Shown here in pieces: positions 1 to 64,000 of a stretch of DNA of 64,000 nt. Made by a program: the position numbers and the translations under genes. Below the pieces are notes generated by a model, which worked only from the letters and a program-made list of their open reading frames with translations, made no database searches and was not told where the DNA came from. How positions within the stretch are numbered: position 1 is the first letter of the stretch; each line of letters starts with the position of its first letter. Source of the stretch: Spirochaetota bacterium (lineage in GTDB: Bacteria; Spirochaetota; UBA4802; UBA5368); contig SCSX01000078.1 of the NCBI GenBank assembly GCA_004297825.1, positions 1-64,000 of the forward strand, given 5' to 3'.

Positions 1-54
1 GATGCTTATCTTAAAGAAGATATCGTTTCTCATGTTGATGCTCGTTCGCAGCAT
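1..54 (-). CDS. 5' end of an unidentified minus-strand gene (partial)
   Basis: An ATG at 54 on the minus strand opens a frame with no stop up to the window edge (18 codons, beginning MLRTSINMRNDIFF). A textbook ribosome binding site, GGAGGA, lies at 61-66 with six bases between it and the ATG, which is why it is listed despite its length. Too little protein is visible to name a family. It is divergent from the cyclase gene at 270. Confidence 0.4.
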   Translation of the reverse strand, partial: MLRTSINMRNDIFFKISI

Positions 55-198
55 TCCGTATCCTCCGGAGAAAACGTGGAGCGTATGAAATGAATACGAA
101 GGAGGGACGAAAATAAGAACATTTTCTCGTATTTTCATTGCGAAACGTCAGAAATCTGTTCAACCCGTGAAGGCGAATCGGCGGCTCCAGGTTTTAAT

Positions 199-227
199 TT
201 GACTTTTCCGGAAGTATCCATTATTCA
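199..227 (+). promoter_or_regulatory. Possible sigma-70-type promoter for the cyclase gene
   Basis: TTGACT (199-204) and TATTCA (222-227) are separated by 17 bases and lie about 45 bases upstream of the start codon at 270. The -10 box is weak (4 of 6), so this is only a candidate. The rest of the 200-base divergent gap shows nothing recognisable. Confidence 0.3.
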
Positions 228-269
228 AGGAGTCGCGGACGCGCCAGCCTTTTCCGTGTGGAGGAGCAA

Positions 270-1049
270 ATGTCAAAGAGACTCGTCGACCTCTCAATCG
301 CGATCGAAAACGATATTCCATCGGACCCCCCCATGATGATTCCGAAAATCCAGTATGTATCTCACGACGAGGGGGCGGACCAGATGGGGTTTTTTTTCCC
401 GGGCATCGATAAGCAAAAGGACCTTCCGGAGGGGAAGGGCTGGGCGATGGAGTTCGTGACCCTCTCGACGCACTCGGGGACGCACCTGGACGCGCCGTGG
501 CACTACCACCCGAAAATGAGCGGGGGGCTCGATGCGCTAACGATCGACCAAGTGCCGCTCGAGTGGTGCGTGGGCAACGGCGTGAAGCTCGATTTCCGCG
601 GTTTTTCCGACGGCCACCTGGTGACCGCCGCCGACATGGAGCGCGCGTTCACGGCGATGGACTACACGCTTCGCGAGGGGGACATCGTGCTCGTGAACAC
701 CGGCGCCGACAAGTACTGGGGGAAGCCGGAATACCTTGTCAAGGGATGCGGGATGGGCCGCGAGGCCACGCTGTGGCTGTGCGACCGCGGCGTACGGGTC
801 GTGGGCACCGACGCCTGGAGCTGGGACCGTCCCCTTCCCCTGATCGCCGAGGATTTCAAGAACAGCCACGATTCGTCTATCATCTGGGAGGGGCATTTCG
901 CGAGTATCGAGAAGGGCTACTGCCATATCGAGAAGCTCACGAACCTGGAAACGCTTCCGTCTAACGGCTTCACCTTTTTCTGCTTCCCGGTGAAGATCAG
1001 GAACGCGAGCGCGGGATGGATACGCGCGGTGGCGCTTGTTGATGAGTGA
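270..1049 (+). CDS. Cyclase family protein (kynurenine formamidase-like metal-dependent hydrolase)
   Basis: This 259-residue protein belongs to the cyclase/KynB-like fold (Pfam Cyclase). The family signature HSGTHLDAPWH sits near residues 68-78, with its His and Asp metal ligands intact. Family members hydrolyse amides such as N-formylkynurenine or other carbonyl compounds in the cytoplasm; no tryptophan-degradation genes are adjacent, so the substrate is unknown. I chose ATG 270 because GGAGGAG at 260-266 precedes it closely; a GTG at 258 would add four residues but lies inside that ribosome binding site. Length is typical for the family. Confidence 0.85.
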   Translation: MSKRLVDLSIAIENDIPSDPPMMIPKIQYVSHDEGADQMGFFFPGIDKQKDLPEGKGWAMEFVTLSTHSGTHLDAPWHYHPKMSGGLDALTIDQVPLEWCVGNGVKLDFRGFSDGHLVTAADMERAFTAMDYTLREGDIVLVNTGADKYWGKPEYLVKGCGMGREATLWLCDRGVRVVGTDAWSWDRPLPLIAEDFKNSHDSSIIWEGHFASIEKGYCHIEKLTNLETLPSNGFTFFCFPVKIRNASAGWIRAVALVDE

Positions 1050-1105
1050 TGCTACCCGGCCGATGCCGGCTCATGAAAGAAGCACGTTTCGCGGAGGAAA
1101 ATAAG

Positions 1106-1498
1106 ATGACCAAAAGCAAACCTGATTCCATCGAACCGGGTGGAGTCGATGAATACATAGCACAACACCCGGAAGAAGTTCGGGACAAATTGAATGAAAT
1201 TAGGTCTGCAATCCAGGAAGTAGCGCCTGATGCTACTGAAACGGTTAGTTATTTCCAAATGCCAGGATATTCCTATAAAGGTTATGATTATAACGGAATG
1301 TTTGCTTGGTTCAGCTATAAGAAACCTAATGTGCGTTTGCATGTTCGTCCTCCAGTGATAGAAAATCACAAAAAGGAACTTACGGACTATACTACGACTA
1401 AAGCCATTGTTAGTTTTTCAGTAGACAAAGGGATACCAAAAGCATTGGTGAACAAACTAGTGAAAGCAAGCATAAAGGAAATGAAGGACAGGAAATAG
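1106..1498 (+). CDS. DUF1801 domain protein (YdhG-like)
   Basis: The 130-residue protein has the DUF1801 pattern: an N-terminal region with VDEYIAQHPEEVRDKLNEIR, then E-x-V-S-Y-x-M-P-x-Y and a strand-rich segment with FSYKKPNVRLHVRPP. Relatives include Bacillus YdhG, proposed to be an intracellular iron chaperone, but the family's function is not settled. The start is ATG 1106, eight bases after GGAGG (1093-1097); an upstream in-frame ATG at 1046 lacks such a site. Base composition is lower in GC than the preceding gene, suggesting separate acquisition. It appears to be transcribed alone. Confidence 0.8.
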   Translation: MTKSKPDSIEPGGVDEYIAQHPEEVRDKLNEIRSAIQEVAPDATETVSYFQMPGYSYKGYDYNGMFAWFSYKKPNVRLHVRPPVIENHKKELTDYTTTKAIVSFSVDKGIPKALVNKLVKASIKEMKDRK

Positions 1499-1570
1499 TA
1501 ATAATGATTTTCTTCCCTAACATTATATCGTAGAAGAAAAGACTGGTATCCCGCCGAACACCTCAGCCTC

Positions 1571-1637
1571 TATCTCTTCCATCGCCTTTTTTTCATCTCC
1601 CCATTTCCCATGAAAGACGCACGCACTGGAAGTATTC
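1571..1637. repeat. Left copy of an imperfect direct repeat flanking a TA pair
   Basis: The segment starts TATCTCTTCCATCGCCTTT and ends GACGCACGCACTGGAAGTATTC. A second copy with roughly 80 percent identity lies at 2383-2447, just after the antitoxin stop, and a more degenerate third copy at 31646-31700 upstream of another TA pair. It has no obvious inverted-repeat structure. It sits just upstream of the toxin promoter. Confidence 0.7.
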
Positions 1638-1653
1638 TGGGGTGGCTTTTTGC

Positions 1654-1682
1654 TTGACACCCTATCCAGTAGGGCGTATTCT
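1654..1682 (+). promoter_or_regulatory. Promoter and overlapping palindromic operator of the RelE/Xre pair
   Basis: TTGACA (1654-1659) and TATTCT (1677-1682) are exactly 17 bases apart. Between them lies a perfect 5-bp inverted repeat, CCCTA (1660-1664) and TAGGG (1670-1674), placed to block polymerase when bound, as expected for TA autoregulation. Start of transcription would fall near 1689-1690, at the toxin start codon, so the message may be leaderless; no ribosome binding site is visible. Confidence 0.55.
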
Positions 1683-1689
1683 TGCTTAT

Positions 1690-2043
1690 ATGGAACGCAT
1701 ATTTATCTTATTGCCTGAATTTGATAAAGCTTGTAAGCATATTGGAATTACAGATGAAATCATAAGAGAAATCGAAGAATATCTTTGCATTCATCCTGAA
1801 TCCGGCAGTATAATTCAAGGAACAGGCGGGATTCGAAAACTCAGATGGGCTCTTCCTGGAAAAGGTAAAAGTGGTGGAGCAAGAATCATTTATATCGATT
1901 TTATAATACACAAGAAAATATATTTTATAACGGCCTACAGAAAGAATGACAAGGAAAACCTAACTAAAGATGACCGTAATATTCTAAAATCACTTATTGC
2001 AATCCTTGAAGAAGAACTATCGAAGAAAAAGGATAAGTCATGA
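1690..2043 (+). CDS. Type II toxin, RelE/HigB-like mRNA interferase
   Basis: A 117-residue basic protein with the RelE/HigB layout: an N-terminal helix pair, GGIRKLRWALPGKGKSGGAR in the middle, and the strand IYFITAYRKNDKENLT near the end. The family cleaves mRNA, usually at the ribosome. It overlaps the downstream Xre antitoxin by four bases (ATGA), the toxin-first order typical of HigBA. The start ATG 1690 lies where transcription from the TTGACA/TATTCT promoter should begin. The gene is strongly AT-rich against its GC-rich neighbours, a sign of transfer. Identification as HigB rather than another RelE subgroup rests on gene order and the partner type. Confidence 0.85.
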   Translation: MERIFILLPEFDKACKHIGITDEIIREIEEYLCIHPESGSIIQGTGGIRKLRWALPGKGKSGGARIIYIDFIIHKKIYFITAYRKNDKENLTKDDRNILKSLIAILEEELSKKKDKS

Positions 2044-2369
2044 AAAACCAGTCGCTTTTTAAAAGTATATCGAAGGGAATGAATGAGGCAATATCATATG
2101 AAAAAGGGAAAAAATTGAAAAATCTCTCTATTCATAAAGTTTCAATTGCTCCATTAACACCGATTTCAGCTAATAAAATCAGGCTATTAAGAATAAAACT
2201 AGGCATATCTCAAAATATATTTGCAAATATACTAGGTGTATCTATTAAAACAATTGAGGCATGGGAATCGGGAAGAAATATTCCCAATGGAACCGCTCAA
2301 CGATTTTTAAATCTCATCGAAAAGGACAATAAATTCCTGGAGAAGTATGGAATTTTATCCATAAAATAG
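2040..2369 (+). CDS. Type II antitoxin, Xre-family helix-turn-helix (HigA-like)
   Basis: 109 residues. The C-terminal two thirds hold a helix-turn-helix: IRLLRIKLGISQNIFANILGV then SIKTIEAWESGRNIPNGTAQ, closely matching the HigA-type antitoxin that ends with a leucine-rich helix. The protein would neutralise the toxin and repress the shared promoter, where the CCCTA/TAGGG palindrome is a plausible site. It starts four bases before the toxin stop, so expression is coupled. Low GC content matches the toxin. Confidence 0.85.
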   Translation: MKNQSLFKSISKGMNEAISYEKGKKLKNLSIHKVSIAPLTPISANKIRLLRIKLGISQNIFANILGVSIKTIEAWESGRNIPNGTAQRFLNLIEKDNKFLEKYGILSIK

Positions 2370-2382
2370 TACGCCCAGCCGT

Positions 2383-2447
2383 TATCTCTTCTATCGCCTT
2401 TCTTTATCCCCCCATCTCCACGAGAGGCGCACGCACTGGAAGCATCC
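2383..2447. repeat. Right copy of the direct repeat flanking the TA pair
   Basis: Starts TATCTCTTCTATCGCCTTTC and ends with GCACGCACTGGAAGCATCC, matching the copy at 1571-1637 with scattered substitutions and one or more short gaps. It begins 14 bases after the antitoxin stop. Together the two copies bracket the AT-rich TA cassette. Confidence 0.7.
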
Positions 2448-2467
2448 TCCCAGTGCATGCATTATTC

Positions 2468-3592
2468 TCATTTCACGTCAAACTTGGTATATATCCCGAA
2501 ATGATCGCTCGTATGGACACCGTCCACGATCTCATCCAGCACAACCCGGCTCTCGCGGGGAACCAGAACCGGCTTCACGCCGCCGCGCAACAGGATGTGG
2601 TCGATGCGCCGCTGCGCGTGATCCTCCCAGAACGAAAACTCGTCCATGAGCGACGGATTTTTGGGACGCGCGGCGTAGTGTTTCTTCTGGTTTTCGTTAC
2701 GGACCGGGTCCCAGGTGAAGCCGGGCTTCCCGGGGTTGAGAGCGCCAAAGGTGTTCACGAAGCCTCCTTTTTCAAGGAGCTTCAATTCGGGCAGTTCGGC
2801 GATCGAGTTGAAGTCCCCGATGATGAGCGCGGTTGTGCCGGTCGCGAGCTCGTCCGCGAGGGCGAGCGTCTTTACCGCTTCGTCCATCCTCCAGGCTGCG
2901 CCCGCATCAATCTCCGCGATCGCGGATTTATACTCTTCGTCGGGGGATTTCATGGACGCCCTGAGCTCCGCGAGCTTCGCGCGCACGTCGGGGGCGTCCA
3001 GCGGCGACGCGTGCCAGTGCGTGGAGAATACGTACACCGGGCTACCCTTCACGGTTATCCGCGCCGCGATCACCTGGGTCGCGTCCTCGAAGTGGAAGGT
3101 GAAAAAATTTCCCACCGGGCCGCCGGAGAGCTGCAGGCGCTTCACGCATTCGAGCCTGAGTCCCTTCTTCGCGAGGAGGGCGTCCCCTTCGCGCAGGTTC
3201 CACGGGAGTCCCACCGCGCCCGCGCGCACGCCGCCCACGCCTACGTGCCAGATCGCGTCGCAGTCCAGGTCGCGCGCGAGGCGGTCGATATAGGCGGGAA
3301 GCTTGTTCGCCTCGTGCACCCCGATGACGTCCGGGTCGAGCGCCCTCACCTGTTTCAAAAGCGCCTGGTAGCGGACCTCGCGCGTCTCCGGGCTCTCGTA
3401 TTCGCCCATGGTCACGTTGCCCTTGTAGTCGAGCCCCGACCAGATATTGATGTCGAGCACGCCGAGCGACGGCCTGTCCCATGCGGGACTTTCGGCCGCG
3501 CGCGAGCATGCGATCGAAACGACGCACAGCGCGAGCGCGAGCAGCGCGGGATGAAGGAATAACGCAAACAGTTTGTGATTGCCGAGTATCAT
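2468..3592 (-). CDS. Secreted endonuclease/exonuclease/phosphatase-family protein
   Basis: 374 residues. A hydrophobic N-terminus ending in a possible lipobox (VVSIACSRA) predicts export. The body has the EEP signatures: LDINIWSG at the start of the fold, GVHEANK with the metal-binding Glu, FSTHWHA, IIGDFNS, and a terminal HTSDHFGI with the catalytic Asp-His. Members hydrolyse phosphodiesters or phosphomonoesters (DNase, sphingomyelinase, inositol phosphatase); the substrate cannot be told here. Start ATG 3592 follows GGGAGGA; the much longer open frame reaching 4177 is not supported. A promoter and palindrome lie upstream (3657-3709). Confidence 0.85.
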   Translation of the reverse strand: MILGNHKLFALFLHPALLALALCVVSIACSRAAESPAWDRPSLGVLDINIWSGLDYKGNVTMGEYESPETREVRYQALLKQVRALDPDVIGVHEANKLPAYIDRLARDLDCDAIWHVGVGGVRAGAVGLPWNLREGDALLAKKGLRLECVKRLQLSGGPVGNFFTFHFEDATQVIAARITVKGSPVYVFSTHWHASPLDAPDVRAKLAELRASMKSPDEEYKSAIAEIDAGAAWRMDEAVKTLALADELATGTTALIIGDFNSIAELPELKLLEKGGFVNTFGALNPGKPGFTWDPVRNENQKKHYAARPKNPSLMDEFSFWEDHAQRRIDHILLRGGVKPVLVPRESRVVLDEIVDGVHTSDHFGIYTKFDVK

Positions 3593-3656
3593 TGCACGGT
3601 CCTCCCCGTATCTGGAATTGCGGCGGTGCCCGGATCTCGTCTCGCGGGCGGAATCG

Positions 3657-3685
3657 ATCCTATGCGCACGCCCGTCGATTGTCAA
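3657..3685 (-). promoter_or_regulatory. Promoter for the EEP gene (minus strand)
   Basis: Read on the minus strand, TTGACA (3685-3680) and TAGGAT (3662-3657) are 17 bases apart, about 65 bases upstream of the start codon at 3592. Confidence 0.5.
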
Positions 3686-3691
3686 CTCAAT

Positions 3692-3709
3692 ACTGAGCAT
3701 ACGCTCAGT
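3692..3709. promoter_or_regulatory. Palindromic operator-like site (TetR-type spacing)
   Basis: ACTGAGC-ATAC-GCTCAGT is a perfect 7-bp inverted repeat with a 4-base centre, immediately upstream of the -35 box at 3680-3685. Size and spacing resemble TetR-family operators; no TetR gene is in the window, so the regulator is unknown. Confidence 0.45.
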
Positions 3710-3770
3710 GGCGGGAGGGGAAAATCGGCGTCGCGCGGTGCGTCCTGGCGTCACCGTGCATGGATTTTTC

Positions 3771-3813
3771 GGGGACCGATACCGCGAGCTGCAGGACGGG
3801 CGTATCGGCCCCC
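3771..3813. repeat. Inverted repeat of the GGGG-N-CCGATA family
   Basis: GGGGACCGATAC (3771-3782) pairs with GTATCGGCCCCC (3802-3813), 11 of 12 positions, across a 19-base loop. It is one of about eleven related motifs, mostly in intergenic DNA of this window. Confidence 0.55.
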
Positions 3814-3886
3814 CGCGATTCTTAAAACATATCCTTGATGAAAAAAGGCGTGACGGGAGGCGGGAGGCACGCTCCAATGAGGCGCC

Positions 3887-4192
3887 ATGGACCCCGAATC
3901 CCAGTACCGAAAAACCCTCGCCGGCTTCTGCCGGGAGTTCGCTGTCACGGTCTTCGACTGGCCCGAATTCGGGCGCGAGAACGCCCTCATGCACGAGCTG
4001 GTGAGCGAGATCATGATGAGCGGGATTGTAGAGCGCGCGCTGGTGCTCAAGATGGGCGAGGCCGTTGCGCGATACGCCGCGAGGGTCGCCGCGCTCTATT
4101 CCCGCGACCCGCACAATTCGTTCCTGGGGGTGCTCAACCAGCGTATCATGAACCTGCAGGACCTTATCCGGACGCACCTGGCGGATTCGTAG
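3887..4192 (+). CDS. Small hypothetical protein
   Basis: 101 residues, rich in helices, with no signal peptide, membrane segment or motif I recognise. It begins MDPESQYRKTLAGFCREF and contains a long amphipathic stretch around residues 30-70 (LMHELVSEIMMSGIVERALV). Start ATG 3887 has a weak GAGG five bases upstream. Codon use with GC-rich third positions resembles the surrounding chromosome, which supports it being real. A hairpin follows its stop at 4190-4216. Confidence 0.55.
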   Translation: MDPESQYRKTLAGFCREFAVTVFDWPEFGRENALMHELVSEIMMSGIVERALVLKMGEAVARYAARVAALYSRDPHNSFLGVLNQRIMNLQDLIRTHLADS

Positions 4193-4216
4193 AGGCGCGC
4201 CGGCGGCACGCCTCTA
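4190..4216 (+). terminator. Hairpin after the small hypothetical gene
   Basis: TAGAGGCG (4190-4197) and CGCCTCTA (4209-4216) form a perfect 8-bp stem overlapping the stop codon. No T-run follows, so it may be a repeat or a weak terminator. Confidence 0.35.
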
Positions 4217-4242
4217 TGAGCCGGGGTATGCTTTTTCTATTT

Positions 4243-4263
4243 CCCCTCCCTCGACGGGAGGGG
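4243..4263. repeat. GC-rich hairpin upstream of the MFS gene
   Basis: CCCCTCCC (4243-4250) and GGGAGGGG (4256-4263) form an 8-bp stem with a TCGAC loop. The purine-rich 3' side runs into the ribosome binding region of the MFS gene, so it could affect its translation. Confidence 0.4.
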
Positions 4264-4285
4264 CCGGGGGAGGGTGAAGCGCGTA

Positions 4286-5509
4286 ATGGATGAAGCGTAC
4301 ATTATTCCCAACGCTGAAAAGATAATCGAGGAGCGTATGGCCCCTGAACGAAGAACATTCCTGCAGCTCCTTGTTTTTTCTAGCGGACTTTTCGCGGTCC
4401 AGACCTTCTGGGGCTTCAATTCGGCGACATTTCCCCTGTATCTCAACGAACTGACCGGGTCAAAGACGCTTACGGGCCTGGCCCTTTCCATAGGCGGCGT
4501 GTTCGGCGCGGTGATGCCCGTGATCGTCGGGGGCTTTTCCGACAGGACGCATACGCGGTGGGGAAAGAGAAAGCCGTTCATACTGGCGGGATGGGTGACG
4601 GTGCTGCTGTCCCTGGCGCTCCTGTACATGACGACGAGTATCGGCGCGGCGATGCTGCTCTCGCTCTTCCTGTACGCGGGGTTTTTTACGGCTATCGGCC
4701 CGTATTTTGCGCTCCTGCCCGACCTGACGCCGCCGGGGCAGCGAGGGATCGCGGCGGGGATGATGTTTTTAATGGGAGGAGTGGGCATACTCTCCTTCAT
4801 GTTTTTCGGCGCGAGGAACTGGGACACGGCGCGCCACCTGCCGTTCGTCTGGGCCGCGATGGGAATCTCCGTATCGGCGGGCGTGATGATCGTGGGGACG
4901 CGCGAGCCCCCGGCCGGCGCGCCGTCCGTATTTGCCGAAGGGCTCCTGGGGGAAGCGTTCCGCAATCGCCCCGTCCTGATTTTTCTCGCCGCGATGACAA
5001 GCTGGTGGACGGGACTGTGGATGGTGATGGTGTTCTTCGTGATCGCCGTCAGGGACATGCTCCACGTCGATACCGGGGACGCGGTGATAAAACTGCTCTT
5101 CTTGATCGCCGTGTATGTGGCGTGCGCGCTGCCCGCGGGCATGATGGGGGATCGATTGGGCCACAGGCGCGTCACCGCCGCGGGCCTGGTCGTACTGGCG
5201 CTCTCGATGGCGATCATGGGATTTACCCGTTCCGTCTCATTGGTCTGGATCCTGCTTTTTTTCGCAGGCGGCGGGTATGCCGTCGTCCTCACCGTCGCGT
5301 ATACGTACTATTTAAGGCTGATACCCGCGGACAGGACCGCGGGATACATGGGGCTTTACATGGCCTGTCAGAACGGCGCACTGCTCGCGGGCCCGGCCGC
5401 CGCGGGGCTGGTTATCGATACGATGGGCCCGCGGGCCATGTTCATCTGCGCGGCCGGTTTCATCGCGGCGGGACTGGCACTGTTCGTGATACGGAAGCCG
5501 CGCCAATAG
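4286..5509 (+). CDS. MFS transporter (glycoside/sugar or drug-type)
   Basis: About 407 residues with roughly 12 hydrophobic segments beginning near FLQLLVFSSGLFAVQTFWGF. The cytoplasmic loop between helices 2 and 3 reads GGFSDRTHTRWGKRKPFI, the motif seen in GPH/SLC45-type sugar symporters, and a second copy GMMGDRLGHRR lies in the other half. It likely moves a sugar or glycoside across the inner membrane with a cation; the substrate is unknown. Start is uncertain: ATG 4286 follows GGGGGAGGG, while GTG 4274 and ATG 4337 (after GAGGAG) are alternatives. It faces the aldehyde dehydrogenase gene with a 46-base gap. Confidence 0.8.
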   Translation: MDEAYIIPNAEKIIEERMAPERRTFLQLLVFSSGLFAVQTFWGFNSATFPLYLNELTGSKTLTGLALSIGGVFGAVMPVIVGGFSDRTHTRWGKRKPFILAGWVTVLLSLALLYMTTSIGAAMLLSLFLYAGFFTAIGPYFALLPDLTPPGQRGIAAGMMFLMGGVGILSFMFFGARNWDTARHLPFVWAAMGISVSAGVMIVGTREPPAGAPSVFAEGLLGEAFRNRPVLIFLAAMTSWWTGLWMVMVFFVIAVRDMLHVDTGDAVIKLLFLIAVYVACALPAGMMGDRLGHRRVTAAGLVVLALSMAIMGFTRSVSLVWILLFFAGGGYAVVLTVAYTYYLRLIPADRTAGYMGLYMACQNGALLAGPAAAGLVIDTMGPRAMFICAAGFIAAGLALFVIRKPRQ

Positions 5510-5555
5510 GGCAACACCGACAAATGCAAACAATCCCGAGAGGCGATTCCCCGGG

Positions 5556-6980
5556 TCAGATATTCCCTATGGATATGTGCTTGGTTTCAAGAAACGCGTC
5601 GAGCCCTTCGCTGCCGAGTTCGCGGCCCCAGCCGCTCTGCTTGAATCCGCCAAAGGGGCAGTTGCTTGTCGTTGGCACCGCATCGTTCAGGCCGATTGAT
5701 CCCGCTTCGAGCTTCTCGGCCAGGCGAATCGCCCTGTTTAAATTGCTCGTATAGGCGTACGCGGCAAGGCCAAATTCCGTGGCATTGGCCTTTTCGATCG
5801 CCTCGTTCTCGGAATCGAAGGGATATACCGCCGCCACCGGCGCGAAAATTTCCTCCCGCGCGCACAGGGCGCTGTCGGGTACGTCCGCGATGACCGTGGG
5901 TTCCAGGAAATTTCCCCGGGAGCCCCATCGCGCGCCCCCGCATACGACCCGCGCTCCACGGTTCTTCGCGTCTTCGATCAACCGAAGGGCGTTATCGACT
6001 CCTTCTTTATTAATGAGCGCGCCGATATCGACCCCCGCGTCCAGGCCGTTGCCCACCTTGAGACCCCTGGTTTTAGCCGCAAACGATTCGAGGAATCTTT
6101 CATAGACGGGACGCTCCACGTAAATCCTGTTCGCCGCGATGCACGATTGCCCGTTATTCCTGAACTTGGTTGTCATGGCCCCTTCGACGGCGCGATCGAA
6201 ATCCGAATCGGCGAATATGATGAGCGGCGCGTTTCCCCCCAGTTCCAGGGAAAGCCTGGTGCATGTCGTCGATGCGCCCTGGATGAGCCTTTTCCCCACC
6301 TCCGTCGACCCGGTAAAGCTGATCTTTTTGCAAATGGGATTTTCCAGCATCTCGTCGCCGATCTCCGAGGCCTTTCCCACGACGACCTGGAACGCCCCCG
6401 CCGGGACGCCCGCCGCTTCCATGCATTTCGCCAGTTCGATCGCGCAGAGAGGGGTTTGGCTCGCCGGCTTGAGGAGGACGGCGCACCCTGCCGCGAGGGC
6501 GGGTGCGACTTTTCTCGCCGCGAGCACGAGCGGGAAGTTCCACGGGGATATGCATCCCACGACGCCGACCGGCTGCCTGATGACGATATTGCGCTTCCCG
6601 TCGGCCTGGTGCGGCACCACCCGCCCGTATCCGCGGCGCGCCTCCTCGGCGAACCAGCGGAAATGGTCGACGGTCATGGCCACCTCGGCCCTGCCCTGGG
6701 CCAGGGGCTTTCCGTTCTCCATGGTGATGACGCGGGCGATCGCGTCCGATCGCCTTTCGAGCTCGGACGCTACGGCCGACAGGAACGCCCCCCGCGCCAG
6801 CCCCGTAAGCGCGCTCCAGGCATGAAACGCCTTTTCCGCGATTTCCAGCGCGCCCCTGACGGCGGCGCGATCGATCGTCGCCACTTCCGCGAACGGTTCA
6901 TTCGTCGCGGGGTTGATTATCGAAAGCTTGTTCGTCGAATCGATCCACGTCCCGCCTATAAATGGTCTATACGTTTCCAT
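5556..6980 (-). CDS. gabD: NAD(P)-dependent aldehyde dehydrogenase, succinate-semialdehyde dehydrogenase type
   Basis: 474 residues covering a full ALDH fold. Visible motifs: SPWNFPL in the cofactor domain, FTGSTEVGK binding the dinucleotide, LELGGNAP with the general-base Glu, and NNGQSCIAANR with the catalytic Cys near residue 280. The overall pattern (short N-terminus, GSTEVGKRL, final GWGRELGSEGLDAFLETK) is closest to succinate-semialdehyde dehydrogenases, which oxidise succinate semialdehyde to succinate. No GABA transaminase lies nearby, so the physiological aldehyde remains open. Start ATG 6980 is preceded by GGGGGAG. Confidence 0.8.
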   Translation of the reverse strand: METYRPFIGGTWIDSTNKLSIINPATNEPFAEVATIDRAAVRGALEIAEKAFHAWSALTGLARGAFLSAVASELERRSDAIARVITMENGKPLAQGRAEVAMTVDHFRWFAEEARRGYGRVVPHQADGKRNIVIRQPVGVVGCISPWNFPLVLAARKVAPALAAGCAVLLKPASQTPLCAIELAKCMEAAGVPAGAFQVVVGKASEIGDEMLENPICKKISFTGSTEVGKRLIQGASTTCTRLSLELGGNAPLIIFADSDFDRAVEGAMTTKFRNNGQSCIAANRIYVERPVYERFLESFAAKTRGLKVGNGLDAGVDIGALINKEGVDNALRLIEDAKNRGARVVCGGARWGSRGNFLEPTVIADVPDSALCAREEIFAPVAAVYPFDSENEAIEKANATEFGLAAYAYTSNLNRAIRLAEKLEAGSIGLNDAVPTTSNCPFGGFKQSGWGRELGSEGLDAFLETKHISIGNI

Positions 6981-7030
6981 ATGCTCCCCCTGGACTCATG
7001 ACATCCTGAGTATCGGTGAAAATATATTCT

Positions 7031-7384
7031 TCATGCCCGCCCGTTTCTCCCGAACGCATACCGGAGGCTCGCGTAGAGCCTTCGCCGGGCGAGGTAGTCG
7101 GGATCGTATTCGTGCGCATATGCCTCGCGTTCAAAGAGTACCCGCATGTATGCCGCCATGAAATTCTTCCTTCTAATAATGTTCCAAAGGAAGGAACAAA
7201 GGTAGATAAAATAGAAAATCACTACCAGCATCTCGAGCTGCTGGCGCAGGTGGATGCGCTCGTGGTTGATCACCACCCGGTTTCCGTGCATTTCGGGCAC
7301 GATGAATATGAAGGGGAAAAGGGTGATGCCCACGGCCTTGCCGAGGGTGAACACGTTAACCAAGAAACGGCTGTAAATGATCAT
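7031..7384 (-). CDS. Small membrane protein with an HExxH motif
   Basis: 117 residues. It contains NHERIHLRQQLE (an HExxH zinc-site pattern) followed at once by a hydrophobic helix (LVVIFYFIYLCSFLW) and then a basic tail with EREAYAHEYD, whose Glu could be a third ligand. It resembles small uncharacterised membrane proteins in other bacteria with the same HE-x-x-H then helix order; peptidase activity is only an inference. Start ATG 7384 was preferred over a TTG at 7432 that has no ribosome binding site. It is divergent from the D-aminoacylase gene. Confidence 0.6.
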   Translation of the reverse strand: MIIYSRFLVNVFTLGKAVGITLFPFIFIVPEMHGNRVVINHERIHLRQQLEMLVVIFYFIYLCSFLWNIIRRKNFMAAYMRVLFEREAYAHEYDPDYLARRRLYASLRYAFGRNGRA

Positions 7385-7542
7385 GTGTGACTTCCCGCTC
7401 AGACCTATCGCGCGGGGAGCGTCGAATAGCAAGCCCTATTCCACGGGCGCAAATTAATTTGACTGGGCGGCGGTGGAGGCGTTATACAGGGGCAACACAT
7501 CCCTCGGTTCGCGGGGGGACACGGACAATCGGAGGTATCGCG

Positions 7543-9288
7543 ATGCTCGATCTGATTATTAGAAATGCAAGAATCGTGGACGGGACAGGCGCGCCTTCGT
7601 TTCCCGGCGATATCGGCGTGTCCCATGGGCGCATCGAGGAAATCGGGCCTCTTCAAGACGCGATCGCGGAGCGGGAAATAGACGCGCGCGGCGCTGTCGC
7701 GGCGCCGGGCTTTATCGATATCCACTCCCACGCGGACCTCGCGGTCCACCTTGACTCGCATGCCGATTTACTGGAGCCGCTCGTCATGCAGGGCATCACC
7801 ACCTTCGTGGGGGGCAATTGCGGCTTTTCGGGCTCGCTGGCCGCGGGTCCTCACCGGGACAAACTCCTCACCTATCTGGAAAACCTTTCGGGACTCAAGA
7901 TGGGGAATTCCGTCGGCTGGGAAAACCCTGCCGGGTTCATGTCGGCGATGGAATCGCGCGGCATGCTGCTCAACATGGCGCTCCTCGCGGGACACGGCAC
8001 GCTGCGCATCGCCGCGAGTGGCCTGGTGACGAGGCTCCTTGAAGACGCCGAACAGCGGGCGATGGAGCGCTACCTGGAGGAATCGCTCGAGCAGGGATGC
8101 CTGGGGATGAGCACGGGGCTCCAGTATTTCCCCGGGCTGGAGAGCGACGCGGCGGAGCTCGACGGGTGCGGGAAGGTGCTCGCGCGCTACGGCGGGGTTT
8201 TCACCTCGCACCTGCGCAGTTACGCGCACACGATCGACCTCGCGCTGGACGAGGTCTTCGCGGTGGGAAGGAACCACGGCGTTCCCATCCAGGTCTCGCA
8301 CCTCTACTGGCAGCCGTATACGAAGGGGATGGGCGCGCTCACGCGCGCCTTCGCGCGCGCGGGCTCGTTCGCGTACAACCGCCTTCACATTCCCATACCC
8401 ATAGAGAAGACCCTGGAGGCCAAGCTCAAGCGATTCGACGAAGCCGAGCGCGAGGGCGTGCGCGTCCATTTCGATCTTGTCCCCACCGCACAGGGCTTCA
8501 CCGAGCTCTTCGCCTTTCTCCCGCCGTACGTATCGGAGGGCGGCAAGGAGCAGGCGCTCGCGCGCCTCGCCGATAAAGCCTTCCGCGTACGCGTGAAGCG
8601 CGATATCGCGCGCACGGAACCCGCGTGGCCGCACCGCGACGGCGCGACCTGGTCCTTCAACTACATCAAGATGACGGGCTGGTCGGGACTGCGCGTCATG
8701 GCCGTCGCGGGCGAGGCGAACCGCTGGATGGAGGGGAAGACCTTCCCCGAGATCGGGGCCGCGACGAAGAGGCATGCCTTTGACGCACTGTGCGATCTGC
8801 TCATCGCGGAGCGCGGGGAGGTCATGGTGTTCCACACACCCACCGTGCCCGACGATCCCTTCATCTTCCGTTCGATGCGCTCCGGGTTCACGCACCCGCG
8901 CTCGGTGCCCGCGACCGACACGATCCTGCGTCCGTCGGGAAGGCCCGCGCATATTTTCTACGACTGCTTCCCGCGTTTCCTGCAGGTGTTCACGAGGGAA
9001 ACGGGGCTCCTGTCGCTCGAGGAGGCCGTGCGCAAGTGCACCTCGCTTCCCGCCGCGTGCATGAATATCCCCGGGCGTGGAATTCTCAAAAAGAATTTTG
9101 CGGCCGATATCGTCGTCTTCGATCCGGACGCGATCGCCACGGACGCGGACTTCTATCGTCCGCGCGTGCATCCGCGCGGGATAGGGCACGTGTTCATCAA
9201 CGGGACGCAGGTCGTATCGGACGGGAAGCCGGTGAAAAACGCGCTCCCGGGAAACATTATCCGGAGGGGCCAGGCGGCGCGTGCGTGA
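7543..9288 (+). CDS. N-acyl-D-amino-acid deacylase (D-aminoacylase), amidohydrolase superfamily
   Basis: 581 residues. The N-terminus MLDLIIRNARIVDGTGAP and the metal site IHSHADLAVH, followed by QGITTFVGGNCGFS, identify the D-aminoacylase branch of amidohydrolases. These cytoplasmic zinc enzymes remove acyl groups from N-acyl-D-amino acids; related branches act on dihydropyrimidines. The C-terminal NIPGRGILKKNFAADIVVFDPD is the usual small beta domain. Start ATG 7543 has GGAGG at 7531-7535. A small inverted repeat (9301-9350) separates it from the next gene. Confidence 0.85.
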   Translation: MLDLIIRNARIVDGTGAPSFPGDIGVSHGRIEEIGPLQDAIAEREIDARGAVAAPGFIDIHSHADLAVHLDSHADLLEPLVMQGITTFVGGNCGFSGSLAAGPHRDKLLTYLENLSGLKMGNSVGWENPAGFMSAMESRGMLLNMALLAGHGTLRIAASGLVTRLLEDAEQRAMERYLEESLEQGCLGMSTGLQYFPGLESDAAELDGCGKVLARYGGVFTSHLRSYAHTIDLALDEVFAVGRNHGVPIQVSHLYWQPYTKGMGALTRAFARAGSFAYNRLHIPIPIEKTLEAKLKRFDEAEREGVRVHFDLVPTAQGFTELFAFLPPYVSEGGKEQALARLADKAFRVRVKRDIARTEPAWPHRDGATWSFNYIKMTGWSGLRVMAVAGEANRWMEGKTFPEIGAATKRHAFDALCDLLIAERGEVMVFHTPTVPDDPFIFRSMRSGFTHPRSVPATDTILRPSGRPAHIFYDCFPRFLQVFTRETGLLSLEEAVRKCTSLPAACMNIPGRGILKKNFAADIVVFDPDAIATDADFYRPRVHPRGIGHVFINGTQVVSDGKPVKNALPGNIIRRGQAARA

Positions 9289-9300
9289 TTTGGTTGACGA

Positions 9301-9350
9301 TATCGGACCCCCGTGCTATTCGTGCGCATCAAAGGATTCGGGTGCCGATA
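9301..9350. repeat. Inverted repeat of the CCGATA family abutting a start codon
   Basis: TATCGGACCCCCG (9301-9313) and CGGGTGCCGATA (9339-9350) pair at most positions across a 25-base loop. The right arm ends one base before the ATG at 9352, so a hairpin here could occlude translation of the transporter. Confidence 0.45.
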
Positions 9351-9351
9351 C

Positions 9352-10101
9352 ATGAACAACGAGTTATCACTGCTGCTTGCGACCGCGGGCTCACTGGGCT
9401 TCATCCACACGATACTGGGGCCCGACCACTATATTCCCTTCATTATGATGGCGCAGGCGCGCGCATGGTCCGTGTCGCGGACCATGTGGATCACGCTCCT
9501 GTGCGGGATCGGGCACATCGCGGGCTCGGTGGTGCTGGGCGTGCTGGGGATCAGCCTGGGGCTCGCCCTCTCGGGGATCGAACAGTTCGAGGAGGCGCGC
9601 GGGAACATCGCGGCGTGGCTGCTCATCGCGTTCGGGTTCGCCTATCTCCTCTACGGGCTCAAGGCGGCGTACCGGCACCGCACCCACCGGCACGCGCACG
9701 AGCACGATCCCGGTCACGATCATAACGGCGCCGGCCACGATCACGGTCACGCGCACCTCCACCCGCATTCCCACGAGGGCGGGCACCTCCACGTCCATGA
9801 CGCGGAAGGGAAGAAAAAGAACATCACGCCCTGGCTCCTCTTCACGATCTTCGTGTTCGGGCCCTGCGAATCGCTCATCCCCATCCTCATGTACCCGGCC
9901 GCGACGCGGAGCGGCACGAGCGTCGCCCTGGTGGCGCTCGTGTTCGGCGGCGCGACGATCCTCACGATGATGGGCGTGGTGCTCGTTTCGCTCTACGGCA
10001 TTACGCTCCTCCCCGTGAAGAAATTCGAGCGCTACACGCACGCCCTCGCCGGCTTCTCGATCCTGCTCTGCGGACTGGCGATCCGCTTCCTGGGGCTCTA
10101 G
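9352..10101 (+). CDS. NicO/UreH-like nickel-cobalt transporter with His-rich loop
   Basis: 249 residues, about six membrane helices. The first helix carries GFIHTILGPDHYIPF, the HxxxxxxDH metal motif of NicO/UreH/RcnA-like permeases. A central cytoplasmic or periplasmic loop (about residues 115-160) is packed with His and Asp, e.g. HRHAHEHDPGHDHNGAGHDH, typical of metal sensing or delivery. The last third has FGPCESLIPILMYPAA, another conserved family segment. It probably moves Ni2+, Co2+ or a similar ion; direction is uncertain. ATG 9352 was chosen over GTG 9313 because the protein then begins just before the first helix. It is followed 10 bases later by the next gene. Confidence 0.7.
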   Translation: MNNELSLLLATAGSLGFIHTILGPDHYIPFIMMAQARAWSVSRTMWITLLCGIGHIAGSVVLGVLGISLGLALSGIEQFEEARGNIAAWLLIAFGFAYLLYGLKAAYRHRTHRHAHEHDPGHDHNGAGHDHGHAHLHPHSHEGGHLHVHDAEGKKKNITPWLLFTIFVFGPCESLIPILMYPAATRSGTSVALVALVFGGATILTMMGVVLVSLYGITLLPVKKFERYTHALAGFSILLCGLAIRFLGL

Positions 10102-10111
10102 GGCCCGTCCG

Positions 10112-11230
10112 GTGGACGCGCGCGGCAAAACCCCGCGGCTTCGTTCCCTGGACCTCCTGCGCGGCGCCGCGCTCGCGGGGATGCTCGTCGTGAACAACCA
10201 GGGGGACTGGGCGCACGTCGCCATGCCCGTGCGGCACGCCGCCTGGCACGGCATGACCCCCGCCGATCTCGTGTTCCCCTTCTTCCTGTTCTCGATGGGC
10301 ATGGCAATACCGCTCGCGTCCGGCGCGACGGGCGGGAGAGTATCGGCCCCCCGAATCCTGAAAGTGCTCCGGAGGGCGGCGCTCATTTTCCTGCTGGGAA
10401 TGTCGCTCAACGCGATGTCCGCACTTTCGCTGGACGCGATTCGCATTCCCGGCGTGCTCCAGCGCATCGCGGTCTGTTACCTTGCCGCGTCGCTCATCTA
10501 CATGAAATTTTCCGCGAGGGCCGTGTGGGGCATGTGCGCGGGGACGCTCGCGTTGCACGGCGCCGTGCTGCTCTTCGCGCCGGTGCCTGGGTACGGCGCG
10601 GGGGAGCTCGATCCGCTGGGGAATATCTGCCGGTGGGCGGACATGCAGCTCCTCGCGGGTCACACCTACGGGGGGTCCATCGCGCCCGGCATGGACCCCG
10701 AGGGAATCGTGGGCACGCTTGGCGCGCTGGGGACGACGCTGCTGGGCGTGATCGCGGCGGGCATGGCGGGCGCCGATACGCGCAAGGCGGTACGGAAGCT
10801 CCTCATCACGGGGAAGCTCCTCGTGGTCGCGGGACTCGTGCTCTCCCTCCTGGTGCCGCTCAACAAGCAGATGTGGACGCCCACCTTCGCCCTCGTGACC
10901 GGCGGCATCGCCTTCATCGTGCTCGCCGGCTTCCAGCTTTTCGCGAATACGGAAACCCCGCGCGCGTGGGAAACGCCGCTTCTGGCCCTGGGGACGAACC
11001 CGCTTGCGGCCTACGTCATGTCCTCGGTGTCGGGCGCGCTCAGCGTGAAGATCGCGCTCGCGGGCGCGGGGGGCGCGCCCGTCCCGCTCAAGGCGATGGC
11101 GTATAACGCTCTATTCGCCTCCTGGATGGAACCGTTCGCCGCGTCGCTCGCGTACTCCGTGTGTTTCATGCTCTTGTGGACAGGGGTGATGCATGTATTG
11201 TACAGGAAGCGCATCTTTATTCGTCTTTAA
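10112..11230 (+). CDS. HGSNAT-like membrane acyltransferase (DUF5009/DUF1624 type)
   Basis: 372 residues with about ten hydrophobic segments. The N-terminal LRSLDLLRGAALAGMLVVNN and GMTPADLVFPFFLFSMGMAIPL are the hallmarks of the heparan-alpha-glucosaminide N-acetyltransferase-like family, which transfers acetyl groups across the membrane to amino sugars. In bacteria the acceptor is generally unknown, possibly a cell-wall or exopolysaccharide sugar. The start is GTG 10112, 10 bases after the upstream stop, so the two genes are likely co-transcribed; no strong ribosome binding site is visible. Confidence 0.75.
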   Translation: MDARGKTPRLRSLDLLRGAALAGMLVVNNQGDWAHVAMPVRHAAWHGMTPADLVFPFFLFSMGMAIPLASGATGGRVSAPRILKVLRRAALIFLLGMSLNAMSALSLDAIRIPGVLQRIAVCYLAASLIYMKFSARAVWGMCAGTLALHGAVLLFAPVPGYGAGELDPLGNICRWADMQLLAGHTYGGSIAPGMDPEGIVGTLGALGTTLLGVIAAGMAGADTRKAVRKLLITGKLLVVAGLVLSLLVPLNKQMWTPTFALVTGGIAFIVLAGFQLFANTETPRAWETPLLALGTNPLAAYVMSSVSGALSVKIALAGAGGAPVPLKAMAYNALFASWMEPFAASLAYSVCFMLLWTGVMHVLYRKRIFIRL

Positions 11231-11249
11231 TGGAAGGTGTGTGACTTCA

Positions 11250-11918
11250 ATGGAAACCGGGACGTCAAAAAAACCGCACCCTTCTTCGCAGAGGAACGCG
11301 ATCCTTAAAATAGTGCTCAGCGGTGTAGGTTTCGGGATGGTCATTCAACTGGCCATAGGGCCCGTCTGCCTGTACGTGTTCCAGGGGGGAACCGACCGCG
11401 GGTTCTGGTATGCCGAGCGCATCGTGCTCGCGGTGGCGCTGGTGGACGCCCTGTATATCGTCGCGGCGCTCGCGGGAATCTCGATTCTCTTGCAGGGGCC
11501 AAGGACCGGGAAGATGCTCAGGGCGCTTGGGTCCCTGGTGGTATTTATCTTTGGATTGAATATCGTCGTATCCGAACTCTTCGCAATGAATATCCTTCCG
11601 GCGATCGGCGTCTTTGGCGGCGCCCTGACCGGGAACCCGTTCTATAACGGTTTGATCATCACCGCATCGAACCCCCTGACCATCCTGTTCTGGTCGGGCG
11701 TGTTTTCTTCCAGGGTGTCGGAGGGCGGGTATTCCCGGAGCGAAACCGTTTACTTTTCGGCGGGATGCATCCTGGCGACGCTGCTGTTCCTGACGGGAGT
11801 GGCGTTCGCTTCAAGTATGGTTAAATCTTTTCTGCCCAATGCCGCTGTCACGTATCTGAATATCGCGATGGGAATCGTGCTCCTGGTTTATGCGGTGAAG
11901 ATGCTCGCGAAAAAGTGA
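11250..11918 (+). CDS. LysE-family exporter
   Basis: 222 residues with about six helices and the LysE pattern: GFGMVIQLAIGPVCLYVFQGG in the first helix, DALYIVAALAGIS in the next, and ITASNPLTILFWSGVFSSR in the middle, the conserved N-P segment of the family. LysE proteins export amino acids or small metabolites. The start ATG 11250 lies 19 bases after the acyltransferase stop with GGAAGG upstream; an earlier in-frame ATG inside the preceding gene is less likely. It converges on the GH130 gene. Confidence 0.75.
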   Translation: METGTSKKPHPSSQRNAILKIVLSGVGFGMVIQLAIGPVCLYVFQGGTDRGFWYAERIVLAVALVDALYIVAALAGISILLQGPRTGKMLRALGSLVVFIFGLNIVVSELFAMNILPAIGVFGGALTGNPFYNGLIITASNPLTILFWSGVFSSRVSEGGYSRSETVYFSAGCILATLLFLTGVAFASSMVKSFLPNAAVTYLNIAMGIVLLVYAVKMLAKK

Positions 11919-11952
11919 TGCCCATATGCAGTGGCACGTCCTGGCGCCCTCC

Positions 11953-13461
11953 TCATTCCATCGCCCCCAGGAGCTCGGCCAGCCTTACGGTCGCGAAGCT
12001 GGTGGCATAGTCGCTCATCGCATAGGGGATGACGAGCTCCCGGCCGTGCAGAAGCGCCCCGCACGTATACACGACATTCGGGACGTAGCCCTCGCGTTCG
12101 GCCTCGTTCGGGGCCAGCAGCGGTTCCCGGAGGCGGCCTATTACCCGCGAGGGGTCCTCGAGGTCCAGCAGGAACGCGCCCAGGCAGTACTTCCGCATGG
12201 GGCCCACGCCGTGGCTCAGCACCAGCCATCCCGCCTCCGTCTCAATGGGAGAGCCGCAGGTGCCGATCTTCACAAACTCCCATGGCTGCTCGGGACGGAG
12301 CAGCGGCAGGGGCGTCTGCCAGAAGTGGATGTTGTCGGAGTACATCAGCAGAATGTTCTCGTCGTCCTGGCGCGAAAGCATCGCGTAAAGGCCGTCGATT
12401 TTGCGCGGGAACAGGGCCATGCCCTTGTTCTGCACGGCGGGACCGTTTAGCGTGATGAACTTGAATCGGACGAAGTCCTTGGTCTCGAGGAGCTGCGGGA
12501 TGGTGATCCTGCCGTCGTACGCGGTGTAGGTCGCGTAATAGGTGTAACCGCCGTCGTCGTCGCGGAACCGGACGAATCGCGCGTCCTCGATGCCGTTGCT
12601 CTGGCTTGGAACCGAAGGGAAGAGGACGCGCTGCGAAACCTGGCTGCCGGGATCGAAGCTTACCTCGTAGTTCGATTCGGCCAGCAGGAGTATGCCGCGG
12701 GCGGCGACGTCGGCCGGGCCGTCGAACGCGCCCGAGCGCCGGCGCTCCGCTTCCGTCAGGACACGGCGCAGGTCGTCCAGGACGAAGGTCTCGCCGAGCT
12801 GGTCAAGCACGCGCCGGCAGAATTCATTGTGCATGCCGGCTTCCTGGAGCTTGCGGGCGAACAGAGGTTTCTCGTAGGGCGCCTTAAGCACCCGCTCCGG
12901 CTCTGCGACGAACGGAACGGAGGGGGTAAGGGTGATGCGATGCCGCGCGCTCACGGTGCCGGTGCGGAAGGTGATCGAGGAGATATGTCCCTCGCCGGTG
13001 GCCCTGAGGCTCAGGATGAAACGGAGTGAGCCCGGGGGAAGCCCCGACTGGTCGGGATGCGGTACGATGGAAGGATTGAACAGCGCCGCGGACTCCGGGG
13101 AATACTCGTGGGAGAAATAGGAACCGATAAGCGCCTGGCGTTCGGGGGAAATAGCCTGCCCCGACCCCAGGAGCCCGCTCACCTGCGCGAAACGGTGTCG
13201 AAAAATCCGCTCCACGCTTTCATGCCGGTTTTCAAACTCGCCCAGCACCTGTTCGAGCAGCCGGACCGCTTCCTCTTCAGTGAGGGCCATGACGCGGGCG
13301 ACGATCCTTCGCGCGATGTCATCCCTAACCGGGAAAAAGGGGCGCATGAGCACCCGGGACCGGTCAGGGGTCAGGGTCGGTCCGATACGCTGTGCGTGAA
13401 CGGTGCGGGAAGCCGCCGATTCCGTACCATCCATTTCACCCGTGGTATATGCCTTGTTCAT
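11953..13461 (-). CDS. GH130-family glycosidase/phosphorylase
   Basis: 502 residues. After an N-terminal helical extension of about 170 residues (MRPFFPVRDD...LLEQVLGEFENRH), the five-bladed propeller of GH130 follows, with NGIEDARFVRF (catalytic Asp region), TYYATYTAYDG, NKGMALFPRKIDG, GTCGSPIETEAGWLVLSHGVG and a final VPNVVYTCGA. GH130 enzymes phosphorolyse or hydrolyse beta-mannosides. The gene starts one base after the stop of the upstream GT4 gene, so the pair forms an operon; together they suggest synthesis and turnover of a mannose-type glycan, though the substrate is an inference. Confidence 0.8.
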   Translation of the reverse strand: MNKAYTTGEMDGTESAASRTVHAQRIGPTLTPDRSRVLMRPFFPVRDDIARRIVARVMALTEEEAVRLLEQVLGEFENRHESVERIFRHRFAQVSGLLGSGQAISPERQALIGSYFSHEYSPESAALFNPSIVPHPDQSGLPPGSLRFILSLRATGEGHISSITFRTGTVSARHRITLTPSVPFVAEPERVLKAPYEKPLFARKLQEAGMHNEFCRRVLDQLGETFVLDDLRRVLTEAERRRSGAFDGPADVAARGILLLAESNYEVSFDPGSQVSQRVLFPSVPSQSNGIEDARFVRFRDDDGGYTYYATYTAYDGRITIPQLLETKDFVRFKFITLNGPAVQNKGMALFPRKIDGLYAMLSRQDDENILLMYSDNIHFWQTPLPLLRPEQPWEFVKIGTCGSPIETEAGWLVLSHGVGPMRKYCLGAFLLDLEDPSRVIGRLREPLLAPNEAEREGYVPNVVYTCGALLHGRELVIPYAMSDYATSFATVRLAELLGAME

Positions 13462-13462
13462 T

Positions 13463-15745
13463 TTATGCGCCCGGGGTTTCCTTGAAGCTGGTGAGCGCGC
13501 CCTGGAGCGTCTGCATTTCCGCAAGCGCGAGCAGGAAGGCAAGGGTCGATTCGGCCCCCTGGTTCTGGCTCACCCGGTCCACATGCAGGCCGTCGCGGCA
13601 GCCCCCCGTGCTCGGATCGTACAGGGCAAGCCCCAGGTCATTGCGTCCCAGAAACCATTCGAAGGCCCGGCGCGCTTCATCCGCCCAGAACGAATCGCCA
13701 GTGGCGTAATAGGCCTCGATGCAGGCCGATACGGTGGCCTGAGCCTCGATGGGCTGCTGGTCGAAGAGAGCGCGTTCCTGGCCCCGGGGGAAAAATCCGT
13801 TCGACCCCACCGCGCGGAACGAACCGGCATCGGATGTTTGTATCCCGATAAGCCAGCGCAGCGTGGAAAGGCCGGTTTTCAGCGTCGCCGTGTCCTCCAT
13901 TGATCGCCCGCTGAGAATGAGCGCGTGGGAAAGCCTGGCGTTCGCATAGGTAACCGTGTCCTCGAACCAGTCCCAGGCCCCCGTTGCCGCGTCCGCGTGG
14001 CGCTGCATCAGCTTCATGGTGAGCGTTTCCCGTATCTGCTCGGCGCGTCGGTCGCCGCTCAGCCGCCTGAGATATTCGTCGATACCGATAAGCGCATACG
14101 CCCACGCGCGCGGCGAGGTGAACCCGGGCGCGGGGGGAAGGGCCTGTTCGAAAAGTTCCGCCGCGAGCATATGGAGCCCGCTCTGGGCGGCATGTCCCAT
14201 ACAAAGTCCCAGCGCCCAGAGGGCGTGGCCGTGGCAATCCTCCGACCCGGTTTCATCGAGCCATTGGCGGTCGAAGCTCATGAAATTACGGAATCGTCGG
14301 CTCTTCCGGTCGAAGGCATGATTCAAATACGCCGCATAGGTCGCGGCGAGCTCGCTCACGCGCGGGGAGCCGTGACCCGAGCCCTGCAGCAGCAGGGCAA
14401 GCACCAGCGCGCGCGCGTTATCGTCCGTACAGTAGCCTTCGGAGAAATTCGGAACGGTGAAGCTGGCGTGCTGGAATATTCCGGTAGAATCGCTCATGCG
14501 AAACAGGTGGTCGAGCTTCAGGGGAGGCAGCTGGCCCGGCTGCTCGTCAAGGGTTTTTATAGGGGATGATTTCCGCCCGATGAAGCTGTGATCCTGACCC
14601 GCCTGGTGAAAGGACTGCATATAAAGCTGGGCGACACGGCTCCACACCATGTCGCGCCCCATTCGGTAGGCGTTTTTCCGCATCGAATGGCGCAGCGGCT
14701 CGTCGTGGAGAAGGTCGATGACGGCGCGCGCGATTGCCTCCGGGTCCCGAAACGGCACCAGCTTGCCGCGATCCTCGGCAAGCAGTTCCGTCGCGTGCCA
14801 GTAGGGCGTCGATACGACCGCGTTGCCGGCGCCGAACGCATACGCCAGCGTGCCCGAGGTTATTTGCGTTTCGGTAAGATAGGGCGTAATGTAGATGTCC
14901 GCCGCGCCGATAAAGCGCATCAGCTCATCCAGCTCCACGAAGCGGTTGAAAAAAACGACATGCTTCGACACGCCAAGGTCCTTGGCCATCCGCTCCAGGC
15001 TCAACCGGTACGATTCGCCTTCGTCGCGCAGGAGGTTCGGGTGCGTCTGGCCCACCACGATGAACACCGTACGGGGAAATTCGGCGATAATGGCCGGCAG
15101 CGCGCGAAGGGCGTACTCGATGCCCTTGTTCGGCGAGAGAAGGCCGAAGGTGAGCAGTACCTGCCTGCCCGCCACGCCGAACTCGTCCTTGAAAAAATTG
15201 GGGTCGGCGAAGGGCATGTCGGGGATGCCGTGCGGAATAAGGTCAATCTTGTGCGCCGGCGTCTCGTACACGTCGAGCAGAAAGCGCCGGCCCTTATCGG
15301 CCATGACGATGAGCCGCGTCGAAAGCCTGATCAGTTCGTGCATGACCCGCCGCTGGTCGGGGTTGGGGTCGCGCAGGATCGTGTGAAGCGTGGTCACGAT
15401 GGGCATATGCAGCTCGTGGAGCAGGGCGAGCAGGTGGCTTCCCGCCACCCCGCCGTAGATACCAAACTCGTGCTCGACACAGAGAACGTCCACATCGGTG
15501 ATGTTGAGGAAATCCGCCGCGCGCAGGTAGGACGGCAGCTCCTGTTCGGCGATCTCGAAGCGCACCTCGGGAGGATAGTCGTATCCGCCCTCGATGTCGT
15601 TGACCGGTACGACGAGGCACTGCGCGGACGGGTACTCCCGGGCGACCGCCGTGCGCAGATCCGTCGTGAAGGTGGCTATACCGCATTTCCTGGGGAGATA
15701 ATCTCCCAGGAAGGCTATTTTACGAATGTCCGATGATTTTTGCAT
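13463..15745 (-). CDS. Two-domain protein: GT4 glycosyltransferase plus C-terminal helical (alpha/alpha barrel-like) domain
   Basis: 760 residues. Residues 1 to about 380 are a GT-B glycosyltransferase of family 4: LPRKCGIATFTTDL at the N-terminus, VVTTLHTIL, LLTFGLLSPNKGIEYALRAL, and the nucleotide-sugar segment YLTETQITSGTLAYAFGAGN. The C-terminal 350 residues, with SEGYCTDDNARALVLALLL, SEDCHGHALWALG and PRAWAYALIGIDEYL, look like an (alpha/alpha)6-toroid as in glycoside-processing enzymes. The fusion and tight coupling with GH130 imply a shared glycan substrate. Start ATG 15745 follows AAAGGACGG at a rather long distance. No signal peptide is present. Confidence 0.75.
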   Translation of the reverse strand: MQKSSDIRKIAFLGDYLPRKCGIATFTTDLRTAVAREYPSAQCLVVPVNDIEGGYDYPPEVRFEIAEQELPSYLRAADFLNITDVDVLCVEHEFGIYGGVAGSHLLALLHELHMPIVTTLHTILRDPNPDQRRVMHELIRLSTRLIVMADKGRRFLLDVYETPAHKIDLIPHGIPDMPFADPNFFKDEFGVAGRQVLLTFGLLSPNKGIEYALRALPAIIAEFPRTVFIVVGQTHPNLLRDEGESYRLSLERMAKDLGVSKHVVFFNRFVELDELMRFIGAADIYITPYLTETQITSGTLAYAFGAGNAVVSTPYWHATELLAEDRGKLVPFRDPEAIARAVIDLLHDEPLRHSMRKNAYRMGRDMVWSRVAQLYMQSFHQAGQDHSFIGRKSSPIKTLDEQPGQLPPLKLDHLFRMSDSTGIFQHASFTVPNFSEGYCTDDNARALVLALLLQGSGHGSPRVSELAATYAAYLNHAFDRKSRRFRNFMSFDRQWLDETGSEDCHGHALWALGLCMGHAAQSGLHMLAAELFEQALPPAPGFTSPRAWAYALIGIDEYLRRLSGDRRAEQIRETLTMKLMQRHADAATGAWDWFEDTVTYANARLSHALILSGRSMEDTATLKTGLSTLRWLIGIQTSDAGSFRAVGSNGFFPRGQERALFDQQPIEAQATVSACIEAYYATGDSFWADEARRAFEWFLGRNDLGLALYDPSTGGCRDGLHVDRVSQNQGAESTLAFLLALAEMQTLQGALTSFKETPGA

Positions 15746-16378
15746 TATTCGAATGCCGTCCTTTGCCGGTTGCTAATCGCCTGCAGTGCTGTCAGGAAAA
15801 GCTGGGTTGGGGAATGGAATAATTAGTTACCTTCTTCGGTCGCGATACGTGAGACAAACTTCCAAAGGTCATAGATTCTTGTTATTCTATATTCCCCGTT
15901 CGGCCGAACGAGGGTCCTGCCTGTTCAAAAATCGTTTCCTTCCGGTATTTTGAATATAAGCTGGAGATGGTTGTAAGTCAACGCATAATTTTATCAGATC
16001 CAGATACCGTGTAATGACACGAAGGCGCGGAGTTGGGCGGGATGAAATGAATACGCGCGAAAATACGGCCGTTTCTCGTATACAGGACATACCCTCCACA
16101 CTTTCCATGGGCCTCCGTGATGACCGAACGGACATATCGGGGGAGGCTCACAGCGATATCATGCTTCATGGTAGCGGTACCTGCCATTTCTCTATTGATG
16201 TATCACTAAGAACTGCTGACACCTATTAGTACGAGCGAAGGGTGAAAAACAACGATAGAATTTTTCTCCGGGAAGGATGTTTTCTCCAGCACCGGCCGTG
16301 ATGATCCGCAGGATGGGTGCATCGAAGAGGAGAATAAGCAGATGAACGGAGCAAAAGAAACGCCTTGGCGGACCCTCA
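15746..16378. other. Intergenic region without a convincing gene
   Basis: A 633-base gap between two minus-strand genes. It holds short open frames (up to about 80 codons on the minus strand) that show no family resemblance and no good ribosome binding site. CGTTCGGCCGAACG near 15899-15912 is a perfect 14-base palindrome that could be a regulatory site. Local composition is mixed, marking the left boundary of the accessory region. Confidence 0.4.
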
Positions 16379-17347
16379 TTATCCGTAGCTTCCAAGCGAT
16401 TTCATCAGCTCCGCTTTAATGCTCGCTGCAAGTTTCTCAGGTTCGATCGCACGGGCATCGGCTCCCCAGGAGAGTACCCAGCGCTTGACTTCGAAAAGCG
16501 ATGTGGCGGGAAAAGAGAGCACGAGGCTGCCGTCCGCGCGAAGGTCCACCTCCTGTCTGGGATGCCAATTCCGTTCTTGTACGTACGGAGATTGCGAGGA
16601 GTTGAACAGAACGCGCACGGTGAAGGGCTCGCCCTCGTCCATTATGCCGAAGCTTTCCCCAAGAAAATTCCGGAAGTCGAATCCGGCGGGGATCTCGTAG
16701 CGCCCGTCGCATACGCACGCCTTTTCTATGCGGGACACCGCGAAACGCAGTACTTCGTTTCTCCGTGAGCACCACGCGATGAGGTACCATTCCCCCCGGA
16801 ACGCGGCGATGTGGTAAGGGTGCACTACGCGTTTCGTAATCTCTCCGTGCGCCTTGCGGTGTTCTATTTCGACGGCGTTCCGTCCGCGAAGGGAGACCGC
16901 AAGGGTTTCCCATACTTCGGGATCGATGGTCGCGGCGCTATCGGGAATGAACGAGTACTCCGTGCCCAGCCATGACGGGCTTACACGCGTATCGTCCGGC
17001 AAAAGGGACGCGAGTTTCCTGAATACGGCGTCCAGCGTGGAATAGAGCGGGGTCCCCGCGTATTGCGCAAGGGCCTTTTCGGCTACACATAACGCGAACA
17101 GGTCGCTTTCGCTCACATTGATGGCCGGAACCATGTAGTTTGGCTGTGTGTAATAATACCCTCGTCTCCCCTGGTCGTATTCGATTGGGGCATCCAGCAT
17201 GTCGCGCATGTACTCGATATCCCGCGCGATGGTGCGCGCGTTCGCCTCGTATTCGCGCGCCAGCGTGGCGCAATTGGGATAATCGCCCCGGCGGACGCGT
17301 GTGTCGATGAAGATCAACCTGCGGAACTGGGGTTTGAATTTTTGCAT
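16379..17347 (-). CDS. WYL-domain transcriptional regulator
   Basis: 322 residues. The N-terminus is a winged helix-turn-helix (FIDTRVRRGDYPNCATLAREYEANARTIARDIEYM), followed by the WYL domain from about residue 130: VEIEHRKAHGEITKRVVHPYHIAAFRGEWYLIAWCSRRNEVLRFAVSRI, where the domain name motif appears as EWYLIAW. A WCX-like C-terminal segment follows. WYL proteins bind ligands, often nucleic acids or nucleotides, and regulate DNA repair or CRISPR and other defence loci. It lies upstream of the cas operon and points away from it, so control of that locus is plausible but unproven. Start ATG 17347 follows GGAGG. Confidence 0.85.
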   Translation of the reverse strand: MQKFKPQFRRLIFIDTRVRRGDYPNCATLAREYEANARTIARDIEYMRDMLDAPIEYDQGRRGYYYTQPNYMVPAINVSESDLFALCVAEKALAQYAGTPLYSTLDAVFRKLASLLPDDTRVSPSWLGTEYSFIPDSAATIDPEVWETLAVSLRGRNAVEIEHRKAHGEITKRVVHPYHIAAFRGEWYLIAWCSRRNEVLRFAVSRIEKACVCDGRYEIPAGFDFRNFLGESFGIMDEGEPFTVRVLFNSSQSPYVQERNWHPRQEVDLRADGSLVLSFPATSLFEVKRWVLSWGADARAIEPEKLAASIKAELMKSLGSYG

Positions 17348-17429
17348 GGTTTCCTCCATGCACCGTTTTGTGTACGCATCAGTGGATTTCTATCAAACAA
17401 AGAAAAAATATTCAATAAATAATACTACC

Positions 17430-17448
17430 GAACGTATAAGTAACGTTC
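17430..17448. promoter_or_regulatory. Short inverted repeat between the WYL and GIY-YIG genes
   Basis: GAACGT (17430-17435) and ACGTTC (17443-17448) form a perfect 6-bp inverted repeat with a 7-base centre in an AT-rich stretch just upstream of the WYL gene. It is a possible regulator site; it also touches the left repeat of the GIY-YIG unit. Confidence 0.3.
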
Positions 17449-17541
17449 CCTTCGGCTCCGCTCAGGGAACGGGTGGGGACTGCGCTCAGGGAACGGGGGG
17501 AGGCTCCGCTCGTTGAGCGGAGTCGAAACGTGCGGAGTTCC
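17445..17541. repeat. Left palindromic repeat of the GIY-YIG unit
   Basis: Contains GTTCCCT...AGGGAAC (17445-17470), a second AGGGAACGGGG copy, and a perfect hairpin CTCCGCTC-GTT-GAGCGGAG (17504-17522) followed by TCGAAACGTGCGGAGTTCC. The same modules in the same order recur at 17849-17975 on the other side of the nuclease gene. Confidence 0.7.
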
Positions 17542-17555
17542 AAGGAGAAAAACCA

Positions 17556-17945
17556 ATGCCCTACATGTACATTCTCGAGTGCTCCGACGGAACATATTAC
17601 ACGGGCAGTACCTGGAATCTTGAAAAACGTTTGATAGAGCATAATGCAGGAATGGGCGCTCACTATACCGCGAAACGCCTCCCGGTGGTACTGGCATTTT
17701 ATGAAGAGTTTAATCGGATAGATGACGCCTTTTACCGGGAGAAACAGGTACAAGGGTGGAGTCATAAAAAGAAACACGCGCTCATTGAGCAAAACTGGGA
17801 AAGGGTGCATGAACTGGCGGAATGCAGAAATGAGACTCATTGCAGGAACGCTCCCTTCGACTCCGCTCAGGGAGCGGGTGGGGGCCCTGCTCAAGGGGTG
17901 GCTGAGAATGCCGGGCAGAGAGTGGTTAATAAGACCGTGCGTTGA
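17556..17945 (+). CDS. GIY-YIG nuclease-family protein with a repeat-derived C-terminus
   Basis: 129 residues. Residues 1-95 are a compact GIY-YIG domain of the UPF0213/YhbQ type: YMYILECSDGTYYTGSTWNLEKRLIEHN, with the usual Y-x-(10)-Y-x-G order and the Arg in EKRL, then AFYEEFNRIDDAFYREKQVQGW. Such domains cleave DNA using one metal ion. The last 30 or so residues (CRNAPFDSAQGAGGGPAQG...) are encoded by the right-hand palindromic repeat, which also supplies the TGA stop. Start ATG 17556 follows AAGGAG by eight bases. Repeats on both sides suggest a mobile or repeat-associated unit. Confidence 0.8.
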   Translation: MPYMYILECSDGTYYTGSTWNLEKRLIEHNAGMGAHYTAKRLPVVLAFYEEFNRIDDAFYREKQVQGWSHKKKHALIEQNWERVHELAECRNETHCRNAPFDSAQGAGGGPAQGVAENAGQRVVNKTVR

Positions 17946-17975
17946 GCGGAGTCGAAACGCTCGGAGTCGAAGCAA
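17849..17975. repeat. Right palindromic repeat of the GIY-YIG unit
   Basis: CGCTCCCT...AGGGAGCG (17849-17876), GGGTGGGGGCCCTGCTCAAG, and GTTGAGCGGAGTCGAAACG (17941-17959) repeat the modules of 17445-17541 in the same order. It overlaps the last 97 bases of the nuclease reading frame. Confidence 0.7.
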
Positions 17976-18202
17976 GCGGAATTAGTGGAGGATTTTCTAG
18001 CTCGAAACAAATGTGTAGGTCTCTATTTGTCGTAGGCGATATGGTACTTTGTGTGCATGTCGTCAATTGCAGGCGGGGGAAAGGCTGGAATGATGAAAGA
18101 GGAACTCCCCATGTAAGTGAAACCTGCCTATCATAACAGGAATATTTGTATTGATTATTTATATGTTTATTGAGGTACTATGATCATACAAAAAGAATCG
18201 GT

Positions 18203-20587
18203 ATGGCCGAGTCAACGAACATGAACCGCCGCGCCTCCGCCACTGTGCAGATAGCCCATGTAAAGCGTGATGACACGGGGGAATGGAAAACCCAGACGCT
18301 TAGAGAGCATTTGGATGGAGTTGCGATCCTTGCGAAGGGATTTGCGGAGGCGTTTGGGAGCGGGGACTGGGCGGAGGTTGCGGGATATTGGCATGACCTT
18401 GGGAAGTACCTTCCGGAATGGCAGAAATACATAAGAAAGGAAACGGGATATGATGAAGGTGCATATATTGAAACACAGAAAGGCCGTCCAAACCATAGCA
18501 CTGCCGGTGCGGTTCTTTCTTTCAAGCTTTTTGAGGAAGCCGTTAAAAATCGCGAGAAAGCAAAGACTATCGCGCGAATAATTGCGTATCTTGTTTCAGG
18601 TCATCATGCAGGTTTGCCTGATTGGTATCCGGATTATGCAGGAGGTGATCTTCAGAATCGTATTTTTAAGGATGGTGTTTTATGGACAGAAGAGCTAAAT
18701 AGAATAAAGACTGAACCAGATAGCAAGGAATTCATCGAAAAGAACCTTCCTGTTACGTCACCCCTCGGCATTCCCGATCCCATGACACAGAAAGAAAACT
18801 TCCATCTCTGGATTCGGATGCTCTTTTCCTGTCTTGTGGACGCGGATTATCTTGACACCGAAGCATTCATGAAGCCCGAACGGGCGGAGTTGAGAGGGAA
18901 ATATCCAACACTTAAGGAATTAAAGCATCGGTTCGATTCTTTTATGGATAATAAGAGAAGAGAAGCAAAAGACAATTCCATAAATTGGGAAAGAAATGCT
19001 ATCCTTCAGTCTTGCAGGGAAAAAGCAAAAATTGAACCAGGGATATTTTCTCTGAATGTCCCGACCGGCGGAGGGAAAACCCTTTCTTCAATGGCGTTTG
19101 CACTGGAGCATGCAATAAAACATGATAAACAACGAATTATCATGGCGATACCATACACCAGCATTATTGAACAGACCGCAAAAGTCTATAAGTACGGCAC
19201 TGATGATGAAAAAGAAATTGAAAAAGTGTTAAAAACAGGCACTTGGCTTTTTGGTGAGAATGCAGTTCTTGATCACCATAGCAATATCGATCCTGATAAA
19301 GAATCTCCCGCAAGTATCCTCTCGACGGAGAACTGGGACGCGCCTGTAATTGTAACAACCAATGTCCAACTGTTTGAATCACTATTCGCGAGCCGCCCGT
19401 CGAACTGCCGGAAGCTCCATAATATAATCAATAGCGTAATTATTTTGGATGAGGCCCAGATGCTTCCGCCGGAATACCTGAGGCCGATTCTTTCCATGCT
19501 TCAAGGGCTCGTCGATCATTTTCGTGTGACGGTAGTTTTATGCACCGCCACCCAGCCCACACTTGAAGGAAAAATCGGCTCACAAGGTACCGCGTTTCAA
19601 GGGTTGAAAAGTGTTAGGCCCATCATTGATGGGCCCGAAGTGCTTTCCAAATCATTCAAAAGAGTGACGATTGAACCGCCAACAGACTTGAATAGCCGAT
19701 CTTCTTGGGACGACGTTGCCAACGAGCTTAACCATTACCCACAGGTAATCTGTATTGTCAACAAGCGCAATGACTGCCGGGACCTCCATGCGCTTATGCC
19801 GGAAGGAACGATCCATTTATCCGCGCTTATGTGCGGGGAAGAGCGTAGTGAAATAATTTCTAATATAAAAACTGCTTTGAGGGAAGGGAAGCCGGTCAAG
19901 GTTATAAGCACTCAACTTGTGGAAGCTGGCGTGGACATTGATTTCCCCATAGTATATCGGGCCCTTGCCGGTATGGATTCCATCGCTCAGGCGGCCGGAC
20001 GCTGCAATCGTGAGGGAAAACTTAACGCTATGGGGGAGCTTGGAAAGGTTGTGGTCTTCAATCCTCCAAAATCGGCGCCCGTTGGATTGCTTCGAAAGGG
20101 GGAGGACGCCAGCAAATCTTTACTCAGACAGCGAAGTAAGATTGAGCTGAAACCGGAATTGTTCACGGAATATTTTAATGCTTTCTATGCCGCCGTGAAC
20201 GATTTCGACAAAGCGAAATTCAAAACGTGTTTGGTGGATGAATCGGAAGAATTTAAATTCCAATTCCGCACCTTTGCTCATGAATTCCGATTGATAGACG
20301 ATCAGGCACAAAAAGGAATTATTATCTGGTACGAAGGTAAAAATCATAGTAGCTTGAAATTGATTGATGAGCTGAAAAATTACGGTCCAAGTCAGAGTTT
20401 GGCTAGGAAGCTGCAAAGATTTACTGTGACTGTTCCCATCCGGATATTGCAAAAACTTGTTAATGAAGGCTTTGTGAGCGACGAAGAGTCGAATGGCTAC
20501 TTTGTGCAGACGAGTGATGGGTTGTATAAAAAAGGTCTTGGTCTAATGTACGATATCGAGACCGACTCGGCATTGAATGTCGTTTGA
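18203..20587 (+). CDS. cas3: CRISPR-associated nuclease/helicase Cas3 (type I-C)
   Basis: About 794 residues joining an N-terminal HD nuclease to an SF2 helicase. HD motifs: LREHLDGVA, GYWHDLGKYLPEWQKY, GHHAGLPDW. Helicase motifs: VPTGGGKTLSS (Walker A), LDEAQMLPPEY (motif II), CTATQPTL (III), STQLVEAGVDIDFP and QAAGRCNREGK (V and VI). It unwinds and degrades target DNA after recruitment by Cascade. The start is uncertain: ATG 18203 and ATG 18218 are candidates, TTG 18170 a third, none with a strong ribosome binding site. It overlaps cas5c by 11 bases. The region is lower in GC than the chromosome. Confidence 0.95.
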   Translation: MAESTNMNRRASATVQIAHVKRDDTGEWKTQTLREHLDGVAILAKGFAEAFGSGDWAEVAGYWHDLGKYLPEWQKYIRKETGYDEGAYIETQKGRPNHSTAGAVLSFKLFEEAVKNREKAKTIARIIAYLVSGHHAGLPDWYPDYAGGDLQNRIFKDGVLWTEELNRIKTEPDSKEFIEKNLPVTSPLGIPDPMTQKENFHLWIRMLFSCLVDADYLDTEAFMKPERAELRGKYPTLKELKHRFDSFMDNKRREAKDNSINWERNAILQSCREKAKIEPGIFSLNVPTGGGKTLSSMAFALEHAIKHDKQRIIMAIPYTSIIEQTAKVYKYGTDDEKEIEKVLKTGTWLFGENAVLDHHSNIDPDKESPASILSTENWDAPVIVTTNVQLFESLFASRPSNCRKLHNIINSVIILDEAQMLPPEYLRPILSMLQGLVDHFRVTVVLCTATQPTLEGKIGSQGTAFQGLKSVRPIIDGPEVLSKSFKRVTIEPPTDLNSRSSWDDVANELNHYPQVICIVNKRNDCRDLHALMPEGTIHLSALMCGEERSEIISNIKTALREGKPVKVISTQLVEAGVDIDFPIVYRALAGMDSIAQAAGRCNREGKLNAMGELGKVVVFNPPKSAPVGLLRKGEDASKSLLRQRSKIELKPELFTEYFNAFYAAVNDFDKAKFKTCLVDESEEFKFQFRTFAHEFRLIDDQAQKGIIIWYEGKNHSSLKLIDELKNYGPSQSLARKLQRFTVTVPIRILQKLVNEGFVSDEESNGYFVQTSDGLYKKGLGLMYDIETDSALNVV

Positions 20588-21335
20588 TGATTTCACGGAG
20601 GGAATATTGGAAAGGGAATATTTTAACAAAATCTTCTGCCTTGAGGTGTGGGGAGACTATGCGTGTTTTACGCGCCCCGAGATGAAGGTCGAGAGGGTGA
20701 GTTATGATGTTATTACGCCCTCAGCGGCACGGGCTATTTTCGAGGCAATCTTTTGGAAACCGGCTGTCGAGTGGCGGATTAAGAAAATTGAGGTGTTGGC
20801 TCCCATTAAATGGATTTCAGTTCGGCGAAACGAGGTTGGCGTTGTTATGAGCGACCGTTCAGATGGAATTTTTATTGAAGATAATCGGCAGCAGCGAGCT
20901 GGATTGTTACTTCGAGAAGTCAGGTATCGACTGCATGCGGAATTGGTTTACATACCTCCGAACAAGCGCAAGATAACGCCAGGGCGGACTCCTGATTTTC
21001 TGATCAATGAAGATGAAAAGAACGAATTGCGAACGGATGAAAATCCAGGAAAATACAACGGCATATTCGAACGGCGCGCAATAAAAGGGCAGTGTTTCAA
21101 TCAACCTTATCTTGGCTGCCGGGAATTTAGCGCCGGTTTTCGATTGGTTGAAAATATTGAGAAAGAACAAAAACTGAAACCTGCGCTAAATGAACCTTCA
21201 CGCGATCTAGGATTTATGCTCTATGACATGGATTTTACCGACACAAACGATCCCAAACCCGCTTTTTTCCGAGCACGGATGGATAATGGTGTGATTCAAA
21301 TTCCGGACTGGGAAAGCGAGGAGGTAAGGAGATGA
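20577..21335 (+). CDS. cas5c: Type I-C Cas5 (Cas5c/Cas5d), crRNA-processing endoribonuclease
   Basis: 252 residues. The ferredoxin-like start FNKIFCLEVWGDYACFTRPEMKVERVSYDVITPSAARAIFEAIFWKP is the family signature, with the glycine-rich and DxxTPSAAR segments in place; FERRAIKGQCFNQPYLGCREFSA follows in the second half. In type I-C systems, which lack Cas6, this protein cuts pre-crRNA and stays on the 5' handle. It overlaps cas3 (11 bases) and cas8c (4 bases), indicating one transcript. Confidence 0.95.
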   Translation: MSFDDFTEGILEREYFNKIFCLEVWGDYACFTRPEMKVERVSYDVITPSAARAIFEAIFWKPAVEWRIKKIEVLAPIKWISVRRNEVGVVMSDRSDGIFIEDNRQQRAGLLLREVRYRLHAELVYIPPNKRKITPGRTPDFLINEDEKNELRTDENPGKYNGIFERRAIKGQCFNQPYLGCREFSAGFRLVENIEKEQKLKPALNEPSRDLGFMLYDMDFTDTNDPKPAFFRARMDNGVIQIPDWESEEVRR

Positions 21336-23074
21336 TTCTGCAGGCCTTGTATGAGTATTATCAGAGGAAAGCTGCTGATCCTGAGAGTGATATTGCGACG
21401 GAGGGATTTGAAAAGAAGGAAATCAAATACATTATAAAAATCAGGGAAGATGGTTCATTTAATGACCTGATCGATACCAGAGAAAATAAAATTGGTCACT
21501 TCTATATCCTTCCGAAATCAGTAGGTCGTTCCGGATCAAATTCATGGCAAACGGCCTTTTTACTCTGGGATCATTATGGCTATGTCCTGGCATTTCCTAG
21601 AGACGATACAATAAAAGCTATAGATATGGCAAAAAAACAAAATGAGGCATTTATTAATAGAATTAGGAACCTTCCAGGGGAAGTTAGGGTAGATAAAGGG
21701 ATCAATGCAATACTCAATTTTTACAATAAAAATCAACAGGAGAAAGTAATAAAACATCCTCTGTGGAAAGAGTGTTCGAGCATTCCTGGATGTAATTTAA
21801 CTTTCCAGTTGGAAAGTGATCAATGCTTGGTATCAGAAAGAGAATTACTTGCAAATTTCATTTCAAACAGTATTTCGCAAACAAACCAAGAAGAAGCCAA
21901 CAAACCGCCTATTGAGGGATATTGTCTAATCACCGGCAAGAAAGGTGTTATAAAACGAACCCACACCGCAACACCGATTCCTGGATCGAAAAGCAATGCG
22001 AAAATACTGGCTTTTCAAAAAAATTCAGGTTATGATTCCTACGGAAAAGAACAAGCTTATAACGCTCCGGTCTCCTTGCAGGCCGAAGCCGCATATTCGA
22101 CTGCTTTAAAAACGCTTCTGGATAAAAATTCACAAAATAAACTCTTAATAAATGATATAACAACCGTCTTTTGGGCGGAAAAAAAACCAGCCATGTATGA
22201 TCTTGAGGAAAATTTCAAATGGCTGATTGATGATTCTCCAAAAGACGATCCGGACAAGGGTGCTCGCGCAGTTAAAGGCTTGTTTGATTCGGTGCTTTCG
22301 GGAAAACGGACGATTGATGAAGGAAACCGATTTTATGTGCTCGGCCTTTCCCCGAACTCTGCAAGAATCTCGGTGCGCTTCTGGAAGGTCGGAAAAGTCA
22401 GCGATTTTGAAGATAATATAAAACAACATTTTAATGACTTCGAGATTGTTCGAGGACCTCAAGAGCCTGATTATCTGCCACTCAGTAAAATACTGCGAGC
22501 CACGGCTTTGGAATACAAGATAGATAATGTACCTCCCAACCTTGCTGGAAAAGTGATAGAGAGTATGCTAGACGGAACTCCCTATCCGGATTCACTACTT
22601 AATTTGGACATGAACCGTATCCGTGCCGAACGCGTAGTAACGAGGACGAGAGCGGCGATACTTAAAGCATATTTTAATAGATATAACCGTTTTTATAATA
22701 AAAATGAAAAGGAGGTTCTTATGAGTCTTGATAAAGTAAAAAACGATATCGGATACCGACTCGGCAGGCTTTTTGCGGTTATTGAAAAGATCGATGAAGA
22801 AGGTGGGGCAGGGACGGTTCGAGAACGGTTTTACGGAGCAGCATCAACCAGTCCAGGAACGGTTTTTTCAAGATTGTTGACCCTTAAAAATCATCATCTT
22901 GCGAAATTGGACAATGTAGGAAGAAGAGTGAATTTTGAAAAAGAAATCTGCGAGATATGTGATGAAATTCAGGACTTTCCTTCACATCTAATAATGAAAG
23001 AGCAAGCGCAATTTGCAATTGGTTACTATCACCAGCGTCAAGATTATTTCAAACCAAAATCAGACAATAAATAG
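21332..23074 (+). CDS. cas8c: Type I-C large subunit Cas8c (Csd1)
   Basis: 580 residues. Csd1 signatures: the N-terminal MILQALYEYYQRKA, FYILPKSVGRSG, YCLITGKKGVIKRTHTATPIPG, DITTVFWAEKK (where the family has F-W) and FYVLGLSPNSARISVRFW. Cas8c recognises the PAM and helps unwind target DNA in Cascade. The last 117 codons hold a second translation start giving Cas11c. Length and order match intact type I-C loci. The gene is AT-rich relative to the core chromosome. Confidence 0.95.
   Translation: MILQALYEYYQRKAADPESDIATEGFEKKEIKYIIKIREDGSFNDLIDTRENKIGHFYILPKSVGRSGSNSWQTAFLLWDHYGYVLAFPRDDTIKAIDMAKKQNEAFINRIRNLPGEVRVDKGINAILNFYNKNQQEKVIKHPLWKECSSIPGCNLTFQLESDQCLVSERELLANFISNSISQTNQEEANKPPIEGYCLITGKKGVIKRTHTATPIPGSKSNAKILAFQKNSGYDSYGKEQAYNAPVSLQAEAAYSTALKTLLDKNSQNKLLINDITTVFWAEKKPAMYDLEENFKWLIDDSPKDDPDKGARAVKGLFDSVLSGKRTIDEGNRFYVLGLSPNSARISVRFWKVGKVSDFEDNIKQHFNDFEIVRGPQEPDYLPLSKILRATALEYKIDNVPPNLAGKVIESMLDGTPYPDSLLNLDMNRIRAERVVTRTRAAILKAYFNRYNRFYNKNEKEVLMSLDKVKNDIGYRLGRLFAVIEKIDEEGGAGTVRERFYGAASTSPGTVFSRLLTLKNHHLAKLDNVGRRVNFEKEICEICDEIQDFPSHLIMKEQAQFAIGYYHQRQDYFKPKSDNK
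22721..23074 (+). CDS. cas11c: Type I-C small subunit Cas11c, translated from inside cas8c
   Basis: An in-frame ATG at 22721 within cas8c (codon 464) has a near-perfect ribosome binding site, AAAAGGAGG (22707-22715), five bases upstream. It would give a 117-residue helical protein (MSLDKVKNDIGYRLGRLFAV...). Independent translation of Cas11 from the 3' end of cas8 is established for type I-C and is needed for complex assembly; the sequence here shows the expected signal. Not a separate gene but a separate product. Confidence 0.8.
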   Translation: MSLDKVKNDIGYRLGRLFAVIEKIDEEGGAGTVRERFYGAASTSPGTVFSRLLTLKNHHLAKLDNVGRRVNFEKEICEICDEIQDFPSHLIMKEQAQFAIGYYHQRQDYFKPKSDNK

Positions 23075-23092
23075 GAACAGAGGAGGATGCAA

Positions 23093-24004
23093 ATGAATAC
23101 AATTGATAGAAGACATGATTTCGTTCTTTTTTTTGATGTAAAAGATGGCAATCCGAATGGGGATCCAGACGCGGGTAATCTACCGCGTATTGATGCTGAA
23201 AATGGTATGGGTTTGGTTACCGATGTCTGTTTGAAAAGAAAGGTGCGAAATTATGTTCAATTAATCCAGACAAATAAAAAGGGCTATGAGATATTTGTAA
23301 AGGAAAGAGGAATTCTGAATGATTTAATCGAGAAAGCATACTCTGATTTAAAAATCGATCTTGAAAAGCCTCCTGTCAACACTGAGGATGGGAAAAAACG
23401 TAATGGATCTGGAATCGCACAAGGTAGCGAGATTTCCAAAGGACGTGAGAAGATGTGCAAAGACTACTATGATATACGATCATTTGGTGGAGTGTTGTCA
23501 ACAGGTGCAAACGCCGGCCAAGTAAGAGGGCCTATTCAATTTACTTTTGCTCGTTCCTTGGAGCCTGTTGTCGCTTTGGAACATTGTATAACAAGAATGG
23601 CGGTAACACGTAGAGAGGATTACGAAGAAAAAGGAAAAGATCGTGAAATGGGCCGTAAGTTCACCGTTCCCTACGGTCTTTATCGTGCTCACGGATTTGT
23701 TTCCGCTCATCTCGCAGCTCAGACTGGTTTTTCACAGGATGATCTTGATCTTTTCTGGAAGGCGCTTCAGGAGATGTTCGAGCACGACCGCTCCGCGGCG
23801 CGCGGTTTCATGTGTACGAGGGCGCTCGTCGTCTTCGAACATGCTACTGCGCTCGGGAATAAGCCCGCCCACACTTTGTTTGATCGGGTGAGTTGGAAAA
23901 GGATTAAGGACGGTCCGGCGCGGGACTTTACAGATTACCAGATTCTTCTCGATGGTCAGCCCGTGAAGGAGATATATTTAAAAGTTCCTGTGGCTAATCA
24001 GTAA
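23093..24004 (+). CDS. cas7c: Type I-C backbone subunit Cas7c (Csd2)
   Basis: 303 residues. Begins DRRHDFVLFFDVKDGNPNGDPDAGNLPRID, the Csd2/Cas7 RRM-type start, then SGIAQGSEISKGRE, DIRSFGGVLSTG...GQVRGPIQF and CTRALVVFEHATALGNKPAHTLFDRV. Several copies coat the crRNA spacer in Cascade. ATG 23093 is preferred because GAGGAGG (23080-23086) lies six bases before it; an in-frame ATG at 23087 abuts that site. The effector operon ends here. Confidence 0.95.
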   Translation: MNTIDRRHDFVLFFDVKDGNPNGDPDAGNLPRIDAENGMGLVTDVCLKRKVRNYVQLIQTNKKGYEIFVKERGILNDLIEKAYSDLKIDLEKPPVNTEDGKKRNGSGIAQGSEISKGREKMCKDYYDIRSFGGVLSTGANAGQVRGPIQFTFARSLEPVVALEHCITRMAVTRREDYEEKGKDREMGRKFTVPYGLYRAHGFVSAHLAAQTGFSQDDLDLFWKALQEMFEHDRSAARGFMCTRALVVFEHATALGNKPAHTLFDRVSWKRIKDGPARDFTDYQILLDGQPVKEIYLKVPVANQ

Positions 24005-24063
24005 AACTTTGCTCCTTTCGACTTACACCGACTACGCCTGGTCTGAACCGCTTAGGAATCTAC

Positions 24064-24101
24064 CAGACTGCTCATCGAGCGGAGTCGAGATGAGCAGTCT
24101 G
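24064..24101. terminator. Strong hairpin after cas7c, sharing a core with the GIY-YIG repeats
   Basis: CAGACTGCTCATC (24064-24076) and GATGAGCAGTCTG (24089-24101) form a perfect 13-bp stem around the loop GAGCGGAGTCGA. That loop is the same core seen in both GIY-YIG repeats. It lies 60 bases beyond the cas7c stop and may attenuate transcription into the inserted genes; there is no T-run. Confidence 0.5.
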
Positions 24102-24268
24102 AATCAGCGGAAACATGAAGATTAAAAGTAAATCTGCAAATTTAATCGAGAGAATCAGCGATGACTTCTGAAATCTCTCACAGGACCACGCAGAATGCCG
24201 CATCAAGGGACGCCACCGACTATAGCGAGGGCTGCCGGCAACTGAAGCCCAGCACAGGAGAATACGAT

Positions 24269-24538
24269 ATGCCTGTCATTTCAATGTTTTACGGGATCAT
24301 CGTCCGAATGTTCAACTTCGACAATCAAAAACATCATACTCCTCATATTCATGTCGAATATCAGAACGAATCCGCCGTGGTCGCTATAGAAAGCGGCGAA
24401 CTACTACAGGGAGACCTTCCTCCGCGCGCGAAAAGGATTTTATTCGCATGGATGGAAATCCACAGGGAAGAGTTGATAGCTGACTGGCGCCTTGCGGTCA
24501 ACGGCGAGCATCCCTTCAAAATACGGCCGCTGGACTGA
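24269..24538 (+). CDS. DUF4160 protein (toxin-like partner of DUF2442)
   Basis: 89 residues: MPVISMFYGIIVRMFNFDNQKHHTPHIHVEYQNESAVVAIESGELLQG. The HHTPHIHVEY segment and the following G-x-L-x-x-G-x-L-P are the DUF4160 signature. DUF4160 and DUF2442 genes commonly pair and are suspected TA-like modules; no activity is proven. It lies between cas7c and cas4, on the same strand. Start ATG 24269 follows CAGGAG by eight bases; the preceding 100 bases hold no recognisable gene. Confidence 0.8.
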   Translation: MPVISMFYGIIVRMFNFDNQKHHTPHIHVEYQNESAVVAIESGELLQGDLPPRAKRILFAWMEIHREELIADWRLAVNGEHPFKIRPLD

Positions 24539-24553
24539 TTAGGAGGAATAATC

Positions 24554-24820
24554 ATGAGAAAAATATCCGATGTTGCAATTAGTGGCCACAATGGGTTGCT
24601 CGTCCGTTTCGCTGACGGAGATGAAAAAATATGTGATATCGCCCCGTTTCTTGAAAGAGGAGATTTCCAGGAGCTGAAAGATCCTTCGCTGTTCAAGACC
24701 GCGAAGTCCATCACGTGGGGCGTTGAATGGGACAATGGGCTTGATTTAAGCGCCGATACGCTCGACGCGATCGGAAAGCCGGCGGAAAATGCAATTAGCG
24801 GGGAAAGGCAGAAACCTTAA
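24554..24820 (+). CDS. DUF2442 protein
   Basis: 88 residues. GLLVRFADGDEKICDIAPFLERGDFQELKDPSLF then TWGVEWDNGLDLSADTL is the DUF2442 pattern. It usually sits next to DUF4160 and is thought to be the antitoxin-like partner. It starts 15 bases after the DUF4160 stop with AGGAGG at 24541-24546, so the two are co-expressed. It lies inside the cas locus, 69 bases before cas4. Confidence 0.8.
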   Translation: MRKISDVAISGHNGLLVRFADGDEKICDIAPFLERGDFQELKDPSLFKTAKSITWGVEWDNGLDLSADTLDAIGKPAENAISGERQKP

Positions 24821-24889
24821 ACTACCTCCCACAGCCGCCATTATGCAATTGAGAAGGAAGCCGGGATATTGGGAAAAACGAATTCAATA

Positions 24890-25525
24890 ATGTTTCCCGA
24901 AGAAGACTACATCCAGCTCTCATCGATACAGCATTATATCTTTTGCAAAAGACAATGCGCGCTCATCCACGTTGAAGGCCTGTGGGCGGAGAACAGATTC
25001 ACCGCGCGTGGAAAAATCATGCACGAGCGCGCAGATTCCGGCGACGACGAAACCCGTGGGGATATGCGCATCGCACGGAGCCTGAACATCTATTCCAAAC
25101 GCCTTGGCCTTTCCGGCAGGGCGGACGTGGTCGAGTTCAAAAAGGAGGGTGGGACGGAGCATCCCTTTCCCGTGGAGTATAAATCGGGACAACCCAAGCG
25201 CGATATTTGCGACCTCGCGCAGATTTGCGCGCAGGCCCTTTGCCTGGAGGAGATGACGGGCTTGCCCGTCCGGGAAGGGGCGATTTACTACGGAAGGCCC
25301 CGCAGGAGGCTCGCGGTCGAGCTTGACGACGCGCTCCGCCGCGAGACGGAGGACATTATCGCGGCCGTTCATCGAATGATTGAAACCAGGACGGTGCCGG
25401 CCGCGAAGCGCGAGAAAAAATGCGACAGCTGCTCTCTCCTGGAGCAGTGCATGCCCGGTATCGGCGAGAAACGGCTCGCAACCTATATCAGGGGGTTGTA
25501 CACGATCGATGAAGAGACATCTTAA
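24890..25525 (+). CDS. cas4: CRISPR adaptation exonuclease Cas4
   Basis: About 211 residues. PEEDYIQLSSIQHYIFCKRQCALIHVEGLW is the typical I-C Cas4 start with the first Fe-S Cys; GKIMHERAD, GRADVVEFKK and PVEYKSGQPK are the RecB-like nuclease motifs; KKCDSCSLLEQC near the C-terminus gives the remaining cluster Cys. Cas4 trims prespacers and selects PAM with Cas1-Cas2. I chose ATG 24890 by comparison with family starts; TTG 24869 is possible. It overlaps cas1 by 17 bases. Confidence 0.92.
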   Translation: MFPEEDYIQLSSIQHYIFCKRQCALIHVEGLWAENRFTARGKIMHERADSGDDETRGDMRIARSLNIYSKRLGLSGRADVVEFKKEGGTEHPFPVEYKSGQPKRDICDLAQICAQALCLEEMTGLPVREGAIYYGRPRRRLAVELDDALRRETEDIIAAVHRMIETRTVPAAKREKKCDSCSLLEQCMPGIGEKRLATYIRGLYTIDEETS

Positions 25526-26537
25526 CACGCTCTATATCACCTCTCCAGACGCGTACATACATAAAGAGGGTATGACGTTCGTCGTTGAAATCGACGAGAA
25601 AAAGGTTCTTCAGGCGCCGGTGCAGACGATCGAGAACATCGTCTGCTTCGGCTTTAAGCCGGTGACGCCCGCGCTCATGGCGTTCTGTGCCGAGAACAAT
25701 ATCGGCGTATGCTATCTTTCCATGCATGGACGGTTTCTCGCGCGCGTATACGGGGAACAGCACGGTAACGTCCTCCTGAGAAAAAAACATTACTCGATGT
25801 CCGATTCCGAAGAACAATCGCTTTCGGTGGCGCGGAACATTGTCGCGGCAAAGATCGCAAATTCGAGAAATATACTTCAACGTCATATACGCAATCATGG
25901 GGAAGACGAGGGCGGCGACATGTGTGCGGGAGTTCGCTCACTGGCCCGTACGATGAAACTGGTAGAGGGGGCGCACAGTCTGGACACCCTGCGCGGTTTC
26001 GAGGGAGAGAGCGCATCGGCCTACTTCGGGTGTTTCAACGAACTCATTACTTCGCAACGGGAAGATTTTCAGTTCAAAGGACGTTCCAGGCGGCCGCCGC
26101 TCGACAACATTAACGCGCTTTTATCTTTCGTCTACATGCTTCTTGTGAACGATATCCGCTCCGCGCTGGAGACTACCGGGCTTGACCCGCAGGTGGGATT
26201 CCTGCACCGCCTGAGGCCGGGAAGGCCGAGCCTCGCGCTGGACATCATGGAGGAGCTGCGTGCCTATATTGCCGACCGCGTCGTGCTCAATCTTATTAAT
26301 TTAAAGCAGCTCACAAAAGAGGATTTCGAGATGCGGGAAACCGGTGAGATACGTATCGGCGACAAGGGCAGGAAGGAGGTGCTCATCGCTTATCAGAAAC
26401 GGAAGGACGAGGTTATCGAACATCCGTTCCTGGGCGAGAAGACGACGATAGGCCTGGTCCCGCATATCCAGGCGATGCTGCTCGCACGCTATGTCCGCGG
26501 GGACCTTGTACAGTATCCGCCTTTTTATATCAGGTAG
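25509..26537 (+). CDS. cas1: CRISPR integrase Cas1 (type I-C)
   Basis: 342 residues. Starts MKRHLNTLYITSPDAYIHKEG and carries the metal-binding Glu in GFEGESASAYFGCFN, then the His in the segment LHRLRPGRPSLALDIMEELR with its Asp/Glu. These residues catalyse spacer integration. It starts inside the 3' end of cas4, so translation is coupled; cas2 follows 11 bases later. Confidence 0.95.
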   Translation: MKRHLNTLYITSPDAYIHKEGMTFVVEIDEKKVLQAPVQTIENIVCFGFKPVTPALMAFCAENNIGVCYLSMHGRFLARVYGEQHGNVLLRKKHYSMSDSEEQSLSVARNIVAAKIANSRNILQRHIRNHGEDEGGDMCAGVRSLARTMKLVEGAHSLDTLRGFEGESASAYFGCFNELITSQREDFQFKGRSRRPPLDNINALLSFVYMLLVNDIRSALETTGLDPQVGFLHRLRPGRPSLALDIMEELRAYIADRVVLNLINLKQLTKEDFEMRETGEIRIGDKGRKEVLIAYQKRKDEVIEHPFLGEKTTIGLVPHIQAMLLARYVRGDLVQYPPFYIR

Positions 26538-26548
26538 GAGGATAACTC

Positions 26549-26839
26549 ATGCTTGTACTGGTGACCTACGACGTATCGACGCTGGACGCGAGAGGAACAA
26601 AAAGACTCCGCAAGGTAGCTAAAACCTGCGTCAACTTCGGTATCCGGGTGCAGAAATCCGTATTCGAGTGCAAACTCGATCCCGCGCGGTGGGAATTCCT
26701 CAAGGACAAACTGCTTAAAGCCTATGATCCCAGGGAAGACAGCCTCAGGTTTTATTTTCTGGGAAGCAACTGGAAAAGACGCGTGGAGCATCACGGCCTC
26801 TCCTCTTCCGTCGAGCATGACGAACCCATGATAGTTTAA
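26549..26839 (+). CDS. cas2: CRISPR adaptation protein Cas2
   Basis: 96 residues. MLVLVTYDVSTLDARGTKRLRKVAKTC and RVQKSVFECKLD are the ferredoxin-like signature of Cas2 with the conserved Asp. It bridges two Cas1 dimers. Ribosome binding site AGGAGG lies seven bases ahead of the ATG. The CRISPR leader begins after its stop. Confidence 0.95.
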   Translation: MLVLVTYDVSTLDARGTKRLRKVAKTCVNFGIRVQKSVFECKLDPARWEFLKDKLLKAYDPREDSLRFYFLGSNWKRRVEHHGLSSSVEHDEPMIV

Positions 26840-27006
26840 CGCTAACCATAAGTGATCGCTGAAATGCAGGGATGTTAGCGGGGCAGTTTTCTTCAATAAA
26901 GAAGGCCGCTCACATGGTCTTTGAAAACTCCATCACATGCAATTTACAGAACGATTGGCGAAATCTGCTTGTAACTACTGGATATTTCAGGGATAATTCT
27001 TGAACA
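26840..27006 (+). promoter_or_regulatory. CRISPR leader with promoter
   Basis: 167 bases between cas2 and the first repeat. TTGTAA (26969-26974) and GATAAT (26992-26997) are 17 bases apart, placing transcription start about at 27004, just before the first repeat at 27007. New spacers should enter at this end. Confidence 0.6.
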
Positions 27007-28230
27007 GTCGCGCCCCTCGCGGGCGCGTGGATTGAAACTTAATAGAATAACGTAATTGCACTCAATTTTAAAAGTCGCGCCCCTCGCGGGCGCGTGGATT
27101 GAAACAATTTCCGCCGGGGTGATGCGCCCTTTTGCTTTTTGTCGCGCCCCTCGCGGGCGCGTGGATTGAAACGTATGCGTGGTCACGATGCTGAAAGGAC
27201 GGTTACTGTCGCGCCCCTCGCGGGCGCGTGGATTGAAACAAAAAACCAGCCGCTTGAATTTTTACCGAAATGGTCGCGCCCCTCGCGGGCGCGTGGATTG
27301 AAACTCCTCCAATGATACAACATATGGTGCAAAAAAATGTCGCGCCCCTCGCGGGCGCGTGGATTGAAACACCAATAGAAACAGCAGCTGCGGCCTTAGC
27401 CGCAGGTCGCGCCCCTCGCGGGCGCGTGGATTGAAACCATATCACCTCTCTTATATTACCAAGATAACTATGTCGCGCCCCTCGCGGGCGCGTGGATTGA
27501 AACCTTGATGTTCTTGAATTTCCCCACGTATACCATGTCGCGCCCCTCGCGGGCGCGTGGATTGAAACACCCTGAGGGTGTCAATTACAGACATTTCCCC
27601 CCCGTCGCGCCCCTCGCGGGCGCGTGGATTGAAACAGTGATTTCTCATCGGGCATGGAGGCTGTCAACCGTCGCGCCCCTCGCGGGCGCGTGGATTGAAA
27701 CTTTATCCGCGCGAGTTTGTCGAGATAGTACTCAAGTCGCGCCCCTCGCGGGCGCGTGGATTGAAACATAAATGAGAACCTATAACCTTGACCCCATAAT
27801 GTCGCGCCCCTCGCGGGCGCGTGGATTGAAACCAGGTAATGACCGGGTATCCTGCGCAGCATCGAGTCGCGCCCCTCGCGGGCGCGTGGATTGAAACTTG
27901 CGATATAGTGTCGCCATGTCAGTCCACCAAGTGTCGCGCCCCTCGCGGGCGCGTGGATTGAAACATGACGCTTTCTCCTGTAGTTTCTCCTTGTAGGCTG
28001 TCGCGCCCCTCGCGGGCGCGTGGATTGAAACCATCATATATTTCCTTTTGTAATCGATCGGGATGGTCGCGCCCCTCGCGGGCGCGTGGATTGAAACATA
28101 AAGAATAGGCAAATCCAAATTATGAAATTCTAGTCGCGCCCCTCGCGGGCGCGTGGATTGAAACACCCAGCATGTATTGCTGGTTTACCGACCCGATAGT
28201 CGCGCCCCTCGCGGGCGCGTGGATTGAAAC
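27007..28230 (+). CRISPR. Type I-C CRISPR array, 19 repeats and 18 spacers
   Basis: The 32-base repeat begins GTCGCGCCCCTCGCGGG and ends CGTGGATTGAAAC, containing the stem CGCCCCTCGCGGGCG; all 19 copies appear identical, including the last, so decay at the distal end is not visible. Repeats start at 27007, 27074, 27141, 27208, 27273, 27339, 27406, 27472, 27537, 27604, 27670, 27736, 27801, 27866, 27933, 28000, 28066, 28133 and 28199; spacers are 33-35 bases. The ATTGAAAC end matches the crRNA handle of types I-B/I-C. No spacer matches elsewhere in the window by eye. Confidence 0.98.
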
Positions 28231-28352
28231 ACTTAAATTGAACAACATATATCACGTATTATGAGTTTTTGAAATTAAATGTCGAAATAAGTTGTTGTAT
28301 TTGTGCGAAAACCATTCTTCTCTTGTTCATGCTATTAATTCTCCTCCGCCCT

Positions 28353-28390
28353 TTGTTTTATGCTGTTTCGGAAAATTCATCATAAAACAA
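28353..28390. promoter_or_regulatory. Inverted repeat upstream of hicB, possible operator
   Basis: TTGTTTTATG (28353-28362) and CATAAAACAA (28381-28390) are perfect 10-bp inverted arms around an 18-base centre, in the AT-rich stretch between the CRISPR array and hicB. It is a plausible TA operator. Nothing else is recognisable in 28231-28457. Confidence 0.4.
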
Positions 28391-28499
28391 TGCTTGGAAA
28401 TTAATAGCTTTTTTATTTTCCCCCGCTATCCTAGGAGACAGCAGTGAATTTTTATTAATGGGGCATATACAAAAGCTTATCACCGATGGAGGCTATCCG

Positions 28500-28742
28500 A
28501 TGAAACACCTTCAACACACAATCAAAGCCGTCATCACCGATGGCGACGAATACGGCTATGTCGGGAGCTGTTTCGGTCTCCCGGTCGTTACCCAGGGCTC
28601 TACCCTCGACGAGGTGGTAAACAACCTCAAAGAAGCTATTGAGCTTCATCTTGAAGGAGAAAATCTTACGGAAATGGGGTACGCCCATAATCCTTCGATA
28701 ATTATCACTTACGAGCTAGCGCCAGGGTATGCCAAGGCTTAG
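28500..28742 (+). CDS. hicB: HicB-family antitoxin
   Basis: 80 residues: MKHLQHTIKAVITDGDEYGYVGSCFGLPVVTQGSTLDEVVNNLKEAIELHLE is the degenerate RNase H-like HicB fold. No C-terminal DNA-binding domain follows, as in the short HicB type. ATG 28500 follows GGAGG by seven bases; an upstream in-frame ATG at 28458 has none. It overlaps the remnant of hicA by 14 bases. Confidence 0.85.
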   Translation: MKHLQHTIKAVITDGDEYGYVGSCFGLPVVTQGSTLDEVVNNLKEAIELHLEGENLTEMGYAHNPSIIITYELAPGYAKA

Positions 28743-28851
28743 GCGTCTCTCCGGGCAACAGGTGATAAAGATTCTGGAGCGGTTCGGTTTCCAGCAGGCG
28801 TCACAGTATATTGATCCCGAATTGCTCAAAAAGGAACTATACACGGATTGA
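28729..28851 (+). pseudogene. hicA: HicA toxin remnant with an internal deletion
   Basis: A 40-codon frame reading MPRLRRLSGQQVIKILERF then GFQQASQYIDPELLKKELYTD. The first 24 residues match the N-terminus of HicA and the last 16 its C-terminus; the central part of a normal 70-80 residue HicA, including the G-S-H catalytic histidine segment, is missing. The junction at CAGCAGGCGTCACAG lies where the N-terminal (F-x-Q-x-S-Q) and C-terminal (R-Q-A-S-x-Y-I) family motifs resemble each other, so an in-frame deletion by short homology is likely. It should be inactive as a toxin. Confidence 0.75.
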
Positions 28852-29191
28852 TGCGAGGAGGCACATGCCCAACCGCTTTCTCATCAACCGTGCACCCTCC
28901 CGTACTCGTCTTCCCCCTCCTCCGATCCACCGCCGTCGCGCCCGGAATTAAGCACGTCGTCTCTGGTAATCTCCACGCGCTCATGCCAGTCTCGGACCGG
29001 GAGAGGGAGTGCGCGAACACAAGACAGGTGAACGGGAGGAACATCACGGCTTCGGGGATATGGGCCCAGCACGCCTGCACGATGTCGTTGGTCGTAGTGC
29101 CGGGATGATGGTTCGTGATTATCGGTCACCACCACGAATTTGAATTGACGTTTCGACAAGATATTCAAAATTATCAGGGCGGAGGACTGCC
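28852..29191. other. Intergenic region, possibly gene debris
   Basis: About 340 bases. Several overlapping short frames on the minus strand (for example 94 codons ending at 28884) change frame in the middle and do not match a family I can name. It may be a decayed gene. No promoter or repeat was found. Confidence 0.35.
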
Positions 29192-29536
29192 ATGGACAAA
29201 AAAATCAGGAAAGACCTGGTACTGATACTTTCGATAATGCTCCTCTTTTCCCTGTCGGCAGTCGTCTTTTCTAACTTCCTGCCGGGAACCCAGGAAACAG
29301 GCCAGCAGGTCGTACGATTCATCCTGACGCTGGTCCTTGTCGTCTTCGCGCTTCGAGGAGCTGCCTGGGCCTTATGGATATTGAGCATACTCGCCGCCGC
29401 GGGCGGGGCGCACATAGTGGTCTCGTCATTGTCGTCTGTCTCGGAAAATACCTTTGGTGCCGTGTTCGGTATTGTCATGGGAGCCTGGTTTCTTTTCGCC
29501 GGCGTCTATCTCGCGGTCACAAGAAACAGGGGATGA
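29192..29536 (+). CDS. Small membrane protein preceding AzlCD
   Basis: 114 residues with four hydrophobic segments: LVLILSIMLLFSLSAVVF, RFILTLVLVVFALRGAAW, LWILSILAAAGGAHIVV and FGAVFGIVMGAWFLFAGVYL. No family recognised. Ribosome binding site GGAGG is seven bases ahead of ATG 29192. It overlaps azlC by four bases, so it may be part of the amino-acid export operon. Confidence 0.65.
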   Translation: MDKKIRKDLVLILSIMLLFSLSAVVFSNFLPGTQETGQQVVRFILTLVLVVFALRGAAWALWILSILAAAGGAHIVVSSLSSVSENTFGAVFGIVMGAWFLFAGVYLAVTRNRG

Positions 29537-30225
29537 CTTCCTCCGGTTTAAAACTGCAAGGGCTGAAATCCGGGATCACGGCGGGGATTCCCGTATTTAT
29601 CGGGTACTTCCCGATCGCGGTGACCTTTGGCCTTCTCGCGGTATCCGCCAGACTTTCCCTTGCCGAGACCTTTGGGTTTTCTGCAATCGTTTTCGCCGGG
29701 GCGAGCCAGTTCATGGGCCTCACGATGGTCCTCAACGGGACGGGCGCGGGGGAGATCGTTCTCGCGACGTTTCTCCTCAATTTCCGGCACTTCCTCATGA
29801 GCGCATCCCTGTCCTCGCGGACCTCGTTCAGGAAGGGAATAATTCCCTTCATCGCGTTCGGGATAACGGACGAGACCTTTTCGGTCTCATCGATGCGGGA
29901 AGAGGCGCTCTCCCATTCCTTCGTGCTGGGACTCAACTTCACGGCATATGCGGGTTGGCTCTCGGGCACCGTCGCGGGATTCGTCGCGGGAAATTTCCTG
30001 CCGCATAATTTACGGGAGGGCATGTCGATCTGCCTTTACGCGATGTTCGTCGCCCTGCTGGTCCCGGCTGTGAAGAAATCCTTCAGGGCGGGAATACCGG
30101 CCCTCGCCGCGGGGCTGTGCAATTCGCTGCTTGCCTGGTGCGCTTTTTTCGGCTCCGGCTGGAACATCATCATTTCGATTCTCGTCGGGTCGGCCGCGGG
30201 GATGATTCTTTACCGGGGGGAATGA
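29533..30225 (+). CDS. azlC: AzlC, branched-chain amino acid exporter large subunit
   Basis: 230 residues, seven or so helices. SGITAGIPVFIGYFPIAVTFGLLA, FAGASQFMGLTMVLNG and LLNFRHFLMSASLS are the AzlC signature. With AzlD it exports branched-chain amino acids. ATG 29533 overlaps the upstream stop (ATGA) and azlD follows one base after the stop, giving a coupled three-gene operon. Confidence 0.9.
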   Translation: MTSSGLKLQGLKSGITAGIPVFIGYFPIAVTFGLLAVSARLSLAETFGFSAIVFAGASQFMGLTMVLNGTGAGEIVLATFLLNFRHFLMSASLSSRTSFRKGIIPFIAFGITDETFSVSSMREEALSHSFVLGLNFTAYAGWLSGTVAGFVAGNFLPHNLREGMSICLYAMFVALLVPAVKKSFRAGIPALAAGLCNSLLAWCAFFGSGWNIIISILVGSAAGMILYRGE

Positions 30226-30226
30226 C

Positions 30227-30532
30227 ATGGAGATAATCATCCTGGTGCTCGCGATGGGCGCGGTCACCTATCTTCCAAGGCTCCTGCCGTTCTACTTCAT
30301 CGATGTTGAAAGGATCCCGGCGAGGCTCAAGCTGTTTCTTTCTTTTATCCCCTACGCCGCGCTGGGGGCGCTGCTGCTTCCCGGGGGCATGTACGCCGTG
30401 GAAGGCAGGCCGCTCGTGTCCGCCCTGGGCATCGCCGCCTCTGCCGCCGTCGCGTGGTTCAACGGTAATCTCATACTCACGGTGATTTTGTCGGCGGTTG
30501 CGACTTCCATCATGATCGCTGCGGGTCTTTGA
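30227..30532 (+). CDS. azlD: AzlD, branched-chain amino acid exporter small subunit
   Basis: 101 residues, three to four helices. AVTYLPRLLPFYFIDVERIPARLKLFLSFIPYAALGALLLPG is the AzlD pattern (TxLxRxLPF). It starts two bases after the azlC stop with GGGGGG upstream. Partner of AzlC in the inner membrane. Confidence 0.88.
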   Translation: MEIIILVLAMGAVTYLPRLLPFYFIDVERIPARLKLFLSFIPYAALGALLLPGGMYAVEGRPLVSALGIAASAAVAWFNGNLILTVILSAVATSIMIAAGL

Positions 30533-30586
30533 GTCGGGTCACCCGCCCGCGCGCGCCTTTCCGGAAAGGTAATGCGCATTCCCCGA

Positions 30587-31414
30587 TCAAGGCCTTTTCC
30601 GCACCTCTTCCACGAACCGCGCAAAGATCGCGTCGAATCGCGTGTCCTCGCTCCTGAGCATCTCGGGATGGAACTGCGTGCCCAGCAGGAATTGCACACC
30701 CGTGCCCTCTATACCCTCCACGAAGCCGTCGGAGGAGCGGGCTGATACACGCATCCCCTGCGCGACGCGCTTCGCGCCCTGGTGATGATAGGTGTTGACC
30801 CTGAGCGTGTCCGTGCCCAGGAGCCCGGCGAGCACGGTCCCGCGCTCGAGGCTCACCTCGTGGAAGCAGGGCCGCGCGTGCTTGTAGAACCACAGGTCGA
30901 GTGACTCGCGGTGGGCGACCGGCGTGCCGGTCTTGTAGTAGGCGGGTATGTCCTGCCAGAGCGAACCCCCGTAAAACACGTTCAGCATCTGCATCCCGCG
31001 GCAGATGCCCAGCACCGGGAGCTTCTTGTCCCGCGCGTACGCGAGCGCCCTGAACTCGAGCTCGTCCAGCCTCGCGTCGCTTCCCTCGCACTTCTCGGCG
31101 CGCTCCTCGCCGTAGCGCGCGGGCTCGATATCGAAGCCCCCCGGCACGAGAAGGCCCGCGGCCGTCGCGAGCTTCGCGTCCGCATCGGCGGGCGAATCAT
31201 TGACGGAGATGCGCACCGGCCGCGCCCCGTGGGCCTTGAGCGCGTCGCAGTAATCGCCGTTAATATCGACCCCCCATTTAAAGAAGAGGGACTGGATTTT
31301 CCCGTAGGTGACGGCGACGGGCAGAGCGCTCGGGTCGGGCGCTTCGGTCTTGCACCCGGCGGCCGGGAATAAAATCGATGCGATGAAAAGAAGCGGAAGC
31401 AGTCTGCGGTTCAT
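30587..31414 (-). CDS. Gamma-glutamyl hydrolase-like lipoprotein (peptidase C26)
   Basis: 275 residues. The signal peptide ends FPAAGC, a lipobox, so it should be anchored outside the inner membrane. The glutamine-amidotransferase fold carries LGICRGMQMLN with the nucleophile Cys, LLVPGGFDIEP, and FLLGTQFHPEM with the catalytic His and Glu, as in PuuD-type gamma-glutamyl-GABA hydrolases. An exported location is unusual for that family. Start ATG 31414 follows GGAGGA by eight bases. Confidence 0.82.
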   Translation of the reverse strand: MNRRLLPLLFIASILFPAAGCKTEAPDPSALPVAVTYGKIQSLFFKWGVDINGDYCDALKAHGARPVRISVNDSPADADAKLATAAGLLVPGGFDIEPARYGEERAEKCEGSDARLDELEFRALAYARDKKLPVLGICRGMQMLNVFYGGSLWQDIPAYYKTGTPVAHRESLDLWFYKHARPCFHEVSLERGTVLAGLLGTDTLRVNTYHHQGAKRVAQGMRVSARSSDGFVEGIEGTGVQFLLGTQFHPEMLRSEDTRFDAIFARFVEEVRKRP

Positions 31415-31590
31415 GGGCGTGTCCTCCATGGCGTGTTGATCGGCGATGCCCGCCTGCAAATCCCGGGCCAGCTAGGGGAAGAAGGCGCCAGGGAATCCGC
31501 GCGGGGCGTCGATTCGTGCGTCGGCGTTCCAAGGATGAGCATGGCCCGTTTGGGACGGCAGGGCAAGTCAAATTCATACAGGAAAATTCC

Positions 31591-31640
31591 GGGGTCTTGG
31601 TGAAGGCGCGGATTCGAATCCGCGCCTTCACCAAGACCCC
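31591..31640. repeat. Perfect 50-bp palindrome
   Basis: The 25 bases from GGGGTCTTGGTGAAGG to GGATTC at 31591-31615 are the exact reverse complement of 31616-31640, with no spacer. It is intergenic, between the C26 gene's upstream region and the Xre-ImmA promoter. No T-run follows, so it is not a standard terminator. Confidence 0.9.
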
Positions 31641-31645
31641 TTCGT

Positions 31646-31700
31646 CACCTCTTCAATCTCATCCCATCTCCACATCTCCTATGAAAAGCACCCGCGGAAG
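31646..31700. repeat. Degenerate third copy of the TA-flanking repeat
   Basis: CACCTCTTCAATC ... CATCTCCACATCTCCTATGAAAAGCACCCGCGGAAG aligns with the repeats at 1571 and 2383 but with gaps and substitutions. It lies immediately right of the 50-bp palindrome and upstream of a second TA pair. Confidence 0.45.
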
Positions 31701-31846
31701 AAGGTCGTTTTAAGAGTACAGGCGGAATGGTAGAAGCGACTCTCCCTGCCTGCCGCGCGCACGCTATGGCGGAGCCATCTAGATGCCACTTCTCTATGGC
31801 CTCTTCGGTGAAATACTTCCCCTGTCCTAATAACCTTACAATAAAT

Positions 31847-31880
31847 CAATATTGACAAATATTGTAGTGTTTTTTATACT
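31847..31880 (+). promoter_or_regulatory. Promoter and operator of the Xre-ImmA/PIN pair
   Basis: TTGACA (31852-31857) and TATACT (31875-31880) are 17 bases apart. CAATATT-GACA-AATATTG (31847-31864) is a perfect 7-bp inverted repeat covering the -35 box, a likely binding site of the Xre domain. Transcription should start about 30 bases ahead of the start codon at 31919. Confidence 0.65.
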
Positions 31881-31918
31881 ATATATACTTACTATCTGGT
31901 TGGAAGAAGGAGTGTGAT

Positions 31919-33034
31919 ATGGAACGTGGTATCTTATCCGATAATCTACGGCGTCTGCGGTCCATCAAGGGCATAAATCAGACCGAGCTTGCGAAAAAAG
32001 CGGGCCTCAGCCGTCCGTCCTATGTCGCCATCGAGAAAGGCGACACCGATCCCCGTTCAAGCACCCTCATGAACATCGCCGGTGCGCTGGAAGTGTCACT
32101 CGCCGATCTCTTCCGTCCCCTCCCTTCCCTTAAAAGGGTGCGGTTCCGTATACGCAAGACCATGACCAAACGTGAGCAAAATCAGCGCGACCAACTCATC
32201 CAGGACGTCGCCGTCTGGCTTTCGGATTATAATGAGCTGGAGAAAATACTCGGGCATGGTCGTAAATACCTCTTCGAGAGCTATGCCGGTCGCGACCCCG
32301 TCCAGGCGGCCTCCTTTGCCAGGGAGAAGCTTAAGATCGGTGAAAATGAGCTCATTCGAGACGTCTGCGGTCTTGCGGAAACCGCGGGCATCAAAGTCAA
32401 TCTATCGAAAGCGGGATTTAAGAAATTTTTTGGGATGTCCGTATCTGTCGACAACGGTGGGCCCGCGGTCTGCGTCAAGGTCGGGGATGATGTGAGCGTT
32501 GAGCGCCAAATCTTCACCGTCGCCCATGAGATGGGCCACCTCCTTCTTCACCGGAATTCATACAAGAAGGATGAAACCAGTGAGAACGAAAAAGAGGAAA
32601 GGAACGCCGAGCGTTTCGCGTCCCATTTTCTCATACCCCAATCCGTCTTTGACAAGGAATGGCAGTCTGCCCGTGGCCTTCACCTGGTCGATCGCGTCCT
32701 TCACGTCAAGCGTATCTTCCGTGTGAGTTACATGACTGTGCTTATACGCCTGGTAGAATGTGGATATGCTGACCTTGCCATTATTCCTGCTTTCAGATTC
32801 GAGTATAACCGTCTCTGTGGCCACGACCTGAAGAGTCACTATGAGCCGGAAAGCTACTCCGAGACCGAGCCCGAGGGCCTTGTTAAATCAGATTTCATGG
32901 ACGACCGTCTCTACCGTCTGGTGCGTGAGGCATACGAGAAAGAACTCATCTCCCTCGACAGAGCGGCCGAAATTCTCAGGCTTTCGGTAATCGAAATGCG
33001 CGAGCTCAACAACTCGTGGAAGATGGCCGTGTGA
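31919..33034 (+). CDS. Xre-family and ImmA/IrrE-type metallopeptidase fusion, antitoxin of a PIN TA pair
   Basis: 371 residues. Residues 8-65 are an Xre helix-turn-helix (LRRLRSIKGINQTELAKKAGLSRPSYVAIEKG). A central domain has HEMGH at 203-207 with a downstream E-x-x-A (EERNAERFASHFLIP), the COG2856/ImmA zinc-peptidase pattern. Such fusions are paired with toxins and thought to act as antitoxins that sense or degrade. It overlaps the PIN gene by four bases (GTGTGA) and starts after AAGGAG. The operator at 31847-31864 suggests self-repression. Confidence 0.88.
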   Translation: MERGILSDNLRRLRSIKGINQTELAKKAGLSRPSYVAIEKGDTDPRSSTLMNIAGALEVSLADLFRPLPSLKRVRFRIRKTMTKREQNQRDQLIQDVAVWLSDYNELEKILGHGRKYLFESYAGRDPVQAASFAREKLKIGENELIRDVCGLAETAGIKVNLSKAGFKKFFGMSVSVDNGGPAVCVKVGDDVSVERQIFTVAHEMGHLLLHRNSYKKDETSENEKEERNAERFASHFLIPQSVFDKEWQSARGLHLVDRVLHVKRIFRVSYMTVLIRLVECGYADLAIIPAFRFEYNRLCGHDLKSHYEPESYSETEPEGLVKSDFMDDRLYRLVREAYEKELISLDRAAEILRLSVIEMRELNNSWKMAV

Positions 33035-33528
33035 AGATCAATATCGATAAGGCGGTCATCACGGATGCCAACATCCTCATCGATTATATCGAGGCCGGGA
33101 AAAAGGTGATCTCCCTTTTTGCCGCATCGGTTAAGTCGCTCTATGTCCCGCTTCCGGTTTTGAAGGAGGTTCCCGGGCTAAGTATAGCCGAGGCGAAGAA
33201 ACTCGCCATCACGGTCCTTGATGTCGAGATGGATGTGCTTAATGAAGCGGCATGGATCAAGACCGGTTGCTCATTTAATGATAATATTTGTTTTCTGACT
33301 GCGAAAAGTGAAGGTTTGATATGTGCAACCAATGATAAAAGGCTTCGTAAAACGTGCGAATCAAGTGGAGTTCAGGTTTTATGGGGTTTGCAGATCATGA
33401 TATTTCTGGTGCAACAGGGAAAGTTGACCAAGAGAGAAGCAATGGATATTGTCATGAAGATTGGGAAGATAAATAGTAATATTACTTTGGATTTAGTAGA
33501 AGACTTTGAAAGTAAAATAAGCGGCTGA
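33031..33528 (+). CDS. PIN-like ribonuclease toxin
   Basis: 165 residues. VITDANILIDYIEAG carries the first PIN Asp; the mid-segment KTGCSFNDNICFLTAKSEGLICATNDKRLRKTC holds the later acidic residues with the T-N-D near the end, as in PIN RNases of TA systems. The partner is the Xre-ImmA protein, whose stop it overlaps. Start GTG 33031; GTG 33016 is possible. The last third of the protein lies outside the PIN fold and has no recognised domain. The 3' part is AT-rich. Confidence 0.75.
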   Translation: MKINIDKAVITDANILIDYIEAGKKVISLFAASVKSLYVPLPVLKEVPGLSIAEAKKLAITVLDVEMDVLNEAAWIKTGCSFNDNICFLTAKSEGLICATNDKRLRKTCESSGVQVLWGLQIMIFLVQQGKLTKREAMDIVMKIGKINSNITLDLVEDFESKISG

Positions 33529-33613
33529 TTACGGATTGGAGTGACTTATTGGCAAAATATCTTGACAAATCGCCCCCCATTCAGTTTCTTGTTCATAACT
33601 GTTTTGTCAGACC

Positions 33614-33850
33614 ATGAGGATTGAACGCGGCACACTCGGCTACTTTATCACCTTTCTGATCCTGGGAGGGGTACTGGGTTCCGCGCTCGGGACGCTTGTC
33701 GTGAAGCTCGCACCGTCGCTCGCGGCGGTCAACGCGAACCTCACCGGCGCCCTGGCCCTCAACCTCGAGATCGTGAGCTTCGGCATCAAGGTAACGCTCG
33801 CCTCTCTCGCGGGAATGGTGCTCGGGATCGTGATCTTCCTGAGGGTCTAA
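33614..33850 (+). CDS. DUF4321 small membrane protein
   Basis: 78 residues with two helices: LGYFITFLILGGVLGSALG and IKVTLASLAGMVLGIVIFLRV. This layout, with the second half LEIVSFGIKVTL, matches DUF4321. Function unknown. Start ATG 33614 has no clear ribosome binding site. It is the first gene of the core region; a hairpin GCCGC-ACCT-GCGGC (33860-33873) follows its stop. Confidence 0.75.
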   Translation: MRIERGTLGYFITFLILGGVLGSALGTLVVKLAPSLAAVNANLTGALALNLEIVSFGIKVTLASLAGMVLGIVIFLRV

Positions 33851-33878
33851 CACGGCAGGGCCGCACCTGCGGCTATCT

Positions 33879-34059
33879 CGCGCCTCCTTCGTCGTACCGG
33901 GAAGCGCATACGTTTAAACCGGCATTGCGCCGGTTGCCACATGCCCGAGTAAAGTCCGTACGCATCTGGCGAATCGATCTTTAGGTCACCTATGGGGAGG
34001 GTTAACGCTCTACGGGGACCGGAAGCACAGCACATCAACATGTGGGGTGCGGAGGCGCG
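33879..34059 (+). ncRNA. Candidate structured RNA upstream of rpsB
   Basis: CGCGCCTCC (33879-33887) pairs perfectly with GGAGGCGCG (34051-34059), closing about 180 bases. Inside, AACCGGC-ATTGC-GCCGGTT and GCAC-AG-CACAT-CAAC-ATGTG-GG-GTGC form hairpins, and CGTAC...GTACG with CGGG...CCCG can form a longer stem. The 3' arm can alternatively pair as GGCGC (34054-34058) with GCGCC (34075-34079). The size resembles 6S RNA, but I cannot assign a family; an rpsB leader is the other option. Confidence 0.4.
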
Positions 34060-34156
34060 CGTTTCATTTCGTTGCGCCCAAAACCGCATACCGGCTTATG
34101 AGTGATACTTGTCCCTCGCGCGGCGCGGGAAATCTTATGAAATGGGGGTACTATCA

Positions 34157-35032
34157 TTGGCAGTAGTATCTATGAAAGCTCTATTGGAATCGGGCGTGCA
34201 CTTCGGCCACCAGACGAGGCGGTGGAATCCCCGGATGGCGCAGTATATCTTCACCGCACGTAATGGGATCCATATTATCGACCTGCAGAAAACCATGCAG
34301 CGTTTGAAAGTGGCATACCAGGGTATGAAGGAAGTCGCCGCGAACGGGGGCAAGGTCCTCTTCGTGGGCACCAAGAAGCAGGCCCAGGCGGCCATCGAGG
34401 AATACTCGAAGAAATGCGGCATGTTCTACGTTGCCGAGCGCTGGCTTGGGGGGCTCCTCACGAATTACCACACGGTGAGCCATTCCATCCAGAGGCTCAA
34501 GAACCTCGAAAAGATGTCCGAGACGGGCCAGTGGGACGCCGAGACGAAGAAGGAGATTCTGGACCTCTCGAACGAGCTCAAGAAGAAGCAGAAGGTGCTC
34601 TCCGGCATCAAGGACATGGGCAAGCTTCCCGACGCGCTCTTCATAATCGATCCCAAGCGCGAGGCGATCGCCGTCAACGAGGCGAGGAAGCTCGGTATCC
34701 CGATCTTCGCGGTGGTTGACACCAACTGCAATCCCGACGAGATCGATTTTCCCGTTCCCGGCAATGACGACGCCATAAGGGCGATATCGCTCTTCCTGGA
34801 CGCGATGTCGCGCGCGATCATCGAGGGCCAGTCCGGCGGACAGTCCGAGGCCGAGGAAATCCTCGAGATGGCCGCAGAGGTGGAAGAGGGAGCAGGAGAG
34901 CCCGCAGCAGCCGCGGCCGCCCCGCCCGAGAAGGAAGAGGCGCCCACCGAGCTCAAGAAGGTCACCGAGGCGAAGGAAGAGTACCGTCAGCGCTACGAGG
35001 ACGAGTTCAGCGCCGACAAGGATAAGTGGTAG
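34157..35032 (+). CDS. rpsB: 30S ribosomal protein S2
   Basis: 291 residues. [26 protein letters not shown] and [15 protein letters not shown] identify S2, with the RWLGGLLTN and [25 protein letters not shown] segments. The start is TTG 34157, matching the usual protein start and preceded by GGGGG; an upstream ATG at 34142 would add five residues. A C-terminal tail of about 55 residues, Glu/Ala-rich then [18 protein letters not shown], extends beyond the normal S2 end, as in some spirochaetes. First gene of a canonical operon. Confidence 0.95.
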
Positions 35033-35092
35033 GCTGCCGGCGCCTTTCAAGGCGTTCGGGTCCGATAATTACCTAATACAAGGAGAATCACC

Positions 35093-35689
35093 GTGGCTGA
35101 TGTAACACCCGACATGATAAAAGAACTAAGGGAGAAAACCCAGGCGGGGATGATGGACTGCAAGAAGGCCCTCACCGAATGCATGGGCGATCTCGAGCAG
35201 GCCGCCGACTACCTTCGCAAGAAGGGCCTGGCGTCCGCGAACAAGAAGGCGTCCCGCGAGGCGCGGGAGGGCATGATCGCCACCTACATCCACAACAACG
35301 CCAAGCTGGGTGTCCTCATGGAGCTCAACTGCGAGACCGACTTCGTCGCGCGTAACGCGGATTTCCAGGAACTGGGCAAGGACCTCTGCATGCAGGTCGC
35401 CGCGTCCAACCCGCTGTACGTCGACGTGGAGGACGTGCCCGCCGCCGAGATCGAGCGGGAGAAGGACATTTACCGCGAACAGATGAAGGAATCGGGCAAG
35501 CCCGCGAACGTCGTCGAAAAGATCGTCGAGGGCAAGCTCACCAAATTCTACGCGGAGGTGTGCCTCCTGGAGCAGGAGTACATCAAGGACCCCAAGGTGA
35601 AGATCCGCGACCTCATCAAGAACAAGATCGCGACCTACGGCGAGAACATCACCGTGGGAAGATTCACGCGCTACAAGATAGGGAAGTAG
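35093..35689 (+). CDS. tsf: Elongation factor Ts (short form)
   Basis: 198 residues. [26 protein letters not shown] is the UBA-like start; [12 protein letters not shown] is the core signature with the Asp-Phe pair that contacts EF-Tu. Most bacteria carry about 290 residues; the 200-residue form lacking the second core subdomain is found in Leptospira and a few other lineages. GTG start with AGGAGA ahead. It catalyses GDP/GTP exchange on EF-Tu. Confidence 0.95.
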
Positions 35690-35690
35690 G

Positions 35691-36422
35691 ATGGCACCGG
35701 ACGGAGCTCCGGGCAATCCCGGATATTCCCGGATACTGCTAAAGCTCAGCGGGGAGGCGCTCGCGGGCGACGAGAAGGCGGGCATAAACCCGGCGGTCGT
35801 CGCGCGCATCGCCCTCGAGATTGCGGAGGTCCACCGGACGGGCGTGCAGATCGCCATGGTTATCGGCGGGGGAAACATCTTCCGCGGAACCACGGGCAAG
35901 GCGCTCGGGATGGACCAGGCGACCGGGGACTCCATGGGCATGCTTGCGACGGTCATCAATTCGCTCGCCGTGCAGGACGCGCTCGAAAAGAACGGCGTCC
36001 CCACGAGGGTGATGACCGCCGTCGAGATGCGCTCGTTCGCGGAGCCCTACATCCGCCGCAAGGCGATCCGCCACTTGGAAAAGGGGCGCGCGGTGATCAT
36101 CGCCGCGGGCACCGGCAACCCGTTCTTCACCACCGACACCGCCGCGGGTCTCAGGGCGATAGAGGTGGGCGCACAGGTTTTATTGAAGGCGACGCGCGTT
36201 GACGGCGTGTACGACAGCGATCCTGAAAAAAACCCCCGGGCCGTGAAAATTGCTTCCATCGGGTACCGGGAGGTGATAGAACGTCAGCTCAGGGTAATGG
36301 ACCTCACAGCGATCTCGCTGTGCATGGACAACAAGCTGCCCATCATCGTCTTCAACCTTTTCAACCATGGCTCCATCCGCCGCATCGCGGCGGGAGAGGA
36401 GCTTGGAACCAGAATATCCTGA
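35691..36422 (+). CDS. pyrH: UMP kinase
   Basis: 243 residues. [43 protein letters not shown] and [17 protein letters not shown] are the amino-acid-kinase motifs of PyrH. It phosphorylates UMP to UDP and is regulated by GTP and UTP in the family. Starts one base after the tsf stop. Confidence 0.95.
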
Positions 36423-36444
36423 TGCATGAACGCTGGGGGAGAAT

Positions 36445-37002
36445 ATGATAGATGAAATAATCTCCGACGTGGAGGGGCGGATGAAGAAAAGCATCCAGGC
36501 CCTCGAAAAGGACTTCGGGGCCATCCGTACCGGGCGCGCGAATCCCGCCATCTTCGACGGGGTCAGGGCCGACGTGTACGGTTCCATCATGCCGCTCAAT
36601 CAGCTCGCCACCATTTCGTGCCCCGAGCCCAGGCTGGTCGTCATCCAGCCCTGGGACCGCAGCACGCTCGGGGCGATCGAGAAGGCCATTTTGAAATCGG
36701 ACCTCTCGCTCAACCCCAACAACGACGGCAACCTGATCCGCATACAGATCCCGGACCTTACCGAGGAGCGCCGCAGGGAATACGTCAAGCTCGCCCGGCA
36801 GAAGGCCGAGGAGTGCAGGGTTTCGATCCGCAATGTGCGGCGCGACGGGAACGAAATGGTAAAGGAACTCGAAAAGAGCAAGGACATCTCCGAGGACGAT
36901 TCCAAGGGTGCGGCAGGTCGCATACAGAAGCTCACCGATAAGTACACGGAAGAAGTCCAGAAGACGGTCGACAACAAGGAAAAGGAGATCATGCACGTCT
37001 GA
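36445..37002 (+). CDS. frr: Ribosome recycling factor
   Basis: 185 residues. MKKSIQALEKDFGAIRTGRANPAIFDGVRADVYGS, PLNQLATISCPEPRLVVIQPWDRS and NDGNLIRIQIPDLTEERRREYVKLARQKAEE are the RRF pattern. With EF-G it splits the post-termination ribosome. GGGGGAGAAT precedes ATG 36445. Confidence 0.95.
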   Translation: MIDEIISDVEGRMKKSIQALEKDFGAIRTGRANPAIFDGVRADVYGSIMPLNQLATISCPEPRLVVIQPWDRSTLGAIEKAILKSDLSLNPNNDGNLIRIQIPDLTEERRREYVKLARQKAEECRVSIRNVRRDGNEMVKELEKSKDISEDDSKGAAGRIQKLTDKYTEEVQKTVDNKEKEIMHV

Positions 37003-37011
37003 TACGCGTGC

Positions 37012-37767
37012 ATGATCCCCTCCCGTCAAGGAACCCGAAACCGCGTGGCACACAGGGACTACCAAAGCCTGCTGGACAGAACGAGGATTCCCTCGCATGT
37101 CGCCATAATTATGGACGGTAACGGGCGATGGGCCACGCGGCGCGGTCTCTCGCGCCTGGAGGGACACCGGCGCGGGGCGCAGGTGGTCGAGTCGCTCATG
37201 GACGCCGCGCTCGAGCTTGGCATCAAGGTCGTGTCCCTGTACGCGTTTTCGACCGAGAACTGGTCCCGCCCGCGGGAGGAGATCCGGGGGCTCTGGAAGC
37301 TCCTGGAGCTCTTCTTCGAATCCAATATCGAAAAGCTCAAAAAGCGCGGAATCCGGGTAAGGCACACCGGGAGCGAAAAGCACCTTCCCGCGGATACCCT
37401 TGAGGTGATCCGGCGCGCGGTGCGGGATACGCGAAGGAACAAAAAAATAGTCCTCAACTTCTGCCTCAACTACGGCGGGCGCCAGGAGATCGTCGACGCG
37501 GTGAACGCCTGGGCGGCGAAGCGGGGAGATTCGGAAAAGATGACTGCGGAAAAAATGCGCCGCCATCTTTATTCCCCGGACCTTCCCGACGTCGACCTGC
37601 TTATCAGGACAAGCGGGGAATACCGCCTGAGCAACTTCCTGCTATGGCAGCTCGCCTACGCCGAGCTTGTCTTCGTGAAGGTGCTCTGGCCGGATTTCGG
37701 CGCGCGGCACCTGTACCGCACCATATACGAATACCAGAACAGGGAAAGGAGATTCGGGGGATTATGA
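37012..37767 (+). CDS. uppS: Isoprenyl transferase (undecaprenyl diphosphate synthase)
   Basis: 251 residues. HVAIIMDGNGRWATRRGLSRLEGHRRG holds the catalytic Asp and substrate site; LYAFSTENWSRP and LLIRTSGEYRLSNFLLWQLAYAELVF are further signatures. Makes the C55 lipid carrier for peptidoglycan and glycans. Starts nine bases after frr; overlaps cdsA by four bases. Confidence 0.95.
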   Translation: MIPSRQGTRNRVAHRDYQSLLDRTRIPSHVAIIMDGNGRWATRRGLSRLEGHRRGAQVVESLMDAALELGIKVVSLYAFSTENWSRPREEIRGLWKLLELFFESNIEKLKKRGIRVRHTGSEKHLPADTLEVIRRAVRDTRRNKKIVLNFCLNYGGRQEIVDAVNAWAAKRGDSEKMTAEKMRRHLYSPDLPDVDLLIRTSGEYRLSNFLLWQLAYAELVFVKVLWPDFGARHLYRTIYEYQNRERRFGGL

Positions 37768-38639
37768 GCGAAACAGCGAAGCGCATTGCGAGCGCGGTAG
37801 TGGCACTTCCGGTATACCTCTACGGGTTCGCGACGGACCAGTTTCAGTACATTCCCATACTCGTCATTTCGACGATCATTTCGCTCGGCTGCCTCTGGGA
37901 GTATTATCAGATTGCGGGGAAGGATGAAAAACGGAAACCGTTCATCGCCGTCGGAATGATAGTGGGCACGCTCGTCAATATCATCATGTACCTGTACGCG
38001 TTCGGCAAGGTGCTGGGGTATTCGGCCTATATCCAGAATTTCGACGCCCGCGTGCTTCTGGCGATTCTTACCCTGGGGCTGGCAGCGCTGGTCACGCTCC
38101 AGATTTTCAAGCGTCCCATCGAGGGAGGGATATATTCCCTTGCGGTGACCGTATTCGGCGTCATATTCCTTGTTTTTTCATTTTCCCATATCATACTCCT
38201 CAAGTCGCTGCGTGACGGCTTCTACTACATCCTCATCCTGAATGCGGCCGTGATGCTGAACGACACCTTCGCGTATTTTGGCGGGGTGAATTTCGGAAAG
38301 CACAAGGCCGGCTTCGCGGTGTCTCCCAACAAGTCGTGGGAGGGTTACTTCTCGGGGCTCCTGGGAACGGTCCTCGCGATGATACTCTTCAGCCAGGGCA
38401 TCGAGGCGTTCGCGGGGAAGGAGCTTTTTACCACGATTGAAGCGACCCTCCTGGGCATCGCCCTCTCGGTGATCGGCAATATCGGCGACCTCGCGGAATC
38501 GGCGATCAAGCGGGACGGCGCCATCAAGGATTCCGGCTCCCTCATCCCGGGGCACGGAGGCTTCTGGGACGTATTTGACGCGCTCGTCTTGACGATGCCG
38601 CTGTTCTATTATTACCTCGTACTTACCGGCGCACAGTAA
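37764..38639 (+). CDS. cdsA: Phosphatidate cytidylyltransferase
   Basis: 291 residues, about eight helices. The C-terminal SAIKRDGAIKDSGSLIPGHGGFWDVFDALVL is the CdsA signature; NDTFAYFGGVNFGKHK is the other conserved segment. Converts phosphatidate and CTP to CDP-diacylglycerol. ATG 37764 overlaps the uppS stop. Confidence 0.95.
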   Translation: MSETAKRIASAVVALPVYLYGFATDQFQYIPILVISTIISLGCLWEYYQIAGKDEKRKPFIAVGMIVGTLVNIIMYLYAFGKVLGYSAYIQNFDARVLLAILTLGLAALVTLQIFKRPIEGGIYSLAVTVFGVIFLVFSFSHIILLKSLRDGFYYILILNAAVMLNDTFAYFGGVNFGKHKAGFAVSPNKSWEGYFSGLLGTVLAMILFSQGIEAFAGKELFTTIEATLLGIALSVIGNIGDLAESAIKRDGAIKDSGSLIPGHGGFWDVFDALVLTMPLFYYYLVLTGAQ

Positions 38640-38648
38640 GCGCGGCGG

Positions 38649-39809
38649 ATGTCACGCACCGTAACCATCCTGGGCTCGACCGGATCGATAGGCGTATCGG
38701 CCCTCCGGGTCCTGGGGCATTTCCGGGACGAGTTCAGGGTACTGGGCCTGAGTTGCAACCGGAACCTCGAGCTTCTGGCGCGTCAGATACGCGAGTTCTC
38801 CCCGCGCGCCGTCGCGGTAGGAGCCCCGGACCTGGTTAAAACGGCGCGATTCTCGGCCCTCCGTGAAACTTTTCCGTCCGTGGAGTTTCTTACCGGTCCT
38901 GAAGGGATTCGGGAGCTTGCCTCCCGGGAAGCAGATATCCTGGTGTCGGCGCTCGTGGGCGCCGCGGGGCTGTTGCCGACGCTGGCCGCCCTGCCGCATG
39001 TGAAGCGCGTAGCACTGGCGAACAAGGAGACCCTGGTGATGGCCGGGGAGTTATTTATGAAGCGTGTCGCCGAATGCGGCGTCGAGCTCATTCCCGTCGA
39101 CAGTGAGCACAGCGCGGTGTTCTCACTGCTTGACCGGGTCGGGAAGGAAGACCTGGCGCGGATCGTGCTCACGGCGTCGGGGGGGAGCCTGCGTGACCGT
39201 CCCGCCGCGGAGCTCGCGAGCGTGACTCCCGCCGAGGCGCTCGCGCATCCCACGTGGAGCATGGGGAGCAAGATCACCATCGATTCGGCGACGATGATGA
39301 ACAAGGGGCTCGAGGTGATAGAGGCACACCATCTTTTTGGAGCCGCGTACGACATAATCGACGTGGTGCTGCATCCCGAGAGCGTTGTACACTCGATGGT
39401 GGAGGCGCGGGACGGCGGCATCTACGCATTCCTGAGCGTGACCGATATGGCCCTCCCCATCATGAACGCGCTCATGCACCCGGAAAAGCGCGCCAACCCG
39501 TTCGGGCGCCTGGACCTTGCGGGCGTGGGGCGACTTACATTCGGGCAGTGTGACAGTATAAAATTTCCCGCGCTGGAACTCTGCTACCGGGCGGGACGCG
39601 CGGGCGGGACGCTCCCCGCGGTGCTCAACGGCGCCAACGAGGTGGCGGTCGGGCTTTTCCTTAACCACGAGATCCGCTTCACGGATATCGTGAGGACGGT
39701 GGAGCGGGTAATGGACGAACATGTCCCGGAGAGCGGAACCGGGATCGAGGACATCTTTCGCGCCGACGAATGGGCGCGGGAGAGAGCATATACAATCGCG
39801 AGAGGTTAA
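38649..39809 (+). CDS. dxr: 1-deoxy-D-xylulose 5-phosphate reductoisomerase
   Basis: 386 residues. TILGSTGSIGVSALRVL binds NADPH; ALANKETLVMAGE, IPVDSEHSAVFSLL, TASGGSLRD and SMGSKITIDSATMMNKGLEVIEAHHLF are the catalytic and substrate segments. Second step of the MEP isoprenoid pathway, feeding the isoprenoid supply for UppS. Four-gene coupling with cdsA and rseP. Confidence 0.97.
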   Translation: MSRTVTILGSTGSIGVSALRVLGHFRDEFRVLGLSCNRNLELLARQIREFSPRAVAVGAPDLVKTARFSALRETFPSVEFLTGPEGIRELASREADILVSALVGAAGLLPTLAALPHVKRVALANKETLVMAGELFMKRVAECGVELIPVDSEHSAVFSLLDRVGKEDLARIVLTASGGSLRDRPAAELASVTPAEALAHPTWSMGSKITIDSATMMNKGLEVIEAHHLFGAAYDIIDVVLHPESVVHSMVEARDGGIYAFLSVTDMALPIMNALMHPEKRANPFGRLDLAGVGRLTFGQCDSIKFPALELCYRAGRAGGTLPAVLNGANEVAVGLFLNHEIRFTDIVRTVERVMDEHVPESGTGIEDIFRADEWARERAYTIARG

Positions 39810-39812
39810 GAA

Positions 39813-41381
39813 ATGGCAACACTTACGTATATACTCGCTGCCGTGGTGCTCCTGGGGCTGTGCATCTTCGTGCACGAGCTGGGACACCTGCTTGGCGGCA
39901 GGCTGGTCGGCATCCGGGCGAGGATATTCTCGATCGGCTACGGGAAGGGAATTTTGAAAAAGGAGATCGGCGGCACGACCTACCAGGTCACGCTCATCCC
40001 CCTGGGCGGATACTGTGCGTTCTACGGGGAGGACCCGTCGGAAGAGCGCAAGGGCGAGGCATACGAGTTCCTGAGCGCCCCGCCGCTCCGGCGCATCGTC
40101 CCGGTCGTCATGGGACCGCTCTTCAACCTGTTTTTCGGCATCGTGCTTTTTTTCGTCATGAACATGGCGGGATATTCGGTTGAAACGAACCGCGTCATCA
40201 TCCCGGAAGAGTTTAAGTCCGGTGACTATGTCTCCCCGGCGCACACGGCGGGCATCGTGAGCGGGGACAGGATCGTGGGAATCAACGATAAGAAGATCGC
40301 CGGGTTTTCGGACATCCAGAGCGCGATCGTGTTTTCGAACGGCGAGCCGGTCCGCATAAAAGCGGAGCGCGCGGGCGAATCGAAGGAATACACGGTAAAG
40401 CCGCAGAAGTTTTCGGAAAAGGGATATTACACGATAGGTGTGATGCCCTACGGCGAACGGGTGCTCGTGGTGCGGGTGCTCGACAGCGAGGCGGCCGCGA
40501 AAGCGGGCCTGGAGCAGTTCGACGAGGTGAAATCGATCGACGGGAAGGCGGTGAAGTCGCCTGCCGAATTCACCGACTACGTGCGCGCGCACGCGGACAA
40601 GCCCCTCATGCTCAAGATCGTGCGCGCGGGTCGCGATCATGACATACTGGTGACGCCGCGCTCCCGAGAGCTCCTGCGCATAAAGGATTTCGTGGACGAC
40701 AGGTTCCCGGCCGAAAAGCGCGACGTGACGGTGGACAAGCTCGACCTCGTGAAAACGGGAATCTCCCGGGGAACGGTAAGGCTGAACGGCGAAACCGTGT
40801 CCTCGATCGAGGCCTTCGAGAAGAAGCTCGCGGGACTCAAGGGAACGACGGTGCGCATCGAAAACGCGGGTGGCTCGTACCGCGGCGTGGTCGCCTACGA
40901 ACGGTCGGGATTCGTGGGAATCGAGACCGCGATCGCGCCCGAGATGACGGATCTCAAGTACGGCCTTGCCGAGGGTTTCGTGAAATCGCTCACCGATCCC
41001 TTCGACTTCATCGTGATGAACCTCAAGGGCATGGGCATGCTCTTTTCCGGGGAGCTTGACGTGCGTCAGAATCTTTCGGGGCCCATACGCATCGCGAAGA
41101 TCGCGGGCGATACCGCGTATTACCGCGGCATCTCGGCCTTCATCGTGCTCATGGCGAAGATATCCATCATCCTCATGGTGATGAACCTCCTCCCGATCCC
41201 CGCGGTGGACGGGAGCTTCATCCTGTTCTTCCTGTTCGAGGCGCTGGTGGGCAAGCCCATAAGCCAGAAGGTGATGGAGCGCATCCAGTTCGTGGGAGTG
41301 GCGCTTCTCATCGTGGTGGGGGTGCTCGTCATATTTAACGACCTGAGCTTCCTGCCATTCTTCCAGAACATGTTCAACTGA
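39813..41381 (+). CDS. rseP: Site-2 intramembrane protease RseP with two PDZ domains
   Basis: 522 residues. CIFVHELGHLLGGRLVGIRARIFSIGYGKG has the zinc-binding HELGH at about residues 21-25 in the first helix; NLLPIPAVDGS near residue 460 supplies the third ligand Asp. Two PDZ-like domains lie between (around residues 140-215 and 215-300), as in E. coli RseP, and a third beta-rich segment follows them. Cleaves membrane-bound regulators and signal peptides in the inner membrane. Ends the operon. Confidence 0.95.
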   Translation: MATLTYILAAVVLLGLCIFVHELGHLLGGRLVGIRARIFSIGYGKGILKKEIGGTTYQVTLIPLGGYCAFYGEDPSEERKGEAYEFLSAPPLRRIVPVVMGPLFNLFFGIVLFFVMNMAGYSVETNRVIIPEEFKSGDYVSPAHTAGIVSGDRIVGINDKKIAGFSDIQSAIVFSNGEPVRIKAERAGESKEYTVKPQKFSEKGYYTIGVMPYGERVLVVRVLDSEAAAKAGLEQFDEVKSIDGKAVKSPAEFTDYVRAHADKPLMLKIVRAGRDHDILVTPRSRELLRIKDFVDDRFPAEKRDVTVDKLDLVKTGISRGTVRLNGETVSSIEAFEKKLAGLKGTTVRIENAGGSYRGVVAYERSGFVGIETAIAPEMTDLKYGLAEGFVKSLTDPFDFIVMNLKGMGMLFSGELDVRQNLSGPIRIAKIAGDTAYYRGISAFIVLMAKISIILMVMNLLPIPAVDGSFILFFLFEALVGKPISQKVMERIQFVGVALLIVVGVLVIFNDLSFLPFFQNMFN

Positions 41382-41392
41382 CGCGTAGTCCA

Positions 41393-41429
41393 CACCGTAG
41401 AGACGTCCCGCCGGGACGTCTCTACGGTG
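41393..41429 (+). terminator. Hairpin ending the rpsB-rseP operon
   Basis: CACCGTAGAGACGTCCCG (41393-41410) and CGGGACGTCTCTACGGTG (41412-41429) form a perfect 18-bp stem with one unpaired base. No T-run follows; the GTAGAGACG core is a common repeat type, and the weaker hairpin at 4190 has a related TAGAGGCG stem. It lies between converging genes and could serve both. Confidence 0.6.
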
Positions 41430-41448
41430 CGACCGGCCGGCGAATCGG

Positions 41449-42192
41449 CTAGAGAATAAGCGGCAGCTTCTCCAGCAGCGCTTTCATGATGGTTCTGCAC
41501 GCCTCTTCGAACGCGCCCAGATTCCCGTAGGTTTCGCTCCCCTTCGCGTCCACGATGTCGGACACCCCGCGCAGGATCACCAGGCGTGTCCCGTTCTTCT
41601 TCGCCACGTGCGCGATGGCGCTCGATTCCCAGTCGCCCGCGACCGCGCCGTATTTCCGGACAAGCCCGGGGATGTTTTTGGGGTCGATATCCTGGTCGGC
41701 GGAGACCACGATTCCCCTGGATATCTCCGGGTCCAGGATGATCGGGGCCTCGGGCGAGGAGCTGTAATAGTCGATCGCCTCGGCGCCGTCCCCCATGAGC
41801 TCGTGGATGTCATAGGTGACGGTCCTCGTGACAAGCAGTATCTGCCCCTTGCGCGCCTTCCCGGCGAATCCGCCCGCGGTCCCGATATTGACGAGCAGGG
41901 TGGGATTCCACCTGGTTATCGCGTACTGGGTCGAGGCCGCGGCGTCTATCTTCCCCCATCCCCCGTGGAAAAAAAGCACCTGTCTGGCGGCGCCGTCCCC
42001 GCCCGTGATCTCGCGAAAGAAATATTCGCCGTATGGGGTTTTCTCGAGCCGGGAGGGCGGGGGGGAAAGGACTTCCTTGAGGGCGGCCCATTCGGCGTTC
42101 GCGGAGACCAGTATCACCACGCCCGGGGATTTCGAGGGCGCGCACGAACACACGGCCAGGGCCGCGATGAGAAACGTTAGGCGATATTTCAT
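41449..42192 (-). CDS. Exported nucleoside phosphorylase/nucleosidase-like lipoprotein
   Basis: 247 residues. A signal peptide ends LAVCSC, a lipobox. The rest is a PNP_UDP_1/MTAN fold: VNIGTAGGFAGKARKGQILLVTRTV, DWESSAIAHVAKKNGTRLVILRGVSDI, where the catalytic Asp region reads RGVSD. Family members cleave the glycosidic bond of nucleosides. Exported versions are less common. It converges on rseP. Confidence 0.75.
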   Translation of the reverse strand: MKYRLTFLIAALAVCSCAPSKSPGVVILVSANAEWAALKEVLSPPPSRLEKTPYGEYFFREITGGDGAARQVLFFHGGWGKIDAAASTQYAITRWNPTLLVNIGTAGGFAGKARKGQILLVTRTVTYDIHELMGDGAEAIDYYSSSPEAPIILDPEISRGIVVSADQDIDPKNIPGLVRKYGAVAGDWESSAIAHVAKKNGTRLVILRGVSDIVDAKGSETYGNLGAFEEACRTIMKALLEKLPLIL

Positions 42193-42294
42193 GACGATGC
42201 TCCTGTTCGGGCATCGCGATGCGGCGGACGCCCGTTGATTGTATGCCGCGGAAATCTTGAAATCGCCATCGAATCGCCGGGACCGATACGCCCG

Positions 42295-42882
42295 TCATAA
42301 TTCGGGGAGCACCTTGTCCGCGATAAAGTCCGCGAACGCGCCGCGGAGCCTCCTGATATTGGCGACGATATTGAAATCGCTGGAATGGTCCGGGGTATCG
42401 CTCACGAACTTGAACAGGTGACAGCGCGCCCCGTAGAGCCGCGCCGCCTGCACGACCGCGGCGCCCTCCATGTCGGCGAGCTGGGCGAGGAGGGAGACGG
42501 CGCGGCGCTCCTCCTCCGTCACCATGGGCCGGTCCTGGGTGGCGAGCGTCGCCCCGGCGACACCCTCAAGCGTGTCGGGAAGAAGCGTCCGCAGGCCCCT
42601 CCCGATGAGCTTCGGCCGGTCGGGCTCGACCGCGCGGGTAACCTGGTATATCCCGCCCAGGGGTAATTCGCGCGTGAGCGCGCCGGCCGCGCCGGCGTTG
42701 AGAATCACCCGCGCGCCGTGATGAACGACGAGCTCGGCGGCGGCCATCGCCGCGTGCGCCTTGCCTATCCCTGAAATGACGAGCGTATGCGTTCCGCCCG
42801 CGTAGACGCGGAAGGGCCGCTTGATCAAGAGCTTCAGGCCGAGCGCGCGGATGAGCGGCTGCGCCTCGAGCATGGTCGCCAT
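42295..42882 (-). CDS. mqnB: Futalosine hydrolase MqnB-like
   Basis: 195 residues. Nucleosidase fold with VISGIGKAHAAMAAAELV, INAGAAGAL and DMEGAAVVQAARLYGARCHLFKFVSDTPD, the last with the catalytic Asp. Its adjacency to mqnD (two bases apart, same strand) supports futalosine hydrolase, which releases hypoxanthine to give dehypoxanthine futalosine in menaquinone synthesis. Start ATG 42882 follows AGGGGA. By sequence alone another MTAN-type nucleosidase is possible. Confidence 0.8.
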   Translation of the reverse strand: MATMLEAQPLIRALGLKLLIKRPFRVYAGGTHTLVISGIGKAHAAMAAAELVVHHGARVILNAGAAGALTRELPLGGIYQVTRAVEPDRPKLIGRGLRTLLPDTLEGVAGATLATQDRPMVTEEERRAVSLLAQLADMEGAAVVQAARLYGARCHLFKFVSDTPDHSSDFNIVANIRRLRGAFADFIADKVLPEL

Positions 42883-42884
42883 GA

Positions 42885-43682
42885 CTATTCCAGTATTCCC
42901 CTGCAACGCGCCATCTCCTCGAGCGCCGTGACCGCTTTCCTTCCCTCGTCCCCGAGGTCCAGGGTGAAATCGTTCACGTAAAGCCCTATATGCTTGTCGA
43001 TAACCTCGTCGTCCATTTCCTGCGCGTGCGACTTCACGTACGCGCGCGAATCGGCAGGATGCGCGCGCGCGTATTCGACTGAGGCCCGCACTATCGCGCC
43101 CATGTCGCCGCGCATCGGTGCGAGATCGTTCCTGACCGCGATGCAGCCCAGGGGGATGGGGAGCCCGGTCTCACGCTCCCACCATTCGCCCAGGTCGATC
43201 ACCTGCACAAGATCATACAGGGGATAGACGAATCGTCCTTCGTGGATTATGAGCCCGGCGTCGAATCGGCCCTCCGCCACACCCGGCATGATCTCGTCGA
43301 AACGCACCGCGGTGACTCGTCCCGCACCCGGCATCCAGAGGCGAAGCAGCATGTATGCCGTCGTGTACCATCCGGGGATCGCGATATGGGCGCGTGCCAG
43401 ATCGATGCCGGGCGTTCGGGAAACCACGAGCGGACCGCAGCCGCGTCCCAGCGCTGATCCCGAATCGAGGAGCGTGTAGCGGTTTTTCAGGAGCAGCCAC
43501 GCATGGAAGGAGAGCTTGGTGACGGCGTGCCTGCCCTCCAGTGCGCGACGGTTGAGATCCTCGACGTCGCTTATGGCGACGGTGAACGCGAGGCCGCGCG
43601 TGTCGATCTTCCCGTGTACGAGCGCGTGGAAGGCAAAGGTGTCGTTGGGACAGGGGGAAAGTGCGATATCGACGGTTTTCAT
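42885..43682 (-). CDS. mqnD: 1,4-dihydroxy-6-naphthoate synthase
   Basis: 265 residues. DIALSPCPNDTFAFHALVHG is the MqnD N-terminal signature; KLSFHAWLLLKNRYTLLDSGSALGRGCGPLVV and DAGLIIHEGRFVYPLYDL follow, with the His that starts the reaction. Converts cyclic de-hypoxanthine futalosine to 1,4-dihydroxy-6-naphthoate in the futalosine menaquinone pathway. Start ATG 43682. Confidence 0.93.
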   Translation of the reverse strand: MKTVDIALSPCPNDTFAFHALVHGKIDTRGLAFTVAISDVEDLNRRALEGRHAVTKLSFHAWLLLKNRYTLLDSGSALGRGCGPLVVSRTPGIDLARAHIAIPGWYTTAYMLLRLWMPGAGRVTAVRFDEIMPGVAEGRFDAGLIIHEGRFVYPLYDLVQVIDLGEWWERETGLPIPLGCIAVRNDLAPMRGDMGAIVRASVEYARAHPADSRAYVKSHAQEMDDEVIDKHIGLYVNDFTLDLGDEGRKAVTALEEMARCRGILE

Positions 43683-43690
43683 GGCGCGTT

Positions 43691-44377
43691 TCAGGCGGAC
43701 GCGCTGGTGTTTTCCCGGTAGTGACGCACGGTTTCCGCGGTGAGCGGGATGAGGAGCGAGGCGGTTGTGGTAACATCGTCGCACGAAATTACGAACGTGG
43801 AGAGCTCCACCCCCAGGCCCCTGAGTATCATCGCGATGAGCACGAGACCCACGCCGGCGCCCTCGTTTTCGGGGTTGTCCGCGTTCATGAGAAAGTACTC
43901 CGAGATATCGTTGCACACGCGCGCGTCCTCGAGTTTCTTACGCACGGTCTTGAGCTCGGAGGGCGTCATGGGAACCGGGTTGGTCACCCTGAGGCTCAGG
44001 ATGTCCTCGTCGTTCACGATGAATTCGATTTCGGCGGTGATGTTTCTCTTGCGCGCGATGCGCGACAGGTTTTTCGAGTCCTCACGCGAGATCTCGAGCT
44101 TGAACAGCTGGAGTGCCATGTGGTAATCGATGAGGCTGTCCGCCTGGTTTTTCGGGGTGTAGTTCTCGAAATAGATGTTCTTGTAATTGGCCTTGACCGC
44201 GTTGATTATTAGTTCCTTCAGGCAGGTGTATATGGGGCTCAACAGGACCAGGCAGTCGCGCTGCCGAAGCATCACGGCGAGGAGCTTTTTCATCCGGTTT
44301 TCACTCGTGGAGGTGACCGCGTAGGTGATGAGCCGGATGCTCTGGTTCGCCTTTATATGTTCAAGTACCGCTTTCAT
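43691..44377 (-). CDS. HATPase-like regulatory protein, function unknown
   Basis: 228 residues, soluble. ELIINAVKANYKNIYFENY (an N-box-like segment) and NPENEGAGVGLVLIAMIL (a G-box-like segment) resemble the ATP-binding fold of histidine kinases. No phosphoacceptor domain or membrane helix is present. It ends eight bases before mqnD, so co-transcription is likely. Start ATG 44377. Could be an anti-sigma-type kinase or an inactive ATPase; not assigned. Confidence 0.6.
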   Translation of the reverse strand: MKAVLEHIKANQSIRLITYAVTSTSENRMKKLLAVMLRQRDCLVLLSPIYTCLKELIINAVKANYKNIYFENYTPKNQADSLIDYHMALQLFKLEISREDSKNLSRIARKRNITAEIEFIVNDEDILSLRVTNPVPMTPSELKTVRKKLEDARVCNDISEYFLMNADNPENEGAGVGLVLIAMILRGLGVELSTFVISCDDVTTTASLLIPLTAETVRHYRENTSASA

Positions 44378-44595
44378 GTGGGGACGTTTCGTTCGATGAT
44401 ATGTCTTTACCGAAAAGAGCTCCCGCCTTTTCAGGCGGGTGGGTGAATGAGAATCCCAGTACACTTTACAGACGGTTACTTTTACTATGAACACTATTCA
44501 TTTGTCAATGGAAAAATCTGCTTGTACACCTTGCCCGCCGGTAGACATACTTGCCGTTCATTTTTACATTAGAATCGGGCCTGGGGGCACACGGC

Positions 44596-46035
44596 ATGAA
44601 AATCGCGCTCGGTGAGCGGTGGGGAAGGGAAGGTGGATACCGGGAGCTCCTGGTACTCGCGCTCCCGCTCGTGCTTTCGACCGCCTCGTGGTCGATACAG
44701 CTTTTCGTGAACAGGATGTTCCTTGCCTGGTATTCCAGGGAAGCCATCGCCGCGGTGGTACCCGCGAGCATACTCAACTTCTCGACGATGAGTATATTCA
44801 TCGGTACGGCGAGCTACGTCGGGATAATCGTCGCGCAGTATTTCGGCGCCCGGCAGCCGGGCCGGATCGGGGCGACCGCGTGGCAGGGCGTTTACGTCGC
44901 GCTCATAGGGGGCGTCTTCCATGCGCTCATGATACCCTTCGCCCCCGAGATATTCGGCGCTATCGGCCACGACCCGGCCGTGCAGGCGTACGAGATCGAA
45001 TATTTCATGATAATAAACGCGGGGGCGTTCTTCGGGATCGCCTCGTCGGCGTTCGCGGGATTTTTCACCGGGATCGGTAAGCCGTGGCCCGTCATGTGGG
45101 TCAATGTAGCCGGGACGGGGGTCAACATCCTCCTTGATTACCTGCTCGTATTCGGCAAGGGCGGTTTCCCGGAGCTTGGCGTCAGGGGCGCCGCTATCGC
45201 CACTGTCGTCGCCGGCCTTTCCTACTGCGGTCTCTACGTCGCGCTCCTTGCGAAACGGCATTACCGCATAACGTACCGGAGCCTCGCGGCATGGAGGCCG
45301 GACGGGGAGCTCTTCGGCAGGCTCATGCGATTCGGGCTGCCCAGCGGCGTGCAGTTTTTCGTGGATATCGTGGGCTTCAACATCTTCCTGCTCCTCGTAG
45401 GGCGGCTGGGCACCGACAGCCTCGCGGCCACGAACATCGCCTTCAGCATCAACACGCTCGCCTTCATGCCCATGATCGGGATCGGCATCGCGGTGTCCGT
45501 GCTCATGGGACAGTACCTGGGCGCCGACAATCCCGCGTTCGCCGGTCGGAGCGTCTGGTCGGGCTTTCATCTCACCCTGCTCTACATGGGAACGATCTCC
45601 CTCGCGTACGTTCTCGCGCCCGGCGTGTTCATATGGCCCTTCGCCGCGAACGCGGAGGTCGGGGAGATGGGCGCGGTCTACGCGACGGTCGCGGTACTGC
45701 TTCGCTTCGTGGCGGTCTACAGCGTGTTCGACACGCTCAATATCGTGTTCGCCTCGGCGCTCAAGGGAGCGGGCGATACGCGCTTCGTGATGTACATGCT
45801 CTGCTGCGTCTCGCTGTGCGTGCTCATCGTCCCCACGTACCTGGCCCTCATCGTCTTTCGCGCGGGGATATACACGGCCTGGTACATCGCGTCGGCATAC
45901 GTGATCCTGCTCGGGTTCGCGTTCCTGCTGCGCTTCATGGGCGGAAAATGGCGCTCCATGAAGGTGATAGGCGAGCCGCACCCGGCCATAGTCTCGAGCC
46001 ATCCTGCGGTGCCGGCAACCGAATTCGAGCCCTGA
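44596..46035 (+). CDS. MATE-family efflux transporter
   Basis: 479 residues with 12 hydrophobic segments. YRELLVLALPLVLSTASWSIQLFVNRMFLAWYS opens the protein and the second half repeats the pattern from LFGRLMRFGLPSGVQFFVDIVGF. MATE proteins export cationic compounds or lipid-linked precursors using Na+ or H+. GGGGG lies 7-8 bases ahead of ATG 44596. Confidence 0.85.
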   Translation: MKIALGERWGREGGYRELLVLALPLVLSTASWSIQLFVNRMFLAWYSREAIAAVVPASILNFSTMSIFIGTASYVGIIVAQYFGARQPGRIGATAWQGVYVALIGGVFHALMIPFAPEIFGAIGHDPAVQAYEIEYFMIINAGAFFGIASSAFAGFFTGIGKPWPVMWVNVAGTGVNILLDYLLVFGKGGFPELGVRGAAIATVVAGLSYCGLYVALLAKRHYRITYRSLAAWRPDGELFGRLMRFGLPSGVQFFVDIVGFNIFLLLVGRLGTDSLAATNIAFSINTLAFMPMIGIGIAVSVLMGQYLGADNPAFAGRSVWSGFHLTLLYMGTISLAYVLAPGVFIWPFAANAEVGEMGAVYATVAVLLRFVAVYSVFDTLNIVFASALKGAGDTRFVMYMLCCVSLCVLIVPTYLALIVFRAGIYTAWYIASAYVILLGFAFLLRFMGGKWRSMKVIGEPHPAIVSSHPAVPATEFEP

Positions 46036-46042
46036 GGGGAGA

Positions 46043-46093
46043 GGGGGTCCGATACATCCGTCCGGCGTCCATTCCGGCCCCATCCTGTATCGG
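46043..46093. repeat. Inverted repeat of the CCGATA family after the MATE gene
   Basis: GGGGGTCCGATACA (46043-46056) faces TGTATCGG (46086-46093), an exact 8-bp CCGATACA/TGTATCGG stem. The sequence between includes GTCCATTCCGGCCCCAT, also seen in the 59.6-59.9 kb gap. The rest of 46094-46346 shows no gene. Confidence 0.55.
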
Positions 46094-46347
46094 CGCAGCC
46101 CGCTTCGCGAAATACCGGACGCCGTTCCCCTTGACCGTCCCGTTGAATCCCGGGAATATTTCCCCGCAATGGAAAAATTACATACCCCGGCAGCCGCCCC
46201 TCGCAATAATCTGAAAATTTCAGTATTATATTTTCGTGAAACGGGAACCCGTTACGTCGGCGCACCACATCATTTGCTCCGCCCGGGAAAGGGCCGATTC
46301 GCTCACGGGCGTTTCCGTGCGATAACGCCTGCCGGGGCGATTAACCA

Positions 46348-46376
46348 TTGACATTTAAATCGGTCGCCGATAAATA
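46348..46376 (+). promoter_or_regulatory. Promoter of the ROK gene with internal palindrome
   Basis: TTGACA (46348-46353) and TAAATA (46371-46376) are 17 bases apart. Between them ATCGG-TCG-CCGAT (46359-46371) is a perfect inverted repeat. A repressor bound there would block the promoter; the ROK protein downstream is the natural candidate. Confidence 0.65.
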
Positions 46377-46406
46377 GGGCTCACCCCAGGATGAAGGAGC
46401 AGACTT

Positions 46407-47612
46407 ATGGCGTACGGCGTGAATATCGACCTCAGGAAAACCAATAAGCGCAACCTCATCATCGACCTTTTCCGGAGGAACGAATACCTGTCGAAGATCC
46501 AGGCGAAGAAGCTTTCCGGGTATTCCATGGATACCGTGCTTTCAATTTTCGACGGGCTCGCCAGGGACGAGCTGATCGTCCCCTCCGAGGGCGCACAGAA
46601 GCCGAAAGGCCGCAAGGCGGTCTTCTTCCGCCTGAACGGCGAAAAGCTCTATTATCTGGGCGTCACCTTCAACCAGGCCAGGATACTCAGCACGCTCGTC
46701 GATTTCTCGAACCGTGTCCGCGACACCGCAACGACCGAGCTCGCGCTCGGGATCGGGAGGGAGCAGTTCCTGGAAATTTTTCGAAGGCACCTCGGGGAAT
46801 TTTCCGCGAGGCTCGCCGGCGTGGCGGGCCGCATCAGGAATATAGGCTGCTCGATCCCCGGCGATATAGACGCGGCGACCGGCGTTCTGCGCAGCTACGT
46901 GTTCATGCCGTTCCTCGAAGGGGTGAATTTCTGCGACATCCTTCACGAGTTTTTTCCCGAAAGGGAGATCGAGGTCGAGCACAATATCAGGAGCATGACC
47001 TCGTATGTCCTGTACAGCTCGGACCTGGTGCGGAGGTACCGGAAAATCCTTTTCGTCTCGGCGCGTTCCGGGGCCGCGAGCGGTCTCATCCACCACGGCG
47101 AAATCGTAACGGACCGCGGGGAGATGGGCCACGTGCGCGTATCGGACGAGGACCGGCGGTGCGCGTGCGGCAGGCGGGGCTGCCTGGACCTGTACTTTTC
47201 CCACCAGAGCATATCGGAGGCGATATCGTCACTGGGGGCGGGGAGCGGCGCCGCGGCGGGGCACCACGATCTGCAGGAGATAATTTCCCTGTACGGGAAC
47301 GATGCGCCCGGCGTGCGCGCCATGATGGATGAGCGGCTGCGTTATTTTTCGTCCGCGCTGCTGGACATGGTGAACATCCTGGAGCCCGACCTCGTGATCC
47401 TGTCGGGCGAGCTCCTGGAGGCCTACGGCGACCCCGTGGCCCGCATTCGCGCCGCGCTCGCGGTCGAGTACGCGGATTCGGGATCGGTGACGAACCTGAA
47501 AAACGCCGAAATTATATTCATGAAAACGGGCATAGAGATCGCCGCGACGGGCGTCTGCTATCACCTCATCAATAAGCACTGGGGCTACGTGGAGAACGGC
47601 GACCTGGCGTGA
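46407..47612 (+). CDS. ROK-family transcriptional regulator
   Basis: 401 residues. The N-terminal 75 residues are a winged helix (KRNLIIDLFRRNEYLSKIQAKKLSGYSMDTVLSIFDGL), then a ROK sugar-kinase fold with GSAR-like ARSGAASGLI, GEMGHVRV and CACGRRGCLD, the zinc-binding Cys motif of ROK proteins. Typical of NagC/XylR-type repressors that sense sugars. AAGGAG lies eight bases ahead of ATG 46407. The promoter palindrome at 46359-46371 suggests autoregulation. Confidence 0.85.
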   Translation: MAYGVNIDLRKTNKRNLIIDLFRRNEYLSKIQAKKLSGYSMDTVLSIFDGLARDELIVPSEGAQKPKGRKAVFFRLNGEKLYYLGVTFNQARILSTLVDFSNRVRDTATTELALGIGREQFLEIFRRHLGEFSARLAGVAGRIRNIGCSIPGDIDAATGVLRSYVFMPFLEGVNFCDILHEFFPEREIEVEHNIRSMTSYVLYSSDLVRRYRKILFVSARSGAASGLIHHGEIVTDRGEMGHVRVSDEDRRCACGRRGCLDLYFSHQSISEAISSLGAGSGAAAGHHDLQEIISLYGNDAPGVRAMMDERLRYFSSALLDMVNILEPDLVILSGELLEAYGDPVARIRAALAVEYADSGSVTNLKNAEIIFMKTGIEIAATGVCYHLINKHWGYVENGDLA

Positions 47613-47617
47613 AGCGG

Positions 47618-48142
47618 TCAGCCCGCCTTGCGGCGCGCGATTTTCGCGCGGTGAAGATGATGGTGGAAGTGGTGTTTATACACCGGCTGGAGTTTTTTCC
47701 AGTCGTCGCGCGAGAGCCTTCCCCGGCACTCGCGTGATCCGCACATGCACTGGAAATCCCAGTCGCGCCCGGTGCAGTCGGTCGCGTAGTCGTAGGTAAT
47801 CTCCTCGCCGGGTACGATATCGCGGCGCGCCACGAGCATCTCCCCCTCGTACCAGCAGTTGGGATCGCAGGAATGGTTCATGAAATTGGAGTCGTCCGTG
47901 AGCACGTCCTCGATCCCGACGTAGCCGGAGAAGAGATCGGCGCCCACCTGGTAGCAGTAGTTCAGGAATATACGCCTCTGCCCGTCCGGGAGCTTCTGGA
48001 TATCATCCCAGGACAGGTATATCTGCCTGTTGCTGTCGCCCTCGTGCTGCATCCAGATGAATTCCCTTTCGAAAATGGGTTCCTCGGCGTAAAGCCCGAA
48101 CTCGCTTCCCTTTTTCCTGCGGCTGATCTTTGCGCTCAGCAT
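47618..48142 (-). CDS. SET-domain protein lysine methyltransferase
   Basis: 174 residues. NFMNHSCDPNCWY (88-98), PGEEITYDY (111-119) and the post-SET CMCGSREC-R-G (132-141) are all present, so the cofactor, catalytic Tyr and zinc residues look intact. SET proteins methylate lysines; bacterial targets are mostly unknown, in some cases ribosomal or histone-like proteins. The C-terminus is His-rich (HHFHHHLHRAK). Start ATG 48142 was chosen over TTG 48181. A conserved eukaryote-type family is unusual in bacteria and may be horizontally acquired. Confidence 0.85.
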   Translation of the reverse strand: MLSAKISRRKKGSEFGLYAEEPIFEREFIWMQHEGDSNRQIYLSWDDIQKLPDGQRRIFLNYCYQVGADLFSGYVGIEDVLTDDSNFMNHSCDPNCWYEGEMLVARRDIVPGEEITYDYATDCTGRDWDFQCMCGSRECRGRLSRDDWKKLQPVYKHHFHHHLHRAKIARRKAG

Positions 48143-48370
48143 GTGGTGGTGCTCCCGGATGAAGTGCGCCGGACCCGGCAAGGGGACGGCGAAGCAAGAG
48201 ACATAATTCTAATCGTAACCGTCCATCGATGCTTGCAAAAAAACGTGTAAAATTGCAAGACATTTTTGGAAAATTCTGGTTGAAGGATGGGATCACGGGG
48301 GCCATTTTATTTGGCCCTCTTGAGGTTTTCAGAAATTCGAAGTATATTTGAAGGCAAATAGTCTAAGGCC

Positions 48371-49048
48371 ATGAACGAATCTCACTACACAATGCCCGAG
48401 ATGCTCCATTTCGACCTTGACGAAATACGCCGCTATCTCGACGAGAAATCCGCGCCCTGCTCGGAGGCGGAGCTGTTGCGCGCGCTCACGCGCGACGAGC
48501 TTCCCGGCATGAGCCAGGACCTGTTCGTGATGCACTTTTCCCTCTACCATGCACTCTATCTGGTCAGGGAAGCCGTGGGCGGGGAGGGGCTGTATCTGCA
48601 CCTCGATCCCATGCGGATTCGCCTCCTGCCCGTTCCGGAGGACGGCATTTGCCGCCACTACAATCCCGATGCCGGCGCGTACTGCGGGGACCGTGCCGAC
48701 GATTCCGGGTACTGCGCGGGACATCGCCTGCTGCACCCGGAGGGCTTGTCGGGCCTTTCCTACGATTGCGTGCGCGAGTTCTATCTGAACCCAGGGAACA
48801 TCCAGTTCGGAAGAAGCGATCTGTTGAAGAGACTGCTGAATGGTGTGTTCGTGTACGCGTTCAAGCGGGGGGAGATCGAGAGGGCGCTCGGGGTATTCGG
48901 GCTGTACCGGCCTTCAAAGAGCCAGGTGCGCCGCCGCTACCGCGAGCTCGCCAAAAGATACCACCCCGACCTGCATACCGAGGGCGAATCGAGGATGAAG
49001 GAACTGAACAGTGCCTACGGGGTGCTGAGCGAGGTCTTTATCTTGTAG
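48371..49048 (+). CDS. DnaJ-related protein with C-terminal J domain
   Basis: 225 residues. Residues 1-110 form a helical domain (MPEMLHFDLDEIRRYLDEK, LFVMHFSLYHALYLVREAV) of the DNAJ_related type, and the last 60 a short J domain with YRELAKRYHPDLHTEGESRMKELNSAYGVL, including the HPD tripeptide. A cluster C-x(14)-C-x(9)-C-x(3)-H in the middle (CRHYNPDAGAYCGDRAD...CAGH) may bind zinc. J domains stimulate DnaK ATPase. Start ATG 48371. Confidence 0.75.
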   Translation: MNESHYTMPEMLHFDLDEIRRYLDEKSAPCSEAELLRALTRDELPGMSQDLFVMHFSLYHALYLVREAVGGEGLYLHLDPMRIRLLPVPEDGICRHYNPDAGAYCGDRADDSGYCAGHRLLHPEGLSGLSYDCVREFYLNPGNIQFGRSDLLKRLLNGVFVYAFKRGEIERALGVFGLYRPSKSQVRRRYRELAKRYHPDLHTEGESRMKELNSAYGVLSEVFIL

Positions 49049-49074
49049 CAAATGCGCGGCGGCTTCCGTCGGGT

Positions 49075-49641
49075 TTACGGGTTCCCGTCTCCCTGCTCCT
49101 CGTCCGGATCGTTCCTGTCGATGAGGGCGACGATTTCATCGAGCACCTGCGGGGCGAGCCGTTCGATCCCGGCGCGCTCATCCGCGGTGAAATCCGCGAG
49201 CAGGTAGTCCGCTACGGGAATCTCCGGGTTCGCGGGCCGCCCCACGCCGATGCGCACGCGGTGAAAATCCCCCGTGCCAAGCTCCTGCATGATCGACCGG
49301 ATGCCGTTGTTACCTTTATGGCCGCCCCCGAATTTCGCGCGGAAGACGCCGAACGCAAGCTCGATCTCGTCATGGATGACGATCAGGTTGTCGGGCGGTT
49401 CCTCGTGCCAGGCGAGCGCCTCCCTGACGGAACGGCCGCTCAGGTTCATGAAGGTCTGGGGAAAGACGAGCAGGCATCGTTCGTCGGCGATGCGGCCCGA
49501 GCCCGTGAGTGCGCCAAACTCCTTCCTGGACGGGGCGATCGAGTACCGGGACGCGAGCATCTCCCCGATCATGAACCCGATATTGTGACGGTTATTGCGG
49601 TATTTTTTCCCGGGATTTCCCAGACAGGCGATTATCTTCAT
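49075..49641 (-). CDS. pth: Peptidyl-tRNA hydrolase
   Basis: 188 residues. ACLGNPGKKYRNNRHNIGF with the catalytic His, FPQTFMNLSGRSV, VIHDEIELAFG and GGGHKGNNGIRSI are the Pth signatures. Rescues tRNA from peptidyl-tRNA drop-off. Start ATG 49641. The C-terminus EEQGDGNP is slightly longer than usual. Confidence 0.93.
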   Translation of the reverse strand: MKIIACLGNPGKKYRNNRHNIGFMIGEMLASRYSIAPSRKEFGALTGSGRIADERCLLVFPQTFMNLSGRSVREALAWHEEPPDNLIVIHDEIELAFGVFRAKFGGGHKGNNGIRSIMQELGTGDFHRVRIGVGRPANPEIPVADYLLADFTADERAGIERLAPQVLDEIVALIDRNDPDEEQGDGNP

Positions 49642-49669
49642 TGCAGGTGTGGTATGGACGGCCTTCGGC

Positions 49670-50047
49670 TTATTGCCGGGCGATGCGGGCATCCATGTAT
49701 TCCAGCGCTTCCTTTTGGGTGGGGTGGAGCGAAAGGTAGTTGGATACCTCGGTGATGGTGAAAATCTTCATGATGTCCTCGTGAACCCCGAAGATGACGA
49801 ACGCGCGGTTTTCCCGGTTGAAGTTCTGGTTGAAGCGCAGGAGCAGGCCCAGTGTCGCGCTGCAGATGAAGCTTACCTCGGAGAAATCGAGGACGAGATT
49901 TGTCCGCTCCTCCATGAGGCGCTCGATCTCCTCGCTGAAAGTCTGGATGTTCTCATTGGTTAAAGAGCCCTCGACGCGGAGGAGCGCATATTTGTCGGTG
50001 ATCAATCGTGATGTCTTCATAATCTCCGGAACGCGATTAGTGCACAT
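49670..50047 (-). CDS. STAS-domain anti-sigma factor antagonist-like protein
   Basis: 125 residues. LRVEGSLTNENIQTFSEEIERLM then LVLDFSEVSFICSATLGLLLRF is the SpoIIAA/RsbV pattern; the Ser in CSATLG is at the phosphorylation position. It may be part of a partner-switching system controlling a sigma factor, though no partner kinase lies next to it. ATG 50047 with GGGGG ahead was chosen; ATG 50020 is possible. Confidence 0.8.
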   Translation of the reverse strand: MCTNRVPEIMKTSRLITDKYALLRVEGSLTNENIQTFSEEIERLMEERTNLVLDFSEVSFICSATLGLLLRFNQNFNRENRAFVIFGVHEDIMKIFTITEVSNYLSLHPTQKEALEYMDARIARQ

Positions 50048-50263
50048 TGATACCCCCGGCGCCGGGCGGCGCGCCTAAATCCAGGAAACCTGCACACTCC
50101 TCACTTTCTTATACCCGAGAGTCAGTGGACGTCAAGATTTTTTTATATGGTCCGATAGGTCCCCGGCGGGTATCCGGGACGCTGAATGGCGTTCGGGATA
50201 AATATGTTGACAATTACGTGCCTGATTCTAACGTTGCAGTGTCAACCGGACCTGAGGTAAACG

Positions 50264-51214
50264 ATGAGATCTGCCAGAATCGTTTCTCCCGGAAAGATAG
50301 AAATCGTCGAGGAGAACACACCGGAAGCAGGGGAGAAGGTGCTGGTGCGCCTGAAAAAGGCGGCCCTGTGCGGTTCCGACCTCCCCTATTTCAGTAAGGC
50401 CTACAATCCCGCGCACTATCCCTTCCCATCCGGGTACCCCGGGCACGAATGCCTGGGCGTCGTCGAAAGGCCCGGCGCGAGCGGGTTCCGGGCCGGCGAT
50501 CTCGTCATGTATTATCCCACCGCCCTGGACGCGTTCAAGGAATTCCATGTCGCCGATCCGGGACGGCTGCAGAAGCTCCCCGCGGGACAAAATCTCGATG
50601 TCCTGCTCATGACGCAGCTCCTGGGCGCCGTGGCGCATTCCGCGTTCAGGATCGACCGGCCGTACAACAAGTCGGTCCTAGTGATGGGCGCGGGTCCGGT
50701 GGGACTGTTGTTCATATCGCTCATGAAAAATTTCGGGGCCAGGCGGATTATCGCCGTCGATCCCCTGGACTACAGGCTGGAAGCCGCGAAAAAAATGGGC
50801 GCGGATATCGCGCTCAATCCCGCATCGTGCACGCCGGCGACCGAGGTCGCCTCGCTCACCGCGGGCGCCGGCGCGGACATCGTGATTGACGCGTACGGGC
50901 AGGATACGGCGGTCATCAACGCGTGCTTCGACCTGGCCTGTCACAGCGGGCAGGTGGCATTTTTCGGCATTTGCCTGGAGGAGCGCCCGGGACTCAATTT
51001 CAACGTGTTCTTCCGCAAGGAGCTCCGCATGGTCGCCTCCGTGGGCCCGGACCTTTCGGTCGATTATCCTTACGCGCTCGACATGATACTGAAAGGCGCG
51101 GTGGACGTTTCGCCCCTCATCACCCACGTAATGCCGTTCGAGCGGATACAGCAGGGTTTCGAGACGGCGGTCGCAAGGGCGGACAGAGTTATAAAGCTGA
51201 TTCTAGATTTTTAA
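50264..51214 (+). CDS. Medium-chain alcohol dehydrogenase lacking the structural zinc lobe
   Basis: 316 residues. The MDR fold is clear: ALCGSDLPYF (Cys of the catalytic zinc), YPGHECLGVV (His-Glu), VLVMGAGPVGLLFISLMKNFGA (nucleotide binding), and a C-terminal ALDMILKGAVDVSPLITH. The four-cysteine lobe seen in zinc alcohol dehydrogenases is absent, and the usual E-P-L third-ligand segment reads TQLLGAVAH, so zinc binding is in doubt. Substrate not predictable. It precedes the membrane protein and GT genes on the same strand. Confidence 0.8.
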   Translation: MRSARIVSPGKIEIVEENTPEAGEKVLVRLKKAALCGSDLPYFSKAYNPAHYPFPSGYPGHECLGVVERPGASGFRAGDLVMYYPTALDAFKEFHVADPGRLQKLPAGQNLDVLLMTQLLGAVAHSAFRIDRPYNKSVLVMGAGPVGLLFISLMKNFGARRIIAVDPLDYRLEAAKKMGADIALNPASCTPATEVASLTAGAGADIVIDAYGQDTAVINACFDLACHSGQVAFFGICLEERPGLNFNVFFRKELRMVASVGPDLSVDYPYALDMILKGAVDVSPLITHVMPFERIQQGFETAVARADRVIKLILDF

Positions 51215-51228
51215 CCAGGAATAGAGAT

Positions 51229-51693
51229 ATGCAACGTTCACGATTTTCAGGGTACACCGCGTGCGCCGCGGCGCTGGCGCTGGGTGCCCTCTTCGTATAT
51301 TATGCCTTCCTGAATGTTTCCGAGCACGAAATCATTTCGCTGGAAAGCCTGAGTCTCAGCGCGTATTCCGCGATAACGATCCCCATCGCCATGGTAGCCC
51401 TGCTCCTGTGCGGCACCGGCTTCTGGGTGGGGTGGACGATATTAACTATTAAGGTGGCACCTCCTATGCCTGAAATTGTGGAAAAGAAAGACTTTGCCAA
51501 GATCAAGGCCCTGATCCTCTGCCTGCTGGTCCTGGCCATATCGGCATCGTTCGTCTACGGGCTGTACATTCGCAGCTACTGGGCGCTCGCGCTGCCCGCG
51601 GCCGCGGTGACCCTCGTGGTGCTCGGCATGGTATTCTGGGTCGGCATCGCGATCATCACGGCGCGAGCGACCCTGCCCGAGGGCAAGAAGTAA
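51229..51693 (+). CDS. Membrane protein of unknown function
   Basis: 154 residues with four hydrophobic segments: CAAALALGALFVYYAFL, ITIPIAMVALLLCGTGFWVGWTIL, ALILCLLVLAISASFVYGLYI and ALPAAAVTLVVLGMVFWVGIAIIT. The two halves share FWVG-W/I-x-I-x-T, suggesting an internal duplication of a two-helix unit. No family recognised. Start ATG 51229, 14 bases after the upstream stop; the GT gene follows nine bases later. Confidence 0.65.
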   Translation: MQRSRFSGYTACAAALALGALFVYYAFLNVSEHEIISLESLSLSAYSAITIPIAMVALLLCGTGFWVGWTILTIKVAPPMPEIVEKKDFAKIKALILCLLVLAISASFVYGLYIRSYWALALPAAAVTLVVLGMVFWVGIAIITARATLPEGKK

Positions 51694-51701
51694 TCCATGA
51701 G

Positions 51702-52946
51702 ATGAGGATTCTGTTTCTCTGCTACAGGGGGAACCCCTTCTGCGGCGGGCAGGGGATTTACCTCTACCATCTCACGAAGGAACTCGCGAAGCTGGGCGCC
51801 CAGATCGACGTGATCGTGGGGCCGCCCTACCCCGAGCCCATCGAGGGATGGGCGCGGGTGTACAGGCTCGACAACCTGAACCTGTGGGCGGAGCGCACGC
51901 GGAGGCTCCCCTACGAAAAGCTGGTGCGCGTTCTCTCTCCCTGGCATTTCACCGACTACATGCTCACGCGCTTCCACGTTTTCCCCGAGATGGAGACGTT
52001 CAGCATGCGCGCCTTCTTCCTCCTGGGGAACCTGCTCCGCGAGCGTCGCTATGATATCATACACGACGTGCAGTGCCTCGGCTGGGGGCTCCTCCCCATG
52101 AAGGAGTACGGGATGCCCATAGTGACGACGGTGCACCATCCGCTCTCGCATGACCGGCGGGCGGATTTCATGATTGACAGGAACATGTGGGAAAAGTTCT
52201 GCACCGTCATGTTTTACCCGCTCACCATGCAGAAGACGGTAATCAACCGGCTCGACCGTGTGATCACGTCTTCGCGGAGCGGCATAAAAGACCTTGGGTC
52301 CGAGTTCGGGGTAAGCCCCGGAAAAGTGTCCGTGGTGTACAACGGGATGGATGTCGAGGGTTTCAGGAACACGGGAGAGAAACGCGAAGGGCGTATGCTC
52401 CTCTTCGTGGGAAATACCGAGGACCATAAGAAAGGCATGCGCTATCTCTTCGAGGCGCTCAGCCTTCTCCCGGAAGACGTGACCCTCACCATAGTGGACG
52501 AGGGGCCGCCCCGGCGCCTGAGCGCATGGACCATCATCACGGAGATGGGGCTCGAAAAACGCGTGCGGTTTACCGGGAAGGTAGATATATCGGCCCTCGT
52601 GAGCCTTTACTCGAGGGCGACCGTCCTCGTGATGTCGTCCCTGCACGAGGGATTCGGGCTCCCGGCCGCGGAGGCCATGGCGTGCGAGACGCCGGTGGTC
52701 GCGACGACGGCAGGCGCGCTGCCCGAGGTGGTGGGGGACGACGGCGCGGGCATCCTGGTGCCGCCACGGGACGGTAAGGCGATCGCCGACGCCGTCATGA
52801 AGCTTCTGGGCGACGGGAAGCTTCGACGCGAAATGGGAAAGAAGGGGCGCAAGCGCACGGAGGAAAAATTCGCGTGGCCGGTGGCGGCGAAGAATACCCT
52901 GCAGGTCTACCGTGACGTGATCGAGTCGTATAGGAGGGCCGTATGA
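51702..52946 (+). CDS. GT4-family glycosyltransferase (first of a tandem pair)
   Basis: 414 residues. MRILFLCYRGNPFCGGQGIYL, VTTVHHPLSHDRRADF, LLFVGNTEDHKKGMRYLFEAL, VRFTGKVDISALVSLYSRATVLVMSSLHEGFGLPAAEAMACETPVV are GT-B/GT4 motifs with the E-x7-E pair binding the nucleotide sugar. Residues 1-180 hold the acceptor domain. It is clearly paralogous to the next gene and overlaps it by four bases. Product glycan unknown. Confidence 0.88.
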   Translation: MRILFLCYRGNPFCGGQGIYLYHLTKELAKLGAQIDVIVGPPYPEPIEGWARVYRLDNLNLWAERTRRLPYEKLVRVLSPWHFTDYMLTRFHVFPEMETFSMRAFFLLGNLLRERRYDIIHDVQCLGWGLLPMKEYGMPIVTTVHHPLSHDRRADFMIDRNMWEKFCTVMFYPLTMQKTVINRLDRVITSSRSGIKDLGSEFGVSPGKVSVVYNGMDVEGFRNTGEKREGRMLLFVGNTEDHKKGMRYLFEALSLLPEDVTLTIVDEGPPRRLSAWTIITEMGLEKRVRFTGKVDISALVSLYSRATVLVMSSLHEGFGLPAAEAMACETPVVATTAGALPEVVGDDGAGILVPPRDGKAIADAVMKLLGDGKLRREMGKKGRKRTEEKFAWPVAAKNTLQVYRDVIESYRRAV

Positions 52947-54181
52947 AGATTTGTCTGTTGAGCTATCGGGGCAATCCCTACTGCGGGGGGCAGGGCATTT
53001 ATCTCATGTATGTCGCGCGCGAGCTCGTCAAGATGGGTCACGAGGTTCATGCGATCGTGGGGCCGCCGTATCCGTTCGAGATGCCGGGCGTGACGCTGCA
53101 TCGTATAAGCAATCATAATTATTTCAATATAAAAAAGGATTTTATCAAGCCCCATAAGCCCTTCGCGACCTTCGAGCCCCTCAACTTTTACGAATTCTGC
53201 GCCTCCAAGTTCGGAATATTTCCGGAGATCGAGACATTTTCGATCCGCGCATTTCTCAAGCTGAGGGACCTTCTCAAGACGCACCGATTCGACGTCATCC
53301 ACGACAACCAGTGCCTGGGATATGGGTTCCTCCTGATCAACATGCTGGGGGTTCCCTTCGTATCGACGCTGCATCATCCGCTCTCGATCGACCGGAGCAC
53401 CTGGTTCGAGTACCCTTCGAATTTCGCGCTCAAGATGAAGCGGATCCTTTATTACCCGCTCATCATGCAGACGATCGTATCGAACCGCATGCACAAGATC
53501 ATCACCGTGTCGCACGATTCGGCCCGGGAAATCAACAAGGCGTTCGGCGTACCCATGGAAAACCAGAGCGTGGTGTACAACGGTATGGACTCGAGCATCT
53601 TCTATCCCCTCAAGGGTGTGAAGAAGAAAAGGAACAGCCTCATTTTCGTGGGAAACGTGGAGGATCGCAAGAAGGGGGTGATCTACCTCCTCAAGGCGAT
53701 GACGCTCATGAAACACCGGGCGCATCTCACCATCGTGGACGGGGGCGCACCCAACCGCAATTACGTGCCGCGCTGGATCGAGCGCTTCGGGATCGCGGAC
53801 CGGGTGACCTTCACCGGGAAGATACCGCTCACGCGCCTGGTCGAGCTTTACGCCCAGACCGAGATCGCGGTGTGCCCTTCCCTGTACGAGGGCTTCGGCT
53901 TCCCGGCGGCGGAGGCGATGGCCTGCGAGGTACCGGTGATCGCCGCCACGGGCGGGGCGCTTCCCGAGGTCGTGGGCGAGCACATGAAGACCGGCTACCT
54001 GGTCCCCCCGCGCGATCCCGAGGCGATCGCGGAGGGGATCGATTTCCTGTTCGACAATCCCGCGATCAGGAAAAAGATGGGCAAGGACGCGCGCGTGCGC
54101 GTGCTCAAGGAATTCACGTGGGAAAACGCGGCGCGCGAGATGGTTGAGGTCTACCGGGAGGTCATGAGTGCTCACGGTTGA
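52943..54181 (+). CDS. GT4-family glycosyltransferase (second of a tandem pair)
   Basis: 412 residues. Shares with its neighbour the start (YRGNPYCGGQGIYLMYVAREL), VSTLHHPLSIDRS, LIFVGNVEDRKKGVIYLLKAM and the nucleotide-sugar segment SLYEGFGFPAAEAMACEVPV. The arrangement points to gene duplication with divergence in the acceptor domain. Coupled to the upstream GT (ATGA overlap) and to the downstream methyltransferase (14-base overlap). Probably acts in the cytoplasm on a lipid-linked glycan. Confidence 0.88.
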   Translation: MKICLLSYRGNPYCGGQGIYLMYVARELVKMGHEVHAIVGPPYPFEMPGVTLHRISNHNYFNIKKDFIKPHKPFATFEPLNFYEFCASKFGIFPEIETFSIRAFLKLRDLLKTHRFDVIHDNQCLGYGFLLINMLGVPFVSTLHHPLSIDRSTWFEYPSNFALKMKRILYYPLIMQTIVSNRMHKIITVSHDSAREINKAFGVPMENQSVVYNGMDSSIFYPLKGVKKKRNSLIFVGNVEDRKKGVIYLLKAMTLMKHRAHLTIVDGGAPNRNYVPRWIERFGIADRVTFTGKIPLTRLVELYAQTEIAVCPSLYEGFGFPAAEAMACEVPVIAATGGALPEVVGEHMKTGYLVPPRDPEAIAEGIDFLFDNPAIRKKMGKDARVRVLKEFTWENAAREMVEVYREVMSAHG

Positions 54182-54872
54182 TTTCGACCTCCTGGGTGTG
54201 AAGAAGGGCCAGCTCGCGCTCGACGCCGGCTGCGGCACCGGGAGGCACTCCTTCGAGTTCCTCGCGCGCGGCGCGGAGGTGCTCGGCATGGACATGGACA
54301 TGGAATCGGTGCGCAAGGCGCGCTACACGATGGCCGTCATGATGGGAAACGGACAGGCGCACCCCGAGGGACGCTGCCAGGTGCACCTGGGCGACGCGCT
54401 CAGGCTGCCGTTCAGGGACGCGACCTTCGACCGGATTATCTGCTCGGAGGTTATGGAGCACGTGGACGACGACGAGCTCGCGGCGCGCGAGCTCACGCGC
54501 GTGCTCAAGCCGGGCGGCCGGATCGCGGTGACGGTTCCCACGTACATAAGCGAATGGATGTTCGACGCGCTCACCTACGAATACTTCACCTCCCCGGGCG
54601 GGCATGTGCGGAAGTACGTCCCCCGAAGGCTTGTCGCGATACTGAACCGCCAGGGGCTCGACGTCTACGCGGTGGATTTCAGGCACGCCCTTCATACCGT
54701 GTACTGGATGATCCGCTGCGTCGTGGGGCTCCACCTGGAGAACCAGCCGCTCACGCGCGGCTACCGGACGTTTCTCACCTATGGAATGGGCTCCCGCTTC
54801 ATGGAGCGTTTCGAGGGCCTGCTGGATAATCTCTTTCCCAAGAGCGTGATTCTCTACGCGGTAAAAAAATAA
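54168..54872 (+). CDS. Class I SAM methyltransferase (UbiE/Methyltransf_11 type)
   Basis: 234 residues. LALDAGCGTGRHSFEFLARGAEVLGMDMD is the SAM-binding start; GDALRLPFRDATFDRIICSEVMEHV completes the motif. It starts with GTG 54168 inside the 3' end of the GT gene, so it belongs to the GT operon and may methylate the glycan or its lipid carrier. The C-terminal half, with TYISEWMFDALTYEYFTSPGGHV, is specific to this subgroup. Confidence 0.82.
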   Translation: MLTVDFDLLGVKKGQLALDAGCGTGRHSFEFLARGAEVLGMDMDMESVRKARYTMAVMMGNGQAHPEGRCQVHLGDALRLPFRDATFDRIICSEVMEHVDDDELAARELTRVLKPGGRIAVTVPTYISEWMFDALTYEYFTSPGGHVRKYVPRRLVAILNRQGLDVYAVDFRHALHTVYWMIRCVVGLHLENQPLTRGYRTFLTYGMGSRFMERFEGLLDNLFPKSVILYAVKK

Positions 54873-54944
54873 TTATTGCATTGCGCCCGGAACCGCTGTT
54901 TATTACAAACTGGCTCAGGGTTTCATCCATATGAAGAGTTCTTC

Positions 54945-54962
54945 CCCGTCTTGACTGACGGG
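54945..54962. promoter_or_regulatory. Small hairpin between the GT operon and the TA pair
   Basis: CCCGTC (54945-54950) and GACGGG (54957-54962) form a 6-bp stem around TTGACT. It could be a terminator of the GT operon or an operator of the TA pair that starts 15 bases later. Confidence 0.3.
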
Positions 54963-54976
54963 TTGTGAGGTTTGAC

Positions 54977-55183
54977 ATGCCGGTAAAAAAAATTTCAATC
55001 CCCGAGGACGTGATAATAGGAATGTTGAGATCCGTTCCTGAAAGCTCATTGGTGGAAATTTTCTGGAAGGCGGTTGTCAGGGAAGATACCGCGCCTTTGA
55101 ATTCAGCCGAAAAGCGTGCCGTAAAAGACGCCCTTGACGCATATACGCATGGAACCACAACCAATTGGAAAAGCGTTCGATAG
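54977..55183 (+). CDS. Short antitoxin-like protein paired with a RelE toxin
   Basis: 68 residues: MPVKKISIPEDVIIGMLRSVPESSLVEIFWKAVVREDTAPL then a helical tail NSAEKRAVKDALDAYT. The small size and placement fit an antitoxin, but no known DNA-binding fold is visible. Start ATG 54977 follows GTGAGG. It overlaps the toxin by 19 bases. Confidence 0.65.
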   Translation: MPVKKISIPEDVIIGMLRSVPESSLVEIFWKAVVREDTAPLNSAEKRAVKDALDAYTHGTTTNWKSVR

Positions 55184-55416
55184 AATTTACCAGGCGAGCA
55201 GTCAGGGAATATAAGAAGCTGCCGGAAGGGTATAAAGCCCTTATCGATCTTGCCTTGGGAAAACTGGAAAACGGCGGACTGCTCGATCTCAAGCCGGTCA
55301 TTGGGGAAAAGGATACCTTCAGGATCAGGATCGGAAAATACAGGATTCTTTTTATCCTGAGAGATAAGATCGCCATAGTTGTTAAAATTGGCTCCCGCGG
55401 CGATGTCTATAAATAA
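55165..55416 (+). CDS. RelE/ParE-family toxin
   Basis: 83 residues. SIEFTRRAVREYKKLPEGYKALIDLALGKLENG then KPVIGEKDTFRIRIGKYRILFILRDKIAIVVKIGSRGDVYK is the RelE/ParE fold, with the terminal R-x-D-V-Y-K found in RelE-type proteins. The start is TTG 55165, inside the antitoxin gene. Lower GC than the flanking chromosome. Second RelE-type TA pair of the window, not closely similar to the one at 1690. Confidence 0.82.
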   Translation: MEKRSIEFTRRAVREYKKLPEGYKALIDLALGKLENGGLLDLKPVIGEKDTFRIRIGKYRILFILRDKIAIVVKIGSRGDVYK

Positions 55417-55421
55417 TCTGG

Positions 55422-56375
55422 ATGACAGAAATGAACATACGTGAACTGCAGAAATCGCTTGAAGAATTCATATTCGTGGGCCAGGCGCACAAGCTGGGGG
55501 TGTTCGATTCGCTCGCGGAAAACCCAGAGAGCGCCGCGGGCCTCGCCCGGCGCATGCGCTGGGACGCGCGGGCGACGCTCGCGCTCCTGGACGCCCTGGA
55601 CGAGATGAAATACCTGAAAAAATCGAAGGACGTCTACAGCGTTCCCGCGGGCGTAATTAAAAGGCTCGTCGAACGGGAGGGAAAACAGTACGAGGGGGAC
55701 TTCTGGCAGTTTCTCTATTACCTCGTGAATCCCTGGCGTACGCTCGCGCACGTCTTGAAAACCGGCATGCCCGACAGGCAGAGCTACAAGGATTTTTCCA
55801 TGGCCGATTTCATCCGCGGAATGGATTCGCCCTGGAAAAAGGCGGTCGCGCCGGAAATAGTCGACGCCTGCCTGAAGCTCGCGCCCCACGCGAAGAGCGC
55901 CTGGGACATAGGCGGGGCGCCGGGCACGGTGGCCCGCGAGTTCGCGCTGCGGGGGATCGATACGCTTATCTTCGACCTTCCCGAATCGAACGCCGTGATG
56001 GGAACCGAGCTTACCCGGCTCGATCGCGTATCGGTGAAGGACGGCGACGCGACGAATTCTCTGCCGGAGGGAACGTGCGACATCGCCTTCCTGGGAAACC
56101 TTTGCCACGGGCAATCCCCGGAAGACAACCGGAAGATACTCCGGATGTGCATGGAGCGTCTCAACCCGAAGGGGATCGTCGTGATCTTCGACAACCTCAA
56201 GGGCGAGGACATGCGCGCCGCCACGCTCGCGCTCCACATGATCACGCAGAGCCCGGCCGGCAACATCTACACCCGCAGGGAGTACCTGGGATGGCTGCGC
56301 GGGGCGGGTTACCGGAAACTCAAGGTGCAGAAGCTTGCCGATCCCGCGTGGAGCCTTGTGATCGGTTTCCGCTGA
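55422..56375 (+). CDS. O-methyltransferase-like protein (dimerisation plus SAM domain)
   Basis: 317 residues. Residues 1-90 are a winged-helix dimerisation domain (ESAAGLARRMRWDARATLALLDAL), and the rest a class I fold with SAWDIGGAPGTVAREFALRGIDTLIFDLPES and MERLNPKGIVVIFDNLK. Typical of plant-type/UbiE-like O-methyltransferases in secondary metabolism; substrate unknown. ATG 55422 and ATG 55431 are both possible starts. Confidence 0.78.
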   Translation: MTEMNIRELQKSLEEFIFVGQAHKLGVFDSLAENPESAAGLARRMRWDARATLALLDALDEMKYLKKSKDVYSVPAGVIKRLVEREGKQYEGDFWQFLYYLVNPWRTLAHVLKTGMPDRQSYKDFSMADFIRGMDSPWKKAVAPEIVDACLKLAPHAKSAWDIGGAPGTVAREFALRGIDTLIFDLPESNAVMGTELTRLDRVSVKDGDATNSLPEGTCDIAFLGNLCHGQSPEDNRKILRMCMERLNPKGIVVIFDNLKGEDMRAATLALHMITQSPAGNIYTRREYLGWLRGAGYRKLKVQKLADPAWSLVIGFR

Positions 56376-56583
56376 CGGGGGCGATGCCGCACGGGTGAGC
56401 CGCGCGCGATTTAAACGCGCTCCCTTGCCCGGGTTTCCTTGAAAATCCGTGCCCGTATCGGACCCCGCGCTTTTTATCGCCGGACTCAAAAAAGTTTTTG
56501 GCCCGGGGCCGATGCTCTTCCATCCCCAATCCGGCGCGGAATGCACAGCCGCGGACAAACCCCACTTCCCAGGAGCGTATGCC

Positions 56584-58749
56584 ATGAGCGAAAATCCCCT
56601 TCACCTGCTGATGAACCCGAGGTCGATCGCGGTGGCCGGCGCGGGCAACAACTTCATGAAGATGGGCACGCTGAACGCGCTGAGCATCGTTAAGGACAGC
56701 TTCCCGGGAAGGCTCTACCCCGTGCATCCGCGCGAGAAGACGGTGCTGGGACTCCCGGCGTTCGCGACCGTGGCGGATCTTCCCGAAACGCCCGATCTCG
56801 CGGTGCTCATCGTTCCCGCCGACCAGGCCCTGGTGCTCATGGACGAGTTCGGGAAGCGGGGGACCAGGCGCGCGATCGTGATCTCGGCCGGGTTCAGGGA
56901 AACCGGGCCGGAGGGCGTGCTGAAAGAGCGCGCGCTCGTGGAAACGGCGCGCCGGCATTCGATGCGCTTCGTGGGGCCCAACTGCATGGGCATATTGAAT
57001 ACGGGGCTTCCCCTCAACACGACGGTGGCGGCCATGGACCCCGCGCCGGGGAAGCTGGGCTTTGCCTCGCAGAGCGGCACCTACGTCGCACAGGTGCTTC
57101 CCTATCTGCAGAGACGCGGCATCCGCTTCAGCAAGGCCCTGAGCGTGGGGAACGAGGCGGACATCACGCTCGCCGATGTGCTCGAATACCTTGGCGAGGA
57201 CGAGCAGACGAAGGCGATATCCCTGTACGTCGAGGGAATCGGCGACGTCGAGCGTTTCCTTGCCGTTGCGCGCAAGATCACACCGTGCAAGCCCGTGATT
57301 GCGCAGTATATCGGCGGGTCGGAGGCCGGGGCGCGGGCGGGGAAGAGCCATACCGGCGCCATGGCCGGACCGGATTACCTGTACGAGGGGCTTTTCCGGC
57401 AGGCGGGCATCATCCGCGTGCACTCGGTCGAGGACCTGTACGGCATAGGATGGGCGCTCGCCTCGCAGCCGCCCATCAGGGGGACGCGCATCGGCATCGT
57501 TACGAATTCCGGCGGGCCGGGATCGGCGGTGGCGCACACGTGCGAAACCGGCGGCTTCACGATGCCGCGGTTCTCGGATGCGCTCCAGGAAAAAATCCGT
57601 CCCCTCATTCCGCCGCACGCCCCCTGCATCAATCCCGTGGACGTCACCTTCATGATGGACATCAACCTTATCACCGATACGATTCCCGAGATGCTCATGA
57701 AGAGCGGGGAGGTGGACGGCATCGTCCTGCACGGGGCCATGCGCTCCGGTTTCATCGCGGCGGTGTACCCGCACCTGAAAGAGCTCATCAACGACGCGCC
57801 GCTCGAGTCGATCCTGGGCTCCCTGGGGGGTGGCATCTCGAACGCGGTCAGGCTGCCGTTCACGCACGGAATCCCCATGGCGGTCTCGTCCTTTTTCGGG
57901 TGCGAGGACGATTATTCGAAGATGTACATGGACAGCGGCGTCCCCGTGTTCGACAGCCCCGAGAAGGCGGCGCACGCGATGAACGCGCTTTTACGTCACT
58001 ATCACATTCGCAATCGCGCCCCACACCGGGATCCGGCGCTTCCCGCGGAGTGCCCCGCCGCGCGGCGCGTCCTGGCCGAGGCCCGTGCGAAGGGCCGCAC
58101 CTCCCTGGACGAGCACGCCGCGAAAACGCTCCTTGCCGCGTATGGAGTTTCCGTAACCGCCGAGAAACTCGTCGACACGGCAGAGGGTGCGGCCGCGGCC
58201 GCCGATACGCTCGGGTACCCGGTCGTGCTCAAGGCGTGCGATGCGGAGATACTCCACAAGACCGAGAAGGGGCTCGTCTTCCTGAATCTCAGGTCGCGCG
58301 GCGAGGCGGCCGCCGCCTTCACGACGCTGCAGGAACGCGCGGGACGACAAACGGGCGCGGTGATCTATAAAATGGTCATGGGAGAGCGAGAGCTCATCGC
58401 GGGCATGACGCGCCATCCCGGATTCGGCCCCTGTGTCGTGTTCGGCCTGGGCGGAATCTACACAGAGGCGCTACGGGACCTGAGCTTCCGCGTTGCGCCG
58501 CTTTCCGAAAGGGACGCCCGCGAGATGCAGGACGAGATAAGGGCGTCGAAGGTGCTGGGCGAATTCCGCCGCATGCCCGCGGTCAATCGGGACGCGCTCA
58601 CGGCAGTACTCATGGCGCTCTCGGCCATCGCGGTCCTGCACCCCGAGGTCGCGGAGATCGACATCAATCCGCTTCTCGTGAGCGGGTCGAACCCGGTCGC
58701 CGTCGATGCGCTGGTGGTGCTGGCGGACCCCACGGCCGGGCAAGGCTGA
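56584..58749 (+). CDS. ADP-forming acyl-CoA synthetase (fused alpha-beta, AcdA/Pat-like)
   Basis: 721 residues. The CoA-binding domain (LLMNPRSIAVAGAGNNF), the succinyl-CoA-ligase-like flavodoxin domain with AGKSHTGAMAG (His that carries phosphate), then an ATP-grasp domain from about residue 490 (DEHAAKTLLAAYGVSV, VVLKACDAEILHKTEKGLVFLNL, FGLGGIYTEALRDLSFRVAPL). It makes ATP and acid from an acyl-CoA. No GNAT domain is attached, so it is not a Pat-type acetyltransferase. Start ATG 56584 follows AGGAG; the frame opening at 56449 lacks one. Confidence 0.9.
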   Translation: MSENPLHLLMNPRSIAVAGAGNNFMKMGTLNALSIVKDSFPGRLYPVHPREKTVLGLPAFATVADLPETPDLAVLIVPADQALVLMDEFGKRGTRRAIVISAGFRETGPEGVLKERALVETARRHSMRFVGPNCMGILNTGLPLNTTVAAMDPAPGKLGFASQSGTYVAQVLPYLQRRGIRFSKALSVGNEADITLADVLEYLGEDEQTKAISLYVEGIGDVERFLAVARKITPCKPVIAQYIGGSEAGARAGKSHTGAMAGPDYLYEGLFRQAGIIRVHSVEDLYGIGWALASQPPIRGTRIGIVTNSGGPGSAVAHTCETGGFTMPRFSDALQEKIRPLIPPHAPCINPVDVTFMMDINLITDTIPEMLMKSGEVDGIVLHGAMRSGFIAAVYPHLKELINDAPLESILGSLGGGISNAVRLPFTHGIPMAVSSFFGCEDDYSKMYMDSGVPVFDSPEKAAHAMNALLRHYHIRNRAPHRDPALPAECPAARRVLAEARAKGRTSLDEHAAKTLLAAYGVSVTAEKLVDTAEGAAAAADTLGYPVVLKACDAEILHKTEKGLVFLNLRSRGEAAAAFTTLQERAGRQTGAVIYKMVMGERELIAGMTRHPGFGPCVVFGLGGIYTEALRDLSFRVAPLSERDAREMQDEIRASKVLGEFRRMPAVNRDALTAVLMALSAIAVLHPEVAEIDINPLLVSGSNPVAVDALVVLADPTAGQG

Positions 58750-58793
58750 TGCGCCCGCGCGGGGATATATAGTTATATAAGGCCGCGCCGCGT

Positions 58794-59600
58794 TCACGAC
58801 GCCAGGAAAAACCACCCAAGCACGGCAAGTCCCAGGGCGATGCGGTACCAGCCGAACGGCTTGAAGTCCCGCGTGGAAATATATTTCATGAAGCCGGCGA
58901 TCGCGAGCATGGCCGTCGCGAAGGACACCGCGAGCCCGACGGCAAGAAGCGCGATCTCGCCGCCGGTGAGCGCGCGCTCCGCCTTGAGCACCGAGTAGCC
59001 TGCCGCGGCGCACAGGGTGGGGATCGCGAGGAAGAACGAAAACTCGGCCGCGACCAGCCGTGTAGTCCCCAGCAGCATCGCGCCGATAATCGTCGCCGCG
59101 GAGCGCGATGTCCCCGGGACCATCGCGAGGCACTGGAACAGGCCTATGAGGATCGCGTGCCGATAGGACAGGTCCCCGATCGCCGCGATGGGCCCGGGCG
59201 CATTCCGGCGCTCGAGCGCGATGAGTGCGACGCCCCCGGCGACGAGCATGATTGCCACGGTGACCGGGTTGAACAGGCGGGACTGGATGAACTTCCCGAA
59301 AAGTCCCCCGAGCACGATCGCGGGGAGCATGCCCACCAGGGACTTTTTCCATAATTCGATGACGTCTCTCCGCCCGGCGCTGCCCGCGGGCGCGGCCCAC
59401 GGGTTCAGCCTCTTCCTGAAATATACCAGCACCGAAAATATCGCGCCGACCTGGATCACAATATCGAAGAGCTTCGCGAACGGGCCGGTAAAATCCACGA
59501 ACTGGTTCACTATGATGAGATGGCCGGTGGAGGATACCGGGAGGAATTCGGTGATCCCCTCGATGATGCCCAGCAGCAGCGCCTTCAGAAATTCATCCAT
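58794..59600 (-). CDS. uppP: Undecaprenyl-diphosphatase UppP (BacA)
   Basis: 268 residues, eight or so helices. LGIIEGITEFLPVSSTGHLIIV and the second signature VPGTSRSAATIIGAMLLG identify the BacA family with its Glu and Arg catalytic residues. Recycles undecaprenyl diphosphate for wall synthesis, complementing UppS at 37.0 kb. Confidence 0.93.
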   Translation of the reverse strand: MDEFLKALLLGIIEGITEFLPVSSTGHLIIVNQFVDFTGPFAKLFDIVIQVGAIFSVLVYFRKRLNPWAAPAGSAGRRDVIELWKKSLVGMLPAIVLGGLFGKFIQSRLFNPVTVAIMLVAGGVALIALERRNAPGPIAAIGDLSYRHAILIGLFQCLAMVPGTSRSAATIIGAMLLGTTRLVAAEFSFFLAIPTLCAAAGYSVLKAERALTGGEIALLAVGLAVSFATAMLAIAGFMKYISTRDFKPFGWYRIALGLAVLGWFFLAS

Positions 59601-59916
59601 GTCCTGGCCCCGTTCGATTCGTAAAAAATTTCAGTACCGATATCATCCGCGTGCGGACGACGCCGGACAGTGTTATCGGGGTTTTGTTCCCTGTAAACCA
59701 AATTACGCATCAACCGGGGAAACGACGCAACGGGCGTGCTTTATGGCGGGGATCCATGGGCGTCGATTCGACTGGGGGTCCCATTCCGGCCGGGAGGCGC
59801 ATCGGCCCCCCGCCCGTATCGTGCGAAAAGCGTTCGGGAAATTTTAGAAACGAATACGTGCGTCGGGATTCGAAGGCGGTACTCCCGGGAGTTACGACGT
59901 GGGATCGCCGGTACGG
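59601..59916. other. Intergenic region with CCGATA-family motif
   Basis: 316 bases between uppP and the chemoreceptor gene (both minus strand). CATCGGCCCCCC at 59800-59811 belongs to the dispersed motif family. GGGGGTCCCATTCCGGCC resembles a stretch after the MATE gene. No gene is supported. Confidence 0.4.
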
Positions 59917-61473
59917 CTACGCGCGCACGATGCCGGACACGCCCATGAGGTCCTGGGCGGTGAGCGCGAGTTCCTTCGAGGTGTCCGAGAGCTCGTGGGA
60001 ACCGAGCGCCATCTCCTGCGTGGTCATGTTAAGGCCGGCGATGCTCTTTGAAATCTCCTCGAGCGCGATCTTCTGCTCGTTCGTCGCGCCCACGATCTTG
60101 TTCGATTCGGCAAGCACCCCTTCGAGCGAGCCGCGAATGGCCTTGTTGAGCTCCAGGTCTTCCTTCGCCGAGTCCACCACCCGGTCTATCCGCGCGCCGA
60201 ATTCCGAAATATGCTGGATCATCCGGTTGAGCGATTCTATGAACGCCTCGAGCCGTGCGTAGGCCTTTCCAATCTCAACGTTACTCGCCTTGAACATTTC
60301 GTTGATCGATTTCACGTTGCTCGACGTGTTGTCCGCGAGCTTGCCGATCTCCTCGGCCACCACGGCGAACCCGCGCCCGTGATCGCCCGCGCGCGCGGCC
60401 TCGATCGCGGCGTTCAGGGAGAGCAGGTTGATCTGGTCCGATATGTCCTCGATGATGTTCACGGTATCCTGGACGCCCTGGAACTGCGCGCCGGCGCCGG
60501 ACATGCCCTGGAGGGCGCTCTGAATATCGGCCCTGGATTTTTCCACCATGCGGTTGAGCTCGTCACGGATGGAGAGCGCCTCGGCCATTTTCTCGCCCAC
60601 GGCTTTTACAATTCCATAAAGGGTGCCCATCTCGTCGGTGACCTTCTGCGTGAGGTCGACCTGCTGTTTCGCCATGGTGTAGACGCTTTCGCCGCTCGCG
60701 GTGATCTCTTCCACGCTGGAGGTGACCTCCTCGAGCGACGCGGCCTGCGACTGGGCGTTGCTGGAAAAGCTGTCGGTGGTCGAGGCCATCTGTTCGGTTG
60801 ACGAGGCGAGTTTGACCGCGACGCCGTTGGTCTGCTCCAGGATGTTTTTAATGTCCTCGCCCTGCCGCCGGCTCTCACCGAGCGCGTCCTGGATGATCTT
60901 GTGGGACTTTATGTTTACGGAGAGGATCTGGAGACAGACCCCCGAGGTCAGGATCGTGGCGATAAGCGAATCGGTCATGTTTTCCATGGCCTGCTCGGGG
61001 GAGAGAATCCCCGTGGATTTGAAGTAGAGATTATAGGCGACGATCGCGCCCAGGTTAAACAGCGCATAGGCCGAGACCGAGATGCGGTTGGTCACGCTTG
61101 TCGCCATTATGAGTATCGTAAAAATGTACACGATCGAGTTGATCGAGGAAACCAGGTCCTGTGTCGCGGTGGTCTGGAAAAGGATGAACCATATCCCCGC
61201 GGTCGCGGGGACCAGCATGCAGTGCGCCGCGACGTCGAGATGCCCCCGTTTGGCAAGCACCATGGTCGACATGAATACGACTTCGAGCACCAGGATCAGG
61301 CCTACCGAGGCGTTAAATCCTTTACCCTGAAGTATTCCAATCGCAAGGCCCAGCACGCCGAGCGCGAACATGATAACGATTGAAAGGGTAACGAGAAGCT
61401 TCGCCCGCTGCTGCTCGCGGTAGCTCGAATTTTCATACTTGGACAGGAAGAAGGCGTTGAATTCGGATCGCAT
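59917..61473 (-). CDS. Methyl-accepting chemotaxis protein with six-helix membrane sensor
   Basis: 518 residues. Residues 20-190 hold six hydrophobic helices with only short loops, so the sensor is the membrane domain itself. The signalling domain follows, with the hairpin tip NIIEDISDQINLLSLNAAIEAARAGDHGRGFAVVAEEIGKLADNT. No HAMP domain was seen. Such receptors sense membrane or intracellular conditions. ATG 61473 was chosen over ATG 61539. It ends 317 bases from uppP. Confidence 0.9.
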   Translation of the reverse strand: MRSEFNAFFLSKYENSSYREQQRAKLLVTLSIVIMFALGVLGLAIGILQGKGFNASVGLILVLEVVFMSTMVLAKRGHLDVAAHCMLVPATAGIWFILFQTTATQDLVSSINSIVYIFTILIMATSVTNRISVSAYALFNLGAIVAYNLYFKSTGILSPEQAMENMTDSLIATILTSGVCLQILSVNIKSHKIIQDALGESRRQGEDIKNILEQTNGVAVKLASSTEQMASTTDSFSSNAQSQAASLEEVTSSVEEITASGESVYTMAKQQVDLTQKVTDEMGTLYGIVKAVGEKMAEALSIRDELNRMVEKSRADIQSALQGMSGAGAQFQGVQDTVNIIEDISDQINLLSLNAAIEAARAGDHGRGFAVVAEEIGKLADNTSSNVKSINEMFKASNVEIGKAYARLEAFIESLNRMIQHISEFGARIDRVVDSAKEDLELNKAIRGSLEGVLAESNKIVGATNEQKIALEEISKSIAGLNMTTQEMALGSHELSDTSKELALTAQDLMGVSGIVRA

Positions 61474-61626
61474 GGGTGGTAACTCCTGGAATTCGGCGTG
61501 GAAACGCTCCGGTCTCCAGCCGGTGATGGACATAAGCATATCATGATTTTCGCGGTTCGCAAGTGTTTTATTGGCTCTGATCTTATCGGGGCGAGGGTTC
61601 CGTATTTTTTTTCGGGGGAAATGCGC

Positions 61627-62199
61627 TTACTTCATCCCGAGCGGCTCGCCCTTTTCGAGCCTGTCGACGATTTCGCGAAGGCGCCGCCTGCGGGTTTCGT
61701 CCTTTTTCGCGGAGAGCACCCATCGCAGGTAAAGCGCGCGTGTCGAGGGCGGCAGACCCTCGAAGGCGAGACGGGCGGGGGCCGATGCGCGGAGGGCGTC
61801 CATGATCCAACCCGGTATTTCAATCGGTACCGGTTCAGTTCCGGTGTCCGCTGATTCTGAAAGGTCGATTCCCGCGAGCGACTCCATGCCCGCGGGCGTC
61901 ATCCTTCCCTCCGCGATCATACGGCGCGCCCGCCTCCTGTTGGTTGCCGACCAGGCGCCCCCGGGCTTGCGGGGCGCGAACCTTTGGGCGTATGATTTCC
62001 CGTCTACGGTCCTGACGAGGTTGTCGATCCAGCCGAAACAGACCGCTTCCTCGACGGCCTCTTCGTAGCCCATCGAGGGAATCCCGGTGCGGGCCTTGTA
62101 GAACAGAACCCACACGAGCCTTTCGGACGAGTGGTTGAGCTCAAGCCATTCGCGCCACCGCTGCCGGTTCTCGAAAAAAATGGGATTGAAGGGGCTCAT
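61627..62199 (-). CDS. YdeI/OmpD-associated family protein
   Basis: 190 residues. FFENRQRWREWLELNHSSERLVWVLFYKARTGIPSMGYEEAVEEAVCFGWIDN is the family N-terminus, followed by RFAPRKPGGAWSATNRRRARRMIAEGRM and a C-terminal KDETRRRRLREIVDRL. Related proteins are described as bacteriocin- or peptide-resistance factors, but the activity is unknown. Start ATG 62199. Its stop lies 154 bases from the chemoreceptor start. Confidence 0.8.
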   Translation of the reverse strand: MSPFNPIFFENRQRWREWLELNHSSERLVWVLFYKARTGIPSMGYEEAVEEAVCFGWIDNLVRTVDGKSYAQRFAPRKPGGAWSATNRRRARRMIAEGRMTPAGMESLAGIDLSESADTGTEPVPIEIPGWIMDALRASAPARLAFEGLPPSTRALYLRWVLSAKKDETRRRRLREIVDRLEKGEPLGMK

Positions 62200-62336
62200 A
62201 CGCGCGGCGATCCTCCGGGGAAAATTCCGGTACTGAATGGAATCAAGGAAGCAACGATCATAGAGGCAGTATATCGGAATATCCCGGCCGGGGCAAGAAA
62301 AACCCCGGTGCGCGGGAGAGGGGATGGGTGCCGGTT

Positions 62337-63104
62337 TTATGAGGAGCGCGGGGGAGGGTTTGCCATTTCCCCGTCGTCCTCCAGGTTTTCGAGCGCGGTC
62401 AGGACCTTTTCCTGCGCGGAAATGATATCGGAAATGTCGGGCGGAAAGTGGAGGAAGCTGATAAGGTCTTCAATGAGCAGGTCCTTCGCGCGCGGGGTAA
62501 GGCAGGCGCACATCCTTGAGATTACGGTCCCGCTCGCCCCGGAAAGCGCGACGATGAGCGCGTGCGTGTCGATCTCGTGGAGGGTTTTCATGATATCCTC
62601 GTTCGAGAGGTCCGCGATCGCGCGCTCGAGCAGCGCGGTGTCGTCCGATACCGGCGGGCGTCCCTCAAGGCGGGCGAGTATCTTCGAGGTAGTTCCCTCG
62701 TATTCCTCTTCGCACAGGGAGTCGATCGCGCCCCGGTAGGATTCGGCGAAGAAAACCGCGAGGAGGTCTTTCATGGAGCGCGGGATGGTGCCGGATTGGA
62801 CCATGAGCAGCCCTTCGAGGAGAATGCCGCGCTCGAGCAGCTCCCGGCCCCGGTATCCCTGGGATAGTATCTGCATCTCAAGGGCCTTGCGCACTGCCTC
62901 GGGATCGGTGCCGTTTACCACCAGATCGAGACCCATGCGGAGGAAGGGGTGACCGGCGTCCTCCAGGTCGTCTTCGAGCGCGAGCAGGCCTTCCCTGCGG
63001 GCCTTGAGTCCCATGTTCATGAGCCTGGGGATGAGACGCGCGCATTCCCGGCGCTCATCATCGGTGCAGGCGATCCGCTCGGCGAAATTCCAGTCGTAAA
63101 TCAT
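62337..63104 (-). CDS. MotA-linker/FliG-C-like protein
   Basis: 255 residues, soluble. Residues 31-80 (MGLKARREGLLALEDDLEDAG...FLRMGLDLVVNGTDPEAVRKALEMQI) match the cytoplasmic MotA segment; residues 160-220 (ERAIADLSNEDIMKTLHEIDTHALIVALSGASGTVISRMCACLTPRAKDLLIEDL) resemble the FliG C-terminal repeat that touches MotA. No membrane helices are present. A protein combining both halves of the stator-rotor contact could modulate the flagellar motor; this is an inference. Start ATG 63104 follows GGGGG. Confidence 0.65.
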   Translation of the reverse strand: MIYDWNFAERIACTDDERRECARLIPRLMNMGLKARREGLLALEDDLEDAGHPFLRMGLDLVVNGTDPEAVRKALEMQILSQGYRGRELLERGILLEGLLMVQSGTIPRSMKDLLAVFFAESYRGAIDSLCEEEYEGTTSKILARLEGRPPVSDDTALLERAIADLSNEDIMKTLHEIDTHALIVALSGASGTVISRMCACLTPRAKDLLIEDLISFLHFPPDISDIISAQEKVLTALENLEDDGEMANPPPRSS

Positions 63105-63411
63105 GGTTCCCCCTGGATGGCGCAACAGCGCGTCGGTTGACGGAGCGCCAGGCTATCGGCCCCGGGAATCGGCGTGTTAAATATGAACCGGAAGTCTTAT
63201 TAAAGCATGCGCGAGTTTTTTTACAGCACGCGTGCGTATCTGTCAATAAAAAAGACTCCGGACTGCTGCATATCTTATCGGCCCCCGGCCCTGAAAGAGT
63301 ATAAAATAATTACCGCTTGAATTTTCGGCGACCCGGCTTGTATTCTTCCCTTTCAGGCCGCGCGGCAGATCAATCCCGCGTGCTGCCTGCGGTTTTCACC
63401 ACGGAGGATAC
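63105..63411. other. Intergenic region with two CCGATA-family motifs
   Basis: TATCGGCCCC at 63154-63163 and TATCGGCCCCC at 63276-63286 lie in the divergent gap between the MotA/FliG-like gene and the SanA-like gene. No gene is visible. Confidence 0.5.
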
Positions 63412-64000
63412 ATGAAGGGTCCGGATGCCGCCTCGATGATGCGCCTTCTAAAAAAAGCGTGCGCCGGGGGATGCGCGTTGCTCGTCGTATGCGTATGCAT
63501 AAACGCGTACCTTATTTTTTCGACGAGGGGGCTGATACGCGAGGCCACGTTGGACGGTGCCGCGTGCGATGCGGTGCTGGTGCCGGGCGCAAAGGTGTAC
63601 CGGGGCGGCGGGCTTTCGCACGTGCTCGAGGACAGGCTGGAGTCGGCGCGCGCACTGTACGTTCAGGGCGGGGCGGGGAAGCTCCTGCTCTCGGGGGACC
63701 ACGGCACGCGGTACTATGACGAGGTCAATGCCATGAAGCGCCATCTCATCGCGAAGGGCGTACCCGCGGAGGATATCTTCCTGGACCATGCCGGGTTCGA
63801 GACCTACGACAGCGTGTATCGCGCCGCGGAGGTGTTCGGGGTAAAGCGCGTGGTAATCTGCACACAGCGATTCCATCTCTACCGCGCGCTCTACATTGCC
63901 CGCGCGCTGGGACTGGAGGCGTACGGCCTCTCGGCGGACCGGCGCGTGTACCGGGGATGGATGCTGAACGAGACGCGCGAATTTTTCGCGCGGATAAAGG
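63412..64000 (+). CDS. SanA/YdcF-like (DUF218) membrane-anchored protein, cut by window end
   Basis: 196 residues are visible. A single helix (ALLVVCVCINAYLIFSTRG) is followed by a DUF218 domain: DAVLVPGAKVYRGGGLSHVLEDRLESARALYVQG, KLLLSGDHG, DEVNAMKRHLIAKGVPAEDIFLDHAGFETYDSVYRA and CTQRFHLYRALYIARALGLEAYG. SanA influences envelope permeability to vancomycin in E. coli. ATG 63412 follows GGAGG by four bases. The frame is open at 64000. Confidence 0.85.
   Translation, partial: MKGPDAASMMRLLKKACAGGCALLVVCVCINAYLIFSTRGLIREATLDGAACDAVLVPGAKVYRGGGLSHVLEDRLESARALYVQGGAGKLLLSGDHGTRYYDEVNAMKRHLIAKGVPAEDIFLDHAGFETYDSVYRAAEVFGVKRVVICTQRFHLYRALYIARALGLEAYGLSADRRVYRGWMLNETREFFARIK

Follow-up and report, generated by a model that had tools for sequence, protein, structure and literature searches.

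A GIY-YIG nuclease gene between its own hairpin repeats: one copy of a candidate REP/RAYT-like unit found in many bacterial phyla

What is a small nuclease gene doing between two arrays of the same short palindromes, one of which runs into its reading frame? The question is raised by a locus in the window, by which we mean the whole 64,000-nucleotide stretch of Spirochaetota DNA that was analysed. We put at roughly 0.7 the probability that the locus belongs to a widespread repeat-nuclease unit, in which a GIY-YIG nuclease comes with its own hairpin doublets and which would work in a manner similar to the REP/RAYT systems.

The product of the ORF (Table 1) is a single-domain, UPF0213-like GIY-YIG nuclease. 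PF01541 was the sole match in the Pfam search, the catalytic Y, Y, R, and E residues, whose roles in GIY-YIG enzymes are well established, are present, and Y5, Y15, R25, H29, and E62 are invariant across 15 relatives (alignment A1). The alignment-based AlphaFold model has a pLDDT of 92.8, and its nearest solved folds are the UPF0213 structures 1zg2 and 1ywl, followed by At-HIGLE and Slx1, which act on branched DNA. The conserved core of the protein comprises approximately residues 1–97. The gene is intergenic, with a WYL regulator on one side and cas3 on the other. It is one of three GIY-YIG genes in the 4.9-Mb source genome; the second (98 aa, YhbQ-like) lacks GAG...CGA hairpins, and the third, located in a 659-aa frame, is probably uvrC. 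A role in anti-phage defence was considered and rejected, the nuclease giving no PADLOC family at E<=0.1.

Table 1. The nuclease gene and the hairpin modules of the window, by position
Feature	Position	Strand	Details
Left array, outer hairpin	17444..17471	-	cgttccct-GAGCGGAGCCGA-agggaacg, 8-bp arms; DNA fold z -2.7
Left array, half module, degenerate copy	17476..17496	-	GACTGCGCTCAGGGAACGG; direct repeat D1
Left array, inner module adjoining gene	17511..17530	+	cgtt-GAGCGGAGTCGA-aacg, weak 4-bp arms
GIY-YIG nuclease ORF	17556..17945	+	129 aa; PF01541 E 1.9e-15, 57 bits; alignment; AlphaFold
Right array, inner hairpin inside ORF	17849..17876	-	cgctccct-GAGCGGAGTCGA-agggagcg; codes PFDSAQG
Right array, outer hairpin	17939..17960	+	gcgtt-GAGCGGAGTCGA-aacgc; supplies TGA stop 17943-17945
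Right array, degenerate extra module	17962..17983	+	CGGAGTCGAAGCAAGCGG; direct repeat D2
Solo hairpin, 13-bp arms	24064..24101	+	cagactgctcatc-GAGCGGAGTCGA-gatgagcagtctg; DNA fold z -3.8

A sequence-only reading of this DNA had placed the gene between two repeat arrays of the same module order, and this is what we found: the flanking arrays are direct repeats of each other (53 nt at 83% and 33 nt at 88%, spaced 405 and 429 bp). The left inner module is oriented opposite to the left outer hairpin, giving the unit the layout '- +' gene '- +', and the '+' modules adjoining the gene and the stop codon are weak, with arms of approximately 4–5 bp. That reading was also right that the right array codes for the last 30 or so residues (about 98–129, the tail of the protein) and provides the TGA stop, and that the core returns in a later hairpin, which has no nuclease gene adjoining it. 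Its two types of palindromic module were reduced to one, since the modules are present but the GTTCCCT...AGGGAAC arms flank the same GAG...CGA core. Allowing at most one mismatch, GAGCGGAGTCGA occurs 5 times in the window against 0.71 expected, a count reached in 0 of 100 shuffles, and the source genome holds 19 exact sites versus none for the reversed control. The arrays are G+C-rich, with A+T-rich stretches just outside them (17356-17430 and 18120-18170), possibly reflecting an insertion-site preference.

One might expect such an arrangement to recur if it is more than an accident of this contig. When 84,980 species were scanned with a profile, at least 580 relatives emerged, and the best 80, from about a dozen phyla, were used. 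With a strict definition of the hairpin (perfectly matching arms of 6 bp or more around the core GAG...CGA), 65 of the 80 loci carry one within 500 bp of the gene. Loosening the search leaves just 5 of 81 hairpin-free; homologues without repeats would have spoken against the sequence-only reading. Strict hairpins within 250 bp number 75 upstream and 76 downstream of the 80 genes (3.8–4.0/kb), and their density falls 163-fold, from 3.9/kb adjoining the gene to 0.024/kb beyond 1 kb. Eight control cores were found at 0–2 of the same 80 loci each. A generic hairpin search with no core requirement gave just 2.6-fold enrichment near the genes; the core is therefore needed to see the signal. Linkage of these loci with rRNA or tRNA genes was looked for and not found. 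Among 2.9 million viral contigs there was a single relative, which is weak and hairpin-free, and viral spread of the unit was rejected on this basis.

Within the phylum, hairpins accompany 13/20 further REP-type genes versus 0/20 canonical YhbQ-like genes (p 1.3e-5). The gene is present in 22 of the 38 phylum genomes with at least six core sites and in 18 of the 209 others (odds ratio 14.6, p 5e-11, 247 genomes), with a gene cut-off (E ~1e-14) that was picked after the table was seen. Close relatives (E<1e-14) are distributed patchily over these genomes, with up to 3–5 divergent copies in one genome. The sequence-only reading thus correctly tied the repeats to GIY-YIG genes, but the tie is not exclusive: approximately 11 further places in the source genome have repeats, mostly as '- +' doublets 30–150 bp apart, and no GIY-YIG gene nearby, which is what a REP-like system predicts. 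Three genomes (G023, G180, and G178) contain 83–115 core sites of the form TGAGCNNAGYCGAA, and no REP-type GIY-YIG gene was found in them. In such genomes the repeats may outlast the gene, another enzyme may act, the gene may have been lost or missed, or it may fall in an assembly gap.

The relatives also define the anatomy of the unit. The nearest upstream hairpin is '+' in 45/59 loci (45:14) and the nearest downstream hairpin is '-' in 49/65 (49:16), each with p ~5e-5; the gene therefore sits between inward-pointing hairpins (+ gene -). Common layouts are '- + gene -' and '- + gene - +', often with an inverted doublet on each side. The core is constant, and more than 100 different arm sequences surround it. 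Using all 235 core occurrences near genes, with arms not required, the pairing frequencies at flanking positions 2–6 are 0.94, 0.91, 0.91, 0.80, and 0.63, compared with 0.58, 0.38, 0.43, 0.58, and 0.28 for shuffled partners. All four Watson–Crick pairs occur at position 3; the arms covary strongly. The loop differs by lineage (GAGCnnAGyCGA, GAGCyTGyCGA, GAGGcnCTCGA, GAGTAG...TATCGA), and GAG and CGA, facing each other, would give tandem G.A mismatches beside it. A Planktothrix plasmid copy (L220 1212-1896; attct-GAGTGAAACGA-agaat) adds yet another loop to those known for this core.

The conserved protein core ends in C-x-N-x-[TS]-H in 61/81 relatives. Beyond it, the ORF enters the first downstream hairpin in 42/64, producing words such as FDSAQG, LDSARG, and SLSGVEG, and in four relatives the stop codon lies inside a hairpin. 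The FDSAQG-like tail thus recurs in homologues, as had been suspected from the window alone, but it is hairpin read-through and not a conserved domain; because its length and frame vary, we regard it as a tolerated by-product. In Olleya and Winogradskyella (L095 and L101), in-frame read-through past the hairpins connects the nuclease to the next gene, which by eye is GHMP-kinase-like, the whole being one ORF of ~420 aa. This joined ORF may be either chance or a real fusion.

Does the unit move? The best example is in the Chloroflexota assembly GWB2_54_36, where two loci encode identical core proteins and share 94% DNA identity only from hairpin to hairpin (L139 7648-8178 and L144 7846-8352), with unrelated flanks. 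Approximately 28 further matches in this assembly are limited to the hairpin-doublet parts, that is, they are solo doublets, which are also found in the source genome. In the multi-copy genomes of the phylum, the copies are mostly divergent and the only hairpin-bounded duplicate is a tandem one (L064). Only one clear recent duplication was found, and it could equally have arisen if the hairpin arrays recombined by homology. In the tree, relatives from one phylum mostly group together (13 changes against a minimum of 9), so transfer is infrequent. Inheritance of the unit is slow and largely vertical with occasional movement, as in RAYTs. Orthologous Aquimarina loci are distinguished by hairpin-bearing indels, a weak indication of mobility. 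An empty site was sought in a genome of the same genus as the source (G158), which had no match to the DNA flanking the window unit. As far as sequence comparison can tell, mobility is supported, and the earlier suggestion of an autonomous repeat-mobilising unit gains weight from the hairpin-to-hairpin duplication and the solo doublets.

Among known systems, the closest likeness is to REP/BIME/REPIN elements and their RAYT (TnpA_REP), where a small nuclease gene likewise lies between short imperfect palindromes of its own, with inverted doublets, gene-free solo doublets, intragenic copies, and mostly vertical inheritance. The window unit shows the REP/RAYT layout: a gene flanked on both sides, inverted doublets, and solo copies elsewhere. 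In E. coli, too, REPs depend on a conserved mismatch in the stem (PMC8266576). The enzyme, however, is of the GIY-YIG and not the HUH/Y1 type, the core is GAG...CGA and not a GTAG tag, and the copy number of the source genome is lower, at ~30 core sites. There was no match to Y1_Tnp in the window ORF, for which Pfam gives PF01541 alone, nor was a GTAG tag found on the window modules. The unit would thus work like REP/RAYT, yet it is not one, because it has neither an HUH enzyme nor GTAG.

UPF0213/COG2827 members (YazA and YhbQ; 1zg2 and 1ywl) share the single-domain fold and are the best solved relatives, but canonical members belong to housekeeping operons (trmNF-yazA-rsmI) and are without hairpins (0/20), whereas the window copy lies outside such an operon and has hairpins; the REP-type clade also differs from them in its motifs REKQ[VI]QGW and C-x-N-x-[TS]-H. 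Slx1/HIGLE have the same fold, and branched or hairpin DNA is a plausible substrate here too; the REP-type nuclease is bacterial and repeat-linked, and neither an additional domain nor a partner gene was seen. Homing endonucleases of the I-TevI type resemble it in their catalytic fold and possible self-spread; the window nuclease has no intron or intein and no separate DNA-binding domain, and the repeats flank the gene. An identity as a group I intron or intein homing enzyme was rejected, as Rfam gave nothing at E<=1 across 17000-18400 and the ORF is intergenic. Neither the core strings nor a GIY-YIG–REP link was found in the CC-licensed PMC papers searched, and the widespread nuclease-plus-repeat unit is apparently of an undescribed kind.

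A second repeat family shows the same layout. On a Shinella plasmid, a GIY-YIG gene (L219 1335-1928) sits between CGTC-tagged REP doublets (CGTCATCCTCGGGCTTGACCCGAGGATCCA), and the sister GIY-YIG clade of Pseudomonadota reaches six copies per genome. Among the top 30 Pseudomonadota relatives for which a locus was available (L265-L294), 11 have strict CGTC REPs within 350 bp and several more have imperfect ones; 29 are near the genes versus 6 far from them (p 3e-10), with control tags at 0–1 across all loci. Di Nocera et al. (2013) reported no dedicated transposase for CGTC REPs (PMC3733652). Both families consist of short palindromes in head-to-head dimers, arranged in the same way around sister GIY-YIG clades, but the window repeats lack both the CGTC tag and the CCA tail, and their conserved core is inside the arms. 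The features of the CGTC family (a CGTC/TGTC/CCTC tag, AT first pairs, a loop of 4–5 nt, and a CCA tail) do not describe the window modules. Two Sinorhizobium GIY-YIG genes (L218 1084-1841 and L242 1308-1861) lie between CTCATCCCTGTG-CTCGT-CACAGGGATGAG palindromes.

Any explanation should account for what is established, namely the linkage in several phyla, the inward orientation, the covariation, the solo doublets, and one hairpin-bounded duplication. We infer from these that the nuclease recognises its own hairpin, cuts there, and leaves copying to host repair or replication. The hairpin would take shape either in single-stranded DNA or as an extruded cruciform, and would be recognised through the core and its predicted tandem G.A mismatches beside the loop. 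After cutting, the host may copy the doublet alone to new places (non-autonomous and REPIN-like) or, alternatively, the entire doublet-gene-doublet. A hydrolytic GIY-YIG enzyme would then take the place of the HUH tyrosine transposase in a REP/RAYT-like scheme. No GIY-YIG enzyme is known to form a covalent intermediate or to join strands, and insertion would therefore have to rely on host functions.

Of the competing explanations, homing deserves the most attention, though we think it unlikely: the gene would be copied into empty repeat arrays after its nuclease cuts the gene-free allele. GIY-YIG is a homing-enzyme fold, the L139/L144 identity is confined to the unit, and solo doublets might be the recipient arrays; but insertion into one cut doublet would not leave a complete doublet on both sides, the spread of solo doublets is left unexplained, and the locus shows no intron or intein (nor any Rfam match in 17000-18400). 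Somewhat harder to credit is a gene that is merely a passenger, spread by recombination between arrays of an independent selfish or passive REP family. Repeats do occur without the gene, even in genomes seemingly lacking it, and array-to-array recombination could account for L139/L144. A passenger should not be regained so consistently, however, and here the linkage spans about a dozen phyla and holds in lineages whose arms and loops differ, hairpins thin out 163-fold beyond 1 kb from the gene, and another REP family is tied to a second GIY-YIG clade.

The chance is slimmer again that this is a structure-specific nuclease serving the host, clearing cruciforms or hairpins at repeats as policing or repair. 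Its fold neighbours, UPF0213 and the Slx1/HIGLE junction nucleases, and the inheritance clustered by phylum would suit such a role, but an enzyme of this kind has no need to sit between its own targets, and the patchy presence, several divergent copies per genome, and hairpin-bounded duplication look selfish. That the hairpins simply terminate transcription of the nuclease gene or belong to its mRNA can hardly be the answer, despite their location just up- and downstream of it: no window module was called a terminator or is followed by a T-run, hairpins are as frequent upstream as downstream (75 vs 76), the core is fixed while the arms are free, and doublets are dispersed elsewhere.

If the repeat-nuclease reading is correct, it may identify the agent behind the spread of some repeats that are common in bacteria. 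Many bacterial genomes carry scattered short hairpin repeats of this kind for which no agent is known, and the survey of 2013 did not settle the enzyme that mobilises the CGTC class (PMC3733652). A repeat-bracketed nuclease, found in about a dozen phyla and with two repeat families, is a direct candidate and offers a simple test. We give even odds to the broader proposal that a superfamily of palindromic repeats in bacteria (GAG...CGA hairpins and CGTC REPs) has small GIY-YIG nucleases as its dedicated enzymes, forming an HUH-independent second class of repeat-mobilising units that moves in many phyla by combining hydrolytic hairpin cutting with host repair. A second enzyme class would be added to the REP/RAYT concept, and a function suggested for hundreds of small genes annotated simply as 'GIY-YIG nuclease family protein'.

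Copies of the unit were also seen in or beside defence genes (L096 and L137; L220; and the window, 18170-20587), the neighbours being an HsdM-like ORF (by eye), MmeI and DISARM drmA (record annotation), and cas3 (Pfam). The cas3 neighbour here and the restriction genes in cyanobacteria may merely be places that tolerate the unit.

Follow-up and report, generated by a model that had tools for sequence, protein, structure and literature searches.

A soluble spirochaete protein predicted to join the torque domains of MotA and FliG

Results

To examine a possible fusion of flagellar motor parts, we analyzed a 64,000-nucleotide stretch of DNA (here called the window) from a Spirochaetota bacterium (GenBank assembly no. 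GCA_004297825.1; contig SCSX01000078.1, positions 1 to 64,000). A gene at 62337..63104 on the minus strand encodes a soluble protein of 255 aa that, judged from its sequence, joins the cytoplasmic torque domain of MotA to the C-terminal torque domain of FliG. The hybrid architecture is real, recurrent, made of known parts and, as far as we searched, undescribed: full-text searches of open-licence papers listed none that presents a MotA-FliG_C hybrid in its title or in the opening of its abstract.

Gene and domain architecture

The open reading frame is intact. Its ATG start at 63104 is common to a relative with 68% identity (L076, from a metagenome assembly of an "uncultured Spirochaetes bacterium"), and starting from a TTG at 63125 would lengthen the protein by 7 aa. 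The whole MotA-like part occupies about 62724-63068 and the FliG_C-like part 62364-62633. Residues 13-85 (62850..63068, minus strand) match the MotA loop between TM2 and TM3, the torque-generating interface (NF005997; E = 2.8e-16). Directly abutting this loop is the C-terminal cytoplasmic tail of MotA (residues 86-127; 62724..62849, minus strand), with TM3-TM4 missing. The linker that follows (residues 128-157; 62634..62723, minus strand) is the least conserved part of the protein, residues 121-157 being 54% identical to L076. The FliG C-terminal torque domain (residues 158-247; 62364..62633, minus strand) was assigned by the match of the structural model to FliG and by a PF01706 (FliG_C) match over residues 162-247 (E = 8.8e-11; 42.5 bits versus a cut-off of 23.3). 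FliG_C also scored above the Pfam cut-off in all 10 proteins tested, including the viral hybrid and the G077 piece described below.

Among PDB sequences (6ysf and 8ucs), residues 24-82 paired with MotA 80-138 and residues 86-127 with MotA 215-256. Both pieces together matched 6ysf with an E value of 3.5e-12; the second piece taken alone was weak (i-Evalue of 0.68). Because MotA 80-138 and then 215-256 are paired consecutively, TM3, the periplasmic turn, and TM4 appear to be cleanly skipped; TM1-TM2 are likewise absent. The same loop-to-tail join recurs in an alignment of 11 hybrids with the MotAs of E. coli and of the window genome. None of the 19-residue hydropathy windows of the protein reached 1.6, versus 22 in the MotA of the same genome and 25 in E. 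coli MotA. The two halves further matched the two mutually contacting chains of 8ucs, a structure of MotAB bound to FliG (8ucs_C, E = 4.3e-12; 8ucs_H, E = 5.3e-4). The initial annotation had described MotA-like and FliG-C-like segments, in mutual contact in the motor, within one protein free of membrane helices. This description was borne out by HMM, PDB-sequence, and residue-level evidence. Without a membrane helix, the hybrid cannot be a stator, and without a FliG_N or FliG_M match, it cannot take the normal place in the rotor.

Structure prediction had been suggested for each half and gave a divided answer. AlphaFold2, run on an alignment of four rows (the window protein, L076, and two FliG pieces from viral contigs), returned a mean pLDDT of 58. 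Most of the FliG half had a pLDDT of 77-88, falling to 61 at residues 211-220. In VIA-align, each of the top 14 rows matched residues 158-245 to a FliG C-terminal domain (Z scores of 11.4-13.8; rmsd of 1.0-1.8 A), the best superposition having a Z score of 13.8 and an rmsd of 1.0 A over 85 residues. The FliG fold of this half is confidently predicted, and the result that had been named as speaking against the hybrid, a model with neither fold, did not occur here. The MotA half was modelled without confidence (pLDDT of about 42), and its VIA match to MotA (Z scores of 4.4-4.9) was no better than that to unrelated helical proteins. Because of this low model confidence, the case for its fold is one of sequence likeness. 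The viral hybrid (L098), modelled alone, had a pLDDT of 37.8, and that model was set aside.

Interface residues and selection

Stator-rotor pairs in E. coli are given in an excerpt of PMC12505986 as MotA R90 with FliG D288-D289 and MotA E98 with FliG R281. Alignment with E. coli MotA places the counterparts of R90 and E98 at R36 and E44 of the window protein (residues 36-44; 62973..62999, minus strand); alignment with E. coli FliG places those of R281 and D288-D289 at R205 and E212-D213 (residues 205-213; 62466..62492, minus strand). Nine of the 11 hybrids, the window protein among them, retain the counterparts of R90, E98, and R281 and the acidic pair at 288-289; the remaining two (from genomes G080 and G373) have lost several of these residues. 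Two further residues of E. coli FliG, K264 and R297, which we take to be torque residues, have no like counterpart in the window protein (S and D instead). Both are kept in the paralog from the same genome, in G166, and in G189; G216 and G373 keep K264 alone. In comparisons with 21 FliGs, the identity of the window protein's FliG half did not exceed 30%.

Divergence of the window gene from L076 over 243 codons gave a dN of 0.21 and a dS of 1.09, which indicates a constrained protein. The values were 0.18 and 0.88 for the MotA half and 0.20 and 1.49 for the FliG half; purifying selection acts on both halves.

Relatives among Spirochaetota genomes

A profile of 7 hybrids was compared with 392 genomes of the phylum, and all counts from this census are lower bounds. 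Full-length hybrids occurred in at least 10 of the 392 genomes, and there are at least 11 carriers when G077, with pieces at contig ends, is counted. Among the matches listed, 10 spanned nearly the whole profile with E values of <1e-76 and came from 9 genomes (G000 twice, G158, G166, G216, G189, G100, G178, G220, and G080), and a weaker full-length match came from G373 (E = 5.2e-33). In G077, a MotA half runs to the end of one contig (L006) and a FliG half lies near the start of another (L086:3-713). These look like two ends of one gene and were counted as pieces. Ahead of the FliG half, in frame and at the contig start, L086:3-713 has a membrane-like stretch, which may reflect either an artefact of assembly or a genuine fusion.

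Another hybrid gene of the window genome, on contig C15 (L078:9682-10725), encodes 347 aa. The C-terminal FliG half of this second hybrid is near-canonical, sharing up to 69% identity with FliGs, and its FliG match (TIGR00207 positions 183-333) is longer than that of the window protein. A true MotA (C33), a true FliG (C50), and a FliG-like protein (C6) are encoded in the same genome. The gene for the diverged FliG-like protein (L037) is without the R281 and D288 counterparts and lies near a chemoreceptor gene (C6:8806-9246). The only true MotA found in this genome (L003:1246-2049) sits on a long branch (1.4 versus a median of ~0.15), an indication that the host's own motor may not be typical. 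In G080, three adjacent diverged MotA-like or hybrid genes (L082:7830-10234), all matching LIC10244_fam, are a local expansion.

The suggested check for co-occurrence with flagellar genes came out in favor of such a link: all 11 carriers have a true MotA (in G189 a partial match of 202 positions), and at least 9 of the 11 have a separate FliG among the matches listed, with G080 and G373 each having one further match. In a tree without E. coli MotA, the MotA halves of the 11 hybrids separated from 27 MotAs at 99/100; the split was not recovered once E. coli MotA was included (2 changes). The tree of FliG halves does not resolve a single origin of the hybrids (2 changes).

Gene neighborhood and promoter

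The hybrid is followed on the same strand by an OmdA/YdeI family gene (61627..62199, minus strand; PF13376, E = 6e-17) and then by a chemoreceptor-type (MCP signalling) gene (59917..61539, minus strand; PF00015, E = 1e-25), an order also seen in L076. Three independent loci have a hybrid with a chemoreceptor gene less than 0.8 kb away; the distance is <0.7 kb for the paralog L078 and <0.4 kb for the G189 copy. With 42 chemoreceptor matches in 4.89 Mb, we roughly estimate a chance of ~1.4% per locus of finding one within 0.8 kb. Eight of the 12 loci had no chemoreceptor gene within the flanks examined, some of which were short, and we treat the proximity as suggestive only. The window gene is outside flagellar operons, and its neighborhood is not conserved beyond the genus. 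A sigma-28-like promoter was considered and rejected. The best upstream sites in the window and L076 scored 10/12 at different places and were equalled in 7 and 14 of 300 shuffles; at the other 9 loci, two sites reached 10/12 (18 of 300 shuffles each) and seven reached 8 or 9, which is too weak.

Related genes on viral contigs

Searching viral contigs with four soluble MotA domains as queries returned three contigs, and a second scan found the identical three. One of them (L098; 4,076 bp) carries a terminase large subunit gene (PHROG E value of 4e-61), a portal gene (E = 1.1e-107), and then a hybrid of 246 aa (L098:2995-3735) that matches FliG (TIGR00207; E = 2.4e-19) and MotA (E = 9.6e-11). 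In a single comparison, it was 28% identical to the window protein over 253 columns (E = 2e-13), and by alignment, it keeps the pair residues. The other two encode a soluble MotA domain alone: one of 121 aa (L096:5001-5366) near primase, thymidine kinase, and homing endonuclease genes on a 57.5-kb viral contig (L095/L096) and one of 115 aa (L099:2977-3324) beside a phosphoesterase gene on a putative viral contig of 86.6 kb. Both stand-alone domains keep the KARREG..LALED motif. The three viral MotA domains grouped together (97/98) on long branches in a tree that omits the two long-branch hybrids of G080 and G373.

We dropped the idea that the window copy came from a phage or plasmid, as the window protein had no match in collections of either. 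INPHARED entry MT835480.1 (L101, labelled Bacteriophage sp.) was likewise set aside as a relative of the viral hybrid: it holds a full-length FliG, apparently in an ordinary bacterial flagellar operon. Full-length FliG genes were also seen on two contigs classed, putatively, as viral (L090:742-1980 on 329 kb and L091:547-1836 on 90 kb); in L090, the FliG gene is followed by an apparent FliM/FliN protein, from our reading of the open reading frame.

Discussion

Three roles had been put forward for the protein: a brake, a decoy, or an assembly factor. The first two agree best with the kept pair residues and with the presence of viral genes of like make-up; the third is the least favored. Our leading but tentative proposal, in which our confidence stops somewhat short of even, is that the hybrid competes for or bridges the stator-rotor interface from the cytosol, as a brake or clutch that would act like YcgR without being YcgR. 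We regard this step as plausible in view of the architecture, the lack of membrane helices, the kept pair residues, selection, the co-occurring motor parts, and the example of YcgR; the chemoreceptor genes close to hybrids at three loci also speak for it, suggestively. In this view, rotor FliG would be the docking site of its MotA half, the cytoplasmic domain of the stator that of its FliG half, or both contacts would form. By competing with or cross-bridging the stator-rotor contact, it could lower torque or leave stators disengaged. Control might be exerted through the amount of hybrid made or through an internal closed state in which the halves cover each other.

Several findings count against a brake. 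The K264 and R297 counterparts are lost, the FliG half is no more than 30% identical to FliGs, and several of the pair residues are lost in G080 and G373. The gene is outside the flagellar operon, its neighborhood is not conserved beyond the genus, carriers are patchy (at least 11 of 392 genomes, one of them with pieces only), 8 of 12 loci are without a chemoreceptor gene in the flanks examined, and the MotA half is poorly modelled.

A self-complementary switch working off the motor seems to us unlikely. Its two halves would bind each other, either inside one molecule or across molecules, to build a signalling scaffold that serves a partner other than the flagellum. In its favor, both complementary surfaces are on a single chain, the gene is found away from flagellar loci and in some cases next to chemoreceptor genes, and the three tandem diverged copies in one genome suggest a role beyond one motor site. 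However, all carriers examined have a true MotA, and the viral copies are more easily explained by action on a host motor. We consider it quite improbable that the hybrid instead regulates the availability of stator or rotor parts, binding free MotA or FliG during assembly as a chaperone or titrating factor and leaving working motors alone. A soluble copy of both binding surfaces, encoded apart from the operon, would suit that task, but most genomes with MotA or FliG matches are without a hybrid (full length in at least 10 of 392), and motor assembly therefore does not generally depend on it.

The viral genes raise the question of whether the architecture arose in phages that stop the host motor during infection, the chromosomal copies being captured and domesticated cargo. 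The position of the L098 hybrid, immediately behind terminase and portal genes, and the soluble MotA domains beside phage-type genes in L095/L096 and on L099 speak for such an origin. Against it, the three viral MotA domains form a group of their own on long branches, apart from the chromosomal hybrids, and no phage genes were present in the scanned selection of neighbors of chromosomal copies; we rate this origin as improbable, marginally more so than a role in assembly. A decaying fusion without present function, to which the loss of pair residues in some members (G080 and G373) could point, is very hard to reconcile with a dN/dS of about 0.2 across the whole gene and with open frames kept in distant genomes.

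Returning to the brake or clutch, we also entertain, more doubtfully, a wider class of cytosolic stator-rotor mimics. Its members would carry a membrane-free MotA torque surface, often together with a FliG surface, and would act as a brake or clutch in spirochaetes and as a motor-stopper in phages, perhaps in a self-inhibited form. If our inference is right, a soluble protein has been built from the two torque-making surfaces of the bacterial flagellar motor, and motor control would have a new form separate from PilZ proteins. The viral copies would then suggest that phages target the motor directly. The hybrid would also offer structural biologists a MotA torque domain that is already water-soluble, which they would otherwise have to engineer. 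For the LIC10244-type proteins of Leptospira, now annotated as "hypothetical," it supplies a concrete hypothesis.

Comparison with known families and systems

Judged by family profile, LIC10244_fam (NF047717; PerRA/PerRB upregulated, Leptospira) is the only named family near the hybrid; no account of its domain make-up turned up in the papers searched. It was the best single family across most of the window protein (E = 4e-16), with residues 9-201 on profile positions 8-205 of 252, spanning both halves. The score of 59.2 bits versus a cut-off of 475 means that the protein is not a member by the curated rule. Hybrids from other genomes match the profile too; it was matched in 5 of the 392 genomes, none of which reached the cut-off. 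LIC10244 itself is listed as a "hypothetical protein" with a value of 6.61 in a table excerpted from PMC8638967. For Leptospira interrogans, the excerpted text of PMC11800159 counts three FliGs and two MotAs, and the locus tags it gives for these do not include LIC10244.

The hybrid resembles MotA (NF005997; 6ysf and 8ucs) in the cytoplasmic torque domain with its R90 and E98 counterparts, and it differs in the absence of the four transmembrane helices, in the fusion to FliG_C, and in its score (59.3 bits versus a cut-off of 340). The likeness to FliG (TIGR00207 and PF01706) lies in the C-terminal torque domain and the R281 and D288-D289 counterparts; in contrast to FliG, the window protein is without FliG_N and FliG_M and covers only positions 243-326 of the 338 in TIGR00207 (26 bits versus 226.7). 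A functional parallel to our proposal is the YcgR/PilZ brake. YcgR binds MotA and FliG and slows the motor, according to excerpts of PMC11800159 and PMC12943098. Unlike YcgR, the hybrid has no PilZ match (Pfam, E values up to 10) and appears to be made instead from copies of two motor surfaces.
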